NCBI RefSeq assembly: GCF_030863805.1
Contig: NZ_CP132957.1
Coordinates: 2,728,001-2,792,000, forward strand
From: Kineothrix sp. MB12-C1
GTDB lineage: Bacteria > Bacillota > Clostridia > Lachnospirales > Lachnospiraceae
Direction of reading: 5' to 3'
Length of the DNA stretch: 64,000 nt
Position numbers and translations under genes: made by a program. Below the pieces are notes generated by a model, which did no database searches, had not been told where the DNA came from, and worked only from the letters and a program-made list of their open reading frames with translations. This document shows positions 1 through 64,000 of the stretch, in pieces; within the stretch, counting starts at the first letter, position 1; the number at the start of each line of letters is the position of its first letter.

Positions 1-1
1 T

Positions 2-1369
2 ACAAAGGAATTTAATGAAAAAGGTTTTAAATCAGATGTATATGTGGACACTTCAGATTTGGAAGGGTTCACAAGATACCCTTTAATGATGATGTCGAAT
101 GAATTGGTAATAAACAGGAAATGTCCAGTAATAAAGCAAAAGTCTTTCTCGCAAAATTATTATGATATGTTGACGGACACGGTAGGACAGGCTACGAGGG
201 ATACATATGATTATCTAAGAGAGCATACTGATTATGATGTAAACTTGATTTGGGACAATATTTTGCGGCTGAATAATATGGATGAAATTAAAACAATCAT
301 GCATTTAAACTATATTTTGCCTCAAAAGTATAAGATAGAGCCGTTGCAGAATAAAGCAGCAAAAGTAGCTTTAATGATGCATATATACTATGCTGATTTA
401 ATTGACTATTGTTTTTCCTATGTTCAATCTATGCCTAGTGGAACAGATATTTTTATTACCACGCCTTTAGAAGCTACTCAAAAGGCATTGAAAGAAAAGG
501 TAAAAGATCTAAGTGATTATAATGTAAAAATAATTTTAATTGAAAATAGAGGAAGGGATGTATCTTCTTTACTTGTTGGCTGTGCGCCTTACTTATATAA
601 TTATGATTATATATGTTACGCGCATGATAAGAAGACAAAACAAATGGAGCCGTATTGTAATGGGGAATCTTTCTCTTATCAATGTTTTGAAAACATACTT
701 GCAAGTAAGGAATTTGTATCGAATATAATAAAGACCTTTGATGATAATCCCCGATTAGGGTTATTAACACCGCCGGTACCGTCTCATGGGAATTTTTATC
801 AGATGGTAGGATCTGAATGGGCCGCAAATTATGAAAACACGTTAGATTTAATGGAAAAGTTGGGTATAAGCTTAAATATAAAGCCTAACCGTGCCCCCAT
901 AGCACCGTTGGGAACAATGTTTTGGTTTAGGCCTCAGGCCCTTAAAACATTAATTGATTATGGCTGGAAATATAGTGATTTTCCACAAGAGCCGAACGGT
1001 AACGATGGGACTATTTTGCATGCGATTGAGAGAGGATATGGTTTTGTGACTCAGCATGAAGGTTATTATCCGGCCTGGTTAATGACCGATAAGTTTGCTA
1101 ATATTGAGGTTACAAATTTGTATTTTATGCTTAGAGAATTAAATTTAAAAATTTTTGAAAATTATTATACTTCAAATTTATTGGATGTAGTTTGGAATTT
1201 TGATGCGTTTGTGGCGCATAGAGATTTATTGGACCAAAGGGAGCGGGAAATAGCAAGATTAACTGAAGACTATTCTTTGAAAGTCTGGCTAAAGTTTAAA
1301 ATAAAAAAGAATATTCCAGATAACATACTGGAAGTTTATAGAAAATGGAAAAGAAAAGCCAAAAAGTAA
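2..1369 (+). CDS. RgpF-like rhamnan synthesis protein (5' partial)
   Basis: The reading frame is open to the left edge of the window, so the true start lies upstream; the GTG at 44 is only the first internal candidate. The 455 residues seen match the rhamnan-synthesis protein F family: an NRGRDVSSLL motif followed by a YAHDKKTK motif, and later a GNDGTILHAIER stretch. RgpF-family proteins take part in making rhamnose-containing cell-wall polysaccharide on the cytoplasmic side of the membrane; the exact linkage cannot be read from sequence. The C-terminus is lysine-rich and there is no membrane segment. It is followed after 19 bases by the acyltransferase/YfhO fusion and is probably co-transcribed with it. 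Very AT-rich. Family assignment good, substrate inferred. Confidence 0.8.
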   Translation, partial: TKEFNEKGFKSDVYVDTSDLEGFTRYPLMMMSNELVINRKCPVIKQKSFSQNYYDMLTDTVGQATRDTYDYLREHTDYDVNLIWDNILRLNNMDEIKTIMHLNYILPQKYKIEPLQNKAAKVALMMHIYYADLIDYCFSYVQSMPSGTDIFITTPLEATQKALKEKVKDLSDYNVKIILIENRGRDVSSLLVGCAPYLYNYDYICYAHDKKTKQMEPYCNGESFSYQCFENILASKEFVSNIIKTFDDNPRLGLLTPPVPSHGNFYQMVGSEWAANYENTLDLMEKLGISLNIKPNRAPIAPLGTMFWFRPQALKTLIDYGWKYSDFPQEPNGNDGTILHAIERGYGFVTQHEGYYPAWLMTDKFANIEVTNLYFMLRELNLKIFENYYTSNLLDVVWNFDAFVAHRDLLDQREREIARLTEDYSLKVWLKFKIKKNIPDNILEVYRKWKRKAKK

Positions 1370-1388
1370 ATTAATCGGGAGAGATTTA

Positions 1389-4300
1389 ATGTATAATAAA
1401 AAAGAAAAGCTTTTTTATTTAGATTATATAAGTGCTATTGCAGTTATTATAATAGTGTGTTTTCATTTTAATTATCATTGTGAATATACTTTTAAAATAG
1501 GCGGATTTCATGCTTTCTTTTTTAAGTATGCAAATGGTACATGGGCAGAAATAGGTGTGATTTTATTTTTCATAATTAGTGGTGCAAAGCTAATGTATAA
1601 TTATGGAAATGCAATCAATATTAAAAAGTTTTATATTAGCCGATTTAAAAGAGTATATCCATTATTTTGGTGTGTATATCTTATATTTACTTTTTGGAAC
1701 TTGTTTTTAGGGCTTATGCCTGATCTACCTAAAATAAGATTGCTACTTTCTGTAGCAGGGATGGATGGCTATTTTTCTTATTTAGTGCCCAATTATTATA
1801 TATGCGGAGAATGGTTTTTGGGTGCGATTATCATATTTTATATTCTTTTTCCCTTCATGAGAAAAGCAATGATTAAAGCACCTAAAACAGTAGGAATTGT
1901 CGCAACGGTAGTATACATTCTTGTAATTGCTTTTAATCCTTTCCAAGTTATAGTATCAAGAAATTTAGTAGTATGTATTTATTATACACTTTTAGGTATG
2001 TATTTTATTTTCTATATAAAAGACGTGAAGTGGTATCTTGTTTTGATTTCGGCAATAGGGGCAGGAATTTTCATTACAGTTCCGATTCCTATTGCAATGA
2101 ATTCAATTGTATTGAATATGATCCTAGGTGGAATGATGTTTTTTGTACTGGTTTATACGTCAAAATTTATAAATGGTATTCTTAAAAGGCTATGTGAAAT
2201 AATGGCAAAATATTCATATGCTATTTTTCTTGTTCATCATATTATAATTATTAAAATCCTGTCATATTTTTATGAAAAAAATTTTAATGTAATTGAAATA
2301 GCAATATTGCTTTTGGGAACTTTTGGAGTTATTTTTGTTATTGGATGGTTCTTGAGTTATATAATAGAAATTTTACTAAAGCATATAAAGAAATATAATT
2401 TTTCATTAAATCTCATATTGGAATTCATTAATAAACATATGCTTTTATGTACGATACTAATTGTAAGTGTTTTGGGAATGATTATATATAGCCCATATTT
2501 ATTTGATGGAAATTTGTATATAACAGTATATGATGCTAAAAACCAATTTTGGCCTTATTTTTCTTATTTAGGAGAATATTTTAAAAATGAAGGTTGGCCA
2601 ATGTGGTCATTTAATATTGGCTTAGGGTCGGTATTTTCAATTGCGGAGTATGGAGATTTATTTAAAATAATCCCAATATTACTTGGAAGAGATATAATGC
2701 CGTTTACATTTGCATGGCTTCAACTAATAAAGATAATATTAGCAGCATTATTTATGTACTTATTTTTAAATAAAATTAATTTGCATAAATATGCTTGTAT
2801 GATAGGTAGCATAGGTTATAGCCTATGTGCCATAATGATCGTAAGAGGGAATTGGTATCATTATGCAAGTGAGTTAGTTTATGCGGCATTTTTGGTTTGG
2901 GCTTTGGAACGATACTTTAGAGAAAAAAAGAAATACTTACTCATAATTTCTTTGACGTTAATATTTACAATGAGAGGTATAACTTATATTTATCTATATA
3001 GTATTTTAATATTTATTTATACTGTATGCCGATATATATATAATAAAAGCAATGAAGAAAAGAATTTTATTAATTATATAATTGAGTGCCTGCCAATTTA
3101 TTTTATAGCATTATTGATATCAGCAATAGTTTGGATTCCTAGTATTATACAAATGCTGAAATCAGCAAGATTTGCAGACTTAGATGAAACAACTAAAAAA
3201 ATTAGTTTGATTGAAAATTTAGAAATTGTGTTATACGCATTTTTAAGAAGTTTTAAAACGGAATTGGCTGGTACGATAAACTATTATAGTGGTAAGTATT
3301 TAAACGCACCTTTATTTTATACAGGTATAATTAGCTTATTATTATTACCACAAACGGTGAAATTGGCTTGTAAAAGGCAAAAAAGGTTAATTATTCTACT
3401 ATTAGGCTTTGTAGGAGTATATATTACAATTCCTACTGTTAGATATGTACTTAATGCATTTGTGGCGTGGGAACATATAAAGTTATCTTCTGTTTGGGTT
3501 GTAGTGGTAATAGTTACCTTATCCATGATGGGTCTGCAAAAAAGTATTATAGAGAATAATATTGATAAAAAGTTAATGCAAATAAGCTCATTAATATTTT
3601 CATTACTTCTATGGGGAATATTTATATTAGATAGAAAAAATACTTTGGGAATAAGATTCAATCAATTAATATTGGTTACCTTTATATTGATTCTCTATAC
3701 TTATATAATAACGTGCAAACATTTAACAATAAAAGAAAGAATGCAGTTTGTTTTGCTCTTCATTTGCATTGAAACTACTGTGTTTGGGTATAGTACTGCA
3801 ACCCATTTTTTAGGAAGTAATGAAATAGTCTCAGGAGATGAGATGAAGGTTGAACTTTATAAAAATACGCAAGTATTTGATAATATAAAAGAAAAAGATA
3901 GCAGTTTATTTTATCGGATTACAGCGAATGAATATTGGAATTATTGTAACCCAATGCTTGCAGATTATTTTGATAGTTCATTTTATGATCCCACGGTGTC
4001 TTCCTATTACTTTTTCTTGAAAAATATAAAGCCGGATTCAATTAAGGCTACAACTATTTCTGGAGGTATTAGAAATGATGTTGCATTGGAATCGCTAATT
4101 GGAAATAAATATGACATTAAGAAGATAGGAGAAAATTCACTATATGGATATAGCCATTTTAGTGAGAATCAAGACTACGTAGTATATCGCAATGAAAATT
4201 TGCTATCTATAGGCTTCCTATACAATAAAGTTATACCTAGCTCATTTTTTGATAATTTGCAGCCTAAACAGAAATCGTTGGCATTGTTATCCGGTATTGT

Positions 4301-5150
4301 TATAGATGATGATAAGGTGACAAAAAAATATAATTATTGTAATGAACAATTAGAGGAAGATTTCGATAAAATAGATAAGTACCCGATTGTCTTGAGGGAC
4401 ATAGACTATACATTGAATAATCTAAATATGGAGTATGAAAACGGAGATATTTCAAATACCTATAGTTTTCGTGGAGTTTTGGGGGAATCACAAGCATCAG
4501 TAGGCATTGTTCTAGGAAAAGAACTTGAAATAAACGATTATACAGTTAATTTCTCAATGTATTCAAGTGAAGATTCGTTAATGGAAGTAGTCAAGAGTGA
4601 CGGGGCAGGAGGCTATGAAGTAAAAACCATTGACCTTGATAAAGGGGAAAATAAAATTAAGTTGCAGTATACTGAATCAAGAATAAACTTTATTATGCTT
4701 CGGATGGAGGCGGGGGATAATAAAGAATATACAATAAAGAATTTTAGAATTCGCTACGGTGATAAAACACAGCAAAATGAAGTATATAATTTAATATACC
4801 AAAAATATGTTGATGAACGAAAACAAAACCAATTTGAATTAGTGAAATTTTCACAGAATGCCTTTTCAGGTAGGGTAAATGCAGATAAAGAAGGGATGCT
4901 ATTTTTTTCAGTACCATATCATGAAGGATGGAGCGCTAATATAGATGGTATTGAATCAGAAATACATGAAATTAGTTATGGATTTATGGGTATTGAAGTT
5001 GGACCTGGTATTCATGAAATACACTTTGAATTTAGAACTCCGGGGCTTATACTTGGAATCGTGGGAAGTGTTGTGGGAGTATTATGTTTTATAATGTTGA
5101 TTATATTAGAAGAAATAAGATTAAAGAGGGGAATAATAAATACACAATAG
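1389..5150 (+). CDS. Acyltransferase-3 / YfhO-like fused membrane protein
   Basis: A 1253-residue polytopic protein made of two units. Residues 1-340 look like an acyltransferase-3 (OafA-type) domain of about ten membrane helices: an N-terminal LDYISAIAVI segment, an early CFHF histidine motif, and SGAKLMYNY. Residues about 350-1253 resemble YfhO, a GT-C-type membrane glycosyltransferase family, with YDAKNQFWPYFSYLGEY near its start, a large extracellular region after the helices, and a typical end with PYHEGWSANIDG plus one last membrane helix. Starts at an ATG 5 bases after GGGAGAG. The likely role is O-acylation and glycosylation of the same surface glycan; this is inferred from the fusion. 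Together with GtrA and GtrB downstream it could complete a three-part gtr-like system. Confidence 0.8.
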   Translation: MYNKKEKLFYLDYISAIAVIIIVCFHFNYHCEYTFKIGGFHAFFFKYANGTWAEIGVILFFIISGAKLMYNYGNAINIKKFYISRFKRVYPLFWCVYLIFTFWNLFLGLMPDLPKIRLLLSVAGMDGYFSYLVPNYYICGEWFLGAIIIFYILFPFMRKAMIKAPKTVGIVATVVYILVIAFNPFQVIVSRNLVVCIYYTLLGMYFIFYIKDVKWYLVLISAIGAGIFITVPIPIAMNSIVLNMILGGMMFFVLVYTSKFINGILKRLCEIMAKYSYAIFLVHHIIIIKILSYFYEKNFNVIEIAILLLGTFGVIFVIGWFLSYIIEILLKHIKKYNFSLNLILEFINKHMLLCTILIVSVLGMIIYSPYLFDGNLYITVYDAKNQFWPYFSYLGEYFKNEGWPMWSFNIGLGSVFSIAEYGDLFKIIPILLGRDIMPFTFAWLQLIKIILAALFMYLFLNKINLHKYACMIGSIGYSLCAIMIVRGNWYHYASELVYAAFLVWALERYFREKKKYLLIISLTLIFTMRGITYIYLYSILIFIYTVCRYIYNKSNEEKNFINYIIECLPIYFIALLISAIVWIPSIIQMLKSARFADLDETTKKISLIENLEIVLYAFLRSFKTELAGTINYYSGKYLNAPLFYTGIISLLLLPQTVKLACKRQKRLIILLLGFVGVYITIPTVRYVLNAFVAWEHIKLSSVWVVVVIVTLSMMGLQKSIIENNIDKKLMQISSLIFSLLLWGIFILDRKNTLGIRFNQLILVTFILILYTYIITCKHLTIKERMQFVLLFICIETTVFGYSTATHFLGSNEIVSGDEMKVELYKNTQVFDNIKEKDSSLFYRITANEYWNYCNPMLADYFDSSFYDPTVSSYYFFLKNIKPDSIKATTISGGIRNDVALESLIGNKYDIKKIGENSLYGYSHFSENQDYVVYRNENLLSIGFLYNKVIPSSFFDNLQPKQKSLALLSGIVIDDDKVTKKYNYCNEQLEEDFDKIDKYPIVLRDIDYTLNNLNMEYENGDISNTYSFRGVLGESQASVGIVLGKELEINDYTVNFSMYSSEDSLMEVVKSDGAGGYEVKTIDLDKGENKIKLQYTESRINFIMLRMEAGDNKEYTIKNFRIRYGDKTQQNEVYNLIYQKYVDERKQNQFELVKFSQNAFSGRVNADKEGMLFFSVPYHEGWSANIDGIESEIHEISYGFMGIEVGPGIHEIHFEFRTPGLILGIVGSVVGVLCFIMLIILEEIRLKRGIINTQ

Positions 5151-5153
5151 ATA

Positions 5154-5455
5154 ATAGGACAGGCAATGATAGCTTATTTCTTACCATGGCGTTTGCATAT
5201 ACGATCGTATTTTATTCTGCACTAAGTATTTTTCAGATTTCAGGACGGTATGAGAGCAATGTATTAATAAAGGTTTCAGGTATACACCGGCATGTGTTAT
5301 TCTGATGGATTGTTTTTCTTACCAGTAGATATGTTGTTGTCTGGAGTTAATACGATTCAGTAACATAAACATTATGATGATGGGAATTGGAGTACATCGA
5401 TACCAATCTCGGAAGTGACAATAATTGAGTTGTTTCGGTCAATTTCCTAGTTGGG
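5154..5455 (+). pseudogene. Decayed ORF remnant, family unknown
   Basis: After the fusion gene there is protein-like sequence broken by lesions. One frame gives a hydrophobic segment (MAFAYTIVFYSALSIF) running to about 5299. The sense then continues in the next frame from 5301 (DGLFFLPVDMLLSGVNTIQ) and beyond a TAA stop (HYDDGNWSTSIPISE) until a TAG near 5453. One extra T near 5300 and at least two stops would have to be repaired. I cannot name the family. It may simply be chance coding potential in AT-rich DNA. Confidence 0.3.
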
Positions 5456-5749
5456 TTAGTATAAAGTAATCGGATAATATTTCCATAAAAAAGAGTTTGT
5501 TTTATTAATTTTATTATTTTTAGTATTAGAATATATTTATTGTTGAGATTAACAAGGAATATGCAATATAAAAATTTGTTGCTCATCAATATATTTTTAT
5601 TTTAATGCGCTTTTATAAGAATAAAATATAGTTAGAAGAGTTTGTATATAAATCCGAAAAGATTCGAAAGTAGAAGTAATTAAGTGGATTTTTTGAGAAA
5701 TATATGTAATAATAGAAAACGCATTATAAAAGGTAGAGTAGAAGATTAC
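5456..5749. other. AT-rich non-coding spacer before gtrA-like gene
   Basis: No supported gene. The stretch is mostly A and T. A weak promoter-like pair, TTGAGA at 5543-5548 and TATAAA at 5567-5572 with an 18-base spacer, could serve the GtrA gene that follows; it has no further support. Confidence 0.3.
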
Positions 5750-6184
5750 ATGAAAAAGATATTTTGTGTTATTAAACAAAGAATACTAAACAAAGAATTT
5801 ATAAACTATATTATATTTGGCCTAATGACAACCTTCGTAAATATTTTAATTTATGATTTAGGTTTAAAGCTAGGATTTGATTATAAGGTTTCAAATATTT
5901 TTGCATTAGTTGGAGCAAAAGTATTTGCATATATAACGAATAAAGTTTTTGTTTTTAATAACCATACAGATGGTGTTATAAATCTGTTAAAGGAGATGTT
6001 TCGATTTATATTTGCTAGAAGTTTTACAGGTATTGTGGATTATGTGGGGGTTATTTTTTTGGTAGAACTATGCAACATTAATAAGTCTTTGTCTAAATAC
6101 ATTTTGCAAGCAATCGTTATTATTCTGAACTATATCTTCAGTAAAAAATTAGTCTTTATAAAAAAAGAGGAAGTTAATGAGTAA
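5750..6184 (+). CDS. GtrA-like membrane protein
   Basis: 144 residues with four membrane segments and the pattern of the GtrA family: FINYIIFGLMTTFVNILIYD near the N-terminus, AYITNKVFVF in the middle, and an ILNYIFSKKLVF end. GtrA proteins are thought to help flip polyprenyl-phosphate-linked sugars across the membrane. I chose the ATG at 5750 because it gives the usual family length and N-terminus (MKKIFCVIKQR); the upstream GTG at 5684 would add 22 unrelated residues. The GtrB-type glycosyltransferase lies about 200 bases downstream, the usual partner. AT-rich like its neighbours. Confidence 0.85.
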   Translation: MKKIFCVIKQRILNKEFINYIIFGLMTTFVNILIYDLGLKLGFDYKVSNIFALVGAKVFAYITNKVFVFNNHTDGVINLLKEMFRFIFARSFTGIVDYVGVIFLVELCNINKSLSKYILQAIVIILNYIFSKKLVFIKKEEVNE

Positions 6185-6248
6185 AAATATATAATTATTA
6201 GTTGGGGATTATTTTTTAAGATATCAAGAATGAAATATTCATAAAAAT

Positions 6249-6290
6249 TTGTTAAAATATACTACATAACTAGAATAAAGGTGATATAAT
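6249..6290 (+). promoter_or_regulatory. Possible promoter for the GtrB-like gene
   Basis: An extended -10 box (TGATATAAT, 6282-6290) lies about 90 bases before the gene. A separate weaker pair, TTGTTA at 6249-6254 and TAGAAT at 6271-6276 with a 16-base spacer, overlaps the same region. The surrounding DNA is so AT-rich that chance matches are likely. Confidence 0.35.
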
Positions 6291-6380
6291 AATATACAGA
6301 ATCCAATTGTAAATATTTTAAGATTTAGTAAGACTCGTTTTATAAGAGGATAAAAAAATATTAGAATGGAGATTAAAGAT

Positions 6381-7319
6381 ATGCCATATTCCGTATCAAT
6401 TGTAGTTCCAATATACAATGAAGAGGGAAACGTGCAAGCGCTTCATGAGGAAATAATGAAAGTTTGTGAAAAGGCTGCATATAAATATGAAATAATTTTT
6501 GTAAATGATGGATCTTCGGACAGAACAGATGAAATATGCAGAATTTTAAAACCATTAAAATATATAAAGTTGCGTAAAAATTTTGGACAGACTGCAGCTA
6601 TGGATGTGGGGATTAAAGCTTCAAAATATGATTACATTGTTACATTGGATGGCGACAGACAGAATGATCCGGCTGATATTCCCCAAATGTTAGATTATTT
6701 GCTTGAAAACAAGTTAGATGTAGTATCGGGTTGGAGAAAAAATAGAAAAGATACGTGGATTAAGAAATTCACGTCTAGAGGGGCAAATTTCTTAAGGGGA
6801 ATTTTGGTTAAGGATGGTATTCACGATAGTGGATGTTCGTTAAAAGTATATAAGAAGGAATGTTTTGCTGAGATGAATTTATATGGAGAACAACATAGAT
6901 TTATCCCCGCGTTGTTAAGAATAAAAGGTTTTGAGGTTGGTGAGATAGTAGTTAATCATAGACCGAGAACTGCAGGTGTTACAAAGTATAATTGGAGAAG
7001 GACGATAAAAGGCTTCGTGGACATGGTGTCAGTTTGGTTCTGGAATAAATATGCGGTGCGCCCCTTGCATATGATGGGGGCAGCGGGTATGCTTAGTTTA
7101 GTAGCAGGAGCAATCTGCGGTCTCTGGTCGATTGTTATCTTTATTTTGGGTTATGAGATGTCGGATAATATTATTTTACCACTATTAACAATATTTTTTA
7201 TTATAATTGGATTGTTGTTATTTATATTCGGCTTAATGAGTGAAATTTTAGTCAAGACATATTATGGAGTTCATATTGATAAACCTTATAGTGTCAAGGA
7301 GATTATTGAGAACGAATAA
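6381..7319 (+). CDS. GtrB-type polyprenyl-phosphate glycosyltransferase (GT2)
   Basis: 312 residues. The N-terminal GT-A domain starts with SIVVPIYNEEGN and holds FVNDGSSD and the DxD-like TLDGDRQNDP. Two membrane helices follow at about residues 225-295 (MMGAAGMLSLVAG and LPLLTIFFIIIGLLLFIFG). This layout is that of GtrB/YfdH/ArnC enzymes, which move a sugar from a nucleotide donor to polyprenyl phosphate on the cytoplasmic face. I prefer the ATG at 6381 over the ATG at 6366 because GGAG lies 9 bases before it and the family motif then begins at once. It pairs with GtrA at 5750 and perhaps with the YfhO part of the fusion protein. The sugar transferred is not known. Confidence 0.88.
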   Translation: MPYSVSIVVPIYNEEGNVQALHEEIMKVCEKAAYKYEIIFVNDGSSDRTDEICRILKPLKYIKLRKNFGQTAAMDVGIKASKYDYIVTLDGDRQNDPADIPQMLDYLLENKLDVVSGWRKNRKDTWIKKFTSRGANFLRGILVKDGIHDSGCSLKVYKKECFAEMNLYGEQHRFIPALLRIKGFEVGEIVVNHRPRTAGVTKYNWRRTIKGFVDMVSVWFWNKYAVRPLHMMGAAGMLSLVAGAICGLWSIVIFILGYEMSDNIILPLLTIFFIIIGLLLFIFGLMSEILVKTYYGVHIDKPYSVKEIIENE

Positions 7320-7405
7320 ATACGATACCAGATTCCAATGATAAGATTTAAGGTGTTAAGACGATAAAATTACTCATAACGATTTACTATTAGAATTTTG
7401 AGTAA

Positions 7406-8458
<1,053 letters not shown>

Positions 8459-8479
8459 ACGAATGAGACAAAATTGGAG

Positions 8480-8509
8480 AAGGGAATTCCAAAGGGGATT
8501 CCCTTTTAT
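8480..8509 (+). terminator. Hairpin with T tail between gmd and rmd
   Basis: AAGGGAAT (8480-8487) pairs with ATTCCCTT (8498-8505) around a 10-base loop and is followed by a short T-rich stretch. It would act as a leaky terminator or mRNA stabiliser inside the operon, lowering rmd relative to gmd. Confidence 0.4.
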
Positions 8510-8519
8510 GGTATGAGAG

Positions 8520-9461
8520 ATGAAAAAAGCATTGATTATAGGCGCAGCGGGATTTGTAGGCAGCTATCTTTCAAGGTATCTTTACGAAGAATGTGGAATG
8601 GAAGTATATGTTACTAAGCTTCCTTATCAGCGTATTGAAGAACAGAAAGTAAAAGAATATGATTTGAATATTTTAGAGGAAGATGAGATAGTTTCTCTAT
8701 TATTCGAAGTGCGTCCGGACTATATTTTTCATTTGGCAGCGCAAAGTTCAGTAGGTACCGCATGGAAGGATCCGGGATTGACGATTGACATTAACATTAA
8801 AGGGAGCGTTAATGTGATGGATGCGGTGAGAGAGTTATATTATAAGCCGCGTATTCTGCTGATAGGTTCAGGTGAAGAATATGGACATATAAGGCCCGGG
8901 GAGATTCCGATCGATGAGGAAACGACAATTCGGCCCGGAAATATTTATGCGGCAACGAAAGCATGTCAGAATATGCTCGGAAGTATTTATGCGCAGGCAT
9001 ATGATATGGAAATTATGATGGTGCGTGCGTTTAATCATATTGGTCCGGCCCAGGCTCCTATTTTTGTTGTTTCTGACTTCTGTAAGCAAGTGGCCGAGAT
9101 TGAAGAAGGAATGCGTGAGCCGGTGATATATGTAGGAAATCTTAGATCCATGAGGGACTTTACTGATGTGAGGGATGTTGTACGCGCTTATGCACTGTTG
9201 ATGGAATGTGGAAAGTCGGGGGAGACATACAATGTCGGTAGTGGAAATGCGGTGACGATAAGGGAAGTTTTAGATCTTATCATATCATTATCCGATAAGA
9301 ATATCGAGGTGAAAATAGATAACAATAAGATAAGACCGGTGGATGTTCCGATCATAGAAGCAGATATAACTAAGATAAATGAATTGACAGGATGGAAGCC
9401 GGAGATTCCGCTAAGGCAGACCATTAAGGAGACTTTAGATTATTGGAGAGAAAGGGTATAA
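8520..9461 (+). CDS. rmd: GDP-6-deoxy-D-mannose reductase
   Basis: 313 residues, an extended SDR enzyme. It most likely reduces GDP-4-keto-6-deoxy-D-mannose to GDP-D-rhamnose, the next step after Gmd. Visible features are the Rossmann motif GAAGFVGSYLSRYL at the start, HLAAQSSVGTAW, the SGEEYG segment (S117), and the catalytic Y143 and K147 in YAATK. RSMRDFTDVRDVVRAY is typical of Rmd. A GDP-fucose synthase or another 4-keto reductase is possible, but the sequence and the lack of an epimerase-type pattern favour Rmd. The start is an ATG 7 bases after GGTATG, a weak binding site. Followed by the AraC gene after 12 bases. Confidence 0.85.
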   Translation: MKKALIIGAAGFVGSYLSRYLYEECGMEVYVTKLPYQRIEEQKVKEYDLNILEEDEIVSLLFEVRPDYIFHLAAQSSVGTAWKDPGLTIDINIKGSVNVMDAVRELYYKPRILLIGSGEEYGHIRPGEIPIDEETTIRPGNIYAATKACQNMLGSIYAQAYDMEIMMVRAFNHIGPAQAPIFVVSDFCKQVAEIEEGMREPVIYVGNLRSMRDFTDVRDVVRAYALLMECGKSGETYNVGSGNAVTIREVLDLIISLSDKNIEVKIDNNKIRPVDVPIIEADITKINELTGWKPEIPLRQTIKETLDYWRERV

Positions 9462-9473
9462 GGAAGGTGTCTT

Positions 9474-10358
9474 ATGAATACTGGAAGTACATTATTCACG
9501 ACAAAAGGGGTGACAGATTCTAATCGAATCCTTCATACGCCGGGGGCATTTGCTAAAAAGAATCTTTTATATGTGCAAGAGGTTGGAAAGCTCAAAAGTC
9601 TTAAGCCTCATAAATCCCAAAGGGAAAATTTGGATTCTTATTTGTTCCTGAGTGTGCTCAGCGGTGATGGAGTAATAACCATTAATGGAATGGATTATGA
9701 AGTGAGAAAAGGGGATTGTGCTTTTATAAACTGTAAGATGAGTTATTCTCATGAAAGCAGTGAAAAGAATCCGTGGGAACTGATGTGGGTACATTTCAAT
9801 GGTAATATAGTAGCTGAATATTTTAATTTATTCGTAGAACATAATAAGGGCTGCGGAATTTTTAGGCCATCGAGTTTGAAGGAAGTAACAGAAATCATAG
9901 ATAATCTTATGAGCTGTCAAAAGGAAAAGGATTTCAAGTCGGAATTGCTGAGTGGAGAGTATCTACTTCAAGTAGTGAACTTCTGCCTTCTTTCGGTAAT
10001 GCATCAGAAGGACGAGTATGAAACTTATAGGACTCTATGTAAGGAAATAAGAGAGTATATTAATGAAAATTATCAGAGGCAGACAATTATTCAAGCGTTA
10101 GAAGAAAAATATCAGATGAAAGCGGAGGAACTTGATTCTTATTTTCAAAAGATGTATGGTATCGCTTTAAGGGATTATATTATTAATCGTCGTTTTACCG
10201 CAGCGAAGGAGCTTTTGCGATTTACAATAAAACCAATAGAAGAAGTTATTGAGGAATCAGGGATTCAAAGTGAAGATTTGTTCTATCGCTTATTCCAGGA
10301 TGGAGAGAGTATGACAGCAGAGGAATATCGAATGAAGTGGTCACAGTGGGTGAAGTGA
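9474..10358 (+). CDS. AraC-family transcription regulator
   Basis: 294 residues. Residues 1-150 look like the sugar-sensing cupin domain (GDGVITINGMDYEVRKGDCAFI); residues about 190-290 form a two-part helix-turn-helix region (QALEEKYQMKAEELDSYFQKMYG, then EEVIEESGIQSEDLFYRLFQ). The second half is less canonical than in most AraC proteins. It follows rmd by 12 bases and probably belongs to the same transcript. It may control either the GDP-sugar genes or the carbohydrate-use genes that start at 13 kb; the target is not shown by the sequence. Confidence 0.82.
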   Translation: MNTGSTLFTTKGVTDSNRILHTPGAFAKKNLLYVQEVGKLKSLKPHKSQRENLDSYLFLSVLSGDGVITINGMDYEVRKGDCAFINCKMSYSHESSEKNPWELMWVHFNGNIVAEYFNLFVEHNKGCGIFRPSSLKEVTEIIDNLMSCQKEKDFKSELLSGEYLLQVVNFCLLSVMHQKDEYETYRTLCKEIREYINENYQRQTIIQALEEKYQMKAEELDSYFQKMYGIALRDYIINRRFTAAKELLRFTIKPIEEVIEESGIQSEDLFYRLFQDGESMTAEEYRMKWSQWVK

Positions 10359-10397
10359 TGTTTTCGATATAATGTTTATATCCCATACAATCCAAAA

Positions 10398-10507
10398 CCC
10401 CATCTTGTTGTGGGAACAAGATGGGGCGCGCACATTAGGTACAAGACCTAACATTTGGAGTCGTCACCCTAGGTGACTAAACATGCTTCATGTAGAAGTA
10501 TAGCATG
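10398..10507. other. Cluster of four hairpins, possible structured RNA
   Basis: Four stems follow one another: CCCCATCTTGTT (10398-10409) with its exact complement at 10415-10426; TTAGGT (10435-10440) with ACCTAA (10446-10451); GTCACC (10463-10468) with GGTGAC (10472-10477); and a bulged stem from CATGCTTC (10482-10489) to GAAG (10495-10498) and GCATG (10503-10507). No long T-run follows on the + strand, so a plain terminator is unlikely. It lies between the AraC gene and the ManC-ManA fusion and could be a leader or small RNA. Confidence 0.45.
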
Positions 10508-10607
10508 AATATTTTAGAAAATCAATAAAAGTTTATAGTTTTTTTAGTATTTTCATATATATTTTAGTTGTTTTAAATAAATTTGTCTTTACAAGAGGGA
10601 TTTTACC

Positions 10608-12956
10608 ATGAAATGTATTGTACTTGCCGGGGGACGCGGTGATCGTCTTTGGCCATTATCAAGAAAAAGCTATCCGAAGCAGTTTATTAAACTGCAAAAG
10701 ACTCATTCTATGTTCCAGGAAACAATCGCCAGAAATCTTCCTTTTTGCGATGAATTTGTGATTGTAACGAATAAGGAGTATCAGTTCATTATAGATAATC
10801 AGCTAAGTGTATTTCACGGACTGACAGAAAGCTGTATTTTTGAGGAATTAGGGCGTAAAACGACAGCGGCCATCATTCTTGCCTGCCTGCAGTTTCCTAT
10901 GTCTGAAACAGTTCTCGTAGTGCCTACTGATCAGTTAATAGAGGGTGAGGAATATAAGAATGCGGTACTTCGGGGGAAAGAACTGAGCAAAGAAGGATTT
11001 CTCGTAACTTTTGGAATGCAGATTCAGGAACCGGAAGAACGGTTTGGATATATTCGTTTTGATGGAGAGGATGTATTACAGTTTACTGAGAAACCCGATA
11101 GAGAAGAGGCATTTGCCTATCAGGAAAGTGGAGAATATCTTGTCAACAGCGGTACTTTTATGTTTAACGTAGGGAATATGCTGCAGGAGCTTAAGAAATA
11201 TTCTCCCGAATTGGAACAGGCATGCCGCAGGGCATATAAGGCAAGGAAGCATATAAAGAGCCATGTTCTTTATACGGAGGAGATATTAAGAGGGATTCCG
11301 CCGGTAGCAATCGAGAAGTCGGTATTTGAACATACGAAGCAGGCGAAGGTAGTACATTGTTCCTTCAAGTGGAAAGATATTGGAAGCCTGGAAGACTTGA
11401 AAGCGACGGAGCTTGAGACAGCGGATGCCAGCAAACAGGTGGACTACCACTGTGAGAACACAGAGATTATCAATCAATGTCATCGCAGTACAGTAGTGGC
11501 AAATGGATTGAAGGACATACTTATCGTTAATACACCCGATGCGGTGTATGTCGGTGAAAAAGGGAAGTCTGACGAGCTAAAGGATATTATCCGTGAATCG
11601 CCGCAGATTAAAGAGTTTGTCAATCGTGGAAGAATTGTATACCGCGCATGGGGAACTTATGAGCTTCTTGTAGATGAGATGAATTACCGGGTGAAGAAGA
11701 TTATTATTTATCCGGGGAAAACCATATATGCCCATAGCCATAAGTTAAGAAGCGAACATTGGTCCATCGTATCCGGAACCGCGAAGATTGAGTTAGATGG
11801 TGTAAGCGGTACTTATGAAATGAACGATGTCATTGCTGTCGGTCGGAATACAGTACATCAGGTATCCAATATAGGAATTGTACCGCTTATTATTATAGAA
11901 GTATCCGTAGGAGAGAATGTATCGGAGGATGATATGATCTCTATTGAAAGTAAAGATCTTACGGAGACAGATCTTGGTTATCATTTAGAACCGTGTGTGA
12001 AGCTTCACCCTTCTTATAAGGATTATCTGTGGGGGGGCATCAGACTAAAAGAAATGTACCATAAAAACTGTGATTATGATATTGTTGCAGAAAGCTGGGA
12101 ATTGTCGGCCCATCCGGACGGACAGAGCACGGTGGCGAGTGGCCGGCATAAGGGAATGTTATTTGCTGAATACTTGGAGAAGATCGGTAAGGAAAGTTTA
12201 GGATGGAAGTGTCAGTCCCTGCCTCGTTTTCCCATACTGATTAAATTTATAGATGCTGCTTTACCATTATCAGTACAGGTACATCCTGATGATGAATATG
12301 CGTTGGAAGTAGAAGATGAGTATGGTAAAAATGAAATGTGGTATGTAGTGGATGCACAACCCGATGCTTATATTTATTGTGGATTTGCCAGGGCAGCATC
12401 CAGAGAAGAAGTGAAGGAACGGATAGAAAATAATACGATAACAGAAATATTAAATAAGATACCGGTGAAAACAGGAGAAGTGTATTTCATTCCGGCCGGA
12501 ACAGTACATGCAATTGGTGAGGGATTATTAGTCTGTGAGGTTCAGCAAAGTTCCTCCTGTACCTATCGTCTGTACGATTATGGACGCCGGGACAGGCTGG
12601 GGAATTACCGTGAACTTCATGTGGAGAAGGCGCTGAATGTGATTGATTATCAGCCATATATGCCTCAAAAGTTCGAATTTGGAGTGGATACACAGGAGGA
12701 ATATGAATCTCACTTGCTTTGTAGCTGTAAGTATTTCGAATGTTACAAGTATTCGGTAGAAGGTTGCGTGGAGATACCTATGACGGAAGAATCCTTCCGT
12801 TCTGTTGTTTGCCTGAAAGGTAAGGGCAGCATTGAAATTATGGAACAGGATTACCCGGCTATGGAATTTTCGAAGGGAGAAAGTCTCTTTTTGCCCAAAT
12901 CCGATAAAATCTGTAAGATAGAAGGTTCCTGTGAAGTTCTGCTGACAAAAATATAA
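10608..12956 (+). CDS. manC-manA: Mannose-1-P guanylyltransferase / mannose-6-P isomerase fusion
   Basis: 782 residues with two enzymes. Residues 1-270 are the GDP-mannose pyrophosphorylase domain (LAGGRGDRLWPLSRKSYPKQF and FTEKP). About 345-455 is the cupin of type II phosphomannose isomerases (YRAWGTYELL, HSHKLRSEHW). About 460-782 is a complete class I ManA-like isomerase: KDYLWGG, SAHPDGQS, the zinc-site SVQVHPDDEY, PAGTVHAIGEGLLVCEVQQSS and TYRLYDYGR. It would interconvert fructose-6-P and mannose-6-P and make GDP-mannose from mannose-1-P, feeding Gmd. The phosphomannomutase step is not encoded nearby. Having both a cupin and a class I isomerase in one chain is unusual. ATG preceded by AAGAGGG. 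Confidence 0.9.
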   Translation: MKCIVLAGGRGDRLWPLSRKSYPKQFIKLQKTHSMFQETIARNLPFCDEFVIVTNKEYQFIIDNQLSVFHGLTESCIFEELGRKTTAAIILACLQFPMSETVLVVPTDQLIEGEEYKNAVLRGKELSKEGFLVTFGMQIQEPEERFGYIRFDGEDVLQFTEKPDREEAFAYQESGEYLVNSGTFMFNVGNMLQELKKYSPELEQACRRAYKARKHIKSHVLYTEEILRGIPPVAIEKSVFEHTKQAKVVHCSFKWKDIGSLEDLKATELETADASKQVDYHCENTEIINQCHRSTVVANGLKDILIVNTPDAVYVGEKGKSDELKDIIRESPQIKEFVNRGRIVYRAWGTYELLVDEMNYRVKKIIIYPGKTIYAHSHKLRSEHWSIVSGTAKIELDGVSGTYEMNDVIAVGRNTVHQVSNIGIVPLIIIEVSVGENVSEDDMISIESKDLTETDLGYHLEPCVKLHPSYKDYLWGGIRLKEMYHKNCDYDIVAESWELSAHPDGQSTVASGRHKGMLFAEYLEKIGKESLGWKCQSLPRFPILIKFIDAALPLSVQVHPDDEYALEVEDEYGKNEMWYVVDAQPDAYIYCGFARAASREEVKERIENNTITEILNKIPVKTGEVYFIPAGTVHAIGEGLLVCEVQQSSSCTYRLYDYGRRDRLGNYRELHVEKALNVIDYQPYMPQKFEFGVDTQEEYESHLLCSCKYFECYKYSVEGCVEIPMTEESFRSVVCLKGKGSIEIMEQDYPAMEFSKGESLFLPKSDKICKIEGSCEVLLTKI

Positions 12957-13000
12957 AGCCCGTCGGTGCAAGGTACTCACAATATAAGTTGGAGACAAGC

Positions 13001-14791
13001 ATGAAAAGAGAAGAAAATACGAATTTGCCGTTCGATAAAAAGATGATACGGTTTATGACGAGAGCCTTAATTATTTCTACGATTCTTATTATATTTGTGT
13101 CGGCTGTTTCGACTATCGTATCGCTGATTAATAAATCTACCCAGATGGCCATGAAAGAGGTAGATGCTATGACGGCCAATACGGAAAATAATTTTATGCA
13201 ATACTATGATCTAATATGGTCAGTGAACTTAAATGATCATATACAGACATACTTAAAGGAAGAAGAAAACCAACAGGAAACAATTAAGAATGCATATAGT
13301 GTTCTCGATAGCATAAGCAATATGAACAGGAATGTTAACTTTATTTCTGTAATGAAAGAAGATGACGGTTTTTTAATAAAGGGAAATGCCATACCTAATT
13401 GGCTTCCTGACTATAAGAAGCAGATCTACGATGATTACAACAATAGTATTAATATGCGGAATAATGTAATGAGAATGGTCTGGTCGAAGTCTTATAGTAT
13501 GAAGGATAGGTATTCGCTAAGTATTTATTATCCACTGTATTCCAACTCTGTGATAGATGAGCGGTTAGGAACTCTTTGCATCAACATCAATGACGCGAAC
13601 TTACAGCAGCTTATGTCTGATAAGAACGTAGGCGGAGAATTCGCGGTAAATACCTTTTTTGTCCATAAAGATGGTCATATTATCATGCCCATGGATGAGA
13701 AAGGCAATGGAAAGCAGTTGGAAGGTTTGGACTTTCACAATAGCAAACAGGGAACAATATCGAGTAACACAGGAATTATCATATATAAGAAGCTAAGCGG
13801 TTGGGATTTCTATTATGTGACCCATATCGGCTGGTGGGAGCTTGCCAAAGATAGTGTTTGGACAGTTATGCTGTTATTGCTATTACTGGGAGGACTTATT
13901 GTTTTGTTTATCCGTATTGCGAGGCAAATGGTAGAAATGGCATATGAGCCATGGGGGAAGATTGTCACGGCCATGGAAAAGGTATCGGAAGGAGAGTTGG
14001 AGACAAGGGTCTCTATAGAAGATGATGCCCCGGATATGAAGGTGGTGGAGAAAGGCTTCAATAGTATGATGGATCAGATTATCAAACTGATGGAGCAGGT
14101 GAAGGCAGAAGAATATCAAATGAATCAAATGCGATTGAATGCCCTTCATTCTCAGATACAGCCGCACTTTCTGTATAATACATTAGACTGTATTCATTGG
14201 CAGGCGGTTGTAAGCGGAAATCGGGATATTTCCAATATGGTAAAAGCACTTGCCACTTATTATCGGACATGCTTGAGCAAAGGGAAAGATATTATTACGC
14301 TGCAGCAGGAGCTGGATTATGTCAAGAATTATTTATATATACAGAGGATGAGGTATGGTGAGATCTTAAATTATGAAATTATAGCGGAGCCGGGGTTGGA
14401 AAAAGTAGCAATTCCGAAGTTGACTTTGCAGCCGTTAGTGGAAAATGCTATTTATCATGGTATAAAGTCCACGGAAGGGCGGGAAGGACACATAATAATA
14501 AGGGTGTTGGATATATCTCCTGATATCGAAATCTATGTGGAAGATGATGGTGCCGGGATGTCGCAGGACAGAGTGGAAGAAATGAATCAGTCGATTGAGG
14601 TATTCGATGAAGAGTTTGGGTGGGGAGTCAGAAGCGTCAATCGCAGGCTCCAACTATTTTGTGGTGAAAAATATGGCTTAACTTATAAGAAGAATATTAA
14701 AGGGGGCGTTACCGTAAAAGTGCTGATTCCTAATACACATTATACAAGAGGAAAGGATTCACAGAATGATGAAAGCTTTGATAGTAGATGA
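13001..14791 (+). CDS. YesM-type sensor histidine kinase
   Basis: 596 residues. One membrane helix lies near residues 15-40, then an extracellular sensing part of about 240 residues, a second helix near 285-305, a HAMP linker, and the His-kinase domain of the YesM/LytS kind (QIQPHFLYN, phospho-acceptor H389). The ATP-binding part has PLVENAIYHGI and DDGAGM. Such kinases usually sense extracellular sugars and phosphorylate a YesN regulator. I use the ATG at 13001, six bases after GGAG, rather than the TTG at 12989. The gene overlaps the response regulator by 26 bases, so the two are co-translated. It probably controls the xylan-type genes downstream. Confidence 0.9.
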   Translation: MKREENTNLPFDKKMIRFMTRALIISTILIIFVSAVSTIVSLINKSTQMAMKEVDAMTANTENNFMQYYDLIWSVNLNDHIQTYLKEEENQQETIKNAYSVLDSISNMNRNVNFISVMKEDDGFLIKGNAIPNWLPDYKKQIYDDYNNSINMRNNVMRMVWSKSYSMKDRYSLSIYYPLYSNSVIDERLGTLCININDANLQQLMSDKNVGGEFAVNTFFVHKDGHIIMPMDEKGNGKQLEGLDFHNSKQGTISSNTGIIIYKKLSGWDFYYVTHIGWWELAKDSVWTVMLLLLLLGGLIVLFIRIARQMVEMAYEPWGKIVTAMEKVSEGELETRVSIEDDAPDMKVVEKGFNSMMDQIIKLMEQVKAEEYQMNQMRLNALHSQIQPHFLYNTLDCIHWQAVVSGNRDISNMVKALATYYRTCLSKGKDIITLQQELDYVKNYLYIQRMRYGEILNYEIIAEPGLEKVAIPKLTLQPLVENAIYHGIKSTEGREGHIIIRVLDISPDIEIYVEDDGAGMSQDRVEEMNQSIEVFDEEFGWGVRSVNRRLQLFCGEKYGLTYKKNIKGGVTVKVLIPNTHYTRGKDSQNDESFDSR

Positions 14792-16343
14792 CGAGAAAAT
14801 GATCAGAATGGGAATTCGTTCTGCGATTCCATGGAATGTGTTGGGAATTCAGGACGTATTCACGGCGGCATCCGGTAGAGAAGCGTTGGAAGTATTGGGA
14901 CAGGAAAGTATAGATATTATGGTAACGGATATTCGGATGACCGAGATGACAGGAATCGAGCTTATCAGTGAAGTGAGAAAGGTCAAAGAGGATATCCGTA
15001 TCATTGTATTGACTGGATATGATGATTTTGACTATGCGAGAGAATGTCTTAGAATGCGCGTACAGGATTTCCTGTTGAAGCCGGTAGATGAAGATGTACT
15101 GATAGATTCTATTAAGAAACAGGTACAAACGGTGAAAAGCAGAATAAAGTTGGAAGAGGAACAGGTTCATATCAACAGAATCTCAGGAACATCCGAACAA
15201 ATGTGTCTCGAATCGTGGATGAGAGATCTTATTGTGAATAAAGGGACGAAAGAGATTGCAGATGAAATATGTAAGAAATATCATTATGCAAAGGATACGA
15301 AGCTGCGCATCGCTATATTGATACCTTCTGTTTATGCGGGAGGGATAAGGGAAGGGGAAAGTGAATCCTTATCTTTACTTACGATTAAGAATCTTTTGAT
15401 CGGATATTTGGATGCAGGAAAACAGGGAATTACCTTTGAGGATAATAACGGCCGTATCTTACTTGTTCTCTTTGAAGGTGAGAAAAGCGATGAGTTAGAG
15501 AACTGTGTGGATAACTTTACAAAGCTCATTCACGAAGAAGTCAATGTTCGCATTCGGGTAGTTATGGGAAGCGTAGTGGAAGGCTTTGAGAATGCGGCGA
15601 TTTCTTATAACGATGCTCTTTATTTGTGGAATCAGGAAAAAGACGGCTATAAGACATTGATTGAATACAAAGGAAAGAAAGGGCAGCTGGATATGTTCCG
15701 CGAAGTTTATGCGGAACTAAAGAATAATCTAAATGAAAATATGGGAAATGCGGAGAAGGTGGTTAGGATATTCGATTCCTTTTGTGCTGCGACCAATTCT
15801 TATAATATAACAGACCAGTATGTGAGAAGATGTTGTTTTGAAATAGCATCATCCGTTTATTTCAACTATGTGGTGGAATCGGGCGAAAATGCGGATAGTA
15901 AGCTGAATGCATTATTAGGGGCATTACTCAGTGCCAATCGGAATGAGAATTATGAAATTACAAAAGCATTTTTGGAAAATATTCTGAAAATAGAAGAGCA
16001 TGATGCTCATGAACTAGTGGTCTCGGCTAAAAGATATATCAATGAGCATTTAACGGAAGATATTTCAGTGGCAGGAATCAGCGAATATTTTTATTTGAGT
16101 CCTAATTATTTTTCCAGATTGTTTAAGCGAGTGTGCAATGAAGGCTGCAACGAATATATTGTTCGCAAACGGATTGAAAGGGCAAAGTATATCTTGGCAG
16201 CAACGAATATAAAGATAGGAAAGATTGCGCAAGATGTAGGATATAGGGATACTAATTATTTTTCACTAGCGTTTAAAAAACAGACGGGGATGTCCCCTTT
16301 GCAATATAGGGAAAGTATCCGTAAAGTAGATAGTAATTTATAG
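14766..16343 (+). CDS. YesN-type response regulator with AraC DNA-binding domain
   Basis: 525 residues. The receiver domain (1-120) shows the acidic pocket D8-D9, phospho-acceptor D55 in VTDIRM, and the conserved lysine in FLLKPVD. A long middle region without clear match is followed by a typical AraC helix-turn-helix pair at about 420-520 (ISVAGISEYFYLSPNYFSRLFKR, then IGKIAQDVGYRDTNYFSLAFKKQTGMSP). It is the partner of the kinase whose gene it overlaps. It likely activates the sugar-uptake and glycosidase genes downstream, the usual arrangement for these pairs, but no operator was identified. A hairpin terminator follows. Confidence 0.92.
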   Translation: MMKALIVDDEKMIRMGIRSAIPWNVLGIQDVFTAASGREALEVLGQESIDIMVTDIRMTEMTGIELISEVRKVKEDIRIIVLTGYDDFDYARECLRMRVQDFLLKPVDEDVLIDSIKKQVQTVKSRIKLEEEQVHINRISGTSEQMCLESWMRDLIVNKGTKEIADEICKKYHYAKDTKLRIAILIPSVYAGGIREGESESLSLLTIKNLLIGYLDAGKQGITFEDNNGRILLVLFEGEKSDELENCVDNFTKLIHEEVNVRIRVVMGSVVEGFENAAISYNDALYLWNQEKDGYKTLIEYKGKKGQLDMFREVYAELKNNLNENMGNAEKVVRIFDSFCAATNSYNITDQYVRRCCFEIASSVYFNYVVESGENADSKLNALLGALLSANRNENYEITKAFLENILKIEEHDAHELVVSAKRYINEHLTEDISVAGISEYFYLSPNYFSRLFKRVCNEGCNEYIVRKRIERAKYILAATNIKIGKIAQDVGYRDTNYFSLAFKKQTGMSPLQYRESIRKVDSNL

Positions 16344-16367
16344 AAAAAAGACATTTTATTACATAGG

Positions 16368-16443
16368 AGCTATTCTGTCCAAATGCTATAATGGCAAAGA
16401 AGGAATTTCTATTTTAGGAATTCCCGGGCAGAATAGCTTTTAT
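16368..16443 (+). terminator. Terminator after the response regulator
   Basis: AGCTATTCTGTCC (16368-16380) pairs with GGGCAGAATAGCT (16426-16438), with a smaller GGAATT/AATTCC hairpin inside and a T-rich tail (TTTATTTTAT). An extended -10 box (TGCTATAAT, 16384-16392) lies inside the loop and might start a transcript for the lipoprotein gene, but has no clear -35 box. Confidence 0.6.
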
Positions 16444-16519
16444 TTTATATCAGATGAAAGCTCGTTATTTAACCGCGAGAGTGGGCGAAATACACTTTGG
16501 TTATATTAGGGAGGCGGTA

Positions 16520-17500
16520 ATGAATAAGCACCAAATGAAAGCGATGAAAACAGAAGTCTTTGCTAAATGCATGAAAGTATTTACAACGCTTATGCTTACA
16601 GCTTTGCTTACAGGCTGCTCAGGAGACCAATATGCAGTACAAAAACAGCAGACTGAGACGGTACAACATGTGGAACAAGAGCTGCCCAACTTTATTGCGG
16701 AAGGGATTCGCAAGCTATCCATCGTGGAGAATCAAGCAGAAGTTTTGGATATTGCATATGAACCAAGAGAGTATGAAAGTACCTATGAGTATTGGAAGAT
16801 ATCGGTTCCCTATGGAGAAGAAGCAATTGTCGATACGGAGGCGTTGCTCGCATTATTCTATAAAATAGAAGGCCTGGAGTTAGAAGCGGTAAGTGAGTAC
16901 CCAGAGGATATTATAAACGAGCTTAAGGCTGGGAAATTAAAAATTACATGGGAGTATTGCAGCGGTGGCAGGGACGATGAGAATGCTTATATGGCTAATG
17001 CGGATAGTACAGCTACCCTGTTATTATGTGAAGCTGAGGATGATTATTACGCAGCTTATCAAGATGCCCCACAGATTATCTATAAAGTTCCTAGGAAAGA
17101 AATCGATGAAATTATAGGCGCAGATACCTTTGGCTTGATTCTAAAAATTAGTGCAGTTGCCAATATCGACACGGTAGATACGGTTATCATCAATATGGAT
17201 AGCGGGGAATATCGGTGGAATCCGAAGGAAGAAACATACCGTTCCTTATATACTGATCTGCTTAGTATATTGCTGAAAGCGGAAATCGAAGAAGGGGAAC
17301 GAAGTAAAGTGGATCAGGAGAAAGATGCTTTGCTAAGCCTTCAGTTCGTGAGAAATATAGCTGACATGCCGGATCTTGTGGTGGAATATCGGGAATATGA
17401 TTCTGAGTATGCTGTTTTGTCGGTAAACGGAATCGAGAATTTCTTAGTGAATAGAGCAGATATAGAAGCTTTGAAAGAAAAAATCAGGAGTGTATCATAA
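16520..17500 (+). CDS. Lipoprotein of unknown function
   Basis: 326 residues. The N-terminus is a lipoprotein signal: charged start, hydrophobic core and lipobox LLTGC, so the mature protein is anchored on the outer face of the membrane. The rest is acidic and soluble and contains no motif I can name; the repeated pattern of YEYWKISVPYG and YRSLYTDLLSILL faintly recalls DUF4340-like proteins. I chose the ATG at 16520, five bases after GGGAGG, not the ATG at 16454, because only the later start gives a proper signal peptide. It lies 15 bases before the dehydrogenase gene and is likely in the same transcript. Confidence 0.65.
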   Translation: MNKHQMKAMKTEVFAKCMKVFTTLMLTALLTGCSGDQYAVQKQQTETVQHVEQELPNFIAEGIRKLSIVENQAEVLDIAYEPREYESTYEYWKISVPYGEEAIVDTEALLALFYKIEGLELEAVSEYPEDIINELKAGKLKITWEYCSGGRDDENAYMANADSTATLLLCEAEDDYYAAYQDAPQIIYKVPRKEIDEIIGADTFGLILKISAVANIDTVDTVIINMDSGEYRWNPKEETYRSLYTDLLSILLKAEIEEGERSKVDQEKDALLSLQFVRNIADMPDLVVEYREYDSEYAVLSVNGIENFLVNRADIEALKEKIRSVS

Positions 17501-17515
17501 AAAGGAGAAGGAGCG

Positions 17516-18562
17516 ATGAATAAGGTAATGAAGGCAGCAGTTATGACTGACATTAGAAAAGTAGAGATACAGGAGAAAGAAATCCCTACTCCAAAAGCGG
17601 ATGAAGTGTTGGTGAAAATCGAGTATGTGGGTATTTGTGGTTCTGATCTACATTATTATGAAGCGGGAAGAATCGGTGACTTTATTGTTCAGACTCCATT
17701 TATTCTCGGGCATGAGGCGGCGGGAATTGTTGCGCAAATCGGGGAAAAGGTAAAGCATCTAAAGGTAGGCGATAGAGTTGCTCTTGAACCGGGTAAGACT
17801 TGCGGACAATGTGCAGCATGCAAATCGGGAAAATATAATTTATGTAACAATGTTATTTTCTTCGCTACTCCTCCGGTAGATGGAGTATTTCAGGAATATG
17901 TAGCTCATGAAGCGAATCTTTGTTTCAAGCTTCCGGAGCATGTAACTTCCATGGAAGGAGCTCTAATCGAACCGCTCGCTGTTGGACTTCATGCGGCGAA
18001 TCAAGGAGAAGCGGGCCTTGGTATGACAGCGGTAGTAACAGGTGCAGGATGTATCGGTTTGGTAAGTTTGCTCGCATTGAAAGCCAAAGGAGTATCGAAA
18101 GTAATCGTTGTGGATGTAGTGAAGAAGAGATTGGATAAAGCTCTAGAATTAGGGGCAGATGCCGTCATCGATGGCGGGACGCAGGATACTGTTCAGGAAA
18201 TTCTACGGCTTACAGGTGGAAAAGGCCAGGATATCGGAATTGAGACTGCAGGTTCTCAGATAACAGCAGGGCAGTTGATTAAGTCGGCGAAGAAAGGCTC
18301 CAATCTTGTATTGGTAGGATATAGCGCAAATGGAGAGATGACACTTCCCGTAGGTACCGTACTTGATAAAGAGCTGAACATCAAATCAGTGTTCCGTTAT
18401 CGCAACATTTATCCGATGGCAATTGAAGCGGTTGCAGGCGGTAAGATTAATATTAAGGATATTGTTACTCATACATTTCTCCTGGATGATATTCAGGATG
18501 CCCTGAATTCTTGTGTAGAAAATAAAGCGGATATTGTAAAAGGTGTTATAAAAGTATCGTAG
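17516..18562 (+). CDS. Zinc-dependent sorbitol/xylitol-type dehydrogenase
   Basis: 348 residues of the medium-chain dehydrogenase family. The catalytic zinc site is C-G-S-D (YVGICGSDLHYYE) with GHEAAG; the structural zinc site has the four cysteines of CGQCAACKSGKYNLC. The Rossmann part reads VTGAGCIGLVSLLALKAKG. The closest groups are L-iditol/sorbitol dehydrogenase and D-xylulose reductase (xylitol dehydrogenase), which oxidise polyols with NAD+. Next to xylan-type hydrolases a role in pentose or polyol use is plausible but inferred. Good binding site AAGGAG before the ATG. A bidirectional terminator separates it from the convergent GH43 gene. Confidence 0.88.
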   Translation: MNKVMKAAVMTDIRKVEIQEKEIPTPKADEVLVKIEYVGICGSDLHYYEAGRIGDFIVQTPFILGHEAAGIVAQIGEKVKHLKVGDRVALEPGKTCGQCAACKSGKYNLCNNVIFFATPPVDGVFQEYVAHEANLCFKLPEHVTSMEGALIEPLAVGLHAANQGEAGLGMTAVVTGAGCIGLVSLLALKAKGVSKVIVVDVVKKRLDKALELGADAVIDGGTQDTVQEILRLTGGKGQDIGIETAGSQITAGQLIKSAKKGSNLVLVGYSANGEMTLPVGTVLDKELNIKSVFRYRNIYPMAIEAVAGGKINIKDIVTHTFLLDDIQDALNSCVENKADIVKGVIKVS

Positions 18563-18584
18563 AAATATTGTAAAGATGTCATAA

Positions 18585-18653
18585 AAAGAATCGGTACCCT
18601 GATGTGTTAGATACAGAAAAAAGTCTGTGTCACATAATCGGGGTACCGTTCTT
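18585..18653. terminator. Bidirectional terminator between dehydrogenase and GH43
   Basis: A long hairpin with CGGTACCC on the left and GGGTACCG on the right, extended by partly matching inner arms. It is bounded by an A-run on the left and TTCTTT on the right, so it can end transcription in both directions. It lies between two convergent genes. Confidence 0.75.
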
Positions 18654-18656
18654 TGA

Positions 18657-20225
18657 TTATTTATAATAGTGAAACCAATCGAAATCTGCAAAGTTCTCTG
18701 AATCCTGCCTGTTGGAACTCGCATACATACCTATATATGCACCCGTGAAGCCTTCATTAGTGTTGGAGCTTAAAAGAGAAGCGGGAAGGTTGTTCATAAA
18801 TAGCAAGTTTTGATTCTCATCCAATCCATAATAGAAATGATAAGCTGACGTGCTGCAATGCACGGTTAAATATAGCTTCTCATTGGAAGAAAGAGGGATT
18901 TCTTTGATAATGGTACGGTTTCCTGCTTCTGTTTTCGACAATCGTAAAATAGGACTACCATCCTTTTGTGTTTTGGTAAATATATAGTTATATCTGTCAT
19001 CCTGTAAAGCTACAATTCCTGCCTCCTCATCCTTATTGCAGGGAGTGAATTCGAAGGCTGTTTTAACCGTACAGCTAGGGTCTTGCTGCCTCCTGGCTAT
19101 GAGTGCCGGGGATGAGATCTCTTCTATCACTTCCGGGGATAAAGATAGCCGTAGATATCCGGGTCTATCTGCCAAAGAATAAAAGGTTTTCGTAGGCTGA
19201 TGAATCATATTCCATAGCAAAGATAAGGTGGGGGATTCGAAGTTATCGCATGGATCCGGGGGAAGCATAGGATAATCTTCAAGGTTCGGCCTGCGTTCGG
19301 TTATGTTTACCAGTCCATTATGATTATCGACCAATGGCCATCCATCCTCTGCCCAGGTAATAGGAATAAGGAACGTCTCACGGCCGGTATTGTAATGGAA
19401 GCCCTCATAAGGACGTACAGCCAGTAGAACCATCCACCATTCATCATTTTGTGTCCGGATAATATCAGCATGTCCTGTTACGGAGATATCCGACAGAAGA
19501 GGCAAGTGTCTGTGACTTACGATAGGATTCCTTGGGCAGATTTCATATTCTCCTTGAATCTGGGTGGATCTGGCCATCATAACGCTATGATTTGTGAAGG
19601 TTCCACCTTCTGCTGTAATTAAATAGTACATACCGTTTATTTTATATAAATGAGGAGCTTCTATCCATTTACTTCTTGAAATATTACCGTCCCAGATATT
19701 CTTCCTCTCTCCGATGAATTGCAAGGTATCAGGATCGAGCTGCTGCAAATAAATTCCGTGATGTCCTTCGTAAAGTTTATCGTCGCTAATGTAATTACCT
19801 GTATACCATAAGGTATTATCGTCATCGAAGAAGAGACTCGGATCAATGCCATCGGCTCCTTCAATAAATACCGGATTACTCCATGGGCCTCTTGGATCCC
19901 TGGCAGTTATAATAAAGTTATCTCTGTATACCTCCCTTCCACCGGAAACAAAGGTGTTAATAATATAAAAAATACCTTCGTGATATCGGATGGTCGGCGC
20001 CCAAAGGCCAAGTGACATTTCACAATTCTTATAATCCAGTTGATCGGCACGGTGGATTCCATGTCCTATCTGCTCCCAATGGACTAAATCTTTGCTATGG
20101 AAAATGGGGAGTCCCGGGAAATAGGCAAAGGATGAAGTTACCATATAATAGTCTTCGCCCACCCTGCAAATGGAAGGATCAGGATAAAAACCGCTTAATA
20201 TGGGGTTTTGAAAAACCTGTGTCAT
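18657..20225 (-). CDS. Glycoside hydrolase family 43, beta-xylosidase-like
   Basis: 522 residues. The N-terminal five-bladed propeller shows the three GH43 catalytic acids: D16 in FYPDPS, D128 in GIDPS and E189 in KWIEAPHLYK. The C-terminal part from about residue 315 is a beta-sandwich as in GH43 beta-xylosidases of about 530 residues. No signal peptide, so it works in the cytoplasm on imported xylo-oligosaccharides; arabinosidase activity is also possible. It is transcribed away from the IS element and the transporter genes. GGAGG lies 10 bases before the start codon. Confidence 0.9.
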   Translation of the reverse strand: MTQVFQNPILSGFYPDPSICRVGEDYYMVTSSFAYFPGLPIFHSKDLVHWEQIGHGIHRADQLDYKNCEMSLGLWAPTIRYHEGIFYIINTFVSGGREVYRDNFIITARDPRGPWSNPVFIEGADGIDPSLFFDDDNTLWYTGNYISDDKLYEGHHGIYLQQLDPDTLQFIGERKNIWDGNISRSKWIEAPHLYKINGMYYLITAEGGTFTNHSVMMARSTQIQGEYEICPRNPIVSHRHLPLLSDISVTGHADIIRTQNDEWWMVLLAVRPYEGFHYNTGRETFLIPITWAEDGWPLVDNHNGLVNITERRPNLEDYPMLPPDPCDNFESPTLSLLWNMIHQPTKTFYSLADRPGYLRLSLSPEVIEEISSPALIARRQQDPSCTVKTAFEFTPCNKDEEAGIVALQDDRYNYIFTKTQKDGSPILRLSKTEAGNRTIIKEIPLSSNEKLYLTVHCSTSAYHFYYGLDENQNLLFMNNLPASLLSSNTNEGFTGAYIGMYASSNRQDSENFADFDWFHYYK

Positions 20226-20311
20226 AAAAAAGATACCTCCTTAGTTTTAATATAAGATTTGTATAAGTAATTGTAAAATCCCATGAGTTTCGCAAATACT
20301 AATATGGAATC

Positions 20312-20340
20312 TATATATTAAGTATAGGAGATAGTGTAAA
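20312..20340 (-). promoter_or_regulatory. Candidate promoter for GH43
   Basis: On the reverse strand TTTACA (20335-20340) and TATATA (20312-20317) are separated by 17 bases, giving a leader of about 80 bases before the GH43 start. The rest of 20226-20490 is AT-rich and holds no gene. Confidence 0.4.
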
Positions 20341-20504
20341 AAAGAAAATAGAATAAATTGTCCGTCTTCTTTGTTTTTCTGTGTTTCCCTATAGGAAACA
20401 AGTAAGAAAATTATAGAATCAAGACATTTTATTAAATATAAAATTGCTGATAAAAGTGATAGGATACATATATAAAGCTGATGGAACAAGAATTATAGTA
20501 ACTT

Positions 20505-20656
20505 CGGAGCAGCAAGTTAAGCTCCGGTCAAATGTATGAAGGAGCATTCCTGTTAAGTAACAAATGACAGGTTTGCAAAAAATGAGTGCCACCCATAGAA
20601 TAATGATTGTTAACTGGCCGGTTGACAAAATCATCGTTCGAAGGAGACACCCACAA
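20505..20656 (+). ncRNA. Candidate IS110-type bridge RNA region
   Basis: The non-coding left flank of the transposase gene is rich in stems: CGGAGC (20505-20510)/GCTCCG (20521-20526), CCTGT (20549-20553)/ACAGG (20567-20571), and a GTTAACTGG/CCGGTTGAC pair near 20610. IS110-group elements are known to encode a structured bridge RNA in this position that selects target and donor DNA. Its presence here is inferred from position and stems only. Confidence 0.35.
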
Positions 20657-21935
20657 ATGAATTGTAAACAAAATCAAAAAATCAATCAAGTAAAAGAATC
20701 AACTTTGGTAGTTGGAATCGATATCGGAAGTACAACACAGTACGCCAGAGCTTTTGACTGGCGAGGCATCGAATTAGGGAAGGTCTTTAAATTTAGCAAC
20801 AGCAGAGAAGGTTTTGACAGCTTCAAAAACTGGATGCAGTGGATACAGGACAAGAACAAAAAGTCAGATGTTATCGTAGGTATCGAACCAACAGGTCACT
20901 ACTGGTTTGACCTTGGCGCTTATCTTGAAGATGAAGGCATCCTCCTGGTTATGGTCAACCCTTATGCGGTAAAGCAGACCAAGGAACTGGATGACAACAG
21001 CCAAAGTAAGAATGACAGCAAGGATCCCAAGGTAATCGCAAAACTCGTTATAGAAGGAAGATATTGTGCACCATATACACCGGATGGGGTGTATGCAGAT
21101 CTAAGAATTATGGCAGCGAATCGGAAGAGGCTTATCAGGGAACTTACCCAGATCAAGAACAGATTTGCCAGATGGTTTGCCATATACTTTCCTGAATATA
21201 AAGATGTATTCGGGGATTATGAATCACAAAGCAGTATGCTGCTTCTAAAGAAAGCATGTACACCTGAAGCAATCGTGGGACTCGGAGCCGAGAATATAAA
21301 TCAAATCTGGCGTGATGCAAAACTGCGGCTTCGTCGGGATGAAAAGGGCAACGACCCTGTGCGAGACAGCAAAGCGTAGCATTGGCCTAAAGAAAGGCTC
21401 TTCGGCAGCTGAGTATGAAATGAAACTACTGCTCGAGGATCATGATTACAAAATGGCACAGCTTGAATCTGTTATGGAAGAAATAGAAGGCTTGTGTAAA
21501 AAGATACCCGAAAGCGAGCAGATGCTTGCCATCAAAGGTATCGGACTGATTACGGTTGCCGGATTTCTGGCTGAGATCGGTGATGCGAGGCGTTTCGAAT
21601 CACCAAGGCAGATACAAAAGCTGGCAGGACTCTCGTTAAGGGAAAATAGTTCAGGAAAGCATAAAGGACAGACGACCATAAGCAAACGAGGTCGAAGTAA
21701 GCTGCGAGCTGTACTGTTCAATGCTGCGATTCCACTGATAGCTACGAACCCGGAGTTCAATGCCCTGCATGAGTATTATACGACCAGAGCAAATAATCCA
21801 CTGAAAAAGAAGCAATCCGTGATAGCCATCAGCTGTAAGCTGATACGAATCTTTTATACTATTTTGACCAAAGGTGTATCGTATGATGCACAAAAGATGA
21901 TGTCTGACATACACAGACAGCCAGCGATAGCATAA
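20657..21935 (+). pseudogene. IS110-family transposase, +1 frameshift
   Basis: The N-terminal half (20657 to about 21330) is the DEDD RuvC-like domain: LVVGIDIGSTTQYARAFD, VGIEPTGHYW, and NDSKDPKVIAKL. The C-terminal half (to 21935) is the Transposase_20 domain: IKGIGLITVAGFLAEIGD and LAGLSLRENSSGKHKGQ. The halves lie in different frames. Removing one base near 21326-21330 (AACTGCGGCT) joins them as AKLRFVGMKRA, as expected for the family, so one inserted base inactivates the gene unless it is a read error. The ATG at 20657 follows AAGGAG and gives the normal N-terminus. Confidence 0.85.
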
Positions 21936-22353
21936 GAGGAAAACTGTAGAATTCAGGAAGACGTCCACCCTAAGGTGCTGAATGGAACAGAAAAAGAAAC
22001 AAAACATAGAGAGCCGAAGTCAGATTTTTCACCATCAGAGCAGAGACTCAGCGAAGGAGCATCATGACGCCCCTTTATGGATAAGCAGAACGAAGGAATT
22101 CAGGACCCTGAGGTATAGGTGATCCCGTATGACATGGGAGGTTGGGCTGCCGTAAGGATTTGGGGATAAGGAAAGGCCGATCATAACAAAATAAGACGAC
22201 GTCTTATTAAGTGAACCCCAAATATCCATATATCCATGATTTAAGGCCATGGGGAATGACATTGACGAAGAATGCGGTTCTATAAAAAAATGAAAAAGTA
22301 AGAAAAAGCGAGTTAACAAGAGAAAAATTAAGATAATTATGGGAGGATGGTTA
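21936..22353. other. Non-coding region between transposase and binding-protein gene
   Basis: No gene supported. It holds the right flank of the IS element and the leader of the transporter operon. AATAAGAC (22190-22197) and GTCTTATT (22201-22208) form a tight hairpin. No convincing promoter pair for the binding-protein gene was found, so the original promoter may have been displaced by the insertion. Confidence 0.5.
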
Positions 22354-23736
22354 ATGAAAAAGAGAGCAAAGAGAATTGCCGCATTACTTATGGTCGCAGC
22401 AATGGTGATTCCAATGACCACAGGATGTGGAGCGAAAGATACGTCAAATACAAGTGCTGACAATGGTACTGCTCAGACGGAAACACCTGCGAAGGAAGCG
22501 CCTGCTAAAGAGGCATCCGGAGATGGAGAAGAAATCGTATTTTGGAATATCGGCACGGAAGAAGTGGATAAGGCAGTTTATGATAAGGCTATTGAAGTTT
22601 ATCATCAGACGACAGAGTCCGGATATACGGTTACCAGCGTACCGGTACAGAATGATACATATAAAGAAAAGCTGATTATAGCTATGAGTTCAGGTGAATG
22701 CCCGGATATGTACATAAGCTGGTCCGGCGGTCCGATGAACGAATATATTGAGTCAGGATATGCACAGCCTATTACTGAGTTGTTTAACAATAGTGATCTT
22801 CCTAACAGACTTATGGATGCAGCAATTGCACAGGCAACGTATAAGGACGATATTTATGCTGTTCCGTTTATGAACGTTTCCTTGTCCGGAATTTACTATA
22901 ATAAAGATTTATTTGCCAAATATAATCTGGAAGTACCTACTACGGTAGCGGAATTGGAAGCAGTTTGCGATACTTTTGTAGCAAATGGAATTACTCCTTT
23001 TGCTCTTGCGAATTCAGCGAAATGGACGGGTTCCATGTACTTTATGAACTTGGCAGCGAGAAAAGGCGGATTGGAACCATTTAAAGATGCGGTAGCAGGA
23101 AGCGGCACCTTTGAAGATGAAAGCTTTATTTATGCAGGAGAGAAGATAGCAAGCTGGACGGAAAAAGGTTATTTTCCTCAGGGCGTTAACTCCTTAAGCG
23201 AGGATGACGGCCAGGCGAGGCAGTTATTATATCAGGAAACAGCGGCAATGGACCTTATCGGTTCTTGGTATACAGGCTTGATTCAGCAGGATAGCAAAGA
23301 GTTCTATGAGAAGATGGGCTGGTTCCCCTTCCCTAAGGTAGATGGATCATCCGCAGATTCTTCCATAATGATCGGAACGATCGGAGATAACTTTATATCC
23401 TTCAACTGTGAGGGCGAGAAGCTCGCAGCAGCGTTCGAATGTGCATCTAAGTTCTCAGAGGAAGAAGTAGTAGACTTTATGGTAGAAAGTGGTAAGGTTC
23501 CTCCAATTAAAGGTGTGGAAGCGAAGATTACAGATCCTATCAATAAACTCATTATTGAGGCGGCAAATAATGCATCATCCACACAATTGTGGTATGACCA
23601 ATATCTTCCTCCGGCAGTGGCGCAGGTACACTTAGATACATGTCAGGAAATCTTTGGTTTGACAATGACACCCGAGGATGCAGCAGCACAATTCCAGAAG
23701 GCTATGAAAGAATATTTAGAAGAAGTGGCAGAATAA
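22354..23736 (+). CDS. Sugar ABC transporter substrate-binding lipoprotein
   Basis: 460 residues of the family 1 extracellular solute-binding proteins. Signal peptide with lipobox ending at C in PMTTGC, then an Ala/Glu/Lys-rich linker, then the binding domain starting at EIVFWNIGTEE; SSGECPDMYISW and an internal YAVPFMNVSLSGIYYNKDLF are typical of CUT1 binding proteins. It captures oligosaccharides outside the cell for the two permeases downstream; the hydrolase genes suggest xylo-oligosaccharides. The ATG at 22354 lies seven bases after GGGAGG. A terminator-like hairpin follows, probably giving extra binding protein relative to permeases. Confidence 0.92.
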   Translation: MKKRAKRIAALLMVAAMVIPMTTGCGAKDTSNTSADNGTAQTETPAKEAPAKEASGDGEEIVFWNIGTEEVDKAVYDKAIEVYHQTTESGYTVTSVPVQNDTYKEKLIIAMSSGECPDMYISWSGGPMNEYIESGYAQPITELFNNSDLPNRLMDAAIAQATYKDDIYAVPFMNVSLSGIYYNKDLFAKYNLEVPTTVAELEAVCDTFVANGITPFALANSAKWTGSMYFMNLAARKGGLEPFKDAVAGSGTFEDESFIYAGEKIASWTEKGYFPQGVNSLSEDDGQARQLLYQETAAMDLIGSWYTGLIQQDSKEFYEKMGWFPFPKVDGSSADSSIMIGTIGDNFISFNCEGEKLAAAFECASKFSEEEVVDFMVESGKVPPIKGVEAKITDPINKLIIEAANNASSTQLWYDQYLPPAVAQVHLDTCQEIFGLTMTPEDAAAQFQKAMKEYLEEVAE

Positions 23737-23772
23737 AAGGTATTCCCGGGTAATGCCCGGGAACCTTTTTCT
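23736..23772 (+). terminator. Hairpin between binding protein and permeases
   Basis: TTCCCGGG (23743-23750) and CCCGGGAA (23756-23763) around a five-base loop, flanked by AAAGG and CCTTTTT. Likely a partial terminator or mRNA stabiliser. Confidence 0.65.
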
Positions 23773-23819
23773 TAAGTAGCAGGATTTGTTCTTTTTTATT
23801 GGAACAAGGAGGTATAAAA

Positions 23820-24725
23820 ATGGAAAAAAAGGCTATCTCTTTAGCAGAAAAGAGAAAACGAGACGTTCATAAAGCAGCATTTATATTTTTGCTGCCAGTC
23901 ACATTATTAATGATAATTTATATTTTTTACCCGATTATAGATACATTTATTACGAGCTTGTATAAATGGAACGGAATTTCCAGCCAAAAGACGATGACTG
24001 GACTTAGAAACTGGGAGAAACTTATAACAGATAAAGCTTTTTGGATAGCCTTTAAAAACAATATTCTGGTCATGATTCTGTCTATCTGCGTCCAGATACC
24101 GATTGGCTTAGCGCTTGCAACATTCATTGACTTCGGCGGAAAGAAAATGACCATATTTAAAGTGTTATGGTTTATTCCTCTTCTTATGTCATCGGTTGCC
24201 ATCGGATTCTTGTTTACCTATGCCCTGGCTACAAATGGAGGTATTTTTAGTGCTATTTCCAACTTATTGGGCGGAGGGAATATCGATTTATTGGGCAATC
24301 CTAAGACGGCTCTTTATACGGTAATCGGTGTTATTGCCTGGCAGTTCACCCCCTTTTACATGGTATATTGTATGGCGGCCTATACGAATATTTCTGTTGA
24401 TGTCTATGAGGCGGCTGTTATCGACGGAGCCAATAGGGGACAATATTTTCGAAAAATTGCCTTACCGCTGTTAGCCCCTTCTTTGAAAAGTGCGGCTATC
24501 TTATCGATGGTAGGTTCATTAAAATACTTCGATCTTGTTTATGTTATGACCGGAGGCGGTCCGGGCACATCGACGGAATTGATGGCGACCTATATGTATA
24601 AACAATCCTTCGTGAAGTTCAATATGGGGTATGGTTCCGCAGTGGCAGCCGGTATGTTCATACTGATATCCATTGTTTCCTTATTAACAATGAGGCTATT
24701 GAACGGAAGAAAGGAGGCAGCATAA
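23820..24725 (+). CDS. Sugar ABC transporter permease (MalF/UgpA type)
   Basis: 301 residues with six predicted membrane helices. The coupling loop is visible as YEAAVIDGANRGQYFRKIALPLL, the EAA motif that contacts the ATPase. The helix AFIFLLPVTLLMIIYIFYPI opens the protein. It forms the channel with the next permease. I use the ATG at 23820, six bases after AAGGAGGT; the TTG at 23799 lies before that binding site. No ATPase gene is present in the operon, as usual for clostridial CUT1 systems that share an MsmK-type ATPase made elsewhere. Confidence 0.92.
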   Translation: MEKKAISLAEKRKRDVHKAAFIFLLPVTLLMIIYIFYPIIDTFITSLYKWNGISSQKTMTGLRNWEKLITDKAFWIAFKNNILVMILSICVQIPIGLALATFIDFGGKKMTIFKVLWFIPLLMSSVAIGFLFTYALATNGGIFSAISNLLGGGNIDLLGNPKTALYTVIGVIAWQFTPFYMVYCMAAYTNISVDVYEAAVIDGANRGQYFRKIALPLLAPSLKSAAILSMVGSLKYFDLVYVMTGGGPGTSTELMATYMYKQSFVKFNMGYGSAVAAGMFILISIVSLLTMRLLNGRKEAA

Positions 24726-24726
24726 G

Positions 24727-25578
24727 ATGAACAATACTGTAGAGAGAAGCAAAACAAAAAGTAGGATTAGTTGGATTATTGCGTGGGCTTTGGGGATTTT
24801 CTGGACGATTGTATCATTGCTGCCCTTTGTATTTATGGTACTGAATTCGTTCAAAGAGAAGTTCGAAATGTTAACTAAGGGTGTTTTCTCATTGCCTGAC
24901 AACTTATACATAGAAAACTATAAAGCGGTACTTCAGGGAAGCTTTTTCAGATTCTTTTTTAACAGCGTAATTGTACTTACAGTATCTCTTATATTGCTGT
25001 TATTTATTTCTGCGTGTGCGTCCTATCCGCTTTCCCGCTTCAAATTCAGGATGGCGGGAGGAATTTATGCACTGATCGTGGCATGCATGTCGATTCCTAT
25101 CCACATTACATTGATTCCCGTATTTAAGATGTCCAAGAATATGGGGGTGTATGATTCCATCTGGGCATTAATTGGTCCTTATGTTGCGACAGCAATTCCG
25201 ATTTCCGTTTTTATTCTAACGAGTTTCATGAAGCAGATACCGGATGAAATAGAGGAGTCAGCGCAGATTGACGGCTGTAATAGATATCGTATGTTTTTTA
25301 ACATAATACTTCCGCTGGCGAAACCGGGACTGGCAACGCTTGCCATTTATAACGGTGTGAATATGTGGAATGAGTTCAGCTTTGCATATACATTAACACA
25401 ATCTTCCGCTAATAGAACGTTGCCGTTAGCTGTATGGGAGTTCCAGGGGCAGTATTCCATGAACACTCCGATGATTATGTCCGTACTTACCCTGACGGTA
25501 ATACCGATGATCTTATTATTTATCTTCGCACAGGATAAATTGGTAAAGGGAATGACGGCAGGAGCAGTAAAAGGATAA
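24727..25578 (+). CDS. Sugar ABC transporter permease (MalG/UgpE type)
   Basis: 283 residues with six predicted helices, partner of the preceding permease. The EAA loop reads EIEESAQIDGCNRYRMFFNIILPL, and the N-terminal LLPFVFMVLNSFK helix and the FASYPLSRF-like stretch (ACASYPLSRFKF) are typical of the MalG branch. It starts 9 bases after AAGGAGG and one base after the previous stop, so the two genes are tightly coupled. After it come a short hairpin region and the GH120 gene. Confidence 0.92.
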   Translation: MNNTVERSKTKSRISWIIAWALGIFWTIVSLLPFVFMVLNSFKEKFEMLTKGVFSLPDNLYIENYKAVLQGSFFRFFFNSVIVLTVSLILLLFISACASYPLSRFKFRMAGGIYALIVACMSIPIHITLIPVFKMSKNMGVYDSIWALIGPYVATAIPISVFILTSFMKQIPDEIEESAQIDGCNRYRMFFNIILPLAKPGLATLAIYNGVNMWNEFSFAYTLTQSSANRTLPLAVWEFQGQYSMNTPMIMSVLTLTVIPMILLFIFAQDKLVKGMTAGAVKG

Positions 25579-25637
25579 GTATTAGTATGTAAAGTTAAAA
25601 ATAACTATTAAAATCGAATAAAGCAGAATCCGCGGGT

Positions 25638-25686
25638 AAGCAAAGCAATCTTTGCTTTTGTAACTGTGAGAGTACTGAACAGTTAC
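25638..25686. other. Two adjacent hairpins after the permease genes
   Basis: AAGCAAAG (25638-25645)/CTTTGCTT (25650-25657) with a short T tail looks like a weak terminator. Directly next to it GTAACTGT (25660-25667) pairs with ACAGTTAC (25679-25686). The second pair resembles the ends of the family B elements found later but has no target duplication. Confidence 0.4.
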
Positions 25687-25721
25687 GATGGGTTGAGGAA
25701 TAGATAAGGAGAGATGAGACT

Positions 25722-27665
25722 ATGAGAAGAGAAATTCATGTATCAAAAAAGGGATCAGATAACTTTGCAGGAACACAGGAACAACCATTTCTAACCATTT
25801 CTATGGCTGCTCTTGTTGCAAGAGCTGGTGATACGGTTATTGTGCATGAAGGTGAATATAGGGAGTGGGTGAAGCCGCTGCATGGAGGAACAAGTAATAT
25901 TGATAGAATTACCTATCAGGCGGCAGAGGGGGAAGAGGTAGTTATCAAAGGTTCCGAAAGAATAAATGATTGGCAGCAGGTGGAAGGAAACGTATGGAAA
26001 GTTATCATATCGAATAAGATATTCGGTAACTATAATCCTTATAAGGAGGTTGTGTTTGGCGATTGGTTCGAGCAGCCCCTTCATATGCCTATCCATTGCG
26101 GAGAAGTATATTTGAATGGAAAATCATTTTATGAAGCCAAAAGTCTCAATGAGGTGAAGGACCCTATTATGCGTCTGGATGGAGATAATCCGCCGTGGAC
26201 CAAGCATAGAGAGCCTTTGCTTCACCCGGAGGATTCAGTTTATCAATGGTATTGCGAGGTGGAAGAAGAGAATACTATCATTTATGCCAATTTCCAAGGT
26301 GCGAATCCCAACGATGAACTGGTGGAAATCAATGTTAGAAAATGCTGTTTCTACCCCGAATTGACCGGAAGGGATTATATTACGGTACGTGGATTCGAAA
26401 TGGCTCAGGCAGCAACGCCTTGGACACCCCCTACTGCAGATCAGCCGGGACTTCTTGGAGCAAATTGGAGCAAAGGATGGATTATTGAGAATAATATAAT
26501 CCATGATTCGAAGTGCAGCGGAATCAGTATAGGAAAAGAAGCATCCACGGGACATAACGCATGTACGTATACCCATAGAAAACCCGGATATCAGAATCAG
26601 ATGGAAGCTGTTTTTAAGGCTTTGCAGATTGGCTGGAGTAAAGAGAAGATAGGATCTCATATTATTAGAAACAATACGATATATGATTGTGGACAAAACG
26701 GAATTGTGGGCCATTTGGGCTGTGTATTCAGTGAGATTTGTAACAATCATATTTATAATATTGCAATAAAGCATGAATATTTCGGATATGAAATTGCAGG
26801 TATCAAACTGCATGCATGTATTGACGTACAGATTCATCACAATAATATCCACCATACGACATTGGGTATATGGCTGGACTGGCAGGTACAGGGAACGAGA
26901 ATAAGCAAGAACCTTTTCTATGCCAATGACAGGGATCTTATGATTGAAGTAACACATGGTCCTCATTTGGTAGATAATAATATTCTGGCTTCGGAATATA
27001 ACTTCGATAACATCGCACAGGGAGGCGCCTTCGTAAATAATCTTTGCTGTGGTTCCATGCGCCGTGAACCGGTACTGAACAGAGCGACTCCGTATCATTT
27101 CCCGCATACGACACAGCCGGCAGGAACAACCTTTGTATATGGTGGAGATGATAGATGGTATCAAAATATCTTTGTCGGAGGAGTACAGACCTATACGGAG
27201 CAATCCATATGCGGTACTTCCGACTATGACGGAAGCCCGGAATCCCTAGAAGAATATGTGGAAAAAGTGATTGGAATCGGAAACGGTGACTTAGAGATCT
27301 TCGAGCAGGTGAAGCAACCGGTATATATTAACAATAACGCTTACTTCAAGGGATCGACGGCCTATAAGGAAGAAAAGGATAATATCATCAGCGATTATGA
27401 TCCTCAGGTTAAGATTGTAGAGGAGGATGGAAAGGTATTTCTGGAAATGGTAGTGAGTAAAGCGCTTCTTGACCAAAAAGGAGTGATTCTTGAGACGAAG
27501 GATTTGGGTATGCCGCGTATTGTAGAAGAAGCCTTTGAGAATCCGGATGGAAGTGAAATTATATTCGATACGGATTACAATGATAAGGAAAGAAAACAAA
27601 ATGCGGTAATCGGACCCTTGAGCGATCTGAAAGAGGGATGGAATCGAATTCAAGTATGGGGGTAA
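25722..27665 (+). CDS. Glycoside hydrolase family 120 beta-xylosidase
   Basis: 647 residues forming a right-handed parallel beta-helix. The N-terminus (REIHVSKKGSDNFAGTQEQPF) and length match GH120 enzymes such as XylC of Thermoanaerobacterium. The known catalytic pair there is an Asp and a Glu 23 residues apart; here D386 (WLDWQ) and E409 (LMIEVTHGPH) have exactly that spacing. No signal peptide, so it acts in the cytoplasm on imported xylo-oligosaccharides. Start ATG after AAGGAGAG. The GH5 gene follows after three bases. A general pectate-lyase-like helix protein is the alternative, but the residue match favours GH120. Confidence 0.85.
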   Translation: MRREIHVSKKGSDNFAGTQEQPFLTISMAALVARAGDTVIVHEGEYREWVKPLHGGTSNIDRITYQAAEGEEVVIKGSERINDWQQVEGNVWKVIISNKIFGNYNPYKEVVFGDWFEQPLHMPIHCGEVYLNGKSFYEAKSLNEVKDPIMRLDGDNPPWTKHREPLLHPEDSVYQWYCEVEEENTIIYANFQGANPNDELVEINVRKCCFYPELTGRDYITVRGFEMAQAATPWTPPTADQPGLLGANWSKGWIIENNIIHDSKCSGISIGKEASTGHNACTYTHRKPGYQNQMEAVFKALQIGWSKEKIGSHIIRNNTIYDCGQNGIVGHLGCVFSEICNNHIYNIAIKHEYFGYEIAGIKLHACIDVQIHHNNIHHTTLGIWLDWQVQGTRISKNLFYANDRDLMIEVTHGPHLVDNNILASEYNFDNIAQGGAFVNNLCCGSMRREPVLNRATPYHFPHTTQPAGTTFVYGGDDRWYQNIFVGGVQTYTEQSICGTSDYDGSPESLEEYVEKVIGIGNGDLEIFEQVKQPVYINNNAYFKGSTAYKEEKDNIISDYDPQVKIVEEDGKVFLEMVVSKALLDQKGVILETKDLGMPRIVEEAFENPDGSEIIFDTDYNDKERKQNAVIGPLSDLKEGWNRIQVWG

Positions 27666-27668
27666 GCG

Positions 27669-28835
27669 ATGGATAAGTATATAAAAGGTGTGAATCTGGG
27701 AAACTGGCTTGTGCTGGAAAAGTGGATGAGCCCTGCCTTATTCGAAGGAACTACTGCAGATGATGAATACTATCTTCCCAGACAATTGGAGAAAGAAGAG
27801 TATGAAGCGCGCATTCGGATACATCGCAGTGAATATATTACCGAACGTGATTTCGTTTATATCAAATCCGTGGGATTGAATGCGGTTCGTATTCCCGTAC
27901 CATATTTCATATTCGGGGACTGCCCCCCTTTCATCGGATGTATCGAAGAATTGGATAAAGCGTTTGCCTGGGCAGAGAAGTATGGACTACTTATTTTAAT
28001 TGATTTACATACGGTACCGGGAAGCCAGAATGGGTTTGATAACGGAGGAATATCAGGAGTCTGCAAATGGTCACAGGAGCCTGAAAGCATAGAATTTTCC
28101 ATCACTGTGCTCGAGCGGTTGGCAGAAAGATATAGCGGTCATCCCGCTCTTTGGGGAATCCAGATATTGAACGAGCCGATTACCGAGAAGATGTGGAAGG
28201 TTATGGATGTGCCTGACCGTTACAAGCCGGCAGATGAAGAAATGGCGAAAGGAAGTGCTCCCAATACACTTGCTTTTATAAAAGATTTTTATACACAAGC
28301 CTATCGAAGGATAAGAAGATTCCTCCAGGAAGAAAAGGTAATTGTAATACATGATGCCTTTGAAATAAAAGAGTGGAAAGACTTCATGAGAGAAGAAGAG
28401 TTTAAAAATGTAGTTTTGGACACCCATTTATATTTAATGTTGGCTGAGATGGATGGCTGCGAACAGACGGCGGAAGGATACGAGAAGTATATAGAAGAAA
28501 ACTTCGCCGCGGATATCGAAGAAATGAGCGAATATTTCCCTGTTATCTGTGGAGAGTGGTCTCTATTCAATTCGGCCGGCTGTGGTATGGATACGCGGGG
28601 CGGACACAATCCCTTAGGCGTGAAGGTTGGCAGGAAAGAGAGTCTGTCAGCAGAAGATAAGAAAGAACTATACGCTAAGGTCGCAATGGCTCATTTAAAT
28701 GCTTTTGCAAAAGGAAGTGGATACTTCTACTGGAATTATAAATTGCTTCTGGATACGGCAAATGATACCGAGTGGATAGGCTGGGATGCATGGGACTATG
28801 GAAGATGTGCGGCTCATGAATGGATAAAGACGTAA
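27669..28835 (+). CDS. Glycoside hydrolase family 5 (exo-glucanase-like)
   Basis: 388 residues, a TIM-barrel hydrolase. It opens with YIKGVNLGNWLVLEKWM, as in fungal-type exo-1,3-beta-glucanases of GH5. The acid/base is E169 in ILNEP and the nucleophile E296 in VICGEWS; VRIPVPYFIF and IDLHTVPGSQNG are also family-typical. No signal peptide, so it is intracellular. Substrate is uncertain: beta-1,3-glucan, glucosides or a xylan side chain are possible. The ATG follows a weak GGGGG site and the gene is probably translated together with GH120. A long palindrome separates it from the convergent cell-wall gene. Confidence 0.85.
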   Translation: MDKYIKGVNLGNWLVLEKWMSPALFEGTTADDEYYLPRQLEKEEYEARIRIHRSEYITERDFVYIKSVGLNAVRIPVPYFIFGDCPPFIGCIEELDKAFAWAEKYGLLILIDLHTVPGSQNGFDNGGISGVCKWSQEPESIEFSITVLERLAERYSGHPALWGIQILNEPITEKMWKVMDVPDRYKPADEEMAKGSAPNTLAFIKDFYTQAYRRIRRFLQEEKVIVIHDAFEIKEWKDFMREEEFKNVVLDTHLYLMLAEMDGCEQTAEGYEKYIEENFAADIEEMSEYFPVICGEWSLFNSAGCGMDTRGGHNPLGVKVGRKESLSAEDKKELYAKVAMAHLNAFAKGSGYFYWNYKLLLDTANDTEWIGWDAWDYGRCAAHEWIKT

Positions 28836-28841
28836 TATAAT

Positions 28842-28884
28842 ACGGAGTGCTTTTTATTATTATATATAATAAAAAGCACTCCGT
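28842..28884. terminator. Perfect 19-bp palindrome between convergent genes
   Basis: The left arm 28842-28860 (from ACGGAGTGC into T-rich) is exactly complementary to the right arm 28866-28884, with a five-base loop. The GC-rich part is at the base and the A/T part next to the loop, the reverse of a standard intrinsic terminator, and no T-run follows outside. It probably ends or stabilises both transcripts. Confidence 0.55.
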
Positions 28885-28890
28885 AATTAA

Positions 28891-31800
28891 TTATTCAAAT
28901 CCATCAAACTCATCATTATCGAAATTATCTCGATTCAAGCCTTCTTTCTTTTCTTGGTTCTTTAATTTTGTTATAGATATTACTTTTCCGGTCTTCTTCG
29001 TGTTTATCTCCGGTTCCCTATAATCATCGACGAAATCATCATCCAGGGCGCTGTATTCGCTATCTTCGTAAGATGATTCTTCATGAGAAGATTTTTTCCG
29101 AGAAGAAGTAGTAGAGAGCGGTACCTGTTTAGCCTTACTGCGTTCAGGCGTTGTATCGGCTGAATAATTGTCACCTGAGTCTTCGTCCTCTTCCGCATCA
29201 TCCGCTTCTTTCTTCGTTAGAAGGAAGAATACGGCAGCACCAACTGCGGCACATATAAGAAGAATCAGAATCACAATCACAATAATTCTCGGATTAAGGT
29301 CGTTGTTGCCAGTCTTGACCGCAGATGAGAGTACCTCGATATCCGCAGCATCTTCATCTATAGTTTCATCAGTAGTAGAAGCTTCACTGATAACAGCTAA
29401 CTCTGCCATTGAGGAGTCACTAATAATAACCGCATAGTCAGAAGCGTGAGTGAAAGTAAAGATAATATCTCCGGCTTCGGTAACCTCGGCCTCATCGACA
29501 AACTCCAATTGTTCAGACTCTGGATTGTAATAGAATAGGTTGGCAATCCGTCCGGCATTATCTTTTGCTGTATTAATGGTAAGTATGGGAGAAAAATCAA
29601 AACTTCCATTGTGGGCGAGTGTAAGCTCAATTACAGTAACATTCTCGTTTTCACCCTTGGCAGCAGTTAGAATAGCAGAAGGAATGTTGCCGGTATTCAT
29701 CGCTACTCCCATATCGATACCATTGGCTTCATCCGCCACAATATTACGGCCGTTAATGACCCAGCTAATACTATTGCCCATACTGAGCACAACGTCAACA
29801 TCTTTTCCGCGGATGGAAGAAAGGGATTCCTCATACAAAACGGTATTTTTCTTCATATCGATCGTTGCGCGCCCTTCTGCAGCCTTCTTATTCTCGGAAG
29901 AGGAAGGAGACAAACTTCCGGAAGTGTTGTTTTTGGAACCTGTATCCTCGTTAGAACTTTCAGGAGAAGTATTCCCGGAGTTATTCGCATTCGAACCGGA
30001 ATTAGCATTTTCATTTGTATCCGAGTCTGGACTCGTATCGGTATTTGTGTTCGTGTTTGTATTCGGGGTCGTGTTCGTATTCGAATTAGCGCCCGTGTTA
30101 GTATTTGTGTTGGAATTCGTACTTGTATTAGGGGGAGTATCTGTATTCGGCCCCGTATTAGTATTTGAATTCGTATCAGTATTCGAGTCTGTGTTAGTGC
30201 CCGAATTGTTATTTGTTCCGGAACCTGTATTATTGTTCGGGGTATCCGAGCCTCCACCGGAGGAATTATTGCCGTCAGGAACACTTGGCTTAGGGGTAGA
30301 TGGTTGATCAGACGGCAGTTTTGGAATGACCTCTGTATAGGTATCACCAGACCGGGAACAAGTATAGGTGCGGATTCCTTCTTCGGTTGTCGTTGCCTCC
30401 TTTGTTACCTTAGCCGTATAGTTGTGACCGAGCGCGGGGATTTCTTCGGTATATGTATCGCCGCATCGGGAGCAGGTATAAGTCCTGATGCCCTTTTCCG
30501 TACAGGTTGCCTCTTTTGTTATTTTAGAGGTATAACTATGCCCCAGGGCAGGAACGGTTCTTGTCTCCTTGAAGCCGCAGATATGGCAGGAACGGGTGTC
30601 TATACCGGTCTCTGTACAGGTTGCTTCCTTGGTATGCTCCCATTCACCGAAGTCGTGATTCGTACATTCGGTAGTAGGAACTGCATTTACGGTAATCGCA
30701 ATTGCAATGCCCGTCACTGTATTATAGTTAGCAGGGTCCGGATTGTAAGAGGCCTTATGAGAAACGGAGCCTTCTTTGCTAAGAACGGTGGTTGGTGACT
30801 CCCATGCGAATCCGGCAGGCAGCTTAATGGAAGCCAGAGTATTGCCAGATACTGTTTGTAATCCCGTAGGTACTGTATAAGATGGAGTACCCTTAGTGAC
30901 GGTAAGGGGCAATGTTTTCTTTATTGTATTATATTTCCCTGTATCAGTAGGAGTGAAGGTTGCAGCATAACCGGAATTCTTAACGGTGGGTACCGTATCC
31001 GGCGCATCGAAGCTCCATCCGGTAGAAAGTGAGATGCTGCTTAATTTCTGATTCGGATCGTAAGTTATGCCTTTTAAGGTCGGTACTGTATAAACAGGGT
31101 CTATTTTCTGAACGGTTACCTTGCAGGAAGCGATGGAACCGCCGGAAACAGTTGCCGTAATCGTCGTAGTTCCCGGATAGACTGCAGTAACAACTCCATT
31201 TGCATTTATTGTGGCAATGGACTCATTTTCGCTCTTAAACGTAACGGAAGAAGCACTTACCTGTGTATTATCGATAAAAGCAGTTAAAGTGTGAGTCTTA
31301 TCTGCAGCCAGCGTAATGGAAGACTCGCTTAAGGTGACTTCCTTTACCGTGGTAGGCTTAATGCATGCATTGGAAGGCATGCCCTGATATACCGGTATGC
31401 GGAAGACGAAAGGCCTATTCAAAGAACCGGCGTTCATATAAGCTTTTCTCACATTTTGTGCTTCTGAAGAAGGCGCGGCGATATTCTGCATATATTGATG
31501 GTTATGAGTATCCGTTTTCGTAACATTGAACTTCTGAAGGTATAAGGTATCCTGCCCTATTTGTATGTAGTTTTTGGAGATAATATTTGAGCCGCCTCTT
31601 AAGGAGAGATATCGGCTTGTCCAGCCATATTCCTGCGCCTTTTTCAGACCATTTACAATGACCTCCGCATCTCCTTTTCCGGTAGCACCGATATTAAAGT
31701 AGTTGTAAAGTCCGGTGTAGCCGGAATAGGTACCGGATATTAAGGCGGATTTCCCTTCTTTGCCCTGTTCTTGCAATACTCTGGAAGAGAGGTGGAAGGG

Positions 31801-33030
31801 GCTGACTCCATACTCTCCGGCAATAGAAATAAATGCTTTGGAATAGGGTTGATTGTCTCCGGAAATGGTGCCGGACATAAAGGAACCATCCAAGATACCC
31901 TGAACAGCAGTTTCTGTATGATAGGTGGGATTATAGTTTAACTGCTCGAACTGGAAAATATGGTTATCCGTCAGAAAGTTCCTGGGATCCATATAATAGG
32001 CGAGAATACCATCGGTAGGGTAAGCCCAGTTGTTATCATAACTTCCGTTTTTCCAGGCAGAGTTTACCGAGGCATGAATCAGGCTTCGATTTTTTTTATT
32101 TTGTTCGGCAACAATATTACTCCAGTTCAATTCTGTATTCATTTTTACAAAAATCCACTGTGGATGCGCATTTTTTAAGGCGATGAGAGCGGACTGATAG
32201 GATTCGGGAAATTGAGCGATATCAGCGGGAACGCTGCTCACGGCGGAGAAGCTTTGAATACCGAAGGCTCTTGCAGTTACAGGAGCCGTGGTAATGTGTT
32301 CACTTTCGAAGGAGAGCAGGCCTTCATCGGAGTAAGCCAGATAGCTGCGTTCCACATAGCCATTATAGGTAGTGCCCTGAATATTGAAGGATACTCGATA
32401 CCATATATTTTTATGGCTGTCTTCTCCTATCCCGATAATTTGTACGGATTGACCGCTGTTAACGGATATAACAGTATCAGAATGGCTGAAGGCTTCCTTT
32501 TTAATTTCATAGGAATCTACAAGGTAGACGAGAGCGAGAATATCCTTATCTTTTACAATAGTATCCAAGTCGGACTGAGCACTTGTAAGATCAGAAAGAT
32601 AAGTCGAAGATTTCTCCGTATTGACATTTACTGTAATATGGGGAATGTCCTTAGCGGGGTCCAGCGAAGGCGATAATGTATATAAAGTTTCATCCCAGAC
32701 TGGTACGAAGTCGTAGGACTCCGAATCCGTAGAGTTATAATCCTGATCACATTTCCATGTGACAGGAATCTCGGTATGTTCCTCAGAGGAATCGAGATAC
32801 GCCGTCAGATTCTGAGGAAAGGCGGCAAGGAGTTCCGATAAATCCGGTCTGTTATCGAAGCTATGGGCAGAATGCTCTGAGGAAAGTTCATCAAATGAGG
32901 TGATAAGAGGAATTTCTACAGAGGATGCCGTATCGATTTCGGCAGCATGAACAAACTGTGAATTCCCAAGTAAAGAAATTAGTGTTATGATAAGTATGGA
33001 ATGTTGCAGTTTTTTTCGCATGAATTTCAT
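28891..33030 (-). CDS. Large membrane-anchored cell-wall protein with glucosaminidase-like domain
   Basis: 1379 residues. Signal peptide to about A29 (FVHA); an SH3-like region near 170-235; a glucosaminidase-like domain near 330-520 with putative catalytic E421 in LQEQGKEG; a bacterial Ig-like domain near 560-645; two related beta repeats near 650-785; three repeats of about 40 residues with CxxC pairs near 784-907; an Asn/Thr/Ser-rich linker 909-1047; a C-terminal domain; a membrane helix near 1246-1270; and a charged cytoplasmic tail of about 108 residues. It probably cleaves or remodels peptidoglycan at the cell surface. The ATG at 33030 lies eight bases after AGGAG; the ORF could start at 33153 but that would run into the inserted element. 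Confidence 0.85.
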   Translation of the reverse strand: MKFMRKKLQHSILIITLISLLGNSQFVHAAEIDTASSVEIPLITSFDELSSEHSAHSFDNRPDLSELLAAFPQNLTAYLDSSEEHTEIPVTWKCDQDYNSTDSESYDFVPVWDETLYTLSPSLDPAKDIPHITVNVNTEKSSTYLSDLTSAQSDLDTIVKDKDILALVYLVDSYEIKKEAFSHSDTVISVNSGQSVQIIGIGEDSHKNIWYRVSFNIQGTTYNGYVERSYLAYSDEGLLSFESEHITTAPVTARAFGIQSFSAVSSVPADIAQFPESYQSALIALKNAHPQWIFVKMNTELNWSNIVAEQNKKNRSLIHASVNSAWKNGSYDNNWAYPTDGILAYYMDPRNFLTDNHIFQFEQLNYNPTYHTETAVQGILDGSFMSGTISGDNQPYSKAFISIAGEYGVSPFHLSSRVLQEQGKEGKSALISGTYSGYTGLYNYFNIGATGKGDAEVIVNGLKKAQEYGWTSRYLSLRGGSNIISKNYIQIGQDTLYLQKFNVTKTDTHNHQYMQNIAAPSSEAQNVRKAYMNAGSLNRPFVFRIPVYQGMPSNACIKPTTVKEVTLSESSITLAADKTHTLTAFIDNTQVSASSVTFKSENESIATINANGVVTAVYPGTTTITATVSGGSIASCKVTVQKIDPVYTVPTLKGITYDPNQKLSSISLSTGWSFDAPDTVPTVKNSGYAATFTPTDTGKYNTIKKTLPLTVTKGTPSYTVPTGLQTVSGNTLASIKLPAGFAWESPTTVLSKEGSVSHKASYNPDPANYNTVTGIAIAITVNAVPTTECTNHDFGEWEHTKEATCTETGIDTRSCHICGFKETRTVPALGHSYTSKITKEATCTEKGIRTYTCSRCGDTYTEEIPALGHNYTAKVTKEATTTEEGIRTYTCSRSGDTYTEVIPKLPSDQPSTPKPSVPDGNNSSGGGSDTPNNNTGSGTNNNSGTNTDSNTDTNSNTNTGPNTDTPPNTSTNSNTNTNTGANSNTNTTPNTNTNTNTDTSPDSDTNENANSGSNANNSGNTSPESSNEDTGSKNNTSGSLSPSSSENKKAAEGRATIDMKKNTVLYEESLSSIRGKDVDVVLSMGNSISWVINGRNIVADEANGIDMGVAMNTGNIPSAILTAAKGENENVTVIELTLAHNGSFDFSPILTINTAKDNAGRIANLFYYNPESEQLEFVDEAEVTEAGDIIFTFTHASDYAVIISDSSMAELAVISEASTTDETIDEDAADIEVLSSAVKTGNNDLNPRIIVIVILILLICAAVGAAVFFLLTKKEADDAEEDEDSGDNYSADTTPERSKAKQVPLSTTSSRKKSSHEESSYEDSEYSALDDDFVDDYREPEINTKKTGKVISITKLKNQEKKEGLNRDNFDNDEFDGFE

Positions 33031-33060
33031 CGTGTTTTCTCCTATGAATGTACTAAATAT

Positions 33061-33198
33061 GTATAGTTCAGCTTTCGGCTGAGTTATAACATATATGCAC
33101 ACAAAATGCAGTAAAACTGCATTTTGGCGCTTGCAGCACTCGCAAAATTGCATACAGACGCAATTTTGACTTCGCGGTACCTAAGGCCGAATAATAAC
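33061..33198 (-). mobile_element. Family B MITE-like element in the cell-wall gene leader
   Basis: A 138-bp element flanked by the 8-bp direct repeat CTAAATAT (33053-33060 and 33199-33206). Its ends are degenerate forms of the family B inverted repeat (left GTATAGTTCAGC, right GCCGAATAATAAC). Inside are two hairpins (AAAATGCAG/CTGCATTTT, and AAAATTGC/GCAATTTT) shared with the copy at 58544. It lies between the promoter and the start codon, so the leader RNA contains all of it. Confidence 0.75.
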
Positions 33199-33206
33199 CT
33201 AAATAT

Positions 33207-33235
33207 ACTATATTATACCAAAATATTTATGTCAA
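33207..33235 (-). promoter_or_regulatory. Strong promoter for the cell-wall protein
   Basis: On the reverse strand TTGACA (33230-33235) and TATAGT (33207-33212) are 17 bases apart, close to the sigma-A consensus. The expected start is near 33200, inside the right target duplication of the inserted element. Confidence 0.75.
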
Positions 33236-33285
33236 CCGAACGAAGGGGTAATTTCAGGCACTAAAAATTAATATTTTATTATTAT

Positions 33286-33314
33286 TTGAAAAAAGAACAT
33301 AATAATGGTAAAGT
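33286..33314 (+). promoter_or_regulatory. Promoter for the tandem WecG gene
   Basis: TTGAAA (33286-33291) and TAAAGT (33309-33314) with a 17-base spacer, about 35 bases before the start codon. Confidence 0.55.
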
Positions 33315-33347
33315 ATTATATTATGACTTTTAAAGAGGTTTCTTCCT

Positions 33348-34856
33348 ATGAGTGAGAAGCGAATAAAATTTTTAAACACACATATAGATAATCTGACGAT
33401 GGAAGAAGCCGTAAGAGAAGCGAAGCGGCTTATTCTGGAGAAGAAAAATAGTTATGTCGTCACTCCGAATGTGGATCATATTGTGAAAATAGAACATGAC
33501 GGATTATTCCGTGATATTTATGAAGAGGCCGACCTGGTATTGACAGACGGAAAGCCTCTTATTTGGATGTCACGGTGGATGGGAACCCCTATTAAAGAGA
33601 AAATTTCGGGTTCCGATTATTTCCCGGAAGTTTGCAGGATGGCAGCCAAGGAAGGTTTTTCCATTTTTTTACTCGGTGCAGCTGAGGGGGTGGCCAAGAA
33701 GGCGGCAGTCAACCTGATGAGAAAATATAAGAATCTTAAAATTGCAGGTGTTTATTCTCCCAGCTATGCCTTTGAGAACGATGCGAAAGAGATTGCACAT
33801 ATTATTGAAAAAATTAATGAATCGAAAGCAGATATTCTCTGCATCGGACTTGGAACGCCTAAGCAGGAGAAGTTTTATCATCAATATAAAGAACAACTGC
33901 AAGTCCCCCTTACTCTTCATATCGGTGCGACCATTGATTTCGAAGCAGGGGTGGTAAAGCGTGCTCCTAAGTGGATTAGCTACGTTGGTTTAGAATGGTT
34001 TTACCGGCTGTTAAAGGAGCCTCGCAGGCTCTATCGCCGATACCTGTTGGAGGATGTGGAAATCTTCCCTATTTTCCTAAAATACAGGAATTATGGAAGC
34101 GGAAGCACCATACGAACGGATGAGCCGGAGACATGTAGTATTCTGGGAGTGGATATTGCGGTTACTAATATGCGATCTGTTGTCGGCTATCTGACGGAGA
34201 ATCTGGAACAGCTAAGAGGGAAATATGTATGTGTGTCCAATGTACATACGACGGTACTTTCCTATAATGATGAGTCTTATTTGAAGATTCAGAATGAATC
34301 TGCCCTTGCGATTCCGGATGGGAAGCCTCTATCCCTCATATGCAAGGTACGCGGTTATAAGAATGCCCAGCGTGTGGCAGGACCGGATTTAATGCCGGAA
34401 ATATTGCGGTTATCTGAGGAGAAAGGATATCGCCATTATTTCTATGGAAGCACGGAAGAGACGTTAAGAACTTTGGAGTCCAATCTGAAGAAACGTTATC
34501 CTCGTTTGAATATTGTAGGCACATATTCGCCCCCTTTCCGGAACTTGTCGCCGGAAGAGGATGAGGGAATTGTGGAGAAGATAAAAGAAATGAAGCCTGA
34601 TTTCGTATGGGTAGGCCTGGGAGCACCGAAGCAGGAACGTTGGATGTATGCACATCGGGGAAAAATCGATGCTGTGATGCTGGGTGTTGGAGCCGCCTTT
34701 GATTTTCATGCAGGGACGACGAAGCGAGCACCCAAATGGGTGCAGGAGTTCTATCTGGAATGGCTTTATCGCCTGATTCAAGATCCCAGGCGTTTATTCA
34801 AGCGGTATGTTCGTTCGAATATACAGTTTATCTGGTTGATTCTTACAGGACATTGA
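33348..34856 (+). CDS. Tandem WecG/TagA/CpsF-type glycosyltransferase
   Basis: 502 residues containing two copies of a GT26 domain that is normally alone in about 240 residues. Copy 1 (1-245) shows VVTPNVDHIVKI, LVLTDGKPLIW, CIGLGTPKQEKF and LHIGATIDFEAG. Copy 2 (about 260-502) shows VCVSNVHTTVLSY, AIPDGKPLS, VWVGLGAPKQERW and LGVGAAFDFHAG. Both end in a family-typical EW(F/L)YRL stretch followed by basic residues that bind the membrane. These enzymes add N-acetylmannosamine-type sugars to a polyprenyl-linked GlcNAc. Whether both copies are active is unknown; both keep the key motifs. It opens the second glycan region. Confidence 0.9.
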   Translation: MSEKRIKFLNTHIDNLTMEEAVREAKRLILEKKNSYVVTPNVDHIVKIEHDGLFRDIYEEADLVLTDGKPLIWMSRWMGTPIKEKISGSDYFPEVCRMAAKEGFSIFLLGAAEGVAKKAAVNLMRKYKNLKIAGVYSPSYAFENDAKEIAHIIEKINESKADILCIGLGTPKQEKFYHQYKEQLQVPLTLHIGATIDFEAGVVKRAPKWISYVGLEWFYRLLKEPRRLYRRYLLEDVEIFPIFLKYRNYGSGSTIRTDEPETCSILGVDIAVTNMRSVVGYLTENLEQLRGKYVCVSNVHTTVLSYNDESYLKIQNESALAIPDGKPLSLICKVRGYKNAQRVAGPDLMPEILRLSEEKGYRHYFYGSTEETLRTLESNLKKRYPRLNIVGTYSPPFRNLSPEEDEGIVEKIKEMKPDFVWVGLGAPKQERWMYAHRGKIDAVMLGVGAAFDFHAGTTKRAPKWVQEFYLEWLYRLIQDPRRLFKRYVRSNIQFIWLILTGH

Positions 34857-34880
34857 TGCGATATGGAGGAGAGTTTGGAA

Positions 34881-35834
34881 ATGAATAAAAGGGTATTGAT
34901 AACCGGAATTACTGGTATGGTGGGACAACATTTTGCGGAAAGCTTTCGGGCGGATGGTTATGAGGTATGGGGGATTGCCAGATTCTCCGCCTCCAGCAGA
35001 AATGAGGCTATACAGGATTCTTCCGTGATCCGCTGTGATATTTTAGAAAGAGATGCATTGATGCGTCATATCAGGCGTCTGGAGCCGGATATTATCATTC
35101 ATATGGCAGCACAGGCTTTTAATGGAGCTTCCTGGGATGCAGAATATACCACACATATGACGAACTATCAGGGGACTTTGAATGTTCTTTATTGTGCGAG
35201 AGAACTGATGGAGAAGAAGGACGTAAAGGTACTTCTTGCCTGTTCCAGTGCGGAGTACGGAGATATTACGGAGTCGGACTGCCCTCTCGTGGAGGAACGT
35301 CTGCTGAAGCCTCATACGCCCTATGGAGTGTCCAAAGCAGGTACTGAGATGTTGGGATATCAATATTTTGCTAACTATGGATTGAAAGTATATTTGCCAA
35401 GAATGTTCATTCATGTGGGAACGGGACATCCTCCGGCAACGGCAATTCAGAATTTTGCAAGGCAGCTTGCCCTAATTAAGACAGGAAAGATGGAGCCGGA
35501 AATTCATGTGGGTAATTTGGAGAGTGCCAGAGATTTTATTGATGTCAGAGATGGTGTGGCTGCTATGCGTCTGCTTTTGGATAAAGGTACACCAGGGGAG
35601 CCCATTAACATATGTACAGGCAAGGCTTATAAGATATCCGATATTTTGAATATGCTAGTAGAAATATCGGAAACGAAGGTTAAGGTAGTTACTGATGAAG
35701 GGCTGATGCGAGCGGCGGACGAGCCTTTACTTCTTGGAGATAATACAAGAATCAGCGGATTAGGATTTGTACCTTCTTACGGAATTATGGATACGTTAAC
35801 CGACGTATTTCATGATTGGATGGGAAGAATATAG
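34881..35834 (+). CDS. NAD-dependent epimerase/dehydratase, Rmd-like
   Basis: 317 residues of the extended SDR family: RVLITGITGMVGQHFAESF for nucleotide binding, HMAAQAFNGASW, SSAEYGD, and YGVSK with the catalytic Tyr and Lys. ESARDFIDVRDGVAAM resembles GDP-6-deoxymannose reductases, so it may be a second reductase for a 4-keto sugar nucleotide, or a UDP/GDP-sugar epimerase. I take the ATG at 34881, nine bases after GGAGGAG, rather than the ATG at 34863. It sits 24 bases after the WecG gene and 21 before a glycosyltransferase, in one apparent operon that runs to about 40.6 kb. Confidence 0.8.
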   Translation: MNKRVLITGITGMVGQHFAESFRADGYEVWGIARFSASSRNEAIQDSSVIRCDILERDALMRHIRRLEPDIIIHMAAQAFNGASWDAEYTTHMTNYQGTLNVLYCARELMEKKDVKVLLACSSAEYGDITESDCPLVEERLLKPHTPYGVSKAGTEMLGYQYFANYGLKVYLPRMFIHVGTGHPPATAIQNFARQLALIKTGKMEPEIHVGNLESARDFIDVRDGVAAMRLLLDKGTPGEPINICTGKAYKISDILNMLVEISETKVKVVTDEGLMRAADEPLLLGDNTRISGLGFVPSYGIMDTLTDVFHDWMGRI

Positions 35835-35855
35835 AATATACAAGGAATGGATAAT

Positions 35856-36614
35856 ATGGAGCTTGTGATGGAGGAAAGATTCAAAGATTTATCGGTAATA
35901 CTTCCGGCAATGGATGAAACGTATTCGTTGCTACAGACTGTGGATACGATTATGGAGACGTGTCGGAGTGAAGACCTTGCGGAAATTATTATTGTAGTAT
36001 GTGATAGAAGTACGGATGATTGTATCCGGACAGCAGAAGAGATTAAACAAAAATATGGCGGCCAGATTCCGGTAACCGTACATCATCAGAAGAAGCCATT
36101 TGTAGGCGGGGCAGTACAGGAGGGAATTGAAATAGCCAGTGGTTCTCATGTAGTGCTGATGTCTTCCGACTTGGAGACAGACCCGAATCTGATATGTGAG
36201 TTTATACGATTGGAAAAGAAGAACCCTGATAAAATCATAACGGCAACAAGATGGAAAAAGGGGGGCGGATTTGACGGATACAATAAGGTGAAGTTGGTAG
36301 CGAACGCTATTTTCCAGCGAATGATAGCTCTTTTATTTTTTGTGAGTCTTACTGATATTACATACGCCTATCGTATCTTTCCGAGGAGCCTCATGTTATC
36401 GATTTCATGGGAAGAGTTAAAGCATCCTTTTTTCTTGGAGACAGCGTTAAAGCCTATTAGGCTTGGTGTAAAGTTCATTGAAATTCCTGTGAAGTGGACG
36501 GCCAGGACGGAAGGCGTATCACAGAATTCCTTCTGGGCTAATTTTAAATATTTTAAGACGGCATGGCATGTGCGTTTTATGAAGAAAAAGAATATCTTGA
36601 AAAAGAAAGTATAG
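35856..36614 (+). CDS. Family 2 glycosyltransferase
   Basis: 252 residues. GT-A fold with LSVILPAMDETYSLL at the start, a DRSTDD segment and the acidic SSDLETDPN motif in place of a classic DxD. One hydrophobic stretch (RMIALLFFVSLTDITYAYRIF) is likely membrane-associated; no pair of C-terminal helices. It probably makes a polyprenyl-phosphate sugar together with the GtrA protein two genes downstream. The ATG at 35856 lies nine bases after AAGGA; the ATG at 35847 directly abuts that site, so the later one is preferred. Confidence 0.8.
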   Translation: MELVMEERFKDLSVILPAMDETYSLLQTVDTIMETCRSEDLAEIIIVVCDRSTDDCIRTAEEIKQKYGGQIPVTVHHQKKPFVGGAVQEGIEIASGSHVVLMSSDLETDPNLICEFIRLEKKNPDKIITATRWKKGGGFDGYNKVKLVANAIFQRMIALLFFVSLTDITYAYRIFPRSLMLSISWEELKHPFFLETALKPIRLGVKFIEIPVKWTARTEGVSQNSFWANFKYFKTAWHVRFMKKKNILKKKV

Positions 36615-36624
36615 GAATAGAATT

Positions 36625-37620
36625 ATGAATTCACCAGAAAAAAATAAAGTGTATTTGATTACCGGCGCAGCAGGTTTCATCGGTTTCCATTTATCCAAAA
36701 GTCTGCTTGAAAAGGGCGAAAGAGTAATCGGCATCGATAATATGAATGATTATTATGAAGTTTCCTTAAAGGAAGCACGTCTTTCTATTTTGGAGAAATA
36801 TGAACGCTATTCGTTTGAAAGATGCGATTTAGCGGATAAAGAAAAGGTTTTTTCCATATTTGAAGAAGAAAGGCCGGATGTTGTAGTTAATTTGGCAGCT
36901 CAGGCAGGAGTCAGATATAGCATTGATAATCCTGATGCCTATATTCAATCGAATATTGTAGGTTTTTTTCATATATTGGAGGCTTGCCGTAATTATCCGG
37001 TAGAGCATCTGGTTTTTGCCTCTTCCAGTTCAGTATATGGAAGTAATAAGAAGATTCCTTTTTCTACGGAAGATAAGGTGGATCATCCGGTAAGTTTATA
37101 TGCTGCAACGAAGAAGTCCAATGAATTGATGGCTTATTCATACAGCAAGCTATACGGTATTCCGGTGACAGGACTTCGCTTCTTTACAGTGTACGGCCCT
37201 TATGGCAGGCCGGATATGGCTTGTTATAAGTTTGCAAAGAAGATGGTGAAGGGGGAGACGATTCAGATCTATAACAATGGAGATATGTATAGAGATTTTA
37301 CCTATATCGATGATATCGTGGAAGGAATAGAACGATTATTATGCAGCCCCCAGGTAGAGGATGAACAGGGAGCTCGTTATAAGGTTTATAACATTGGGAA
37401 TAACAACCCTGAAAAGTTAATGGACTTCATTGCTGTTCTGGAAAAAAAGCTGGGAATAGAAGCGAAGAAAGAATATCTTCCGATGCAGCCGGGTGATGTA
37501 TATCGTACCTATGCGGATATTACGGATTTGGAAAGAGACTTTGACTTTAAGCCGGGTACCTCTATGGAAGAGGGTATCGGGCGATTTGCAGAATGGTTTA
37601 AGGAGTACTATAATCTATGA
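36625..37620 (+). CDS. UDP-glucuronate 4-epimerase-like SDR
   Basis: 331 residues. Extended SDR enzyme with YLITGAAGFIGFHLSKSL, IDNMNDYYEVSLKEARL, AAQAGVRYSIDNPDAY, SSSSVYG and YAATKK; the NDYYxxxLK and AGVRYS motifs are typical of UDP-glucuronate 4-epimerases. It would supply UDP-galacturonate from UDP-glucuronate in the cytoplasm. A UDP-glucose-type epimerase is the alternative. Its stop overlaps the start of the GtrA gene by four bases (ATGA), so the two are translationally coupled. Confidence 0.87.
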   Translation: MNSPEKNKVYLITGAAGFIGFHLSKSLLEKGERVIGIDNMNDYYEVSLKEARLSILEKYERYSFERCDLADKEKVFSIFEEERPDVVVNLAAQAGVRYSIDNPDAYIQSNIVGFFHILEACRNYPVEHLVFASSSSVYGSNKKIPFSTEDKVDHPVSLYAATKKSNELMAYSYSKLYGIPVTGLRFFTVYGPYGRPDMACYKFAKKMVKGETIQIYNNGDMYRDFTYIDDIVEGIERLLCSPQVEDEQGARYKVYNIGNNNPEKLMDFIAVLEKKLGIEAKKEYLPMQPGDVYRTYADITDLERDFDFKPGTSMEEGIGRFAEWFKEYYNL

Positions 37621-38042
37621 AAAAGTTATTTCATGAAGCGCTGCATTTTGGCATAATAGGTGTAATCAATACGCTGCTCGGTTTCGTTCTCATTATGCTT
37701 TTTTATAATGTAATGCATTTGAATTATTGGGTCGCAAGTGCGACCTCCTATGTGATAGGAAGTATTTTTTCTTATTTCGCCAATAAGAAGCTGACGTTCC
37801 AAGTAGAGGAGAAGAGTGCTGCTTATGTAATAAAGTTTTCGTTGAATATTGCAGTCTGCTATCTTCTCGCTTATGGGATAGCAAGGCCTCTTGTAAGGAG
37901 TGTACTAAGCGATTATTCACAGGTGATCGTAGAAAATATAGCGATTGTTATAGGAATGGGAATGTTTATTGTTTTCAACTTTTTAGGTCAGAAGTTCTTT
38001 GTCTTCAGGAAGAAGGCAGCGATCGAAAATGAAGATATATAG
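37617..38042 (+). CDS. GtrA-like membrane protein (second copy)
   Basis: 141 residues with four membrane segments: LHFGIIGVINTLLGFVLIML, ATSYVIGSIFSYFANKKLTF, then two more ending in FLGQKFFVF. This is the GtrA pattern, and the protein probably flips polyprenyl-linked sugars made by the glycosyltransferase at 35856. It overlaps the epimerase gene by four bases and is followed after 15 bases by an oxidoreductase gene. Confidence 0.85.
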   Translation: MKKLFHEALHFGIIGVINTLLGFVLIMLFYNVMHLNYWVASATSYVIGSIFSYFANKKLTFQVEEKSAAYVIKFSLNIAVCYLLAYGIARPLVRSVLSDYSQVIVENIAIVIGMGMFIVFNFLGQKFFVFRKKAAIENEDI

Positions 38043-38057
38043 GAGAGACTAAGAAGA

Positions 38058-39287
38058 ATGGGAAAAGTAAAGTATTTGATATTAGGTGCAGGACCCGCAG
38101 GGCTTACCTTCGCGAATCGTTTACAGCAAAAGGGTGAGACCTCTTTTCTCGTATTGGAAAAGGAAGAGAAGGCCGGAGGGTTATGCCGGAGTGAAGAAGT
38201 GGATGGCTCTCCTCTCGATATTGGAGGCGGACATTTTCTCGATGTGAGAAGGCCGGAGGTTGTTGAATTCTTATTCGGCTTCATGCCGGAGGAGGAATGG
38301 GATAGTTACGAGAGGGATTCCAGAATTTCCTTCGATGGAGGTTATATCCACCATCCTTTTGAAGCTAATATATGGGAGATGCGCCCTGAGAAGCAACAAG
38401 AATATTTGAGCTCCATTGAACAGGCCGGCTGCAACCAGGGAGAGGCGAAACCGAAAGAGTTCGTTGATTGGATTTCCTGGAAACTAGGTAAAAAAATAGC
38501 AGAAGACTATATGCTTCCCTATAACGAGAAAATGTTCGGGAAGGACTTGAATGCGTTAGGAACCTATTGGCTGGAGAAGCTGCCCAACGTATCCTATGAA
38601 GAAACGAAGCTAAGTTGTGAGAAGAGACAAGCCTATGGCAGTCAACCAGGGCATGCACAGTTCTATTATCCTAAGAAGTACGGATATGGCGAATTGTGGC
38701 TTCGGATGCGAAGAGCCCTTGGGGACAAGCTCATAACGAAAGCAGCGGTAAGTGCCTTGGATATGGAAAAAAAGCTAGTGACTTGTACGGACGGGAAGCG
38801 CTACGAAGCGGAGATGATCATTACGACTATCCCGTGGATGGAATTCAACTATATAGAAGGGCTGCCGGAGGCGATGAAAACGGATATCGGCAGGTTGAAA
38901 TACAGCTCTATACAGATAGAATATGTGCCGGAACAATTGGATACACAAGCTCATTGGATTTATTATCCGCAGAGACAAATCCCTTATCATAGAATATTGG
39001 TGCGTCATAATTTCTGTCCGGGTTCCAAGGGATATTGGACGGAGACGAATAAGGATAGAGTGAAGGAATCAGGGAGCGGTTTTCGATATATGAACGAGTA
39101 TGCTTATCCTTTAAATACAATTGAGAAACCTGAGATCATGGAAGGTCTTCTAAGGTTTTCTAAAGGAATGAAGGTCTATGCTCTTGGCAGATGGGGCGAG
39201 CATGAACATTATAATTCCGATGCGGTGGCGGAACTGGCTATGGAGCTGGCGGATGAGCTGATGGAAAGGGACGGAAAAATAGAATGA
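38058..39287 (+). CDS. FAD-dependent amine-oxidase-like protein
   Basis: 409 residues. The N-terminus has the FAD-binding motif LILGAGPAGLTFANRL followed by an acidic strand end (VLEKEEKAGG), and the C-terminus a GRWGEHEHYNSDAV stretch as in protoporphyrinogen-oxidase-like and UDP-galactopyranose-mutase-like proteins. Related proteins often lie in polysaccharide clusters next to GtrA and glycosyltransferases, where they may desaturate or isomerise a sugar nucleotide; the actual reaction is unknown. Good AGGAGAG site before the ATG. Its stop overlaps the next start (ATGA). Confidence 0.75.
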   Translation: MGKVKYLILGAGPAGLTFANRLQQKGETSFLVLEKEEKAGGLCRSEEVDGSPLDIGGGHFLDVRRPEVVEFLFGFMPEEEWDSYERDSRISFDGGYIHHPFEANIWEMRPEKQQEYLSSIEQAGCNQGEAKPKEFVDWISWKLGKKIAEDYMLPYNEKMFGKDLNALGTYWLEKLPNVSYEETKLSCEKRQAYGSQPGHAQFYYPKKYGYGELWLRMRRALGDKLITKAAVSALDMEKKLVTCTDGKRYEAEMIITTIPWMEFNYIEGLPEAMKTDIGRLKYSSIQIEYVPEQLDTQAHWIYYPQRQIPYHRILVRHNFCPGSKGYWTETNKDRVKESGSGFRYMNEYAYPLNTIEKPEIMEGLLRFSKGMKVYALGRWGEHEHYNSDAVAELAMELADELMERDGKIE

Positions 39288-40663
39288 ACAAGATAACATT
39301 GGATGTAAAAAATGAGAAATTCCGCCGCATAGTGTTTATCGGTATGGTGATAATTTCTTTTTTCATGATTCTAATCTACAATGTGTTCACACCAGCTATG
39401 ACCGATGATTTATCTTATGGCAAAATTGTGGCAGGAGCTAATTCCTTTTTGGACTTGATCCGGCAGGAAAGGCATCAATACGCCACATGGACGGGAAGAA
39501 GTGTCAGTCATATGATTCTGAGAAGCTTTCTTATGGGCGATAAATGGCTGTTTAATATATGCAACAGTTTGGTGTTTACCGCTCTCACCCTTTTTATGTA
39601 TTACAATATCGAAAATAAGAAGAAATACGATATTTTTATCTACCTGTTGATTAATCTATTCCTTTGGACCTTTTCCGTATCCTTTGCCCAGACCGTGTTA
39701 TGGGAAACGGGAGCCTGTAATTACTTGTGGGGAAGTACAATTATCATGGGCTATATTTCCGCCTTCCGCTACTGTCTGAAAAGGAATTACAGGGGAAATC
39801 GGCAGGTAGCGCCTGCCATTGGCCTATTTCTATTGGGGATTCTTGCCGGATGGTGTAATGAGAATACATCCGGAGGCGGAATTTTACTGATCCTTATATG
39901 GATGGGATTCTATGCATGGGAGCATAAAAAGATACGCTTATGGATGGTGAGCGGGATAGCAGGCAATGCCATCGGCTTCCTTTTCATGACCTTGGCTCCG
40001 GGCAATGCCAATAGGAAGCAGTTTATGGAGGAAGAACATACGGGAATTGTGGCTATGGTATCCAGATGGCTGAAATGCAACCTCGCTATTAGGAATCACT
40101 TTTTTATTCTTCTTGCCATCTGTATTGTAGTATTTGTAATTGTAAGGCTTCAGCAGGCACAGTGGAAGAAGAGTAGGAATATGCTCATATATCTTTTTAT
40201 ATTCATAGCGACCTGTTATGCCCTAGTATTGACACCGGAACCGGTGGCACGGGCATATTTCGGCGCAGGGATATTCTTGATGGTCGGCTGTATTCAGGGG
40301 ATTTCAGATGTATCGGATAAGGATTTGTACTTGAAGGCTCTAAAAATCAGTACGACTGCTATTTTCGCCCTTTCCTTTTTCTTCACTTACATGGAGAGCG
40401 GGGCGAATCTAATGAGAATTTATCGGGAAAGTAGTGAGAGATTTGCTTATATAGAAGAACAGAAAGCAGCAGGAATTATGGATATTACGGTTCCTCTCTT
40501 ACGCCCGGCATTTGAGACGAAATACAGCGATGCCTATAATTCAGAGTTGAGTGAAGACAGCGCATATTGGGTGAATGTAGCATATGCTACTTATTATGAG
40601 GTGGATAGTATTACAGCAATACCTCGGACAGAATGGGAAGAAGAAATCTTAACTATCCCATAA
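39284..40663 (+). CDS. Polytopic membrane protein, DUF6056-like
   Basis: 459 residues with about ten membrane helices. The first extracellular loop carries TDDLSYGKIV, then TWTGRSVSH, as in GT-C-like DUF6056 proteins; the later WCNENTSGGG and LAPGNANR motifs fit the same group. These are thought to be membrane glycosyltransferases that use polyprenyl-linked sugars, but no activity is known to me. It overlaps the oxidoreductase gene by four bases. Its stop codon lies just before, or inside, a degenerate repeat element shared with the convergent gene. A related protein is at 52622. Confidence 0.75.
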   Translation: MNKITLDVKNEKFRRIVFIGMVIISFFMILIYNVFTPAMTDDLSYGKIVAGANSFLDLIRQERHQYATWTGRSVSHMILRSFLMGDKWLFNICNSLVFTALTLFMYYNIENKKKYDIFIYLLINLFLWTFSVSFAQTVLWETGACNYLWGSTIIMGYISAFRYCLKRNYRGNRQVAPAIGLFLLGILAGWCNENTSGGGILLILIWMGFYAWEHKKIRLWMVSGIAGNAIGFLFMTLAPGNANRKQFMEEEHTGIVAMVSRWLKCNLAIRNHFFILLAICIVVFVIVRLQQAQWKKSRNMLIYLFIFIATCYALVLTPEPVARAYFGAGIFLMVGCIQGISDVSDKDLYLKALKISTTAIFALSFFFTYMESGANLMRIYRESSERFAYIEEQKAAGIMDITVPLLRPAFETKYSDAYNSELSEDSAYWVNVAYATYYEVDSITAIPRTEWEEEILTIP

Positions 40664-40666
40664 CTA

Positions 40667-40720
40667 TCCAGTAGGTCTGTGCACTGGCTGTGCCCTCTCA
40701 GGGTGTGAACAGTGAGCGAT
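40667..40720. repeat. Degenerate family B repeat between convergent genes
   Basis: Sequence TAACTATCCAGTAGGTCT on the left and TGTGAACAGTGAG on the right are worn forms of the family B ends. The last codons and stop of the reverse-strand gene (LFTP and TGA) are read from the right end. No target duplication remains. Confidence 0.5.
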
Positions 40721-41939
40721 AAAGTTGGTAGAGAGAAGTAAAGAATACCGGGGCATCGGGCAGAAGTGTAGCTTGAAACTTACTTAATGATGCAAGCCAG
40801 AGGCCGGTAATTAAGAAGAAATAGGGATGTTTGCGGAAACAGTCTTGCAGTTTGGCAAGTGCTGTTAATACCGCAACATCCTTTTTTGCTGCCAAAATAA
40901 TGATTTGCAAAGCCTGAACCGTTAGAAAAGCCCCAAACCAGCGTCCCCAGTCAATGGTAAGCAAGAATGCAGGAAGAAAGCTGAGTTGACTAAGTAAAAT
41001 CAATACATACTTTCCCTTCTGACTGCCGGATATCTTTATAATATTCCGCCAAAGACCGCCATAAATAAGGCTGAGGGGAGATAGAAGAAGCAGGGTGATA
41101 ATACCGTATCGCAGCTTTTCTGAAAGCAGGGTGAGCATAAGATCACTAAAGGCAGTCTCTATATTAGAAAAATATTCGTAAGAAAGTGCTGTTTCATTCA
41201 CTAATAAATCAGTGCGTCCCGATAAGAAGGCAACGAGCTCCTCTAAGGAACCTACCCTTAAGTGAGAGAAAAATTGGAAATATATAAATGCAGAGCATAA
41301 AAGAAGCATACCAAGAGTACCCAACAGGAAAGGAATCACTCTTTTGTTCTCTGTCATGGTATCTAAGAACATGACGAAGAGTAAGGGAAAGAAGATAAAT
41401 ATAAATACCTGATGAATAGCAATGGCTATTAACCCGATGAGGGTAAAGGAAATTAGTCGAATGTTGGGGGAGGATATGTGGAAATAAAATAAAGCAGCAA
41501 GAACAGTCAATAAAATAAGGTAAAGGTCGAAACGCCCCATATTCTCTGTAGCCCAAAGATAAGAAGGGGAGCCAGGGCTTATCAGATAGAAAACGACCAA
41601 AAGAAGCAACCCTGTTCCGGCAGGGTGAGACTCCGTTTGGCGCAAAGCGTATCCGAATACGAGTGATAAGAGCAGTAGAAATAAGAGGGTGGAAAAGAAA
41701 ACAAAACGGTAAGCACTCTCAGCGGGTAAGTATTGTGGATAGAACAGACTGAGCAAGGAGCCGATGAATAATCTGGAATCGAAGCCGAGGGAATAGTTCA
41801 TCGCATACCAGCTGCTGTTCCAATCGTGAAGGGATGCAGGCACCTGATGGAGAAAGGAGAAGAAAAGGAGGCAGAAAATGCCGGCTTCCCTTCGAAACTT
41901 ATAGATAATATTTTCTTTTTTTATTAAATCGCTTCTCAT
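40698..41939 (-). CDS. Polytopic membrane protein of unknown function
   Basis: 413 residues with about ten predicted helices. The first outer loop has SLHDWNSSWYAMNYSLGFDSRLFIGSL split over two segments, then a large number of Leu/Phe-rich helices and a SRLF motif. It resembles EpsG/GT-C-like surface-glycan proteins in size and place, but I cannot assign a family. It runs against the neighbouring genes and ends in the worn repeat at 40667. The start ATG follows AGAGGTG. Confidence 0.65.
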   Translation of the reverse strand: MRSDLIKKENIIYKFRREAGIFCLLFFSFLHQVPASLHDWNSSWYAMNYSLGFDSRLFIGSLLSLFYPQYLPAESAYRFVFFSTLLFLLLLSLVFGYALRQTESHPAGTGLLLLVVFYLISPGSPSYLWATENMGRFDLYLILLTVLAALFYFHISSPNIRLISFTLIGLIAIAIHQVFIFIFFPLLFVMFLDTMTENKRVIPFLLGTLGMLLLCSAFIYFQFFSHLRVGSLEELVAFLSGRTDLLVNETALSYEYFSNIETAFSDLMLTLLSEKLRYGIITLLLLSPLSLIYGGLWRNIIKISGSQKGKYVLILLSQLSFLPAFLLTIDWGRWFGAFLTVQALQIIILAAKKDVAVLTALAKLQDCFRKHPYFFLITGLWLASLSKFQATLLPDAPVFFTSLYQLYRSLFTP

Positions 41940-42301
41940 ATAACACCTCTGATATGTAAAATTTGAGACCCTACATCAAATTTACTGTAACATATATTCT
42001 TTTGTTTTACAATTTTAAATGCTTTGACTTTAAAGGCGGGATATATTAATATGTTACTGTTCACAGGCAAGCCTGGAAATAGTAACTTCGCCTGCCCATC
42101 TTAAGTCGCCTTCGCTGAGGGCAGGCTTTTGGCTGTTTCAGTGTACTGGCTCATGACCTATCAGCGAAGTGATAGGCCATGGTGTGAACAGTAACCTTAA
42201 TATTACTAGACGGCGGTCAATTCGCCGTCTGCACCGAGCACGGCGGCTTTGTAATATAATACCACTTCGTGCGATAAGAAAATAGGCAAGGGGAAACGGA
42301 A
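41940..42301. other. Non-coding gap with family B element and hairpin
   Basis: No gene. After the start of the reverse gene there is AT-rich DNA, then the family B element at 42053-42195, then a hairpin (AGACGGCG 42208-42215 / CGCCGTCT 42223-42230) followed by GCACCGAGCACGGCGG, which resembles part of the family C repeats. No clear promoter for the gene at 42302 was found. Confidence 0.6.
42053..42195. mobile_element. Family B MITE-like element
   Basis: 143 bp with perfect 13-bp terminal inverted repeats (GTTACTGTTCACA at 42053-42065, complement at 42183-42195). Flanks ATTAATAT and CTTAATAT match in 7 of 8 bases, as expected of an ageing 8-bp target duplication. Inner hairpins: CAGGC/GCCTG, GCCTGCCC/GGGCAGGC and CCTATCA/TGATAGG. 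No coding capacity. Confidence 0.8.
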
Positions 42302-44341
42302 ATGAAAGAAAAAATAGATGGTATTAAAAAAAGTATTTTAACATATAAGACCATTTGGATTTGTGCCTTATCTGGAGCACTTATCTTCCTTTGGATCTAT
42401 GGAGTACATATATTAAATCCGACCTATACGGATTGGCTTTTGACGAGCGAAGACGGGGATTTAACACAGCATTATCTGGGCTGGAAGTTTTTCAGGCATG
42501 CGCCGTGGCGTTTTCCCCTCGGTTTAATAGATACGATAGCTTATCCGAATGCGACTTCCATAATTTTTACGGATTCTATTCCATTATTTGCACTGTTTTT
42601 TAAGGTTCTTCGCTTTTTACTTCCAACTGAATTCCAATATTTCGGATGGTTCGGATTGCTGTGCTTTATGCTGCAAGGAGGGTTTGGAGCGCTTCTTGTG
42701 AAGAAATATGTAAAGAGTGATCTTTTGACATTTATTGGCGGAATCTTTTTCGTGTTAAGTCCTGTATTTATCGACAGGATGTATTGGATGACTTCTTTGG
42801 CCGCCCACTTTCTTTGCCTAATGGCGCTTTTGTTTCTCGTATATTATGAAGAAGTGTTTAGGAAGACGAAATATGCAGTGATTGGCTGGGGGATTCTCGG
42901 CGCTTTATGCGGCAGTATTCATATTTATTTTCTTCCCATGTGCGGTGTTGTTCTGCTCGGCTTCTTATTAGTGGACGCAGTTAAAGGGGAAAAAGGGATG
43001 AAGGTATTCCTACCCCTTCTTTCTTTTGTCGGTGCGGCGGCAACGGCTATTTTCCTCCTAGGTGGTTTTGGTTCCGGGATGAAGGCTGGAAACGATGGCG
43101 TTGGTTATTATAGTTTTAATCTAAATGGATTCTATAATCCCCATGGATGGTCGGACTATATTAAGGATATGCCGTATACAGATAGCCAATATGAAGGCTT
43201 TGGTTATTTGGGGCTGGGGGTTTTGCTGCTGCTTATAGTAGCGGTTCCAGCTTGGTTGGGAAATATTCGTTGGAGTAAGCTATCGCTGCCTGAGTGGGGA
43301 AGGAAACATATTAAGGAGATTTCCTATGTATTTATTATTGTCGTCACCCTTATTATATCAGCTTCCAATATCGTAATGTATAGCGATAAGGTCTTATGTG
43401 AGGTGCCGTTGCCGGGAATGATTTATAGGCTCTGGAGTGTGTTTCGTGCCACAGGGCGTCTCATTTGGCCGATGGTCTATCTTCTCGTGTTGGGTGCCAT
43501 CTGTATGGATGCAGAAGTAATAGGCAGGCGCGTGAAAGGAATGCTGTTAGCTTTTTGTCTTTTGTTACAGTTTACCGATATTAAGGGAGCGCTTGTACAG
43601 AAGAATCAGATATATGATCGTAAGGAGAACTATCAGACACTGCTTCCATCAGAAGAATGGGGAAGAATTGCCAGGGAGACGCAGGTCCGTCATATTTGTT
43701 TCGTATCGGATATGGTAAGTAATAGAAAGTTATTATTTTCTTTCGGAGACTATGCCTCTGATTATGGGCTGACTTTGAGCAATTTTTACTTTGCACGTTC
43801 TTTGGGAGACAAGGAAATTGTAGCGAGAGATAGGGCGTTAGAGGCACTGTCGCCGGATACGGCTTTCGTCTTTTTTAAGAATGAGTCACAGAAATGTCTG
43901 GATTATTCGATGAACTATTATGAGATAGACGGATTGCTTGTAGGCTGCAGTGCACCTTTTAGTGATTTGAATCCACTCACGGAGGAGGAACTTACTACAT
44001 ATCGTTATGATCTTGCAGCCGGGCAGTTCATGAATAATGGAGAGATAGTGGATGGAAAGTGGCAAATCCATCCTTATGGAAATACATACGGCCCTTATCT
44101 GAGTGCGCAGCCGGGCCGGTATAAGGTGACAGTGACCGGAAGTGGTTTCAGTGCTGTAGATATTAAATGTTACTATCATGGAGGTGATGTTAATCTAGAG
44201 CCGCTAAACGCAGTCATAGAAGAAAGCCGGGTAGTGTATGAGGTGGAGCTTGCAGAATATGCTTCGGGTTTGGAATTTGCTCTATGGAATATCGGCGGCG
44301 GTGATATGATAATTTCCGACATTATTATTGAGAAGCAGTAA
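42302..44341 (+). CDS. Large polytopic membrane protein, DUF6311-like
   Basis: 679 residues: about eleven helices in the first 420 residues, then an extracellular C-terminal region. The first outer loop is NPTYTDWLLTSEDGDLTQHYLGWKFF split in two segments, and PNATSIIFTDSIPLFA follows, a pattern of DUF6311/GT-C-like proteins with an acidic loop that binds a polyprenyl-linked sugar. It likely transfers a sugar to a surface glycan on the outer face. The substrate is unknown. ATG after AAGGGGAAACG. It stands alone between a repeat-filled gap and the convergent SGNH gene. Confidence 0.75.
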   Translation: MKEKIDGIKKSILTYKTIWICALSGALIFLWIYGVHILNPTYTDWLLTSEDGDLTQHYLGWKFFRHAPWRFPLGLIDTIAYPNATSIIFTDSIPLFALFFKVLRFLLPTEFQYFGWFGLLCFMLQGGFGALLVKKYVKSDLLTFIGGIFFVLSPVFIDRMYWMTSLAAHFLCLMALLFLVYYEEVFRKTKYAVIGWGILGALCGSIHIYFLPMCGVVLLGFLLVDAVKGEKGMKVFLPLLSFVGAAATAIFLLGGFGSGMKAGNDGVGYYSFNLNGFYNPHGWSDYIKDMPYTDSQYEGFGYLGLGVLLLLIVAVPAWLGNIRWSKLSLPEWGRKHIKEISYVFIIVVTLIISASNIVMYSDKVLCEVPLPGMIYRLWSVFRATGRLIWPMVYLLVLGAICMDAEVIGRRVKGMLLAFCLLLQFTDIKGALVQKNQIYDRKENYQTLLPSEEWGRIARETQVRHICFVSDMVSNRKLLFSFGDYASDYGLTLSNFYFARSLGDKEIVARDRALEALSPDTAFVFFKNESQKCLDYSMNYYEIDGLLVGCSAPFSDLNPLTEEELTTYRYDLAAGQFMNNGEIVDGKWQIHPYGNTYGPYLSAQPGRYKVTVTGSGFSAVDIKCYYHGGDVNLEPLNAVIEESRVVYEVELAEYASGLEFALWNIGGGDMIISDIIIEKQ

Positions 44342-44389
44342 CTGTGAGGTGCAGAACAAGTTACGTGAAGCAATAAAAGTTATGGGCAG

Positions 44390-45391
44390 CTAAAATGGCG
44401 GTTCCCAATTAGGATCTCCATTGTGAATAGGTGCATTGTTTTGAAGGAATTCCCGGTATTCGGGGATTTCTTCTTTTATTATATCCATAAATACAATGGA
44501 ACCTTCTGTATTCAGATGGTCTGCATCGGAGAAATATTCCAAATTCTCGCAGAAGCGTTCATCCTTCGAATAATCGTAATAGGAGGTGCCTGTTTCTTCT
44601 GAAATCTTAGCGATGGTATCGTAAAACTGAGCCTTAAATTCTTCGGAAACCATGTCGCTATAAAGGGAAGTATATGGCGTAGTAATTAAGACAGGCGTGA
44701 TATTGTTGTCCGCACAGAAGTCCAGAATCCCATAAAGATTCTCGATGCGCTCCGGCATAAAATACTCCTCTTTATTTTGTATATGTCTCTCATAACGCCT
44801 TTGCGCTTTTTCATAGAATTCTTCAGGAGAAGGGATGGTGCCTTCTGCTGCTAATACTTTTAATGAGAAAGACGGAATTATTTTCACAATGTCCTCTCCT
44901 GCCGATAGAATGGGAAGAATATGGGTTACCAAATCCACATAGGGATCGTATCCGGGGACATATTTCGGAGAAAGGAAGGTGTAATATTTCGCACTTAAGG
45001 ATTGCCGTTCTGCCTCATTTACTACTTCATTGTTGAAGGAAAAATAAGAGATGGGAATAAATAGGAGGCTGTCATCGGCGAAATGGTCGCGATACATAGA
45101 GAGGATAGCCAGATCATAATTGTAAGTCTGGCTTGCCATAGCCAAATTAAAGCATTCATAACCATCTTGCTTCGTTAGTCCCTCATAATAAAAAGCATAT
45201 TCTCCATGAGAACTTCCAACATTGGCAATTTGAATATTGTTATAGATGGAATCCATAAAGTCGAATTTATGGGTATCTGCGTAGGGGTCTTCCATCACCT
45301 TCTGATAGCGGGAATTCAGAAAAAATAAAAGAAGAAGAGAAATACTTCCTACAATAATAAATTTCATAATAAATTTTAGATAAGATTTCAT
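44390..45391 (-). CDS. SGNH-like protein, partner of MBOAT
   Basis: 333 residues. One N-terminal membrane helix (FIIVGSISLLLLFFL), then an extracellular domain with NVGSSHGEYAF, the serine motif of SGNH-type acyltransferase partners, and near the end DADHLNTEGS with the Asp/His pair. It probably finishes the transfer of an acetyl or other acyl group to a surface glycan handed over by the MBOAT protein encoded just upstream, as DltD and AlgX/AlgJ do. AGGAG lies seven bases before the ATG, 12 bases after the MBOAT gene, in one transcript. Confidence 0.82.
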   Translation of the reverse strand: MKSYLKFIMKFIIVGSISLLLLFFLNSRYQKVMEDPYADTHKFDFMDSIYNNIQIANVGSSHGEYAFYYEGLTKQDGYECFNLAMASQTYNYDLAILSMYRDHFADDSLLFIPISYFSFNNEVVNEAERQSLSAKYYTFLSPKYVPGYDPYVDLVTHILPILSAGEDIVKIIPSFSLKVLAAEGTIPSPEEFYEKAQRRYERHIQNKEEYFMPERIENLYGILDFCADNNITPVLITTPYTSLYSDMVSEEFKAQFYDTIAKISEETGTSYYDYSKDERFCENLEYFSDADHLNTEGSIVFMDIIKEEIPEYREFLQNNAPIHNGDPNWEPPF

Positions 45392-45403
45392 ATTTTGCTC
45401 CTA

Positions 45404-46831
45404 TCAGAACTGAAAGTAATAAAATTCAGTCGATACCCCTTTCTCTGAAAATAATAGGATAAATAATAAAAATAAAATATAGACCGGATAGCGCACCCAG
45501 ATTTTCTGTGAGGATAGATAAGCGATGACATCCACCTTCAAAGAAGCGTAGTCGTAAAGAGCGAGTAAAATTACAGGAATACAGAGATAAATCATATGCG
45601 TATAGCTCATATCCAGGCAGATGACGGCAGTCTTTAAATATTCGGTGGGGTTGCCTATTTGATGGAAGCTTAAACTGATCATCCGCCACGCATCCTCTAA
45701 GCTGTTCGCCCGGAAGAAAACCCAGGCAAAACATACGAGAAAGAAGGTGAAGATGATTGATAGAAAGCTAAAAAATCCCTTAGTTGCCTTAGTTCTCTTG
45801 GGGGTGAAAATCTGGTAAAATCCATGAAGTCCGCCCCAAATAAGGTAATTCAGTCCGGCACCATGCCAGAGACCGCTAATGAGGAAGGTAATCATTAGAT
45901 TAAGCGCATGACGAAAACGACCGACTCTATTGCCGCCAAGAGGGATATATAAGTAGTCCCTGAACCAAGTGGAAAGAGAGATATGCCAACGGCTCCAGAA
46001 TTCTTTTATGTTGCGCGAATAATAAGGACTTTTGAAATTCTGTGTAAGTTCAATACCAAATAACATGGCAGTCCCTATGGCGATATCCGTATAACCGGAA
46101 AAGTCGCAGTAAATCTGAATGGCGAACATCAAGGTCACGATAATATAAACCAGGCCTATATAACTGTTTACATTATCATAGACGGAATCCACGTTGGAAA
46201 TGAGCAGGTTGGCAACGACCAACTTCTTAAAATAGCCCACCGCCATAAGCTTCAAGCCATAAGAGGCCTTATCCGGATGAAAGACTTTCTCTTCCTTGAA
46301 CTGAGGAATTAGAGAATCCCCCCTACCGATAGGGCCGGATAGCAACTGAGGAAAAAAGGAAACGAACAGGCTGTAGTAACCGAAATGCTTTTCTGCCGGA
46401 TATTTTCCTTTATAGACGTCAATAAGATAGCCGAGAGTCTGGAATGTATAGAATGAAATTCCCACGGGCAGCATAAACTTTAAGGTAGGAGCCTGTATCG
46501 AAATGGCAAAGTTCTGTGTGAGAAGATTAATGGTTTGGAAGAAAAAATCGAGATATTTAAATAGAAAAAGGACACCGATCAACAAAATAATACCTGAGCA
46601 AAGTCCGAATCGCTTAGCGGCCGGATTTTGAGCAAAGTGAAAGAATCTGGCCAGTCCATAAGAAAGTACAGTGGTAAATAATAAAAGGAAAATATATTTT
46701 ACATCCAGGCTCATGTAGAAATAATAGCTGGCCGCCAGCAAAAAAAGATAGCGGTACTTGACCGGGCATATCCAATATAATAAAAAAACGATAGGTAAAA
46801 AAATAGCAAAGCTTATGGAATTAAATAACAT
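45404..46831 (-). CDS. MBOAT-family O-acyltransferase (AlgI/DltB type)
   Basis: 475 residues, about eleven helices. The catalytic His lies in FLISGLWHGAG, and PVGISFYTFQTLGYLIDVYKG, FPQLLSGPI and SRWHISLSTWFRDYLYIPLGG are all typical of AlgI/DltB. It passes acyl groups from a cytoplasmic donor to the outer face, where the SGNH partner encoded next acts. Acetyl is the usual group for the AlgI branch. It has its own promoter and is transcribed away from the lipoprotein at 47043. Confidence 0.93.
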   Translation of the reverse strand: MLFNSISFAIFLPIVFLLYWICPVKYRYLFLLAASYYFYMSLDVKYIFLLLFTTVLSYGLARFFHFAQNPAAKRFGLCSGIILLIGVLFLFKYLDFFFQTINLLTQNFAISIQAPTLKFMLPVGISFYTFQTLGYLIDVYKGKYPAEKHFGYYSLFVSFFPQLLSGPIGRGDSLIPQFKEEKVFHPDKASYGLKLMAVGYFKKLVVANLLISNVDSVYDNVNSYIGLVYIIVTLMFAIQIYCDFSGYTDIAIGTAMLFGIELTQNFKSPYYSRNIKEFWSRWHISLSTWFRDYLYIPLGGNRVGRFRHALNLMITFLISGLWHGAGLNYLIWGGLHGFYQIFTPKRTKATKGFFSFLSIIFTFFLVCFAWVFFRANSLEDAWRMISLSFHQIGNPTEYLKTAVICLDMSYTHMIYLCIPVILLALYDYASLKVDVIAYLSSQKIWVRYPVYILFLLFILLFSEKGVSTEFYYFQF

Positions 46832-46871
46832 AAATTACCTCGAGACTTTCGGTGAATGGTGATAGTAATGT

Positions 46872-46900
46872 ATTATAGATTATTTTCCAAAATATATCAA
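46872..46900 (-). promoter_or_regulatory. Promoter for the MBOAT-SGNH operon
   Basis: On the reverse strand TTGATA (46895-46900) and a perfect TATAAT (46872-46877) are 17 bases apart, about 40 bases before the start codon. Confidence 0.7.
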
Positions 46901-46975
46901 ATTCTATTAAAGCAAATAATTATTAAGTTTTCTTTAAGTCTGTGGAAATATTTCCTTAATTATGCAAAGAGTAAG

Positions 46976-47002
46976 TTTACAGAAGAAAAAACATGCTATA
47001 AT
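46976..47002 (+). promoter_or_regulatory. Promoter for the SGNH lipoprotein
   Basis: Extended -10 box TGCTATAAT (46994-47002) with TTTACA (46976-46981) at a short 15-base spacing. It lies downstream of the first in-frame ATG at 46962, which supports the later start at 47043. Confidence 0.5.
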
Positions 47003-47042
47003 TTTATTAATCTATAAAGGGATTAGGAAGGAGTATTTGAAA

Positions 47043-48053
47043 ATGAGGAGAAATATGAAAAAGTATATTGCGATAGTTTGTTCGTTCTTGATATTCGCGC
47101 TGTTAGCGATGGGCTGCGCAGGTGCAGCGAATTCGTCTAAGGATGCAGTCGTGGCACAGGAGATACCGAGGGCTACGGAAGAAATGCAGAAAGAAAATGA
47201 AATGGCACAGGAGGAATTGCCTATCGAGGAAAATGAGGTGGTGGTTCCGCCGGAGGAATTGAGCGAGCCTGAAATAGAAGAACAGCCTATCACCGAGGAA
47301 GTACCAGAGAATACCGATGAGAATCGGCTGCAGATTGTATTTTTGGGTGACAGCATTTTAGATGGATATCGCAACGAATCGGGAATTGCTTACCTGACTG
47401 GGCAGATTTGCGACGCGGACGTATATAACTTAGCAATGGGCGGAACGACGGCAGCGTTATCGACTTATGAAAGTGCCATATATGAAGAGTGGACCTCCCG
47501 TTCATTGCAGGGGGTCGTGCATGCGATCAGCGGTAATATCGATGCAGGGATTTTGGATGGGTATCGGGCAGGAGAAGTGTTCGCCACCTGTGATTTCAGC
47601 AAGACAGATTACTTCGTGATCGGATATGGTATGAATGATTTTCTCAGCGCTATTCCTATGAACAATGATTCCAGTGTAAATCAGGAATATACGTATGTAG
47701 GTGCGCTAAGAATTGCGATCAGTACTCTTCGCAGTAATTTTCCTGAAGCGGAAATCGTATTGTGCTCCCCTAACTATGCGCAATTCTGGGGTAAGGACGG
47801 TTCTTATCTGGGCGATGGTAATATGGTAAATAATGGTGGAGGCACGTTGGTATCTTATTATCGCGTTTGCGGCAATGTTTCAGCCGACGAGAACACCTTA
47901 TTTCTGGATACCTATAATGGAATTGGTTTAGATGCCTATACGGCGGATGAATATTTAGAAGACGGTATTCACTTGTCGGAAAAAGGAAGAAGGAAATATG
48001 CAGATAAGCTTTCCAAGATTATTCTTGAATTCGAGGCCACAAGAAATAATTAA
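47043..48053 (+). CDS. SGNH/GDSL-hydrolase lipoprotein
   Basis: 336 residues. Lipoprotein signal with lipobox LLAMGC, then a Glu/Pro-rich linker of about 70 residues, then an SGNH domain with the serine motif LGDSILDGYRN, VIGYGMNDF (block III) and the Asp/His pair in DGIHLSEKG. It is anchored on the outer face and probably removes or transfers acetyl/acyl groups on a glycan or peptidoglycan. Start at 47043, nine bases after AAGGAG. Divergent from the MBOAT operon, so the two may act together. Its TAA stop lies inside the target duplication of the element that follows. Confidence 0.83.
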   Translation: MRRNMKKYIAIVCSFLIFALLAMGCAGAANSSKDAVVAQEIPRATEEMQKENEMAQEELPIEENEVVVPPEELSEPEIEEQPITEEVPENTDENRLQIVFLGDSILDGYRNESGIAYLTGQICDADVYNLAMGGTTAALSTYESAIYEEWTSRSLQGVVHAISGNIDAGILDGYRAGEVFATCDFSKTDYFVIGYGMNDFLSAIPMNNDSSVNQEYTYVGALRIAISTLRSNFPEAEIVLCSPNYAQFWGKDGSYLGDGNMVNNGGGTLVSYYRVCGNVSADENTLFLDTYNGIGLDAYTADEYLEDGIHLSEKGRRKYADKLSKIILEFEATRNN

Positions 48054-48057
48054 TAAC

Positions 48058-48192
48058 GTAACAGTTCAGATACCTTCACTGTTACATGCAAAAATCCATG
48101 AGAATCGCCTACGGCGATGGGATTTTTGCCAGCAGCATTTACGTTTTCTTACGGTCAGCGCAGCAAATGCGCAGACCTGTCTGAACTGTTAC
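48058..48192. mobile_element. Family B MITE-like element
   Basis: 135 bp with perfect 13-bp inverted ends (GTAACAGTTCAGA at 48058-48070, complement at 48180-48192) and a perfect 8-bp target duplication TTAATAAC (48050-48057 and 48193-48200). Inside are GCAAAAATCC/GGATTTTTGC and GCATTT/AAATGC hairpins. It inserted at the stop codon of the lipoprotein gene. Confidence 0.88.
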
Positions 48193-48254
48193 TTAATAAC
48201 ATTACCCCCGGAATCCTGTGTCTATTTCCGGTTGGACAACTGATGGAAAATAAT

Positions 48255-48340
48255 GTATAATATCTTAACAATATTGTACTGCGCCGAGCAAAGCGAGTGT
48301 GCAAAAAGCATACCGCGGCCGCTTGCGGCTAAGGTATAAT
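48255..48340. repeat. Family C repeat unit
   Basis: About 86 bp: a GTATAATAT start with near-complement, then GCGCCGAGCAAAGCGAGTG, TGCAAAAAGCATAC and GGCCGCTTGCGG (a CCGC/GCGG hairpin), then GTATAAT. The same units occur twice in tandem at 49629-49790. Confidence 0.75.
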
Positions 48341-48346
48341 TCTCCG

Positions 48347-48471
48347 GTAACTATTCAGCAGGTCTACGCATTTACTGCACTGACCGTAAGAATACGTGGA
48401 AAGATAAGTGAAGATTTAAAAGTTGTTATAAGATCGCTGTTGCTGTTCACGGCGAAGCTGTGAATAGTAAT
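48347..48471. repeat. Worn, inverted family B element
   Basis: Starts GTAACTATTCAGCAGGTCT and ends GCTGTGAATAGTAA, imperfect inverted ends. Its first 50 bases are the reverse complement of the right end of the copy at 48058 (shared CTTACGGTCAG and GCAAATGCGCAGACCTG-like parts). No target duplication was found. Confidence 0.65.
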
Positions 48472-48486
48472 CAGGTGGGGGAAATT

Positions 48487-49611
48487 ATGTCTGAGAAATA
48501 CGACAAGATTATTATAGGAGCCGGATTGTATGGCCTGTATGCTGCCAGATACAGCAGCAACAAGGGGGAACGGGTTCTTGTGCTGGAATACGATAATGCG
48601 CCCTTTGCAAGAGCGACCTATATTAATCAGGCAAGGGTACATATGGGGTATCATTATCCGAGAAGTTTGACGACAGCGATTAAGTCAGCCGGATATTTCA
48701 GGCGTTTTGAAGAGGATTTTGGTTTTTGTATCCATGATAGATTTCAGCAAGTGTATGCCACTTCAGACCGTTTTTCCTGGACGAATGCAGCTCAGTTTAT
48801 GGAATTTTGTAAGGCGGCGGATATTCGTTGTGATGAAGTAGCGGTTTCCCGGTATTTTAAGCCGGGTATGTGCGATGGCGCTTTTCTGACAGAGGAATAT
48901 ACTTATGATGCTCAGGTTCTGAAGCGATACTATGAGGAAAGGCTGGAAGGGAATCCTCTTGTTACGATACAATACGGAGTTAGAATAGAAAAGATAATAA
49001 AAAGGGAAAGCCTGTTTGAGATATTCCTGTCGGATGGAAGTCTTTTAGAGGCTCCCTTTGTTTTGAATTCTACCTATGCTTCCGTCAATCAGATAATTGA
49101 TAAAGTGGAGGGGATAGAGAAGGAGTTCTTCAAGATTAAATATGAACTATGTGAGCTTATTTTGTGCAAGCCTTCTCAGGCGTTGGAAGAAATAGGGATT
49201 ACAGTGATGGATGGTCCCTTCTTCTCCATTATGCCCTTTGGAAAAACAGGGCTTCATTCCCTTACTTCAGTAACCTTTACACCACATGTGACTTCCCATA
49301 ATATCATGCCCGCTTTCCAATGTCAGGAAGGAATGGACTGCAGCGAAAGAAATCTTGGGAATTGCAATGACTGCCCTCATAAGCCGGAATCGGCCTGGAC
49401 CTACATGTCACATCTGGCGGACAAGTATATGAAGGAAGAGTATGCTTATTCCTATGTGGAATCCCTATATTCTATGAAGCCAATATTGAAATCCTCTGAG
49501 GTAGACGATTCAAGGCCTACATCAATTCGGGTCTTAAGTGAGCATCCAACTTTCATCAGTGTACTGTCCGGTAAAATTAATACGGTTTATGATTTGGATG
49601 AATATTTGTAA
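48487..49611 (+). CDS. FAD-dependent oxidoreductase (DAO-like)
   Basis: 374 residues. FAD-binding motif KIIIGAGLYGLYAARYS at the N-terminus followed by VLVLEYDN, then RVHMGYHYPRS, a pattern seen in sugar-cluster oxidoreductases of the DAO kind. Four cysteines in a short span near residues 278-297 (C-x6-C-x7-C-x2-C) may bind metal. Function is unknown; oxidation of a sugar or sugar nucleotide is a guess from context. I take the ATG at 48487, after GGTGGGGG, not the earlier start at 48460 which lies in the repeat. The following gap is filled by two family C repeats. Confidence 0.72.
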   Translation: MSEKYDKIIIGAGLYGLYAARYSSNKGERVLVLEYDNAPFARATYINQARVHMGYHYPRSLTTAIKSAGYFRRFEEDFGFCIHDRFQQVYATSDRFSWTNAAQFMEFCKAADIRCDEVAVSRYFKPGMCDGAFLTEEYTYDAQVLKRYYEERLEGNPLVTIQYGVRIEKIIKRESLFEIFLSDGSLLEAPFVLNSTYASVNQIIDKVEGIEKEFFKIKYELCELILCKPSQALEEIGITVMDGPFFSIMPFGKTGLHSLTSVTFTPHVTSHNIMPAFQCQEGMDCSERNLGNCNDCPHKPESAWTYMSHLADKYMKEEYAYSYVESLYSMKPILKSSEVDDSRPTSIRVLSEHPTFISVLSGKINTVYDLDEYL

Positions 49612-49628
49612 CTATTAATCCGGGAAAG

Positions 49629-49790
49629 GTATAATATTTTAGCAGTATTATACTGCGCCGAGCAAAGCGAGTGTGCAAAAAGCATACTGTGGCCGCTTGC
49701 GGGCAAAGTATAATATGTTAGCAATATTATACTGCGCCGAGCAAAGCGAGTGTGCAAAAAATATATTTTGGCCGCTTGCGGACAAGGTAT
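49629..49790. repeat. Tandem pair of family C repeats
   Basis: Two direct units of about 80 bp (49629-49707 and 49708-49790). Each begins with a GTATAATA hairpin (in the second: 49708-49716 with 49724-49732) and contains CTGCGCCGAGCAAAGCGAGT, GTGCAAAAA and GGCCGCTTGCGG. They match the unit at 48255. The end of the second gives the AAGG site used by the next gene. Confidence 0.85.
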
Positions 49791-49794
49791 TATT

Positions 49795-50748
49795 ATGCAT
49801 AACAGTGGGAAAGAAAAGAAGTTTATATCTTTGGTAGTTTATCTTCATAATGTGGAGGAATATGTGGTACGTTTTTTGGATACTGTCCTTCCTTTATGCG
49901 AAGAGCGGTTTGAGGCGTTTGAAATTGTTTGTGTGAATGATGGCTGTCAGGATGGCACGATAGAACGTCTAAAAGAATATTTGGAACAAAAGCAGATACG
50001 CTCTATGGTCAATATTATTCATATGAGCTTTTTCCAGGGATTGGAAAGTGCCATGAATGCGGGCAGAGATATTGCTATCGGGGATTTCGTTTATGAATTT
50101 GATGATATCTTTGTGGATTATAAGCCGGAAATGCTCTTTCAAGTTTATGAAAAGTTGTTAGAGGGTAATGATATTGTGGCAGCAAGCAGCAAAGGAAAAA
50201 TGCATCTGACGTCCCGGTTATTTTATTCGTTGTATAATAAGACAAGCAGAAGTAAAGGAAAAATTGGCCCGGAAACCTTCCGGATTGTTTCCAGAAGGGC
50301 GATTAATAGAATTAAATCCATGGGGCAATATATACCATATCGTAAGGCTGTATATATGAACTGCGGACTGCAGACGGAGACAATCCATTATGAAAGTGCG
50401 GATGCGGATGCAAGAATCCGAAATAAGAAAGTAGCTTCGGAAAGGACATCTCTGGCGCTCGATTCCTTTATTTATTTTACCAATGTGTTAGAGCGAGTAT
50501 CCGCTATTATCAGTGGCATCTTCCTGTTTCTTACTGTTGGTATGGGAATTTACATTATATTTGACATTTTGAATGCGCATCAGACAGCAGAGGGATGGTT
50601 ATCCACGATGAGTTTTCTAGCCTTTGGCTTTTTTGGAGTATTCACATTGCTTACAATCATATTGAAGTATTTATCGGTTATTTTGAATCTGATTTTCAGA
50701 CAGCAAAGATATCTTGTAACAGATATAGAAAAGGTGGTAAAACGGTGA
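49795..50748 (+). CDS. Family 2 glycosyltransferase with two C-terminal helices
   Basis: 317 residues. GT-A fold: FISLVVYLHNVEEYV, VCVNDGCQDGTIERL and the acidic EFDDIFVDY segment; two helices near 245-310 (IISGIFLFLTVGMGIYIIF and FLAFGFFGVFTLLTIIL). This resembles polyprenyl-phosphate glycosyltransferases, but the DxD is replaced by DD, so specificity is unclear. The ATG at 49795 starts the family pattern and lies seven bases after AAGG at the end of a repeat; the ATG at 49750 is inside the repeat and adds 15 unrelated residues. It overlaps the next gene by four bases. Confidence 0.8.
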   Translation: MHNSGKEKKFISLVVYLHNVEEYVVRFLDTVLPLCEERFEAFEIVCVNDGCQDGTIERLKEYLEQKQIRSMVNIIHMSFFQGLESAMNAGRDIAIGDFVYEFDDIFVDYKPEMLFQVYEKLLEGNDIVAASSKGKMHLTSRLFYSLYNKTSRSKGKIGPETFRIVSRRAINRIKSMGQYIPYRKAVYMNCGLQTETIHYESADADARIRNKKVASERTSLALDSFIYFTNVLERVSAIISGIFLFLTVGMGIYIIFDILNAHQTAEGWLSTMSFLAFGFFGVFTLLTIILKYLSVILNLIFRQQRYLVTDIEKVVKR

Positions 50749-51506
50749 GTAATGAGACAATAAGCATTCATATTTTGTTTCCCGTATTGAATGAGCGGCT
50801 GCGGCTGCGAGGTGGGATTGAGAAGACGATGGAATATTTGAAGGAAAATGTATCCATACCATACCGTTTGACGATTCTGGATAACGGTTCCCAGGACGAG
50901 ACACCGCAGATTGGCAAGGAGCTTGCGAAAAAGTACCCGGAAGTATCTTACGTGCGCGTGGGAGAACGGGGAGTAGGCGTTGCCTTTCGAAAGGGAATTG
51001 AAATAAATCAAAGTGAAATTGTAGGATATATGGACATTGATCTGTCCACAGATATTAGATATCTCGGAGAAACAATCGCATTATTTCATAAGGATCCGAC
51101 ACTGCAATATGTAAATGGCACGAGATTCAGTAAGGAATCGGAGACAAGCGGCAGGAAGTGGTATCGTAAAATCACATCCAAAGGATTGGTCATTCTATTA
51201 AAAACTATTTTTCATATGAAAGCTACAGATGCAGTTTGTGGTTTTACCTTTTTGCGAAAGGAAGCGGCAGAAAAGCTGGTGGCCGAAAGCAGTAAGGAAA
51301 ATGGTTGGTTCTATACGATAGAGCTTCTGCTTCGTGCGGAGAAGGCGGGTATGAACATCTGCGATATGCCGGTGGAGTGGCAAGAGGATTACAATACTAC
51401 GGTCAAGATTTTTCCGACGATACGCAATTACCTCGTGCAGATATACAAGCTGCACAAGGCCTTTATGGAGGAGAGGAAGGGGAAGCAGAATGCTAAAGCG
51501 AATTGA
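50745..51506 (+). CDS. Family 2 glycosyltransferase, DPM1-like
   Basis: 253 residues, soluble. ISIHILFPVLNERLRLRGG, LTILDNGSQDETPQI and the DxD motif YMDIDLSTD identify a GT2 enzyme of the dolichyl-phosphate-mannose synthase kind; NGTRFSKES and AVCGFTFLRKEA follow. It likely loads a sugar on polyprenyl phosphate. I use the GTG at 50745, seven bases after AAGGTGG, overlapping the previous stop (GTGA); the frame stays open upstream to 50595 but that part is read from the neighbour gene. It overlaps the aminotransferase gene by 17 bases. Confidence 0.85.
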   Translation: MSNETISIHILFPVLNERLRLRGGIEKTMEYLKENVSIPYRLTILDNGSQDETPQIGKELAKKYPEVSYVRVGERGVGVAFRKGIEINQSEIVGYMDIDLSTDIRYLGETIALFHKDPTLQYVNGTRFSKESETSGRKWYRKITSKGLVILLKTIFHMKATDAVCGFTFLRKEAAEKLVAESSKENGWFYTIELLLRAEKAGMNICDMPVEWQEDYNTTVKIFPTIRNYLVQIYKLHKAFMEERKGKQNAKAN

Positions 51507-52587
51507 TTTGACACGAGACTATCAGAAGCATAAAAAGGAATATTTAGAGGCAATAGAAGCTGTTTGTGAGGAAACGGCTTTTTCGGGCGGTAAATATGCG
51601 GACCGGTTCGATGGAGAATTTGCGGCTTATTGTAACGTGCCTTATGCGGCAGGTGTTAATAACGGCACCTCAGCTTTACACTGTGCCATGGTAGCCCTTG
51701 GAATCGGAGCAGGAGATGAAGTGATCGTTCCGGCCAATACCTTCATCGCTACGGCATGGGGAGTGACCTATACAGGTGCGACGCCAATATTCGTAGACTG
51801 TACGTGCGATACGTGGGAAATTGATCCGGATAAAATAGAAGAGAAAATAACCGAGAGGACAAAGGCGATTCTCGGTGTACATTTATACGGGCAGCCCTTC
51901 GATTTTGACAAGGTAAAGGAAATTGCGGATAAATATCAGTTATTCGTCGTGGAAGATTGTGCGCAGGCTCACGGAGCTGAGTATAAGGGTAAGCTGGTCG
52001 GCAGCCTGGGAGAGATGGGGTGCTTTAGCTTTTATCCGGGTAAGAATTTATATGCCTTCGGAGAGGGTGGTAGTGTAACCTGCAGTAAAAAAGAATACTT
52101 CGATACCATTACCACGATGAAGAATCAAGGCAGTCAAGTGCGTTATTATCACAATATGGTGGGTTATAATTATAGGTTGGAAGGAATTCAGGGAGCCGTT
52201 CTCAGTGTCAGCTTAAAGTATTTGCCTTTTTGGACGGAGCAGCGAAGGGAAATAGGGGCCCGTTACCTTAGCGAAATTACGAATTCGCTTATTACGATGC
52301 AGGCGCACCCGGAAGATACCCATCCGGTCTTTCATTTATTTGTGATCACAGTGGATGAACCGGATGATTTTATCGCTTATATGGAGAAAAAAGAAATAGA
52401 ATGCAATAAGCATTATCCGGTACCTTGCCACTTGCAGAAAGCATACGAAAATCTTGGTTATCAGGAAGGGGATTGCCCGAATGCGGAATATCTGGCATCT
52501 CATTGTGTTACCCTTCCGTTGTTTCCGGAAATGGCGGAAGAAGAGGTGGATATGGTAATCGGTGCATGTAATGATTATCCGGGATAA
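51490..52587 (+). CDS. DegT/DnrJ/EryC1-type sugar aminotransferase
   Basis: 365 residues, a PLP-dependent aminotransferase of keto sugar nucleotides. NNGTSALHCAMVALGIGAGDEV, ANTFIATAWG, VEDCAQAHGA and the PLP lysine K185 in YPGKNLYAFGEGG are all as in the family, as is NYRLEGIQGAVL. It turns a 3- or 4-keto-6-deoxy sugar into an amino sugar for the surface glycan; the specific sugar is unknown. Its start lies in the end of the previous gene and after GGAAGGGG. Confidence 0.93.
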   Translation: MLKRIDLTRDYQKHKKEYLEAIEAVCEETAFSGGKYADRFDGEFAAYCNVPYAAGVNNGTSALHCAMVALGIGAGDEVIVPANTFIATAWGVTYTGATPIFVDCTCDTWEIDPDKIEEKITERTKAILGVHLYGQPFDFDKVKEIADKYQLFVVEDCAQAHGAEYKGKLVGSLGEMGCFSFYPGKNLYAFGEGGSVTCSKKEYFDTITTMKNQGSQVRYYHNMVGYNYRLEGIQGAVLSVSLKYLPFWTEQRREIGARYLSEITNSLITMQAHPEDTHPVFHLFVITVDEPDDFIAYMEKKEIECNKHYPVPCHLQKAYENLGYQEGDCPNAEYLASHCVTLPLFPEMAEEEVDMVIGACNDYPG

Positions 52588-52621
52588 AGTATTGGGGAAA
52601 GGCATAAGGTGTTTACTAATT

Positions 52622-54163
52622 ATGAGAAAGACATGGTTGTTACATATGAAAAAGCTGGAAGAGATTTTGCAGAAAGCAGTTACGCCTAAAACTGCCGCCG
52701 TTTTGCTGACGGTAGTGTATGTGGCCAGTTTAATTCCTCTTTTTCTAATAGCCAAGTATAATTATCCGAGTGCGGATGACTATGGAATCAGCTCAACCTG
52801 CAGGCAGGTGTGGGTGGACACCCATTCCCTGTTTTTAGTAATCGGGCAGGCTGCCTTGATGGCATGGCACGATTATATTAATTGGATGGGATATTTTACA
52901 TCTATATTTTTAATGGCGCTTCATCCGGGAGTATTCGGAGAACAGTTCTATTTTCTAACGACATGGATTATGACAGGTATTGTAAGCTTCGCTACGATAT
53001 ATCTTTTTCGGGCAATTCTGGTGAAGGGATTTGGTGCGGATAAATATATAAGCCACTGTATATCTATCATCGTGCTATTCGTTTCGATTCAGTGTATGGT
53101 CGGAAGGGTTGAAGCTCTTTATTGGTATTGCGGGGCAGTCAATTATATCGTATTACACGGTATGTCCTTGTTTTTTTTCGGAACGCTTATTTCCTCTGTT
53201 TATGACAAGGGGAAGAAACGGGTGTGGGACCTGACGCTCGCTTCTGTGCTCGGCTTTCTGACAGGGGGAGGCAATCAGATGACGGCGCTGAATGTGGCGG
53301 TCGTATTGGCAGCAGCAATTATTCTAATCACTTATCGAAGGGGATGGAAGGCGAAGAAAGCGATTTCAATACCGATGGGCTTATTTTTCTTGGGCTTTCT
53401 TTTGAATATAGCGGCTCCCGGGAATTGGGTGCGGGCAGGAGGCATAGCGGGTATGAACCCGGTAAAAGCGGTGTTCGTTTCCTTTTATTACTGCCTTGAT
53501 TATGCGATGGGGGAATGGACGGGATGGCCTGTTATTTTAATGATTCTTATGCTGATTCCTCTCTTCTGGCATATGGCAGGAAGGGTAGTGTTTACATTTC
53601 CTTATCCGGCGGCAGCGGTACTATTCGGGTTTTGCCTTGTGTCGGCGATCATAACGCCGCCCCTATTCGCTGTTGGCAATATAGAAGCCGGGAGGCTGCA
53701 GGCGCTGATGTATCTGATGTATGTTCTTGTCCTTTCCTTGTCGGTAGGGTATGTTACGGGATGGGCGAGGAAACATATAGGTAAGATGGGAGAGAAAGCG
53801 GAGGCAGAAGTTTCCGACAGCAGGTTTTCGTTAACCTCCATATGGTGTCTGTTAAGCTGTCTTTTCTTTTTTGCATTTGCATCGGTATTAACGGTTATAC
53901 CGGAGCCTCACTATTTTACCTTTACTTCAGCAATAACAGACCTTTCCAATGGCAGTGCGAAAGCGTATGGGGAAGTGCTTAGGGAGAGGACAGAAATATA
54001 CAACAACGGCAGCCGAGGTATTTTGGAAGTGGAGCCGTTACCGGCACAGCCCAAGCTATTGTATTTCGATGATATTACGGAAGATGCCCAGGATTGGAAG
54101 AACAGGGGACTTGCCAGATATTATGAAATAGAAGGAGTTATTGTGAAGACAAACGTAAATTAA
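52622..54163 (+). CDS. Polytopic membrane protein, DUF6056-like (second copy)
   Basis: 513 residues with about ten helices. The outer loop NYPSADDYGISS and the HDYINWMGYFTS stretch, followed by NQMTALNVA and NIAAPGNWVRAGG, correspond to the protein at 39284. Such GT-C-like proteins probably use polyprenyl-linked sugars. The start is uncertain: I use the ATG at 52622 (weak AAGGTG ten bases upstream); ATGs at 52562 and 52646 are alternatives. It lies 34 bases after the aminotransferase gene. Confidence 0.72.
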   Translation: MRKTWLLHMKKLEEILQKAVTPKTAAVLLTVVYVASLIPLFLIAKYNYPSADDYGISSTCRQVWVDTHSLFLVIGQAALMAWHDYINWMGYFTSIFLMALHPGVFGEQFYFLTTWIMTGIVSFATIYLFRAILVKGFGADKYISHCISIIVLFVSIQCMVGRVEALYWYCGAVNYIVLHGMSLFFFGTLISSVYDKGKKRVWDLTLASVLGFLTGGGNQMTALNVAVVLAAAIILITYRRGWKAKKAISIPMGLFFLGFLLNIAAPGNWVRAGGIAGMNPVKAVFVSFYYCLDYAMGEWTGWPVILMILMLIPLFWHMAGRVVFTFPYPAAAVLFGFCLVSAIITPPLFAVGNIEAGRLQALMYLMYVLVLSLSVGYVTGWARKHIGKMGEKAEAEVSDSRFSLTSIWCLLSCLFFFAFASVLTVIPEPHYFTFTSAITDLSNGSAKAYGEVLRERTEIYNNGSRGILEVEPLPAQPKLLYFDDITEDAQDWKNRGLARYYEIEGVIVKTNVN

Positions 54164-54227
54164 ACCGCATATTATTATGGGAAGAGGAAGATGGTGCATT
54201 ATCATAGGTAATGGATGATACACTGGA

Positions 54228-54256
54228 TTGCGGCAAATAATAAAGTGTGTTAAAAT
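54228..54256 (+). promoter_or_regulatory. Promoter for the fkbH-like/ACP operon
   Basis: TTGCGG (54228-54233) and TAAAAT (54251-54256) with a 17-base spacer. Confidence 0.5.
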
Positions 54257-54257
54257 A

Positions 54258-54285
54258 CAAGGCGGATACCGGTGTGTCCGCCTTG
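54258..54285 (+). promoter_or_regulatory. 5' leader hairpin of the fkbH-like operon
   Basis: CAAGGCGGA (54258-54266) pairs with TCCGCCTTG (54277-54285). It starts right at the predicted transcript start, so it may cap and stabilise the mRNA. No T-run follows. Confidence 0.5.
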
Positions 54286-54318
54286 AAATAAATGTAGAAA
54301 TGTCAGGAGAGTCGGAAT

Positions 54319-56097
54319 TTGAGAGAGTTGGAATATCCCTTTGACAGTGATTATATTTTGAAAAAGTCAAAAAAACTGAAGCGTATGTTGTTAGAGAGCG
54401 ATACGCCGCGCCTTAAGAAGAAGATAGCGGTGCTCGGCGGAAGCACGACTCATGATATCATCCGTGTATTAGAACTTTTTCTCTTGGATAGCGGAATCGA
54501 AGTGGAAGTGTATGAATCGGAGTATGGGCAGTATTTTCAAGAAGCAATGTTTGAAAATGAAGCTCTTTTAACTTTTGCTCCGGATATTATTTTCATTCAT
54601 ACGAGCAATCGAAATATTGCGGCATATCCGCAGCTGGGAGATAGTAAGGAGCAGGTAGAAGAACTGCTTTTTTCCCAGTATGAGCATTTCTCAGCTATGT
54701 GGGACAGACTTTCTACTGCTTATCACTGTCCTATAATACAGAATAATTTTGAATATCCCTTTTATCGCCTGCTCGGCAATAAGGATGCCAGCGATATACA
54801 TGGCAGAATTCGATTTATTACCCGCTTAAACGAGCTTTTCTACGGTTATGCGGAAAGTCATGAGAATTTTTATATTAACGATATCAACTATATGGCAGCC
54901 GCTTATGGACTGGATGAGTGGGCAGACCCTTTCTATTGGCATATGTATAAATATTGCATGTGCATGAAGGCGATTCCTGAGTTTTCTTTTAATCTTTCAC
55001 ATATGATGAAAGCGATTTTCGGGAAGAATAAGAAGGCGCTTGTACTCGATCTGGACAATACGTTATGGGGCGGCATTGTTGGGGATGATGGTGCAGAAAA
55101 CTTGGAAATTGGACAAGAAACATCCCTCGGACAAGTATACACAGAATTCCAAAGTTATATAAAGGCTCAGAAGGAAATTGGGGTTATGCTTAATGTCAGT
55201 TCCAAAAATGAGGAAGAAAACGCACTTGCAGGCCTCAATCACCCGGAGGGCATACTGAAGCCGGATGATTTCATTCTGATTAAGGCCAATTGGGAACCGA
55301 AGAGTATGAATATCGATCATATTGCTTCCCAGTTGAATATCCTGCCGGACAGCCTGGTATTCGTAGATGATAATCCGGCAGAGCGGGAGATTGTAAGGGC
55401 TCAGGTACCTGGCGTGGCGGTGCCGGAGATTGGAAGGCCGGAACAATATATACACATTTTAGATCGCTCCGGTTTCTTCGAGGTGACGGGACTTTCGGAG
55501 GATGATAGGAAGAGGAACGATATGTATAAGGCTAATCTGCTCCGCGAGAGTCAGCAGGCAGAATTTGCAGATTATGCGGAATACCTGCGTTCTCTTAGGA
55601 TGAGCGGAACGATAAAGCCCTTTGAAAAGATGTATTTATCGAGGATCGCACAGCTTACAAATAAGAGTAATCAGTTCAATGTAACGACGAAACGGTATAC
55701 CCAAAGCGAAATTGAACGAGTAGCCGGAACGCCGGAATATATTACCCTCTATGGAAAACTTGAGGATAAATTTGGGGATAACGGAATTGTTTCCGTTATC
55801 ATCGGGCATAGAAAAGAGAAATCTTTGCATATCGATCTATGGCTTATGAGCTGTCGTGTATTAAAGAGAGATATGGAATATGCGATGATGGATTGTTTGG
55901 TGGAGGAATGCCGCAAGGAAGGAATTCCTGTGATTAAGGGCTATTATTATCCGACAGCGAAAAATAAGATGGTAAAGAACTTCTACGAATTGCAGGGGTT
56001 TATGAAGATAGAAGAGGATCAGGAAGGAAATACCGTGTGGGAATACATGATTCCCGAACAGTATGAAAATAAAAATAAAGTAATTGAGATAAGATAA
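54319..56097 (+). CDS. FkbH-like HAD-IIIC protein
   Basis: 592 residues. N-terminal region with KIAVLGGSTTHDIIRVLELF, a central HAD domain with the nucleophile motif D244-L-D246-N-T248 (VLDLDNTLWGG) and VFVDDNPAEREIV, and a C-terminal GNAT-like part (AQLTNKSNQFNVTTKRY). FkbH-family enzymes dephosphorylate 1,3-bisphosphoglycerate and load the glyceryl group on an acyl carrier protein. The carrier gene follows after 85 bases. Start is a TTG nine bases after AGGAG; no ATG in this frame fits better. Confidence 0.9.
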   Translation: MRELEYPFDSDYILKKSKKLKRMLLESDTPRLKKKIAVLGGSTTHDIIRVLELFLLDSGIEVEVYESEYGQYFQEAMFENEALLTFAPDIIFIHTSNRNIAAYPQLGDSKEQVEELLFSQYEHFSAMWDRLSTAYHCPIIQNNFEYPFYRLLGNKDASDIHGRIRFITRLNELFYGYAESHENFYINDINYMAAAYGLDEWADPFYWHMYKYCMCMKAIPEFSFNLSHMMKAIFGKNKKALVLDLDNTLWGGIVGDDGAENLEIGQETSLGQVYTEFQSYIKAQKEIGVMLNVSSKNEEENALAGLNHPEGILKPDDFILIKANWEPKSMNIDHIASQLNILPDSLVFVDDNPAEREIVRAQVPGVAVPEIGRPEQYIHILDRSGFFEVTGLSEDDRKRNDMYKANLLRESQQAEFADYAEYLRSLRMSGTIKPFEKMYLSRIAQLTNKSNQFNVTTKRYTQSEIERVAGTPEYITLYGKLEDKFGDNGIVSVIIGHRKEKSLHIDLWLMSCRVLKRDMEYAMMDCLVEECRKEGIPVIKGYYYPTAKNKMVKNFYELQGFMKIEEDQEGNTVWEYMIPEQYENKNKVIEIR

Positions 56098-56182
56098 GGT
56101 AATTAAGTAGGTAATTGCGAAACGATTAAGCAGTGAAAATTTCATACACAATAAGTGTAATTTATGAAGAAAGGAAAAAGTT

Positions 56183-56422
56183 ATGACGAGAGAAGAAGTT
56201 TTTATTACATTAAATGAAGTATTTCGCGATGTGTTCGATGATGAGGAAATTACAGTAAACGAGGCGACAACTTCCGAGGATATCGAGGATTGGGATTCTT
56301 TGGAGCATATTAACCTTATCGCCGCTGTAGAGCAGGAGTTTGGAATGAAGTTCTCCATGGGACAGGTTGTCACCATGAAGAATGTAGGAGAGATGGCGGA
56401 TATCATTCTAAGCCAAATATAA
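56183..56422 (+). CDS. Acyl carrier protein
   Basis: 79 residues, small and acidic. The phosphopantetheine serine is S39 in the WDSLEHINLI motif; the four-helix pattern is complete. It would carry the acyl group loaded by the FkbH-like enzyme to an acyltransferase, most likely the MBOAT encoded at 57002. AAAGGA lies before the ATG. The stop codon touches the family A repeat. Confidence 0.93.
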   Translation: MTREEVFITLNEVFRDVFDDEEITVNEATTSEDIEDWDSLEHINLIAAVEQEFGMKFSMGQVVTMKNVGEMADIILSQI

Positions 56423-56507
56423 TGATACCAGGGTCAAAAGGTCATATGTTTTAGGATTGCGAGAGCACAAAGTGCGTAGCAATCCGTAGGTATGGTCAAA
56501 ATACCTT
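56422..56507. repeat. Family A repeat between ACP and VOC genes
   Basis: Starts ATGATACCAGGGTCAAAAGG, holds the GGATTGC/GCAATCC stem around GAGAGCACAAAGTGCG, and ends ATACCTT, missing the last part of the right arm. It fills the gap between two convergent genes; both stop codons touch it. Confidence 0.75.
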
Positions 56508-56910
56508 ATGGATTTATTTCCAGCAGCTCAATCATGCCGAGACTGGCATTCATTAAGAAAGCGACTCGCTTGCCGGAAAGAGCAGGGGCTGGGGTAGGCA
56601 TATCGATTGCGGTATAGCCATTTTGTGCAAGGGTAGACAGATCGTTCTCAAAATCGAAAGATTCGTAACAAAGATGGTAAGGACAGTTTTTATACTTTTT
56701 CAATAAGCCGGCAACGACGGAATCGGAATCGGTCGGTGAGACGAGTTCCACAAGGTAGCCGTCTTTTTCCATGAAACAAATGTTGATTTTGCGGTAGTCA
56801 TCGTAGACGATGTCCTGTTGGATCGTATATCCCAGACGCTCGAATTCCGTTACTGCCGCATTTATTTTTTTGACTAAATATCCGATATGGTGTACTTTTA
56901 AATGAACCAT
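56506..56910 (-). CDS. VOC/glyoxalase-family protein
   Basis: 134 residues. Two beta-alpha-beta-beta-beta units: VHHIGYLVKKINAAVTEFERLGY then VAFLMNASLGMIELLEI at the end, with metal-type His and Glu positions as in methylmalonyl-CoA epimerase and lactoylglutathione lyase relatives. Such genes accompany FkbH/ACP pairs and might handle the acyl-ACP or its precursor; this is a guess. Start uncertain: ATG at 56910 (GGAGG lies 14 bases before it) fits the family; an ATG at 56961 adds 17 residues. Confidence 0.72.
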   Translation of the reverse strand: MVHLKVHHIGYLVKKINAAVTEFERLGYTIQQDIVYDDYRKINICFMEKDGYLVELVSPTDSDSVVAGLLKKYKNCPYHLCYESFDFENDLSTLAQNGYTAIDMPTPAPALSGKRVAFLMNASLGMIELLEINP

Positions 56911-57001
56911 TATAACTTTGAAGGCCTCCTTTTGAATATTACTGGCATTTAGCATGTACAAAACCGCTCGATAAGGAAACGCCGAGAAAGGATTTCGTTC
57001 T

Positions 57002-58537
57002 ATGGGAGCAACATTTACATCCTTTTACTTTTTATGTTTTTATACAGCTATATTACTTATATATTATCTGATTCCGAAAAAAACGCAATGGATATTTTTA
57101 CTTTTATCGAGTATTTTATATTATTTGCTTTCGGGAAACGGAATACTGATTCTATATCCGCTCCTCGCATGCCTGATCGCTTATGGAGGCATCCGGCTCA
57201 TAAGTGGGACGGAAAGTGTAGGCCGTAAACGGATAGCGCTTTTCTCGGTCATTTTGTTTCTCGTGGGAGCTTTATTCATATTAAAATATGTGAATTTCGG
57301 TATTCATACGGTGAATGGAGTTGCAGGATTATTCGGAGCAGGGCGTGAAGTATTAACGGGATTTAAGTTCCTGGTGCCGTTGGGAATTTCTTTCTATACC
57401 TTTTCGATTCTGGGCTATGTGATCGATGTTTATAACGGAATTGCAATGCCGCAACGTAATCTCTTGAAGTTAACATTGTATGGAATGTATTTTCCTTCGA
57501 TTTTATCGGGCCCTATTTTGAGGTACCGGGAAGATGGAGAACAGTTTTTCGCCCCGCATCCATTTTCTTATAAAGAAGTGACCTTCGGTCTGCAGAGGAT
57601 GATATGGGGATTCTTTAAGACGATTGTCATTTCGGAGCGGATGCGGTTAATTGTGGATACGGTCTATGGAAATTACACAGACTATGCGGGTGCTTATATT
57701 TGGCTGGCAACGGTGTGCTATGCCTTCCAGCTCTATACGAACTTCTCCGGCTGTATGGATATCGTACTCGGTATGTCGCAGACCTTTGGATTGAAGCTTC
57801 CTGAGAATTTTGATACACCTTTCCTGTCCCAAAATATCTCGGAGTATTGGAGAAGATGGCATATTACCTTAGGTGTATGGATGAAAGAATATGTTTTTTA
57901 TCCGCTTTTGCGAACAGAGACCTTTTCCAGGCTTTCCAAGCGTATGAGGGAGAAATTTGGCAAGAAAAGAGGGAAACAGCTCACGACCTTTATTGCGATG
58001 TTCGTGCTTTGGTTTACCGTAGGGATTTGGCATGGAGGTAACTGGAAGTATGTAATTGGTTCCGGTTTGCTTCATTGGCTTTACATTGTGTCAGGCGAGT
58101 TGTTATCTCCGTTTTTCGATAAATGCATGAAGAGACTTTCCATAGACCCGAAGAAGGGATGGGTGGATGCCTTTCGTGTACTTCGAACCTTTTTCCTCGT
58201 CAATATCGGCTTCGTCTTTTTTCGTGCGGATAGTACGAAGGATGCTTTTTATATGATAAAGGGTGCGGTCAGTGTATGGAACCCCGGCATATTCTTCGAT
58301 GGTTCTATTTTCGGGCTTGGCTTGGATTTTATAGAGTTTACGATTGGAATTGTATCCTTACTTTTGCTTCTTATGGTATCCCTTTTGCAGCAAAAGGGAA
58401 GTGTCAGAGAGCGAATTGCAGGAAAGAGGCTTCCGGTAAGATGGGTAATCTGGTATGCGCTTTTATTCTATACGATATTGCTTGGATATTATGGACCGGG
58501 ATATAGCGCGGCTGAGTTCATCTATCAGGGATTCTAG
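57002..58537 (+). CDS. MBOAT acyltransferase, likely ACP-dependent
   Basis: 511 residues, about eleven helices. FLVPLGISFYTFSILGYVIDVYNG, ILSGPILRYRE, EYWRRWHITLGVWMKEYVFYPL and the catalytic-His motif FTVGIWHGGNW are typical of DltB/AlgI proteins. Its place beside an FkbH-like enzyme and an acyl carrier protein suggests it takes a glyceryl-type group from the carrier, as DltB takes D-alanine from DltC. AAAGGA lies nine bases before the ATG. A family B element has inserted six bases after its stop codon. Confidence 0.9.
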   Translation: MGATFTSFYFLCFYTAILLIYYLIPKKTQWIFLLLSSILYYLLSGNGILILYPLLACLIAYGGIRLISGTESVGRKRIALFSVILFLVGALFILKYVNFGIHTVNGVAGLFGAGREVLTGFKFLVPLGISFYTFSILGYVIDVYNGIAMPQRNLLKLTLYGMYFPSILSGPILRYREDGEQFFAPHPFSYKEVTFGLQRMIWGFFKTIVISERMRLIVDTVYGNYTDYAGAYIWLATVCYAFQLYTNFSGCMDIVLGMSQTFGLKLPENFDTPFLSQNISEYWRRWHITLGVWMKEYVFYPLLRTETFSRLSKRMREKFGKKRGKQLTTFIAMFVLWFTVGIWHGGNWKYVIGSGLLHWLYIVSGELLSPFFDKCMKRLSIDPKKGWVDAFRVLRTFFLVNIGFVFFRADSTKDAFYMIKGAVSVWNPGIFFDGSIFGLGLDFIEFTIGIVSLLLLLMVSLLQQKGSVRERIAGKRLPVRWVIWYALLFYTILLGYYGPGYSAAEFIYQGF

Positions 58538-58543
58538 GTGCAT

Positions 58544-58684
58544 GTTACTGTTCACACCTATGGTGTTCACAGCAACAATATCACACAAATTGCATAAAGA
58601 ACATGCAATTTGGCGACCGAAGCACTCGCAAAATCGCATAGAAAGCGATTTTGACTTCGCGGAATAGTGGCTGTGAACAGTAAC
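58544..58684. mobile_element. Family B MITE-like element, best preserved
   Basis: 141 bp with perfect 13-bp inverted ends (GTTACTGTTCACA at 58544-58556, complement at 58672-58684), identical to those at 42053, and a perfect 8-bp target duplication AGGTGCAT (58536-58543 and 58685-58692). Inner hairpins ATTGCAT/ATGCAAT and AAAATCGC/GCGATTTT are shared with the copy at 33061. Confidence 0.92.
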
Positions 58685-58692
58685 AGGTGCAT

Positions 58693-58959
58693 TCTGCTGC
58701 TGTGAATAGTTACACTATTTTAATGGACGGTCAGGAGATATTCTGATAAAATGATACCAGGGTCAAAAGGTTATATGTTTCATGCTTGCATGAAAAAATA
58801 TAACTTTGGGACCCGCAAAACATGAGAAAGTAGCCCAAGTAGGGCGGATTTCGAAGGTTTTAGGATTGTGAGAGCACAAAGTGCGTAGCAATCCGTAGGT
58901 ATCATAGGGGGAAAATACCTTTTGACCCTAGAGACATAAAATGAGATGGAGAAATCAAG
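58693..58959. other. Rest of the repeat-filled gap before the GT2 gene
   Basis: No gene. It contains a lone family B end (TGTGAATAGTTAC, 58701-58713), about 37 unique bases, the family A copy at 58751-58929, and a short leader before the GT2 start. No clear promoter was found. Confidence 0.55.
58751..58929. repeat. Family A repeat, longest copy
   Basis: 179 bp. ATGATACC (58751-58758) matches GGTATCAT (58898-58905), and AGGGTCAAAAGGT (58759-58771) is exactly complementary to 58917-58929. The second arm can also fold locally with the ATATAACTTTGGGACCC side, giving a long hairpin. Core GAGAGCACAAAGTGCGTAG as in the other copies. Confidence 0.85.
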
Positions 58960-59898
58960 ATGGATAAGATTGCAGTTTTGGTCCCATGTTATAATGAGGA
59001 GAAGACGATTGCCAAGGTAGTGGCCGATGCGAAAAAGGCGTTACCGGAGGCGGTGATTTATGTATATGATAACAATTCTACAGATCGTACGGTGGAACTT
59101 GCTGCGGAGGCAGGGGCCGTGGTGCGGCATGAATATATGCAAGGCAAGGGGAATGTAATTCGCAGAATGTTTCGTGAAATCCATGCACAGTGCTATGTGA
59201 TGGTGGATGGAGATGACACTTATCCCATGGAATATGCCCCTGAAATGGTGGAAAAGGTGTTGGAACATCATGCGGATATGGTAGTGGGAGACCGCCTTTC
59301 TTCCACATATTTTACCGAGAACAAAAGACCTTTTCACAACATGGGAAATAGTCTGGTAAGAGGATCGATCAATCATTTGTTCGGATGCGAGATTAAAGAT
59401 ATTATGACAGGGTTCCGTGCATTTAGTTATGGGTTCGTGAAGACCTTTCCTGTGCTTTCCAAGGGCTTTGAGATAGAGACAGAAATGACGATCCATGCAG
59501 TTTCCAACAATATGCAGATTGAAAATGTGATTGTCGATTACCGTGACAGACCTGAGGGCAGCGAATCCAAGTTAAATACTTACTCGGACGGTATGCGTGT
59601 GCTTGGAACAATCGGGCGGCTATATAAAGATTATAAGCCTTTTGGCTTTTTCTCTTTATTATCATTTGGACTGGCTATTATCGCTATTGTTTTCTTTATT
59701 CCAATACTGATTGACTTTATCAGGACGGGGGTAGTGGAACGCTTTCCTACGTTATTTGTCTGTTGCTTTGTTATGCTGGCAGCAGTTCAGGCTTTTTTCG
59801 CAGGTATGATTCTGTCCAATATGGCATTGAAGAATAGAAGAGATTTTGAATTCCGATTGAATATGATTCAGGGGAAAATGAATGATGATGTGGATTGA
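58960..59898 (+). CDS. Polyprenyl-phosphate glycosyltransferase (GT2)
   Basis: 312 residues. GT-A fold: IAVLVPCYNEEKTIAKVV, VYVYDNNSTDRTVELA, and the DxD motif MVDGDDTYP. Two helices follow near 225-300 (LLSFGLAIIAIVFFIPILI and FVCCFVMLAAVQAFFAGMIL). This is the layout of enzymes that load a sugar on polyprenyl phosphate; the donor is unknown. The two polytopic proteins downstream may use its product. It overlaps the next gene by 17 bases. Confidence 0.87.
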   Translation: MDKIAVLVPCYNEEKTIAKVVADAKKALPEAVIYVYDNNSTDRTVELAAEAGAVVRHEYMQGKGNVIRRMFREIHAQCYVMVDGDDTYPMEYAPEMVEKVLEHHADMVVGDRLSSTYFTENKRPFHNMGNSLVRGSINHLFGCEIKDIMTGFRAFSYGFVKTFPVLSKGFEIETEMTIHAVSNNMQIENVIVDYRDRPEGSESKLNTYSDGMRVLGTIGRLYKDYKPFGFFSLLSFGLAIIAIVFFIPILIDFIRTGVVERFPTLFVCCFVMLAAVQAFFAGMILSNMALKNRRDFEFRLNMIQGKMNDDVD

Positions 59899-61300
59899 TA
59901 AGACAAAAAAATACAGGATAACCTTGGATAAATGGGAGATAGGCCTTGCGATCATATGCTTGGGCTTCTATCTCTTTTTTCCGTTTTATGACGGACCGGT
60001 ATGGTGTGCGGATTCTCCCAGCTATGCGACGATGAATATTACAAGAGAGCCTCTGTATCCTACGTTCTTATGGATATTCCGAAGCCTGTTCGGCGAAGAT
60101 AGATATCTTATGCCTGTAGTCTTGGCACAGAGTCTGTTGGCGGCATATGCAACGTGGAAGCTATCGGTTACTGTGAAAAGGTATAAGGATAACAGTAGGT
60201 CATTGGCCCTTTTGGCGGTGATTTTTCAGTTTGGGGTAACGATTCTTTGCCGGTTCGTGGCGATTCGCGGCTCCTCTTATATCGATAGCATTATGACGGA
60301 AGGATTAGGGCTATCTCTCTATGTGCTCTTTATCGTCCAGCTTTATCGGTATATGATGGAAGGAAAGAAGCGTAATCTGGCGGCGGTGGCATGCTATGCT
60401 CTTCTTCTGGTAAATCTGCGCAAACAGATGCTCATTACATTGGCTTTAATGGCGGCTGTCTTTTTCTTATACTATATTTTAAAAAAGAGGAGGATAAAAA
60501 AGATTCTGTTGTTGCTCGGGCTGACGGTATCTTTGTTTCTTGCCAGTAAGCTGACCGATCGTATTTATAATGCCTTTGTTCGTGGTGCATGGATTGAGCA
60601 TTCCGGCAATTCCATGGGTATGCTATGCACTTTGATTTATACTTCGGGGAATAATGATATTTCTTTATTTGCAGAATCAACAGAGGAAGATGTGGTGCGT
60701 ATATTATATGAAGAAATCTTATCTCAGGCGAAAGCTCAGGAACTTCATGTGACATATGCGCCGCGAGGTTGGGTGGACTTATCCACACATTATGCGGATA
60801 GTTACGATGCCATTGGTTATGGAATTATTAATCCCGTAATACAAGGATATATTGCGGAACATTTCGATTATTCAGAGATAGAAGCAGTAATGAAATATGA
60901 TGAATATTGTAACCGAATGACAAAGGTTCTTCTTTTGCAGGATAAAGGAGATTTGACTTCTGTTCTTACCGCCAATATATGGAAGGGCTTTATCAATTCC
61001 ATTGCAAGAGTGAATCCTTATCTGAATATTTATGTACTTTTGGCTTATGGATTTTATCTTTTTCTCTATATTATTTCGGCCTTCGGCCGCACAGGAAGGC
61101 AGCGGAAGCGGTGGGAAGATCCTGACAATACACTTACTTTTGCGGAGATTGTGTTAGGAGGAATTATTGTGAATAGCTTCGTGGTAGGAGTGATGATATT
61201 TACGCAGCCTCGTTATATGATTTATAACATGGGACTATTTTACTTGGCACTTTCTATGCTTATATATGATTTGATTTCTAGGAAAATAAGGAAATGGTGA
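59882..61300 (+). CDS. Polytopic membrane protein, GT-C-like
   Basis: 472 residues with about ten helices. The first outer loop DGPVWCADSPSYATMN and the following REPLYPTFLWIFRSL resemble GT-C membrane glycosyltransferases (ArnT/PMT style), with acidic residues in the first loop. I cannot assign a family. Three ATGs in a row start the gene (59882, 59885, 59888), inside the end of the GT2 gene, so the two are translated together. Six bases separate it from the next gene. Confidence 0.72.
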   Translation: MMMWIDKTKKYRITLDKWEIGLAIICLGFYLFFPFYDGPVWCADSPSYATMNITREPLYPTFLWIFRSLFGEDRYLMPVVLAQSLLAAYATWKLSVTVKRYKDNSRSLALLAVIFQFGVTILCRFVAIRGSSYIDSIMTEGLGLSLYVLFIVQLYRYMMEGKKRNLAAVACYALLLVNLRKQMLITLALMAAVFFLYYILKKRRIKKILLLLGLTVSLFLASKLTDRIYNAFVRGAWIEHSGNSMGMLCTLIYTSGNNDISLFAESTEEDVVRILYEEILSQAKAQELHVTYAPRGWVDLSTHYADSYDAIGYGIINPVIQGYIAEHFDYSEIEAVMKYDEYCNRMTKVLLLQDKGDLTSVLTANIWKGFINSIARVNPYLNIYVLLAYGFYLFLYIISAFGRTGRQRKRWEDPDNTLTFAEIVLGGIIVNSFVVGVMIFTQPRYMIYNMGLFYLALSMLIYDLISRKIRKW

Positions 61301-61306
61301 TGGGTT

Positions 61307-63067
61307 ATGGCTGCGATAAAGAAAGTATTTAGCTATTGGTATCTTATACTTATTGCGATGTTTTTCTTATGTACATCGGCACTTTACCTATGGGTCGGCG
61401 AAGGAAGCTATATCGCGGTTCACGATAATCTGGATTTGTTCGTAGCTCAGTTCCAAATGATGAAAAATACAGGCAGTTTTTTCGCCCATGGGGTGGATGT
61501 GCCATTTCTTGGCGGAATCAGCAGAGATACCCTCCCTTCGGAATTCTCCCTTTATTCAGTACTGTATATGGTACTTCCTTCCTTCGCGGCATACATAATG
61601 GGGTATTTTTTGAAGATAGTAATTGCGATAGCATCCGTATGGCTGCTCGCAAGTGATTGGTACGGGGCGCAGATGAAGAAGTACCGGCCGCTGGTGATGT
61701 TGCTCGGATTCGCTTATGGAATCTTAAATGTTTTTCCAGCCTTTGGAATTCCTTTTGCATCCATTCCGCTGGTAGTTTATTTACTTCGCAAAATCTATAA
61801 AGAAGCATCTGTTCGCTGGTATCTTGCTCTTTTTTGTTATCCTTTTTTATCTTATTTTTCTTATTTCGGCTTCTTTATTCTGGCTTATCTTGTGGTGGGA
61901 ATGATATGGCTGAGTATTCGGGATAAAAAAGTATCTCTTTCTTTACTGCTTGGTCTTATTGTGCTTTCTGCCGGTTACGTAGTATTTGAATATCGTTTAT
62001 TTGGAATGATGTTGTTGGGCGGTGAGGAAACAATCCGATCAACAATAGTGGAGGCGGACTTGTCTGCGAAAGAAGTGGCGGAGCAGATTGTGGATGTGTG
62101 GAAAAAAGGTATGTTCCATGCGGAAAGTATGCATACAAAGCTGGTGCTGCCTATTTGTACCCTTTATTTCTTCTATTTGAACGGACGATATATAGTAAAA
62201 AGAAATATAAAAGGCGTCTTCCATGATATATATAATCTAGTGATGCTTATCCTTTTATTTAACAGCATTATATATGGGATTTATAATTGGGGTGATTTTC
62301 GGAGACTTGTGGAAACCCTTTTGCCGCCGCTTAAAGGATTTCAGTTTAACCGGACTATATTTTTCAGTCCGTTCTTGTGGTATGCCGCTTTCTTTCTTAT
62401 TCTGCAAAGGGTCTATGATATCCCCGTTTCGCTTACAAAGAAAGTGGGATATCAAAGGGCTTTGTCCTGGTTAGCCAATGGGTTGGCTCTCGCGGCCGTT
62501 GCTGTGATTCTTTTCACCCCAAGTAAGTATAACGATTGGCGTGCTACGTGCAAAAATACGGCGCTGGAGCTTCTGAAAGGCAAAGTGAGCGATAGTATGT
62601 CCTATGGTGAATTCTACTCTGTGGAGTTATTTGAGGAAATAAAAAAAGACATTAACTATCAGGAGGAATGGTCGGTGGCATATGGTATTCATCCGGCTGT
62701 GCTTGAGTATAATGGCATTGCGACTTTGGATGGCTATCTTGGCTTTTATTCCAGTGAGTATAAGGCGGATTTCCGTAAGATGATTGCCCCCGCCTTGGAA
62801 AGGGTGGAGGCGAGTCGTATTTATTATGATGATTGGGGAGCCAGGGCATATCTGTATCCGGGAACAGATTTATCAGTGGTAAGCGCTACTTGGTCGATGG
62901 CGGTAACGGATTATGATTTGTATATGGATACGGAGGCTTTCCGGGCGTTGGGCGGCAAGTATATCTTTTCCCGTATTGAACTTGGAAATGCTCAGGAACT
63001 GGGGCTTACGTCAGTAGGAAGCTATGCGCGTCCCGGTTCACCCTATGTCATTTATTTATATGAATGA
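61307..63067 (+). CDS. Polytopic membrane protein, DUF6044-like
   Basis: 586 residues with about twelve helices and an extracellular C-terminal part. The first outer loop has YIAVHDNLDLFVAQFQMMK, then FLGGISRDTLPSEFS, the pattern of DUF6044 proteins, which I recall as GT-C-like surface-glycan proteins. The predicted role is transfer of a polyprenyl-linked sugar on the outer face. Follows the previous gene after six bases with no strong binding site of its own. Its TGA stop lies inside the start of a family A repeat. Confidence 0.75.
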   Translation: MAAIKKVFSYWYLILIAMFFLCTSALYLWVGEGSYIAVHDNLDLFVAQFQMMKNTGSFFAHGVDVPFLGGISRDTLPSEFSLYSVLYMVLPSFAAYIMGYFLKIVIAIASVWLLASDWYGAQMKKYRPLVMLLGFAYGILNVFPAFGIPFASIPLVVYLLRKIYKEASVRWYLALFCYPFLSYFSYFGFFILAYLVVGMIWLSIRDKKVSLSLLLGLIVLSAGYVVFEYRLFGMMLLGGEETIRSTIVEADLSAKEVAEQIVDVWKKGMFHAESMHTKLVLPICTLYFFYLNGRYIVKRNIKGVFHDIYNLVMLILLFNSIIYGIYNWGDFRRLVETLLPPLKGFQFNRTIFFSPFLWYAAFFLILQRVYDIPVSLTKKVGYQRALSWLANGLALAAVAVILFTPSKYNDWRATCKNTALELLKGKVSDSMSYGEFYSVELFEEIKKDINYQEEWSVAYGIHPAVLEYNGIATLDGYLGFYSSEYKADFRKMIAPALERVEASRIYYDDWGARAYLYPGTDLSVVSATWSMAVTDYDLYMDTEAFRALGGKYIFSRIELGNAQELGLTSVGSYARPGSPYVIYLYE

Positions 63068-63160
63068 TACCAGGGTCAAAAGGTCAGGTGTTTCATGCTA
63101 GCGAGAGCACAAAGTGTGTAGTGACCGCAGGTATCATGGGGCCAAAATACCCTTTGCCCT
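63064..63160. repeat. Family A repeat, third copy
   Basis: Starts ATGATACCAGGGTCAAAAGG, with GGTATCAT at 63130-63137 and a worn right arm ATACCCTTTGCCCT. Core GAGAGCACAAAGTGTGTAG. The stop codon of the upstream gene (63065-63067) is part of its first eight bases. Confidence 0.75.
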
Positions 63161-63175
63161 CAACAGCATCTGAAT

Positions 63176-63219
63176 GTAACGCTCAGTAGGTCAGAGTATT
63201 TACTGTGCTGAACAGTTGC
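63176..63219. repeat. Small worn family B repeat
   Basis: Starts GTAACGCTCAGTAGGTCAG and ends CTGAACAGTTGC, imperfect inverted ends 44 bp apart, with a TATTTACTGTGCTGA part as in the copy at 48347. No target duplication. Confidence 0.45.
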
Positions 63220-63235
63220 AAGAAAAGAGGTTTGG

Positions 63236-64000
63236 ATGGAAGAAATAAAGAATACGATGGAGAGGAAGAGATGGGAGAAGACGGCGGAGGTTGTCTTTTA
63301 TATCCTCGTGTTTGCTGCAATCAGTTGTTTTGCCATGCTTCAGGTATATGGAGATCCTCCCGATGAAATTAACCGATTTAAGATAGTCAGTTACATCTGG
63401 AATTATGGATATTTGCCAAAAGGAGGAGATCCGGAGGTGATTCTGGCAGGATATGGCGCCTCTTATGCGTTTCAGCCGATCCTGACCTATATCATACAGG
63501 GATACTTGCTTCGTTTTCTCGGAATGTTTACGAAAGATGGATATGTGCTGCTTCTGGCCGCACGCATGGTGAATGTTTGCTTCGGTGTTCTTATGGCATA
63601 CTATGTACGGTGCATTGCAAAGGAAGCGTGGAAGAATCCCTATGTGCAATGGACATTTACGCTTTTGGTCGTATTCCTGCCTCAGAATATTTTCATTCAT
63701 TCTTATGTGAATACGGATTCTATGGCGATGCTCTCTGTGGCGATTATTTTCTATGTGCTGCTTCGGGCAATGAGAACCGGCTATAGCAGAAAAGATTGCG
63801 TTTTGCTTTCGATAGGAATCATATTGTGTGCGATGTCTTATTATAATGCTTATGGCATTATAGTGGCAGCAATTCTTGTATTTATTATGAACTTCGTACA
63901 TAGGCAGGAGGGGAAAACAAAGAAAGTAACGATAGAGTGGAGGGAAATGCTGAGAAAGGGCGGATTGATATCCGCAATTGTACTACTCGGCATCGGTTGG
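63236..64000 (+). CDS. Polytopic membrane protein, GT-C/DUF2142-like (3' partial)
   Basis: The frame is open to the right edge of the window, so only the first 255 residues are seen. It begins MEEIKNTMERKRWEK, then a helix, and a first outer loop with YGDPPDEINRFKI; that PDE motif resembles DUF2142 and related GT-C glycosyltransferases. About six helices lie in the seen part. AGAGG is five bases before the ATG at 63236. It probably belongs to the same group of surface-glycan membrane enzymes. Confidence 0.7.
   Translation, partial: MEEIKNTMERKRWEKTAEVVFYILVFAAISCFAMLQVYGDPPDEINRFKIVSYIWNYGYLPKGGDPEVILAGYGASYAFQPILTYIIQGYLLRFLGMFTKDGYVLLLAARMVNVCFGVLMAYYVRCIAKEAWKNPYVQWTFTLLVVFLPQNIFIHSYVNTDSMAMLSVAIIFYVLLRAMRTGYSRKDCVLLSIGIILCAMSYYNAYGIIVAAILVFIMNFVHRQEGKTKKVTIEWREMLRKGGLISAIVLLGIGW

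Follow-up and report, generated by a model that had tools for sequence, protein, structure and literature searches.

The intergenic element directly downstream of the MBOAT O-acyltransferase gene (57002-58537) of Kineothrix sp. MB12-C1 raises the question of whether it is a mobile element and, if so, which enzyme moved it. Coordinates refer to the window, the whole stretch of 64,000 nucleotides analysed here. At 58544-58684 lies a 141-bp sequence with GTTACTGTTCACA at both ends and 0 mismatches between the 13-bp inverted ends. It is framed by an exact 8-bp duplication, AGGTGCAT, the left copy of which begins at 58536 with AG, the final two bases of the MBOAT stop codon TAG. No ORF of at least 100 aa overlaps the element. 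The original prediction, a non-coding 141-bp unit with perfect inverted ends and exact 8-bp flanks, is therefore an accurate description of the locus. Three full-length relatives of this element occur elsewhere in the genome at 95–98% identity. The element has no Rfam match at the gathering threshold; the sole match in the window is a Clostridiales-1 RNA (RF01699, 123.8 bits) at 58752-58904, just downstream of the element. A Clostridiales-1 look-alike at approximately 63064-63170, recognized by eye, falls below gathering-threshold reporting. Features of this element and of the other copies in the window are collected in Table 1.

Table 1 Features of the MITE at 58544 and of related copies in the window.
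Feature	Position	Strand	Evidence or remark
Worn 138-bp MITE with the core of the 58544 element but other ends	33061..33198	+	Flanked left and right by exact CTAAATAT (by eye)
Worn family piece, one end with 2 mismatches	40660..40717	+	By eye
143-bp MITE, ends as in the 58544 element, different core, 34-bp left hairpin	42053..42195	+	Flanks 7/8
135-bp MITE, end type GTAACAGTTCAGA, 28-bp left hairpin, exact duplication	48058..48192	+	
Worn piece of the 48058 type	48347..48395	+	By eye, against other copies
33-bp solo hairpin, no duplication (7/8 flank positions differ)	48439..48471	-	
Left 8-bp target duplication AGGTGCAT	58536..58543	.	Sequence read
141-bp MITE, end type GTTACTGTTCACA	58544..58684	+	End match and flanking duplication
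33-bp left-end hairpin, left end facing internal end copy R'	58544..58576	+	
Internal hairpin H1, 58586-58595 with 58603-58612, compensated changes among 18 copies	58586..58612	+	
Internal hairpin H3, 58629-58637 with 58645-58653, compensated changes among 18 copies	58629..58653	+	
Right 13-bp end	58672..58684	-	End match
Right 8-bp target duplication AGGTGCAT	58685..58692	.	Sequence read
Worn short derivative, ~44 bp, no duplication	63176..63219	+	By eye

Eight end matches with up to 2 mismatches were found in the window, compared with a mean of 0.78 and a maximum of 3 in 100 shuffles. The predicted copy at 42053-42195 has identical ends, and its flanks, ATTAATAT and CTTAATAT, match at 7 of 8 positions. 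Both predicted variants were also recovered: the 48058-48192 element, whose ends read GTAACAGTTCAGA and TCTGAACTGTTAC between two exact copies of TTAATAAC, stands close behind the stop codon of a gene ending at 48053, and the 33061-33198 element has its exact duplication when read by eye. The worn copies proposed near 40667, 48347, and 63176 look, by eye, like worn pieces of the 48058 type. A full-copy size of 135–143 bp had been given as general; it applies in the window only, as duplication-flanked copies in the loci of this genome that were examined range from 82 to 165 bp, with additional hairpins of 27–34 bp. The IS110-type transposase named as the only one in the window was confirmed by a PF01548 match in 20564-21376, and Pfam recognized no second transposase family among the 29 window proteins scanned. 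This IS110-type gene, at 20564-21935, is apparently split into overlapping ORFs at 20564-21379 (PF01548) and 21312-21935. A repeat unit of ~80 bp at 48251-48341 recurs in Kineothrix alysoides (G001), where three copies stand in tandem and others lie at several further places.

The original prediction had also proposed searching the whole genome, a single contig of 3.94 Mb, with the end sequence. Ends of the GTTACTGTTCACA type (at most 1 mismatch) number 82, versus 4 for the reversed control, and a second end type, GTAACAGTTCAG, gives 179 matches versus 20. Inward-facing ends 22–260 bp apart were paired in the loci L001-L080 and L201-L260 of this genome together with the window, yielding 125 distinct end pairs. 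An 8-bp duplication with at most 1 mismatch flanks 46 of these pairs and is exact in 27. When the left flank is moved by 1, 2, 3, -1, or -2 bases, 1, 0, 0, 0, and 0 duplications remain, respectively, and among the same 125 pairs exact duplications of 6, 7, 9, or 10 bp are absent and one of 5 bp occurs. The 79 pairs that lack a duplication belong to a total that counts nested and worn pairs. The 33061 copy, whose left end has more mismatches than allowed, is not counted in the 46. Target sites are A+T-rich, with 74% A+T in the 27 exact targets compared with 60% in the window. These results bear out the MITE-like family, its 13-bp inverted ends and 8-bp duplications, and its many genome copies, including further duplicated copies beyond the window. 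At L259:1493-1791, two differing elements stand in tandem with three CTTTTATT copies separating and flanking them. In another genome of the family, G126, element ends are repeated in tandem at a 33-bp period (L330:289-367; G126:C37:38988-39066).

Relatives possess the corresponding sites without the elements. The 48058 element is absent at all eight orthologous gene ends (8 loci from 8 genomes), and TTAATA of its target is kept once behind the gene in two of these loci (G001, G002). The 42053 element is absent in 3/3 genomes, where the flanks are too diverged to reveal a single target copy. Behind the MBOAT gene, the 58544 element is absent in all nine relatives inspected, from 78 fetched. Orthologous sites lacking the insertion, sought after the original prediction's proposal of an empty-site check, were thus seen for all three elements, and the palindromes are not constant occupants of orthologous positions. 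In Kineothrix alysoides, a 27-bp family hairpin (L082:5624-5650) lies 90 bp behind the orthologous MBOAT stop codon and is lengthened by ATGT/ACAT into a larger palindrome.

Among the 46 duplicated copies, 38 could be placed relative to genes (8 were in loci too short), and all 38 lie between ORFs of at least 120 aa; some overlap an ORF edge by up to 33 bp, with none inside by the rule used. None of the 33 copies having both neighbours lies between convergent genes. A gene ends towards the copy in 25 of these 33, and 11 of the 25 lie no more than 12 bp from the stop codon. Uniform placement predicts 3.8 (P 3.5e-5, simulation), an excess that depends on crude ORF calls and on a 12-bp limit picked after the distances were seen. 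Start codons show no excess (5/33 versus 4.5 expected). Placement behind stop codons could reflect a target preference or selection against insertions elsewhere. It also fits the idea that these palindromes are not mobile at all, being regulatory or terminator structures inherited in place, as do the compensated changes described below and the one terminator-like site found inside the 48058 element. However, the exact 8-bp duplications and the orthologous sites without elements run counter to inheritance in place. For copies with both exact duplications and empty sites that explanation is already contradicted, and overall we consider it extremely improbable. Terminators as a general cargo of the MITEs are not supported by the two places scanned: none was found in 58500-58960, and one lies inside the 48058 element.

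Most full copies share a common plan. They start with a hairpin in which the left end faces an internal end copy, R', 26–36 bp in, followed by internal hairpins and then the right end, R. Because R' is an extra end copy facing the left end, R' and R form direct repeats. With the better orientation taken for each copy, R' agrees with the left end at 7 or more of 10 positions in 38 of 52 duplication-flanked full or partial copies (31 from this genome and 21 from others). Pairing was examined in an alignment (A2) of 18 copies from this genome with one core; L008, L009, L010, L012, and L016, which have a different middle, are among those excluded. With the left end paired with R', 84.9% of cells pair, compared with 80.1% in shuffles, and none of 500 shuffles was as high. 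Pairs changed on both sides number 11 versus 5.9 in shuffles, and the number of pair types was reached by 30/500 shuffles. Slid versions pair in 27–40% of cells, a comparison that favours the structure because it was drawn from 1 of the 18 rows. Considered separately, the left hairpin pairs in 74.8% of cells, with one pair failing in 14/18 copies, the left end with the right end in 91.7%, and H1 and H3 in 93.8% and 92.8%. The helices of these elements carry compensated changes. A model, R2, was set aside for its poor RNAalifold structure. Like cores occur on variant ends in other genomes of the family, one in G161 and G066 and another in G126 and G018.

We propose, with a probability of roughly 0.75, that the MITEs owe their movement to transposases acting in trans from a divergent branch of the IS66 family, the own elements of which have GTTAC ends and make 8-bp duplications. 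The weaker pairing of the left hairpin, compared with that of left end and right end, counts against this proposal. Such an enzyme would have moved the copies in MB12-C1 and probably resided in the host lineage for a time before being lost. Evidence for this comes from autonomous elements in other genomes. One of these, L189 (2358 bp), has ends GTTACTGTTCACACCC and GTTACTGTTCAGACGC with exact GCCGGAAT on both sides, and another, L172 (2287 bp), has 22-bp perfect inverted ends, GTTACAATTCACGGCCTAGCCG, with exact AACGGTTC on both sides. L191 (2293 bp) carries GTTACTGTTCACACCC at both ends, with one flank beyond the contig and a transposase frame that is not whole. The 13-bp MITE end is matched at 13/13 bases by one end of L189 and both ends of L191; the end of L172 is a variant. 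The original prediction had called for an autonomous IS with the same ends and 8-bp duplications, and L189 answers to this with an identical end on one side; the autonomous elements found are all in other genomes. L164, L192, and L194 have similar GTTAC ends and no duplication, so that a duplication frames 2 of the 5 GTTAC-branch elements for which both ends and both flanks could be read (L172, L189). This low share counts against the proposed partner, as does the make-up of the autonomous elements, which contain no R' and have little in common with the MITEs beyond ~15 bp of end.

IS66 elements are recognized by ends beginning GTAA and carry the accessory genes tnpA and tnpB. The autonomous partner resembles them in its PF03050 DDE transposase, with the proteins of L172 and L164 passing that cut-off (65.6 and 78.5 bits), and in the 8-bp duplication of L172 and L189. 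It differs in its GTTAC ends (L164, L172, L189, L191, L192, L194), whereas other IS66 copies in these genomes have GTAAG (L169, L261, L263). The same two proteins score 149.7 and 153.5 bits against the NCBIfam IS66 transposase model, under the cut-off of 180, indicating that the GTTAC branch is a divergent relative and not a canonical IS66 member. A small upstream ORF of 112, 89, and 99 aa is present in L172, L189, and L191, respectively; that of L172, the one scanned, has no Pfam or NCBIfam match, a possible further difference from the family. A scan of 60 IS66-type loci, many of them partial, for an exact 8-bp duplication with inverted ends returned L169, L172, L189, and, weakly, L262. L261 and L263 have GTAAGCGTCAAATA ends and no duplication, and L169, with its exact 8-bp duplication, is outside the tree. 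In this tree of 23 IS66-type proteins, the six GTTAC-ended transposases and L190, the end of which was not read clearly, form one group (support 100/99) within an 11-row side (support 100/100); the remaining 12 rows include L261 and L263. The ends of L197, which falls on the 11-row side outside the GTTAC group, read GTAACTGTTCAGAAC and GTATCTGTTCAGAAC, near the second MITE end type; this element has no duplication.

The enzyme was found outside the genomes that are rich in the repeats. PF03050 has no match in the 3.94-Mb MB12-C1 genome at E<=0.001, and a GTTAC-branch profile (A1), built from two proteins 44% identical, has none at E<=1e-30. The expectation that the mobilizing enzyme would be elsewhere in this genome fails for IS66, and an IS66 mobilizer still present there was rejected for lack of a PF03050 match. 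An autonomous copy in MB12-C1 was likewise rejected, with no long duplicated end pair in the loci examined (up to 3.5 kb, and up to 8 kb for five sources). Within the genus, 8 of 16 genomes are positive for PF03050, and MB12-C1 is negative. Across 200 genomes of the family, profile A1 matched ten at E<=1e-30, MB12-C1 not among them, whereas 21 genomes, MB12-C1 included, show enrichment of the end motif, with at least 18 matches each and no more than 8 control matches (305 versus 0 in G126). The GTTAC-branch enzyme occurs at E<=1e-30 in 0/21 end-rich genomes versus 10/179 others; the repeats are thus abundant where this enzyme is absent. Any PF03050 match was found in 8 of 20 end-rich genomes, with MB12-C1 excluded. 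This absence could be due to loss after a burst, to draft assemblies losing multi-copy elements, or to another enzyme.

Were a transposase of another family to have moved the MITEs in end-rich genomes with 8-bp duplications, their likeness to IS66 ends would reflect shared end ancestry or convergence. The 0/21 result agrees with such an enzyme, as do the 12/20 end-rich genomes without a PF03050 match, G126 and its 305 ends among them. Yet an 8-bp duplication accompanies the identical 13-bp end on one side of L189 and the variant end of L172, L191 bears the identical end twice with one flank beyond the contig, and the second end type resembles L197 of the wider IS66 branch, though that element is without a duplication. 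Moreover, no longer end-paired, duplicated element was present in 41 G126 loci (end pairs up to 3 kb apart in 30 and up to 4 kb in 11), which make up part of that genome. We regard a mobilizer from another family as rather unlikely and the IS66 branch as the likely partner of a real MITE family in the present host of which no IS66 enzyme was found. One candidate autonomous element in G126, with ends 894 bp apart, was discarded: it holds a response-regulator-like ORF (by eye), lacks a duplication, and has as its right end that of a 132-bp MITE.

The family also includes hairpins that stand alone. A hairpin covariance model gave 100 matches in the MB12-C1 genome (E<=1, both strands) among 150 scored of 1571 first-look candidates, corresponding by hand count to about 57 places among those scored. 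Hairpins of 26–34 bp account for 15/46 duplication-flanked copies (at most 1 mismatch) in MB12-C1 and 8/29 in other genomes, for a total of 23. We infer that these solo hairpins are best read as deletion remnants of full MITEs. Short internal repeats, R' and R or others, would let slippage remove the middle of an element, and the 26–34 bp hairpin left behind would keep the 8-bp duplication around it. In G126, six solos have the length of the left hairpin, 26 bp. Copies of 132, 115, 54, 51, 47, and 26 bp in this genome each have a duplication with at most 1 mismatch, and the shortened copies are without internal stretches, with junctions that by eye lie near short repeats. For four solos of 27 bp in MB12-C1, the full copies listed from that genome include none whose left hairpin agrees in both length and end type, which counts against deletion. 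Comparison of R' with R gave a Fisher P of 0.07, and that of R' with solo arms gave 0.48, and neither value separates deletion from movement.

The 26–34 bp hairpins might instead be mobile units that transposed with 8-bp duplications, the long MITEs having been assembled from them. Movement of this kind would account for the 23 solos with duplications and for two identical 26-bp solos at differing targets in G126 (L304, L336). Ends 26 bp apart, however, are generally hard to unite in a transposase complex, the 15 solos of MB12-C1 are all different whereas full copies include near-identical ones, and shortened copies of graded length exist with duplications. We therefore consider transposing hairpins unlikely. 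Quite unlikely, in our judgement, is the wider proposal that the hairpins are transposing units, which would place them among the smallest DNA transposons, and that the family is at the same time a structure-selected mobile 3'-end module, with unrelated paired-hairpin cores on IS66-branch ends across genera, settling preferentially right behind stop codons.

The proposed formation of the solos by deletion has precedents. In Tn10 nearly precise excision and in solo LTRs, the interior is lost by deletion at internal repeats, and a short remnant stays within the original duplication. The solo hairpins, for which deletion is deduced from sequence alone, would similarly be remnants inside the original target duplication; the MITE differs in carrying its own internal end copy, R'. 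REP/REPIN palindromes and the very small mobile elements of cyanobacteria are dispersed palindromes of 20–40 bp, and REP/REPIN sequences are associated with a REP-associated tyrosine transposase. The present hairpins are also dispersed palindromes in that size range, but they are set in 8-bp target duplications and have a likely partner of IS66 type, and the duplications argue against REP/REPIN membership.

Comparable bacterial MITEs include MITEPye1, which is foldable and has ends like those of IS1182 (PMC11578231), and MITEPsy1, with a 4-nt duplication (PMC3189936). As far as the accessible portions of these sources describe them, both resemble the present family in being short, with inverted ends, a target duplication, and no gene. 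By the same portions, the present family stands apart in its IS66-branch ends, 8-bp duplication, left hairpin, duplicated solo hairpins, and a set of cores that recur with related ends in different genera. In the accessible portions of the open-licence PubMed Central papers PMC3189936, PMC11578231, PMC9769881, PMC2246112, PMC6053426, PMC12888890, PMC9208149, PMC6232779, PMC12024412, and PMC6807381, we found no MITE tied to IS66. The corresponding portions of a review of prokaryotic MITEs (PMC10969869) yielded nothing on IS66, Lachnospiraceae or Clostridia, 8 bp, hairpins, or stop codons. MITEs are already known as a kind; what is new here is the left hairpin, the duplicated solo hairpins, the cores across genera, and the placement behind stop codons.

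A puzzle posed by this family is that the genomes richest in its repeats are without a matching GTTAC-branch enzyme. The IS66 link gives the small palindromic repeats of several Lachnospiraceae genera a likely source, and the deletion route suggests how REP-like solo hairpins with their target duplications intact could arise from decaying MITEs.
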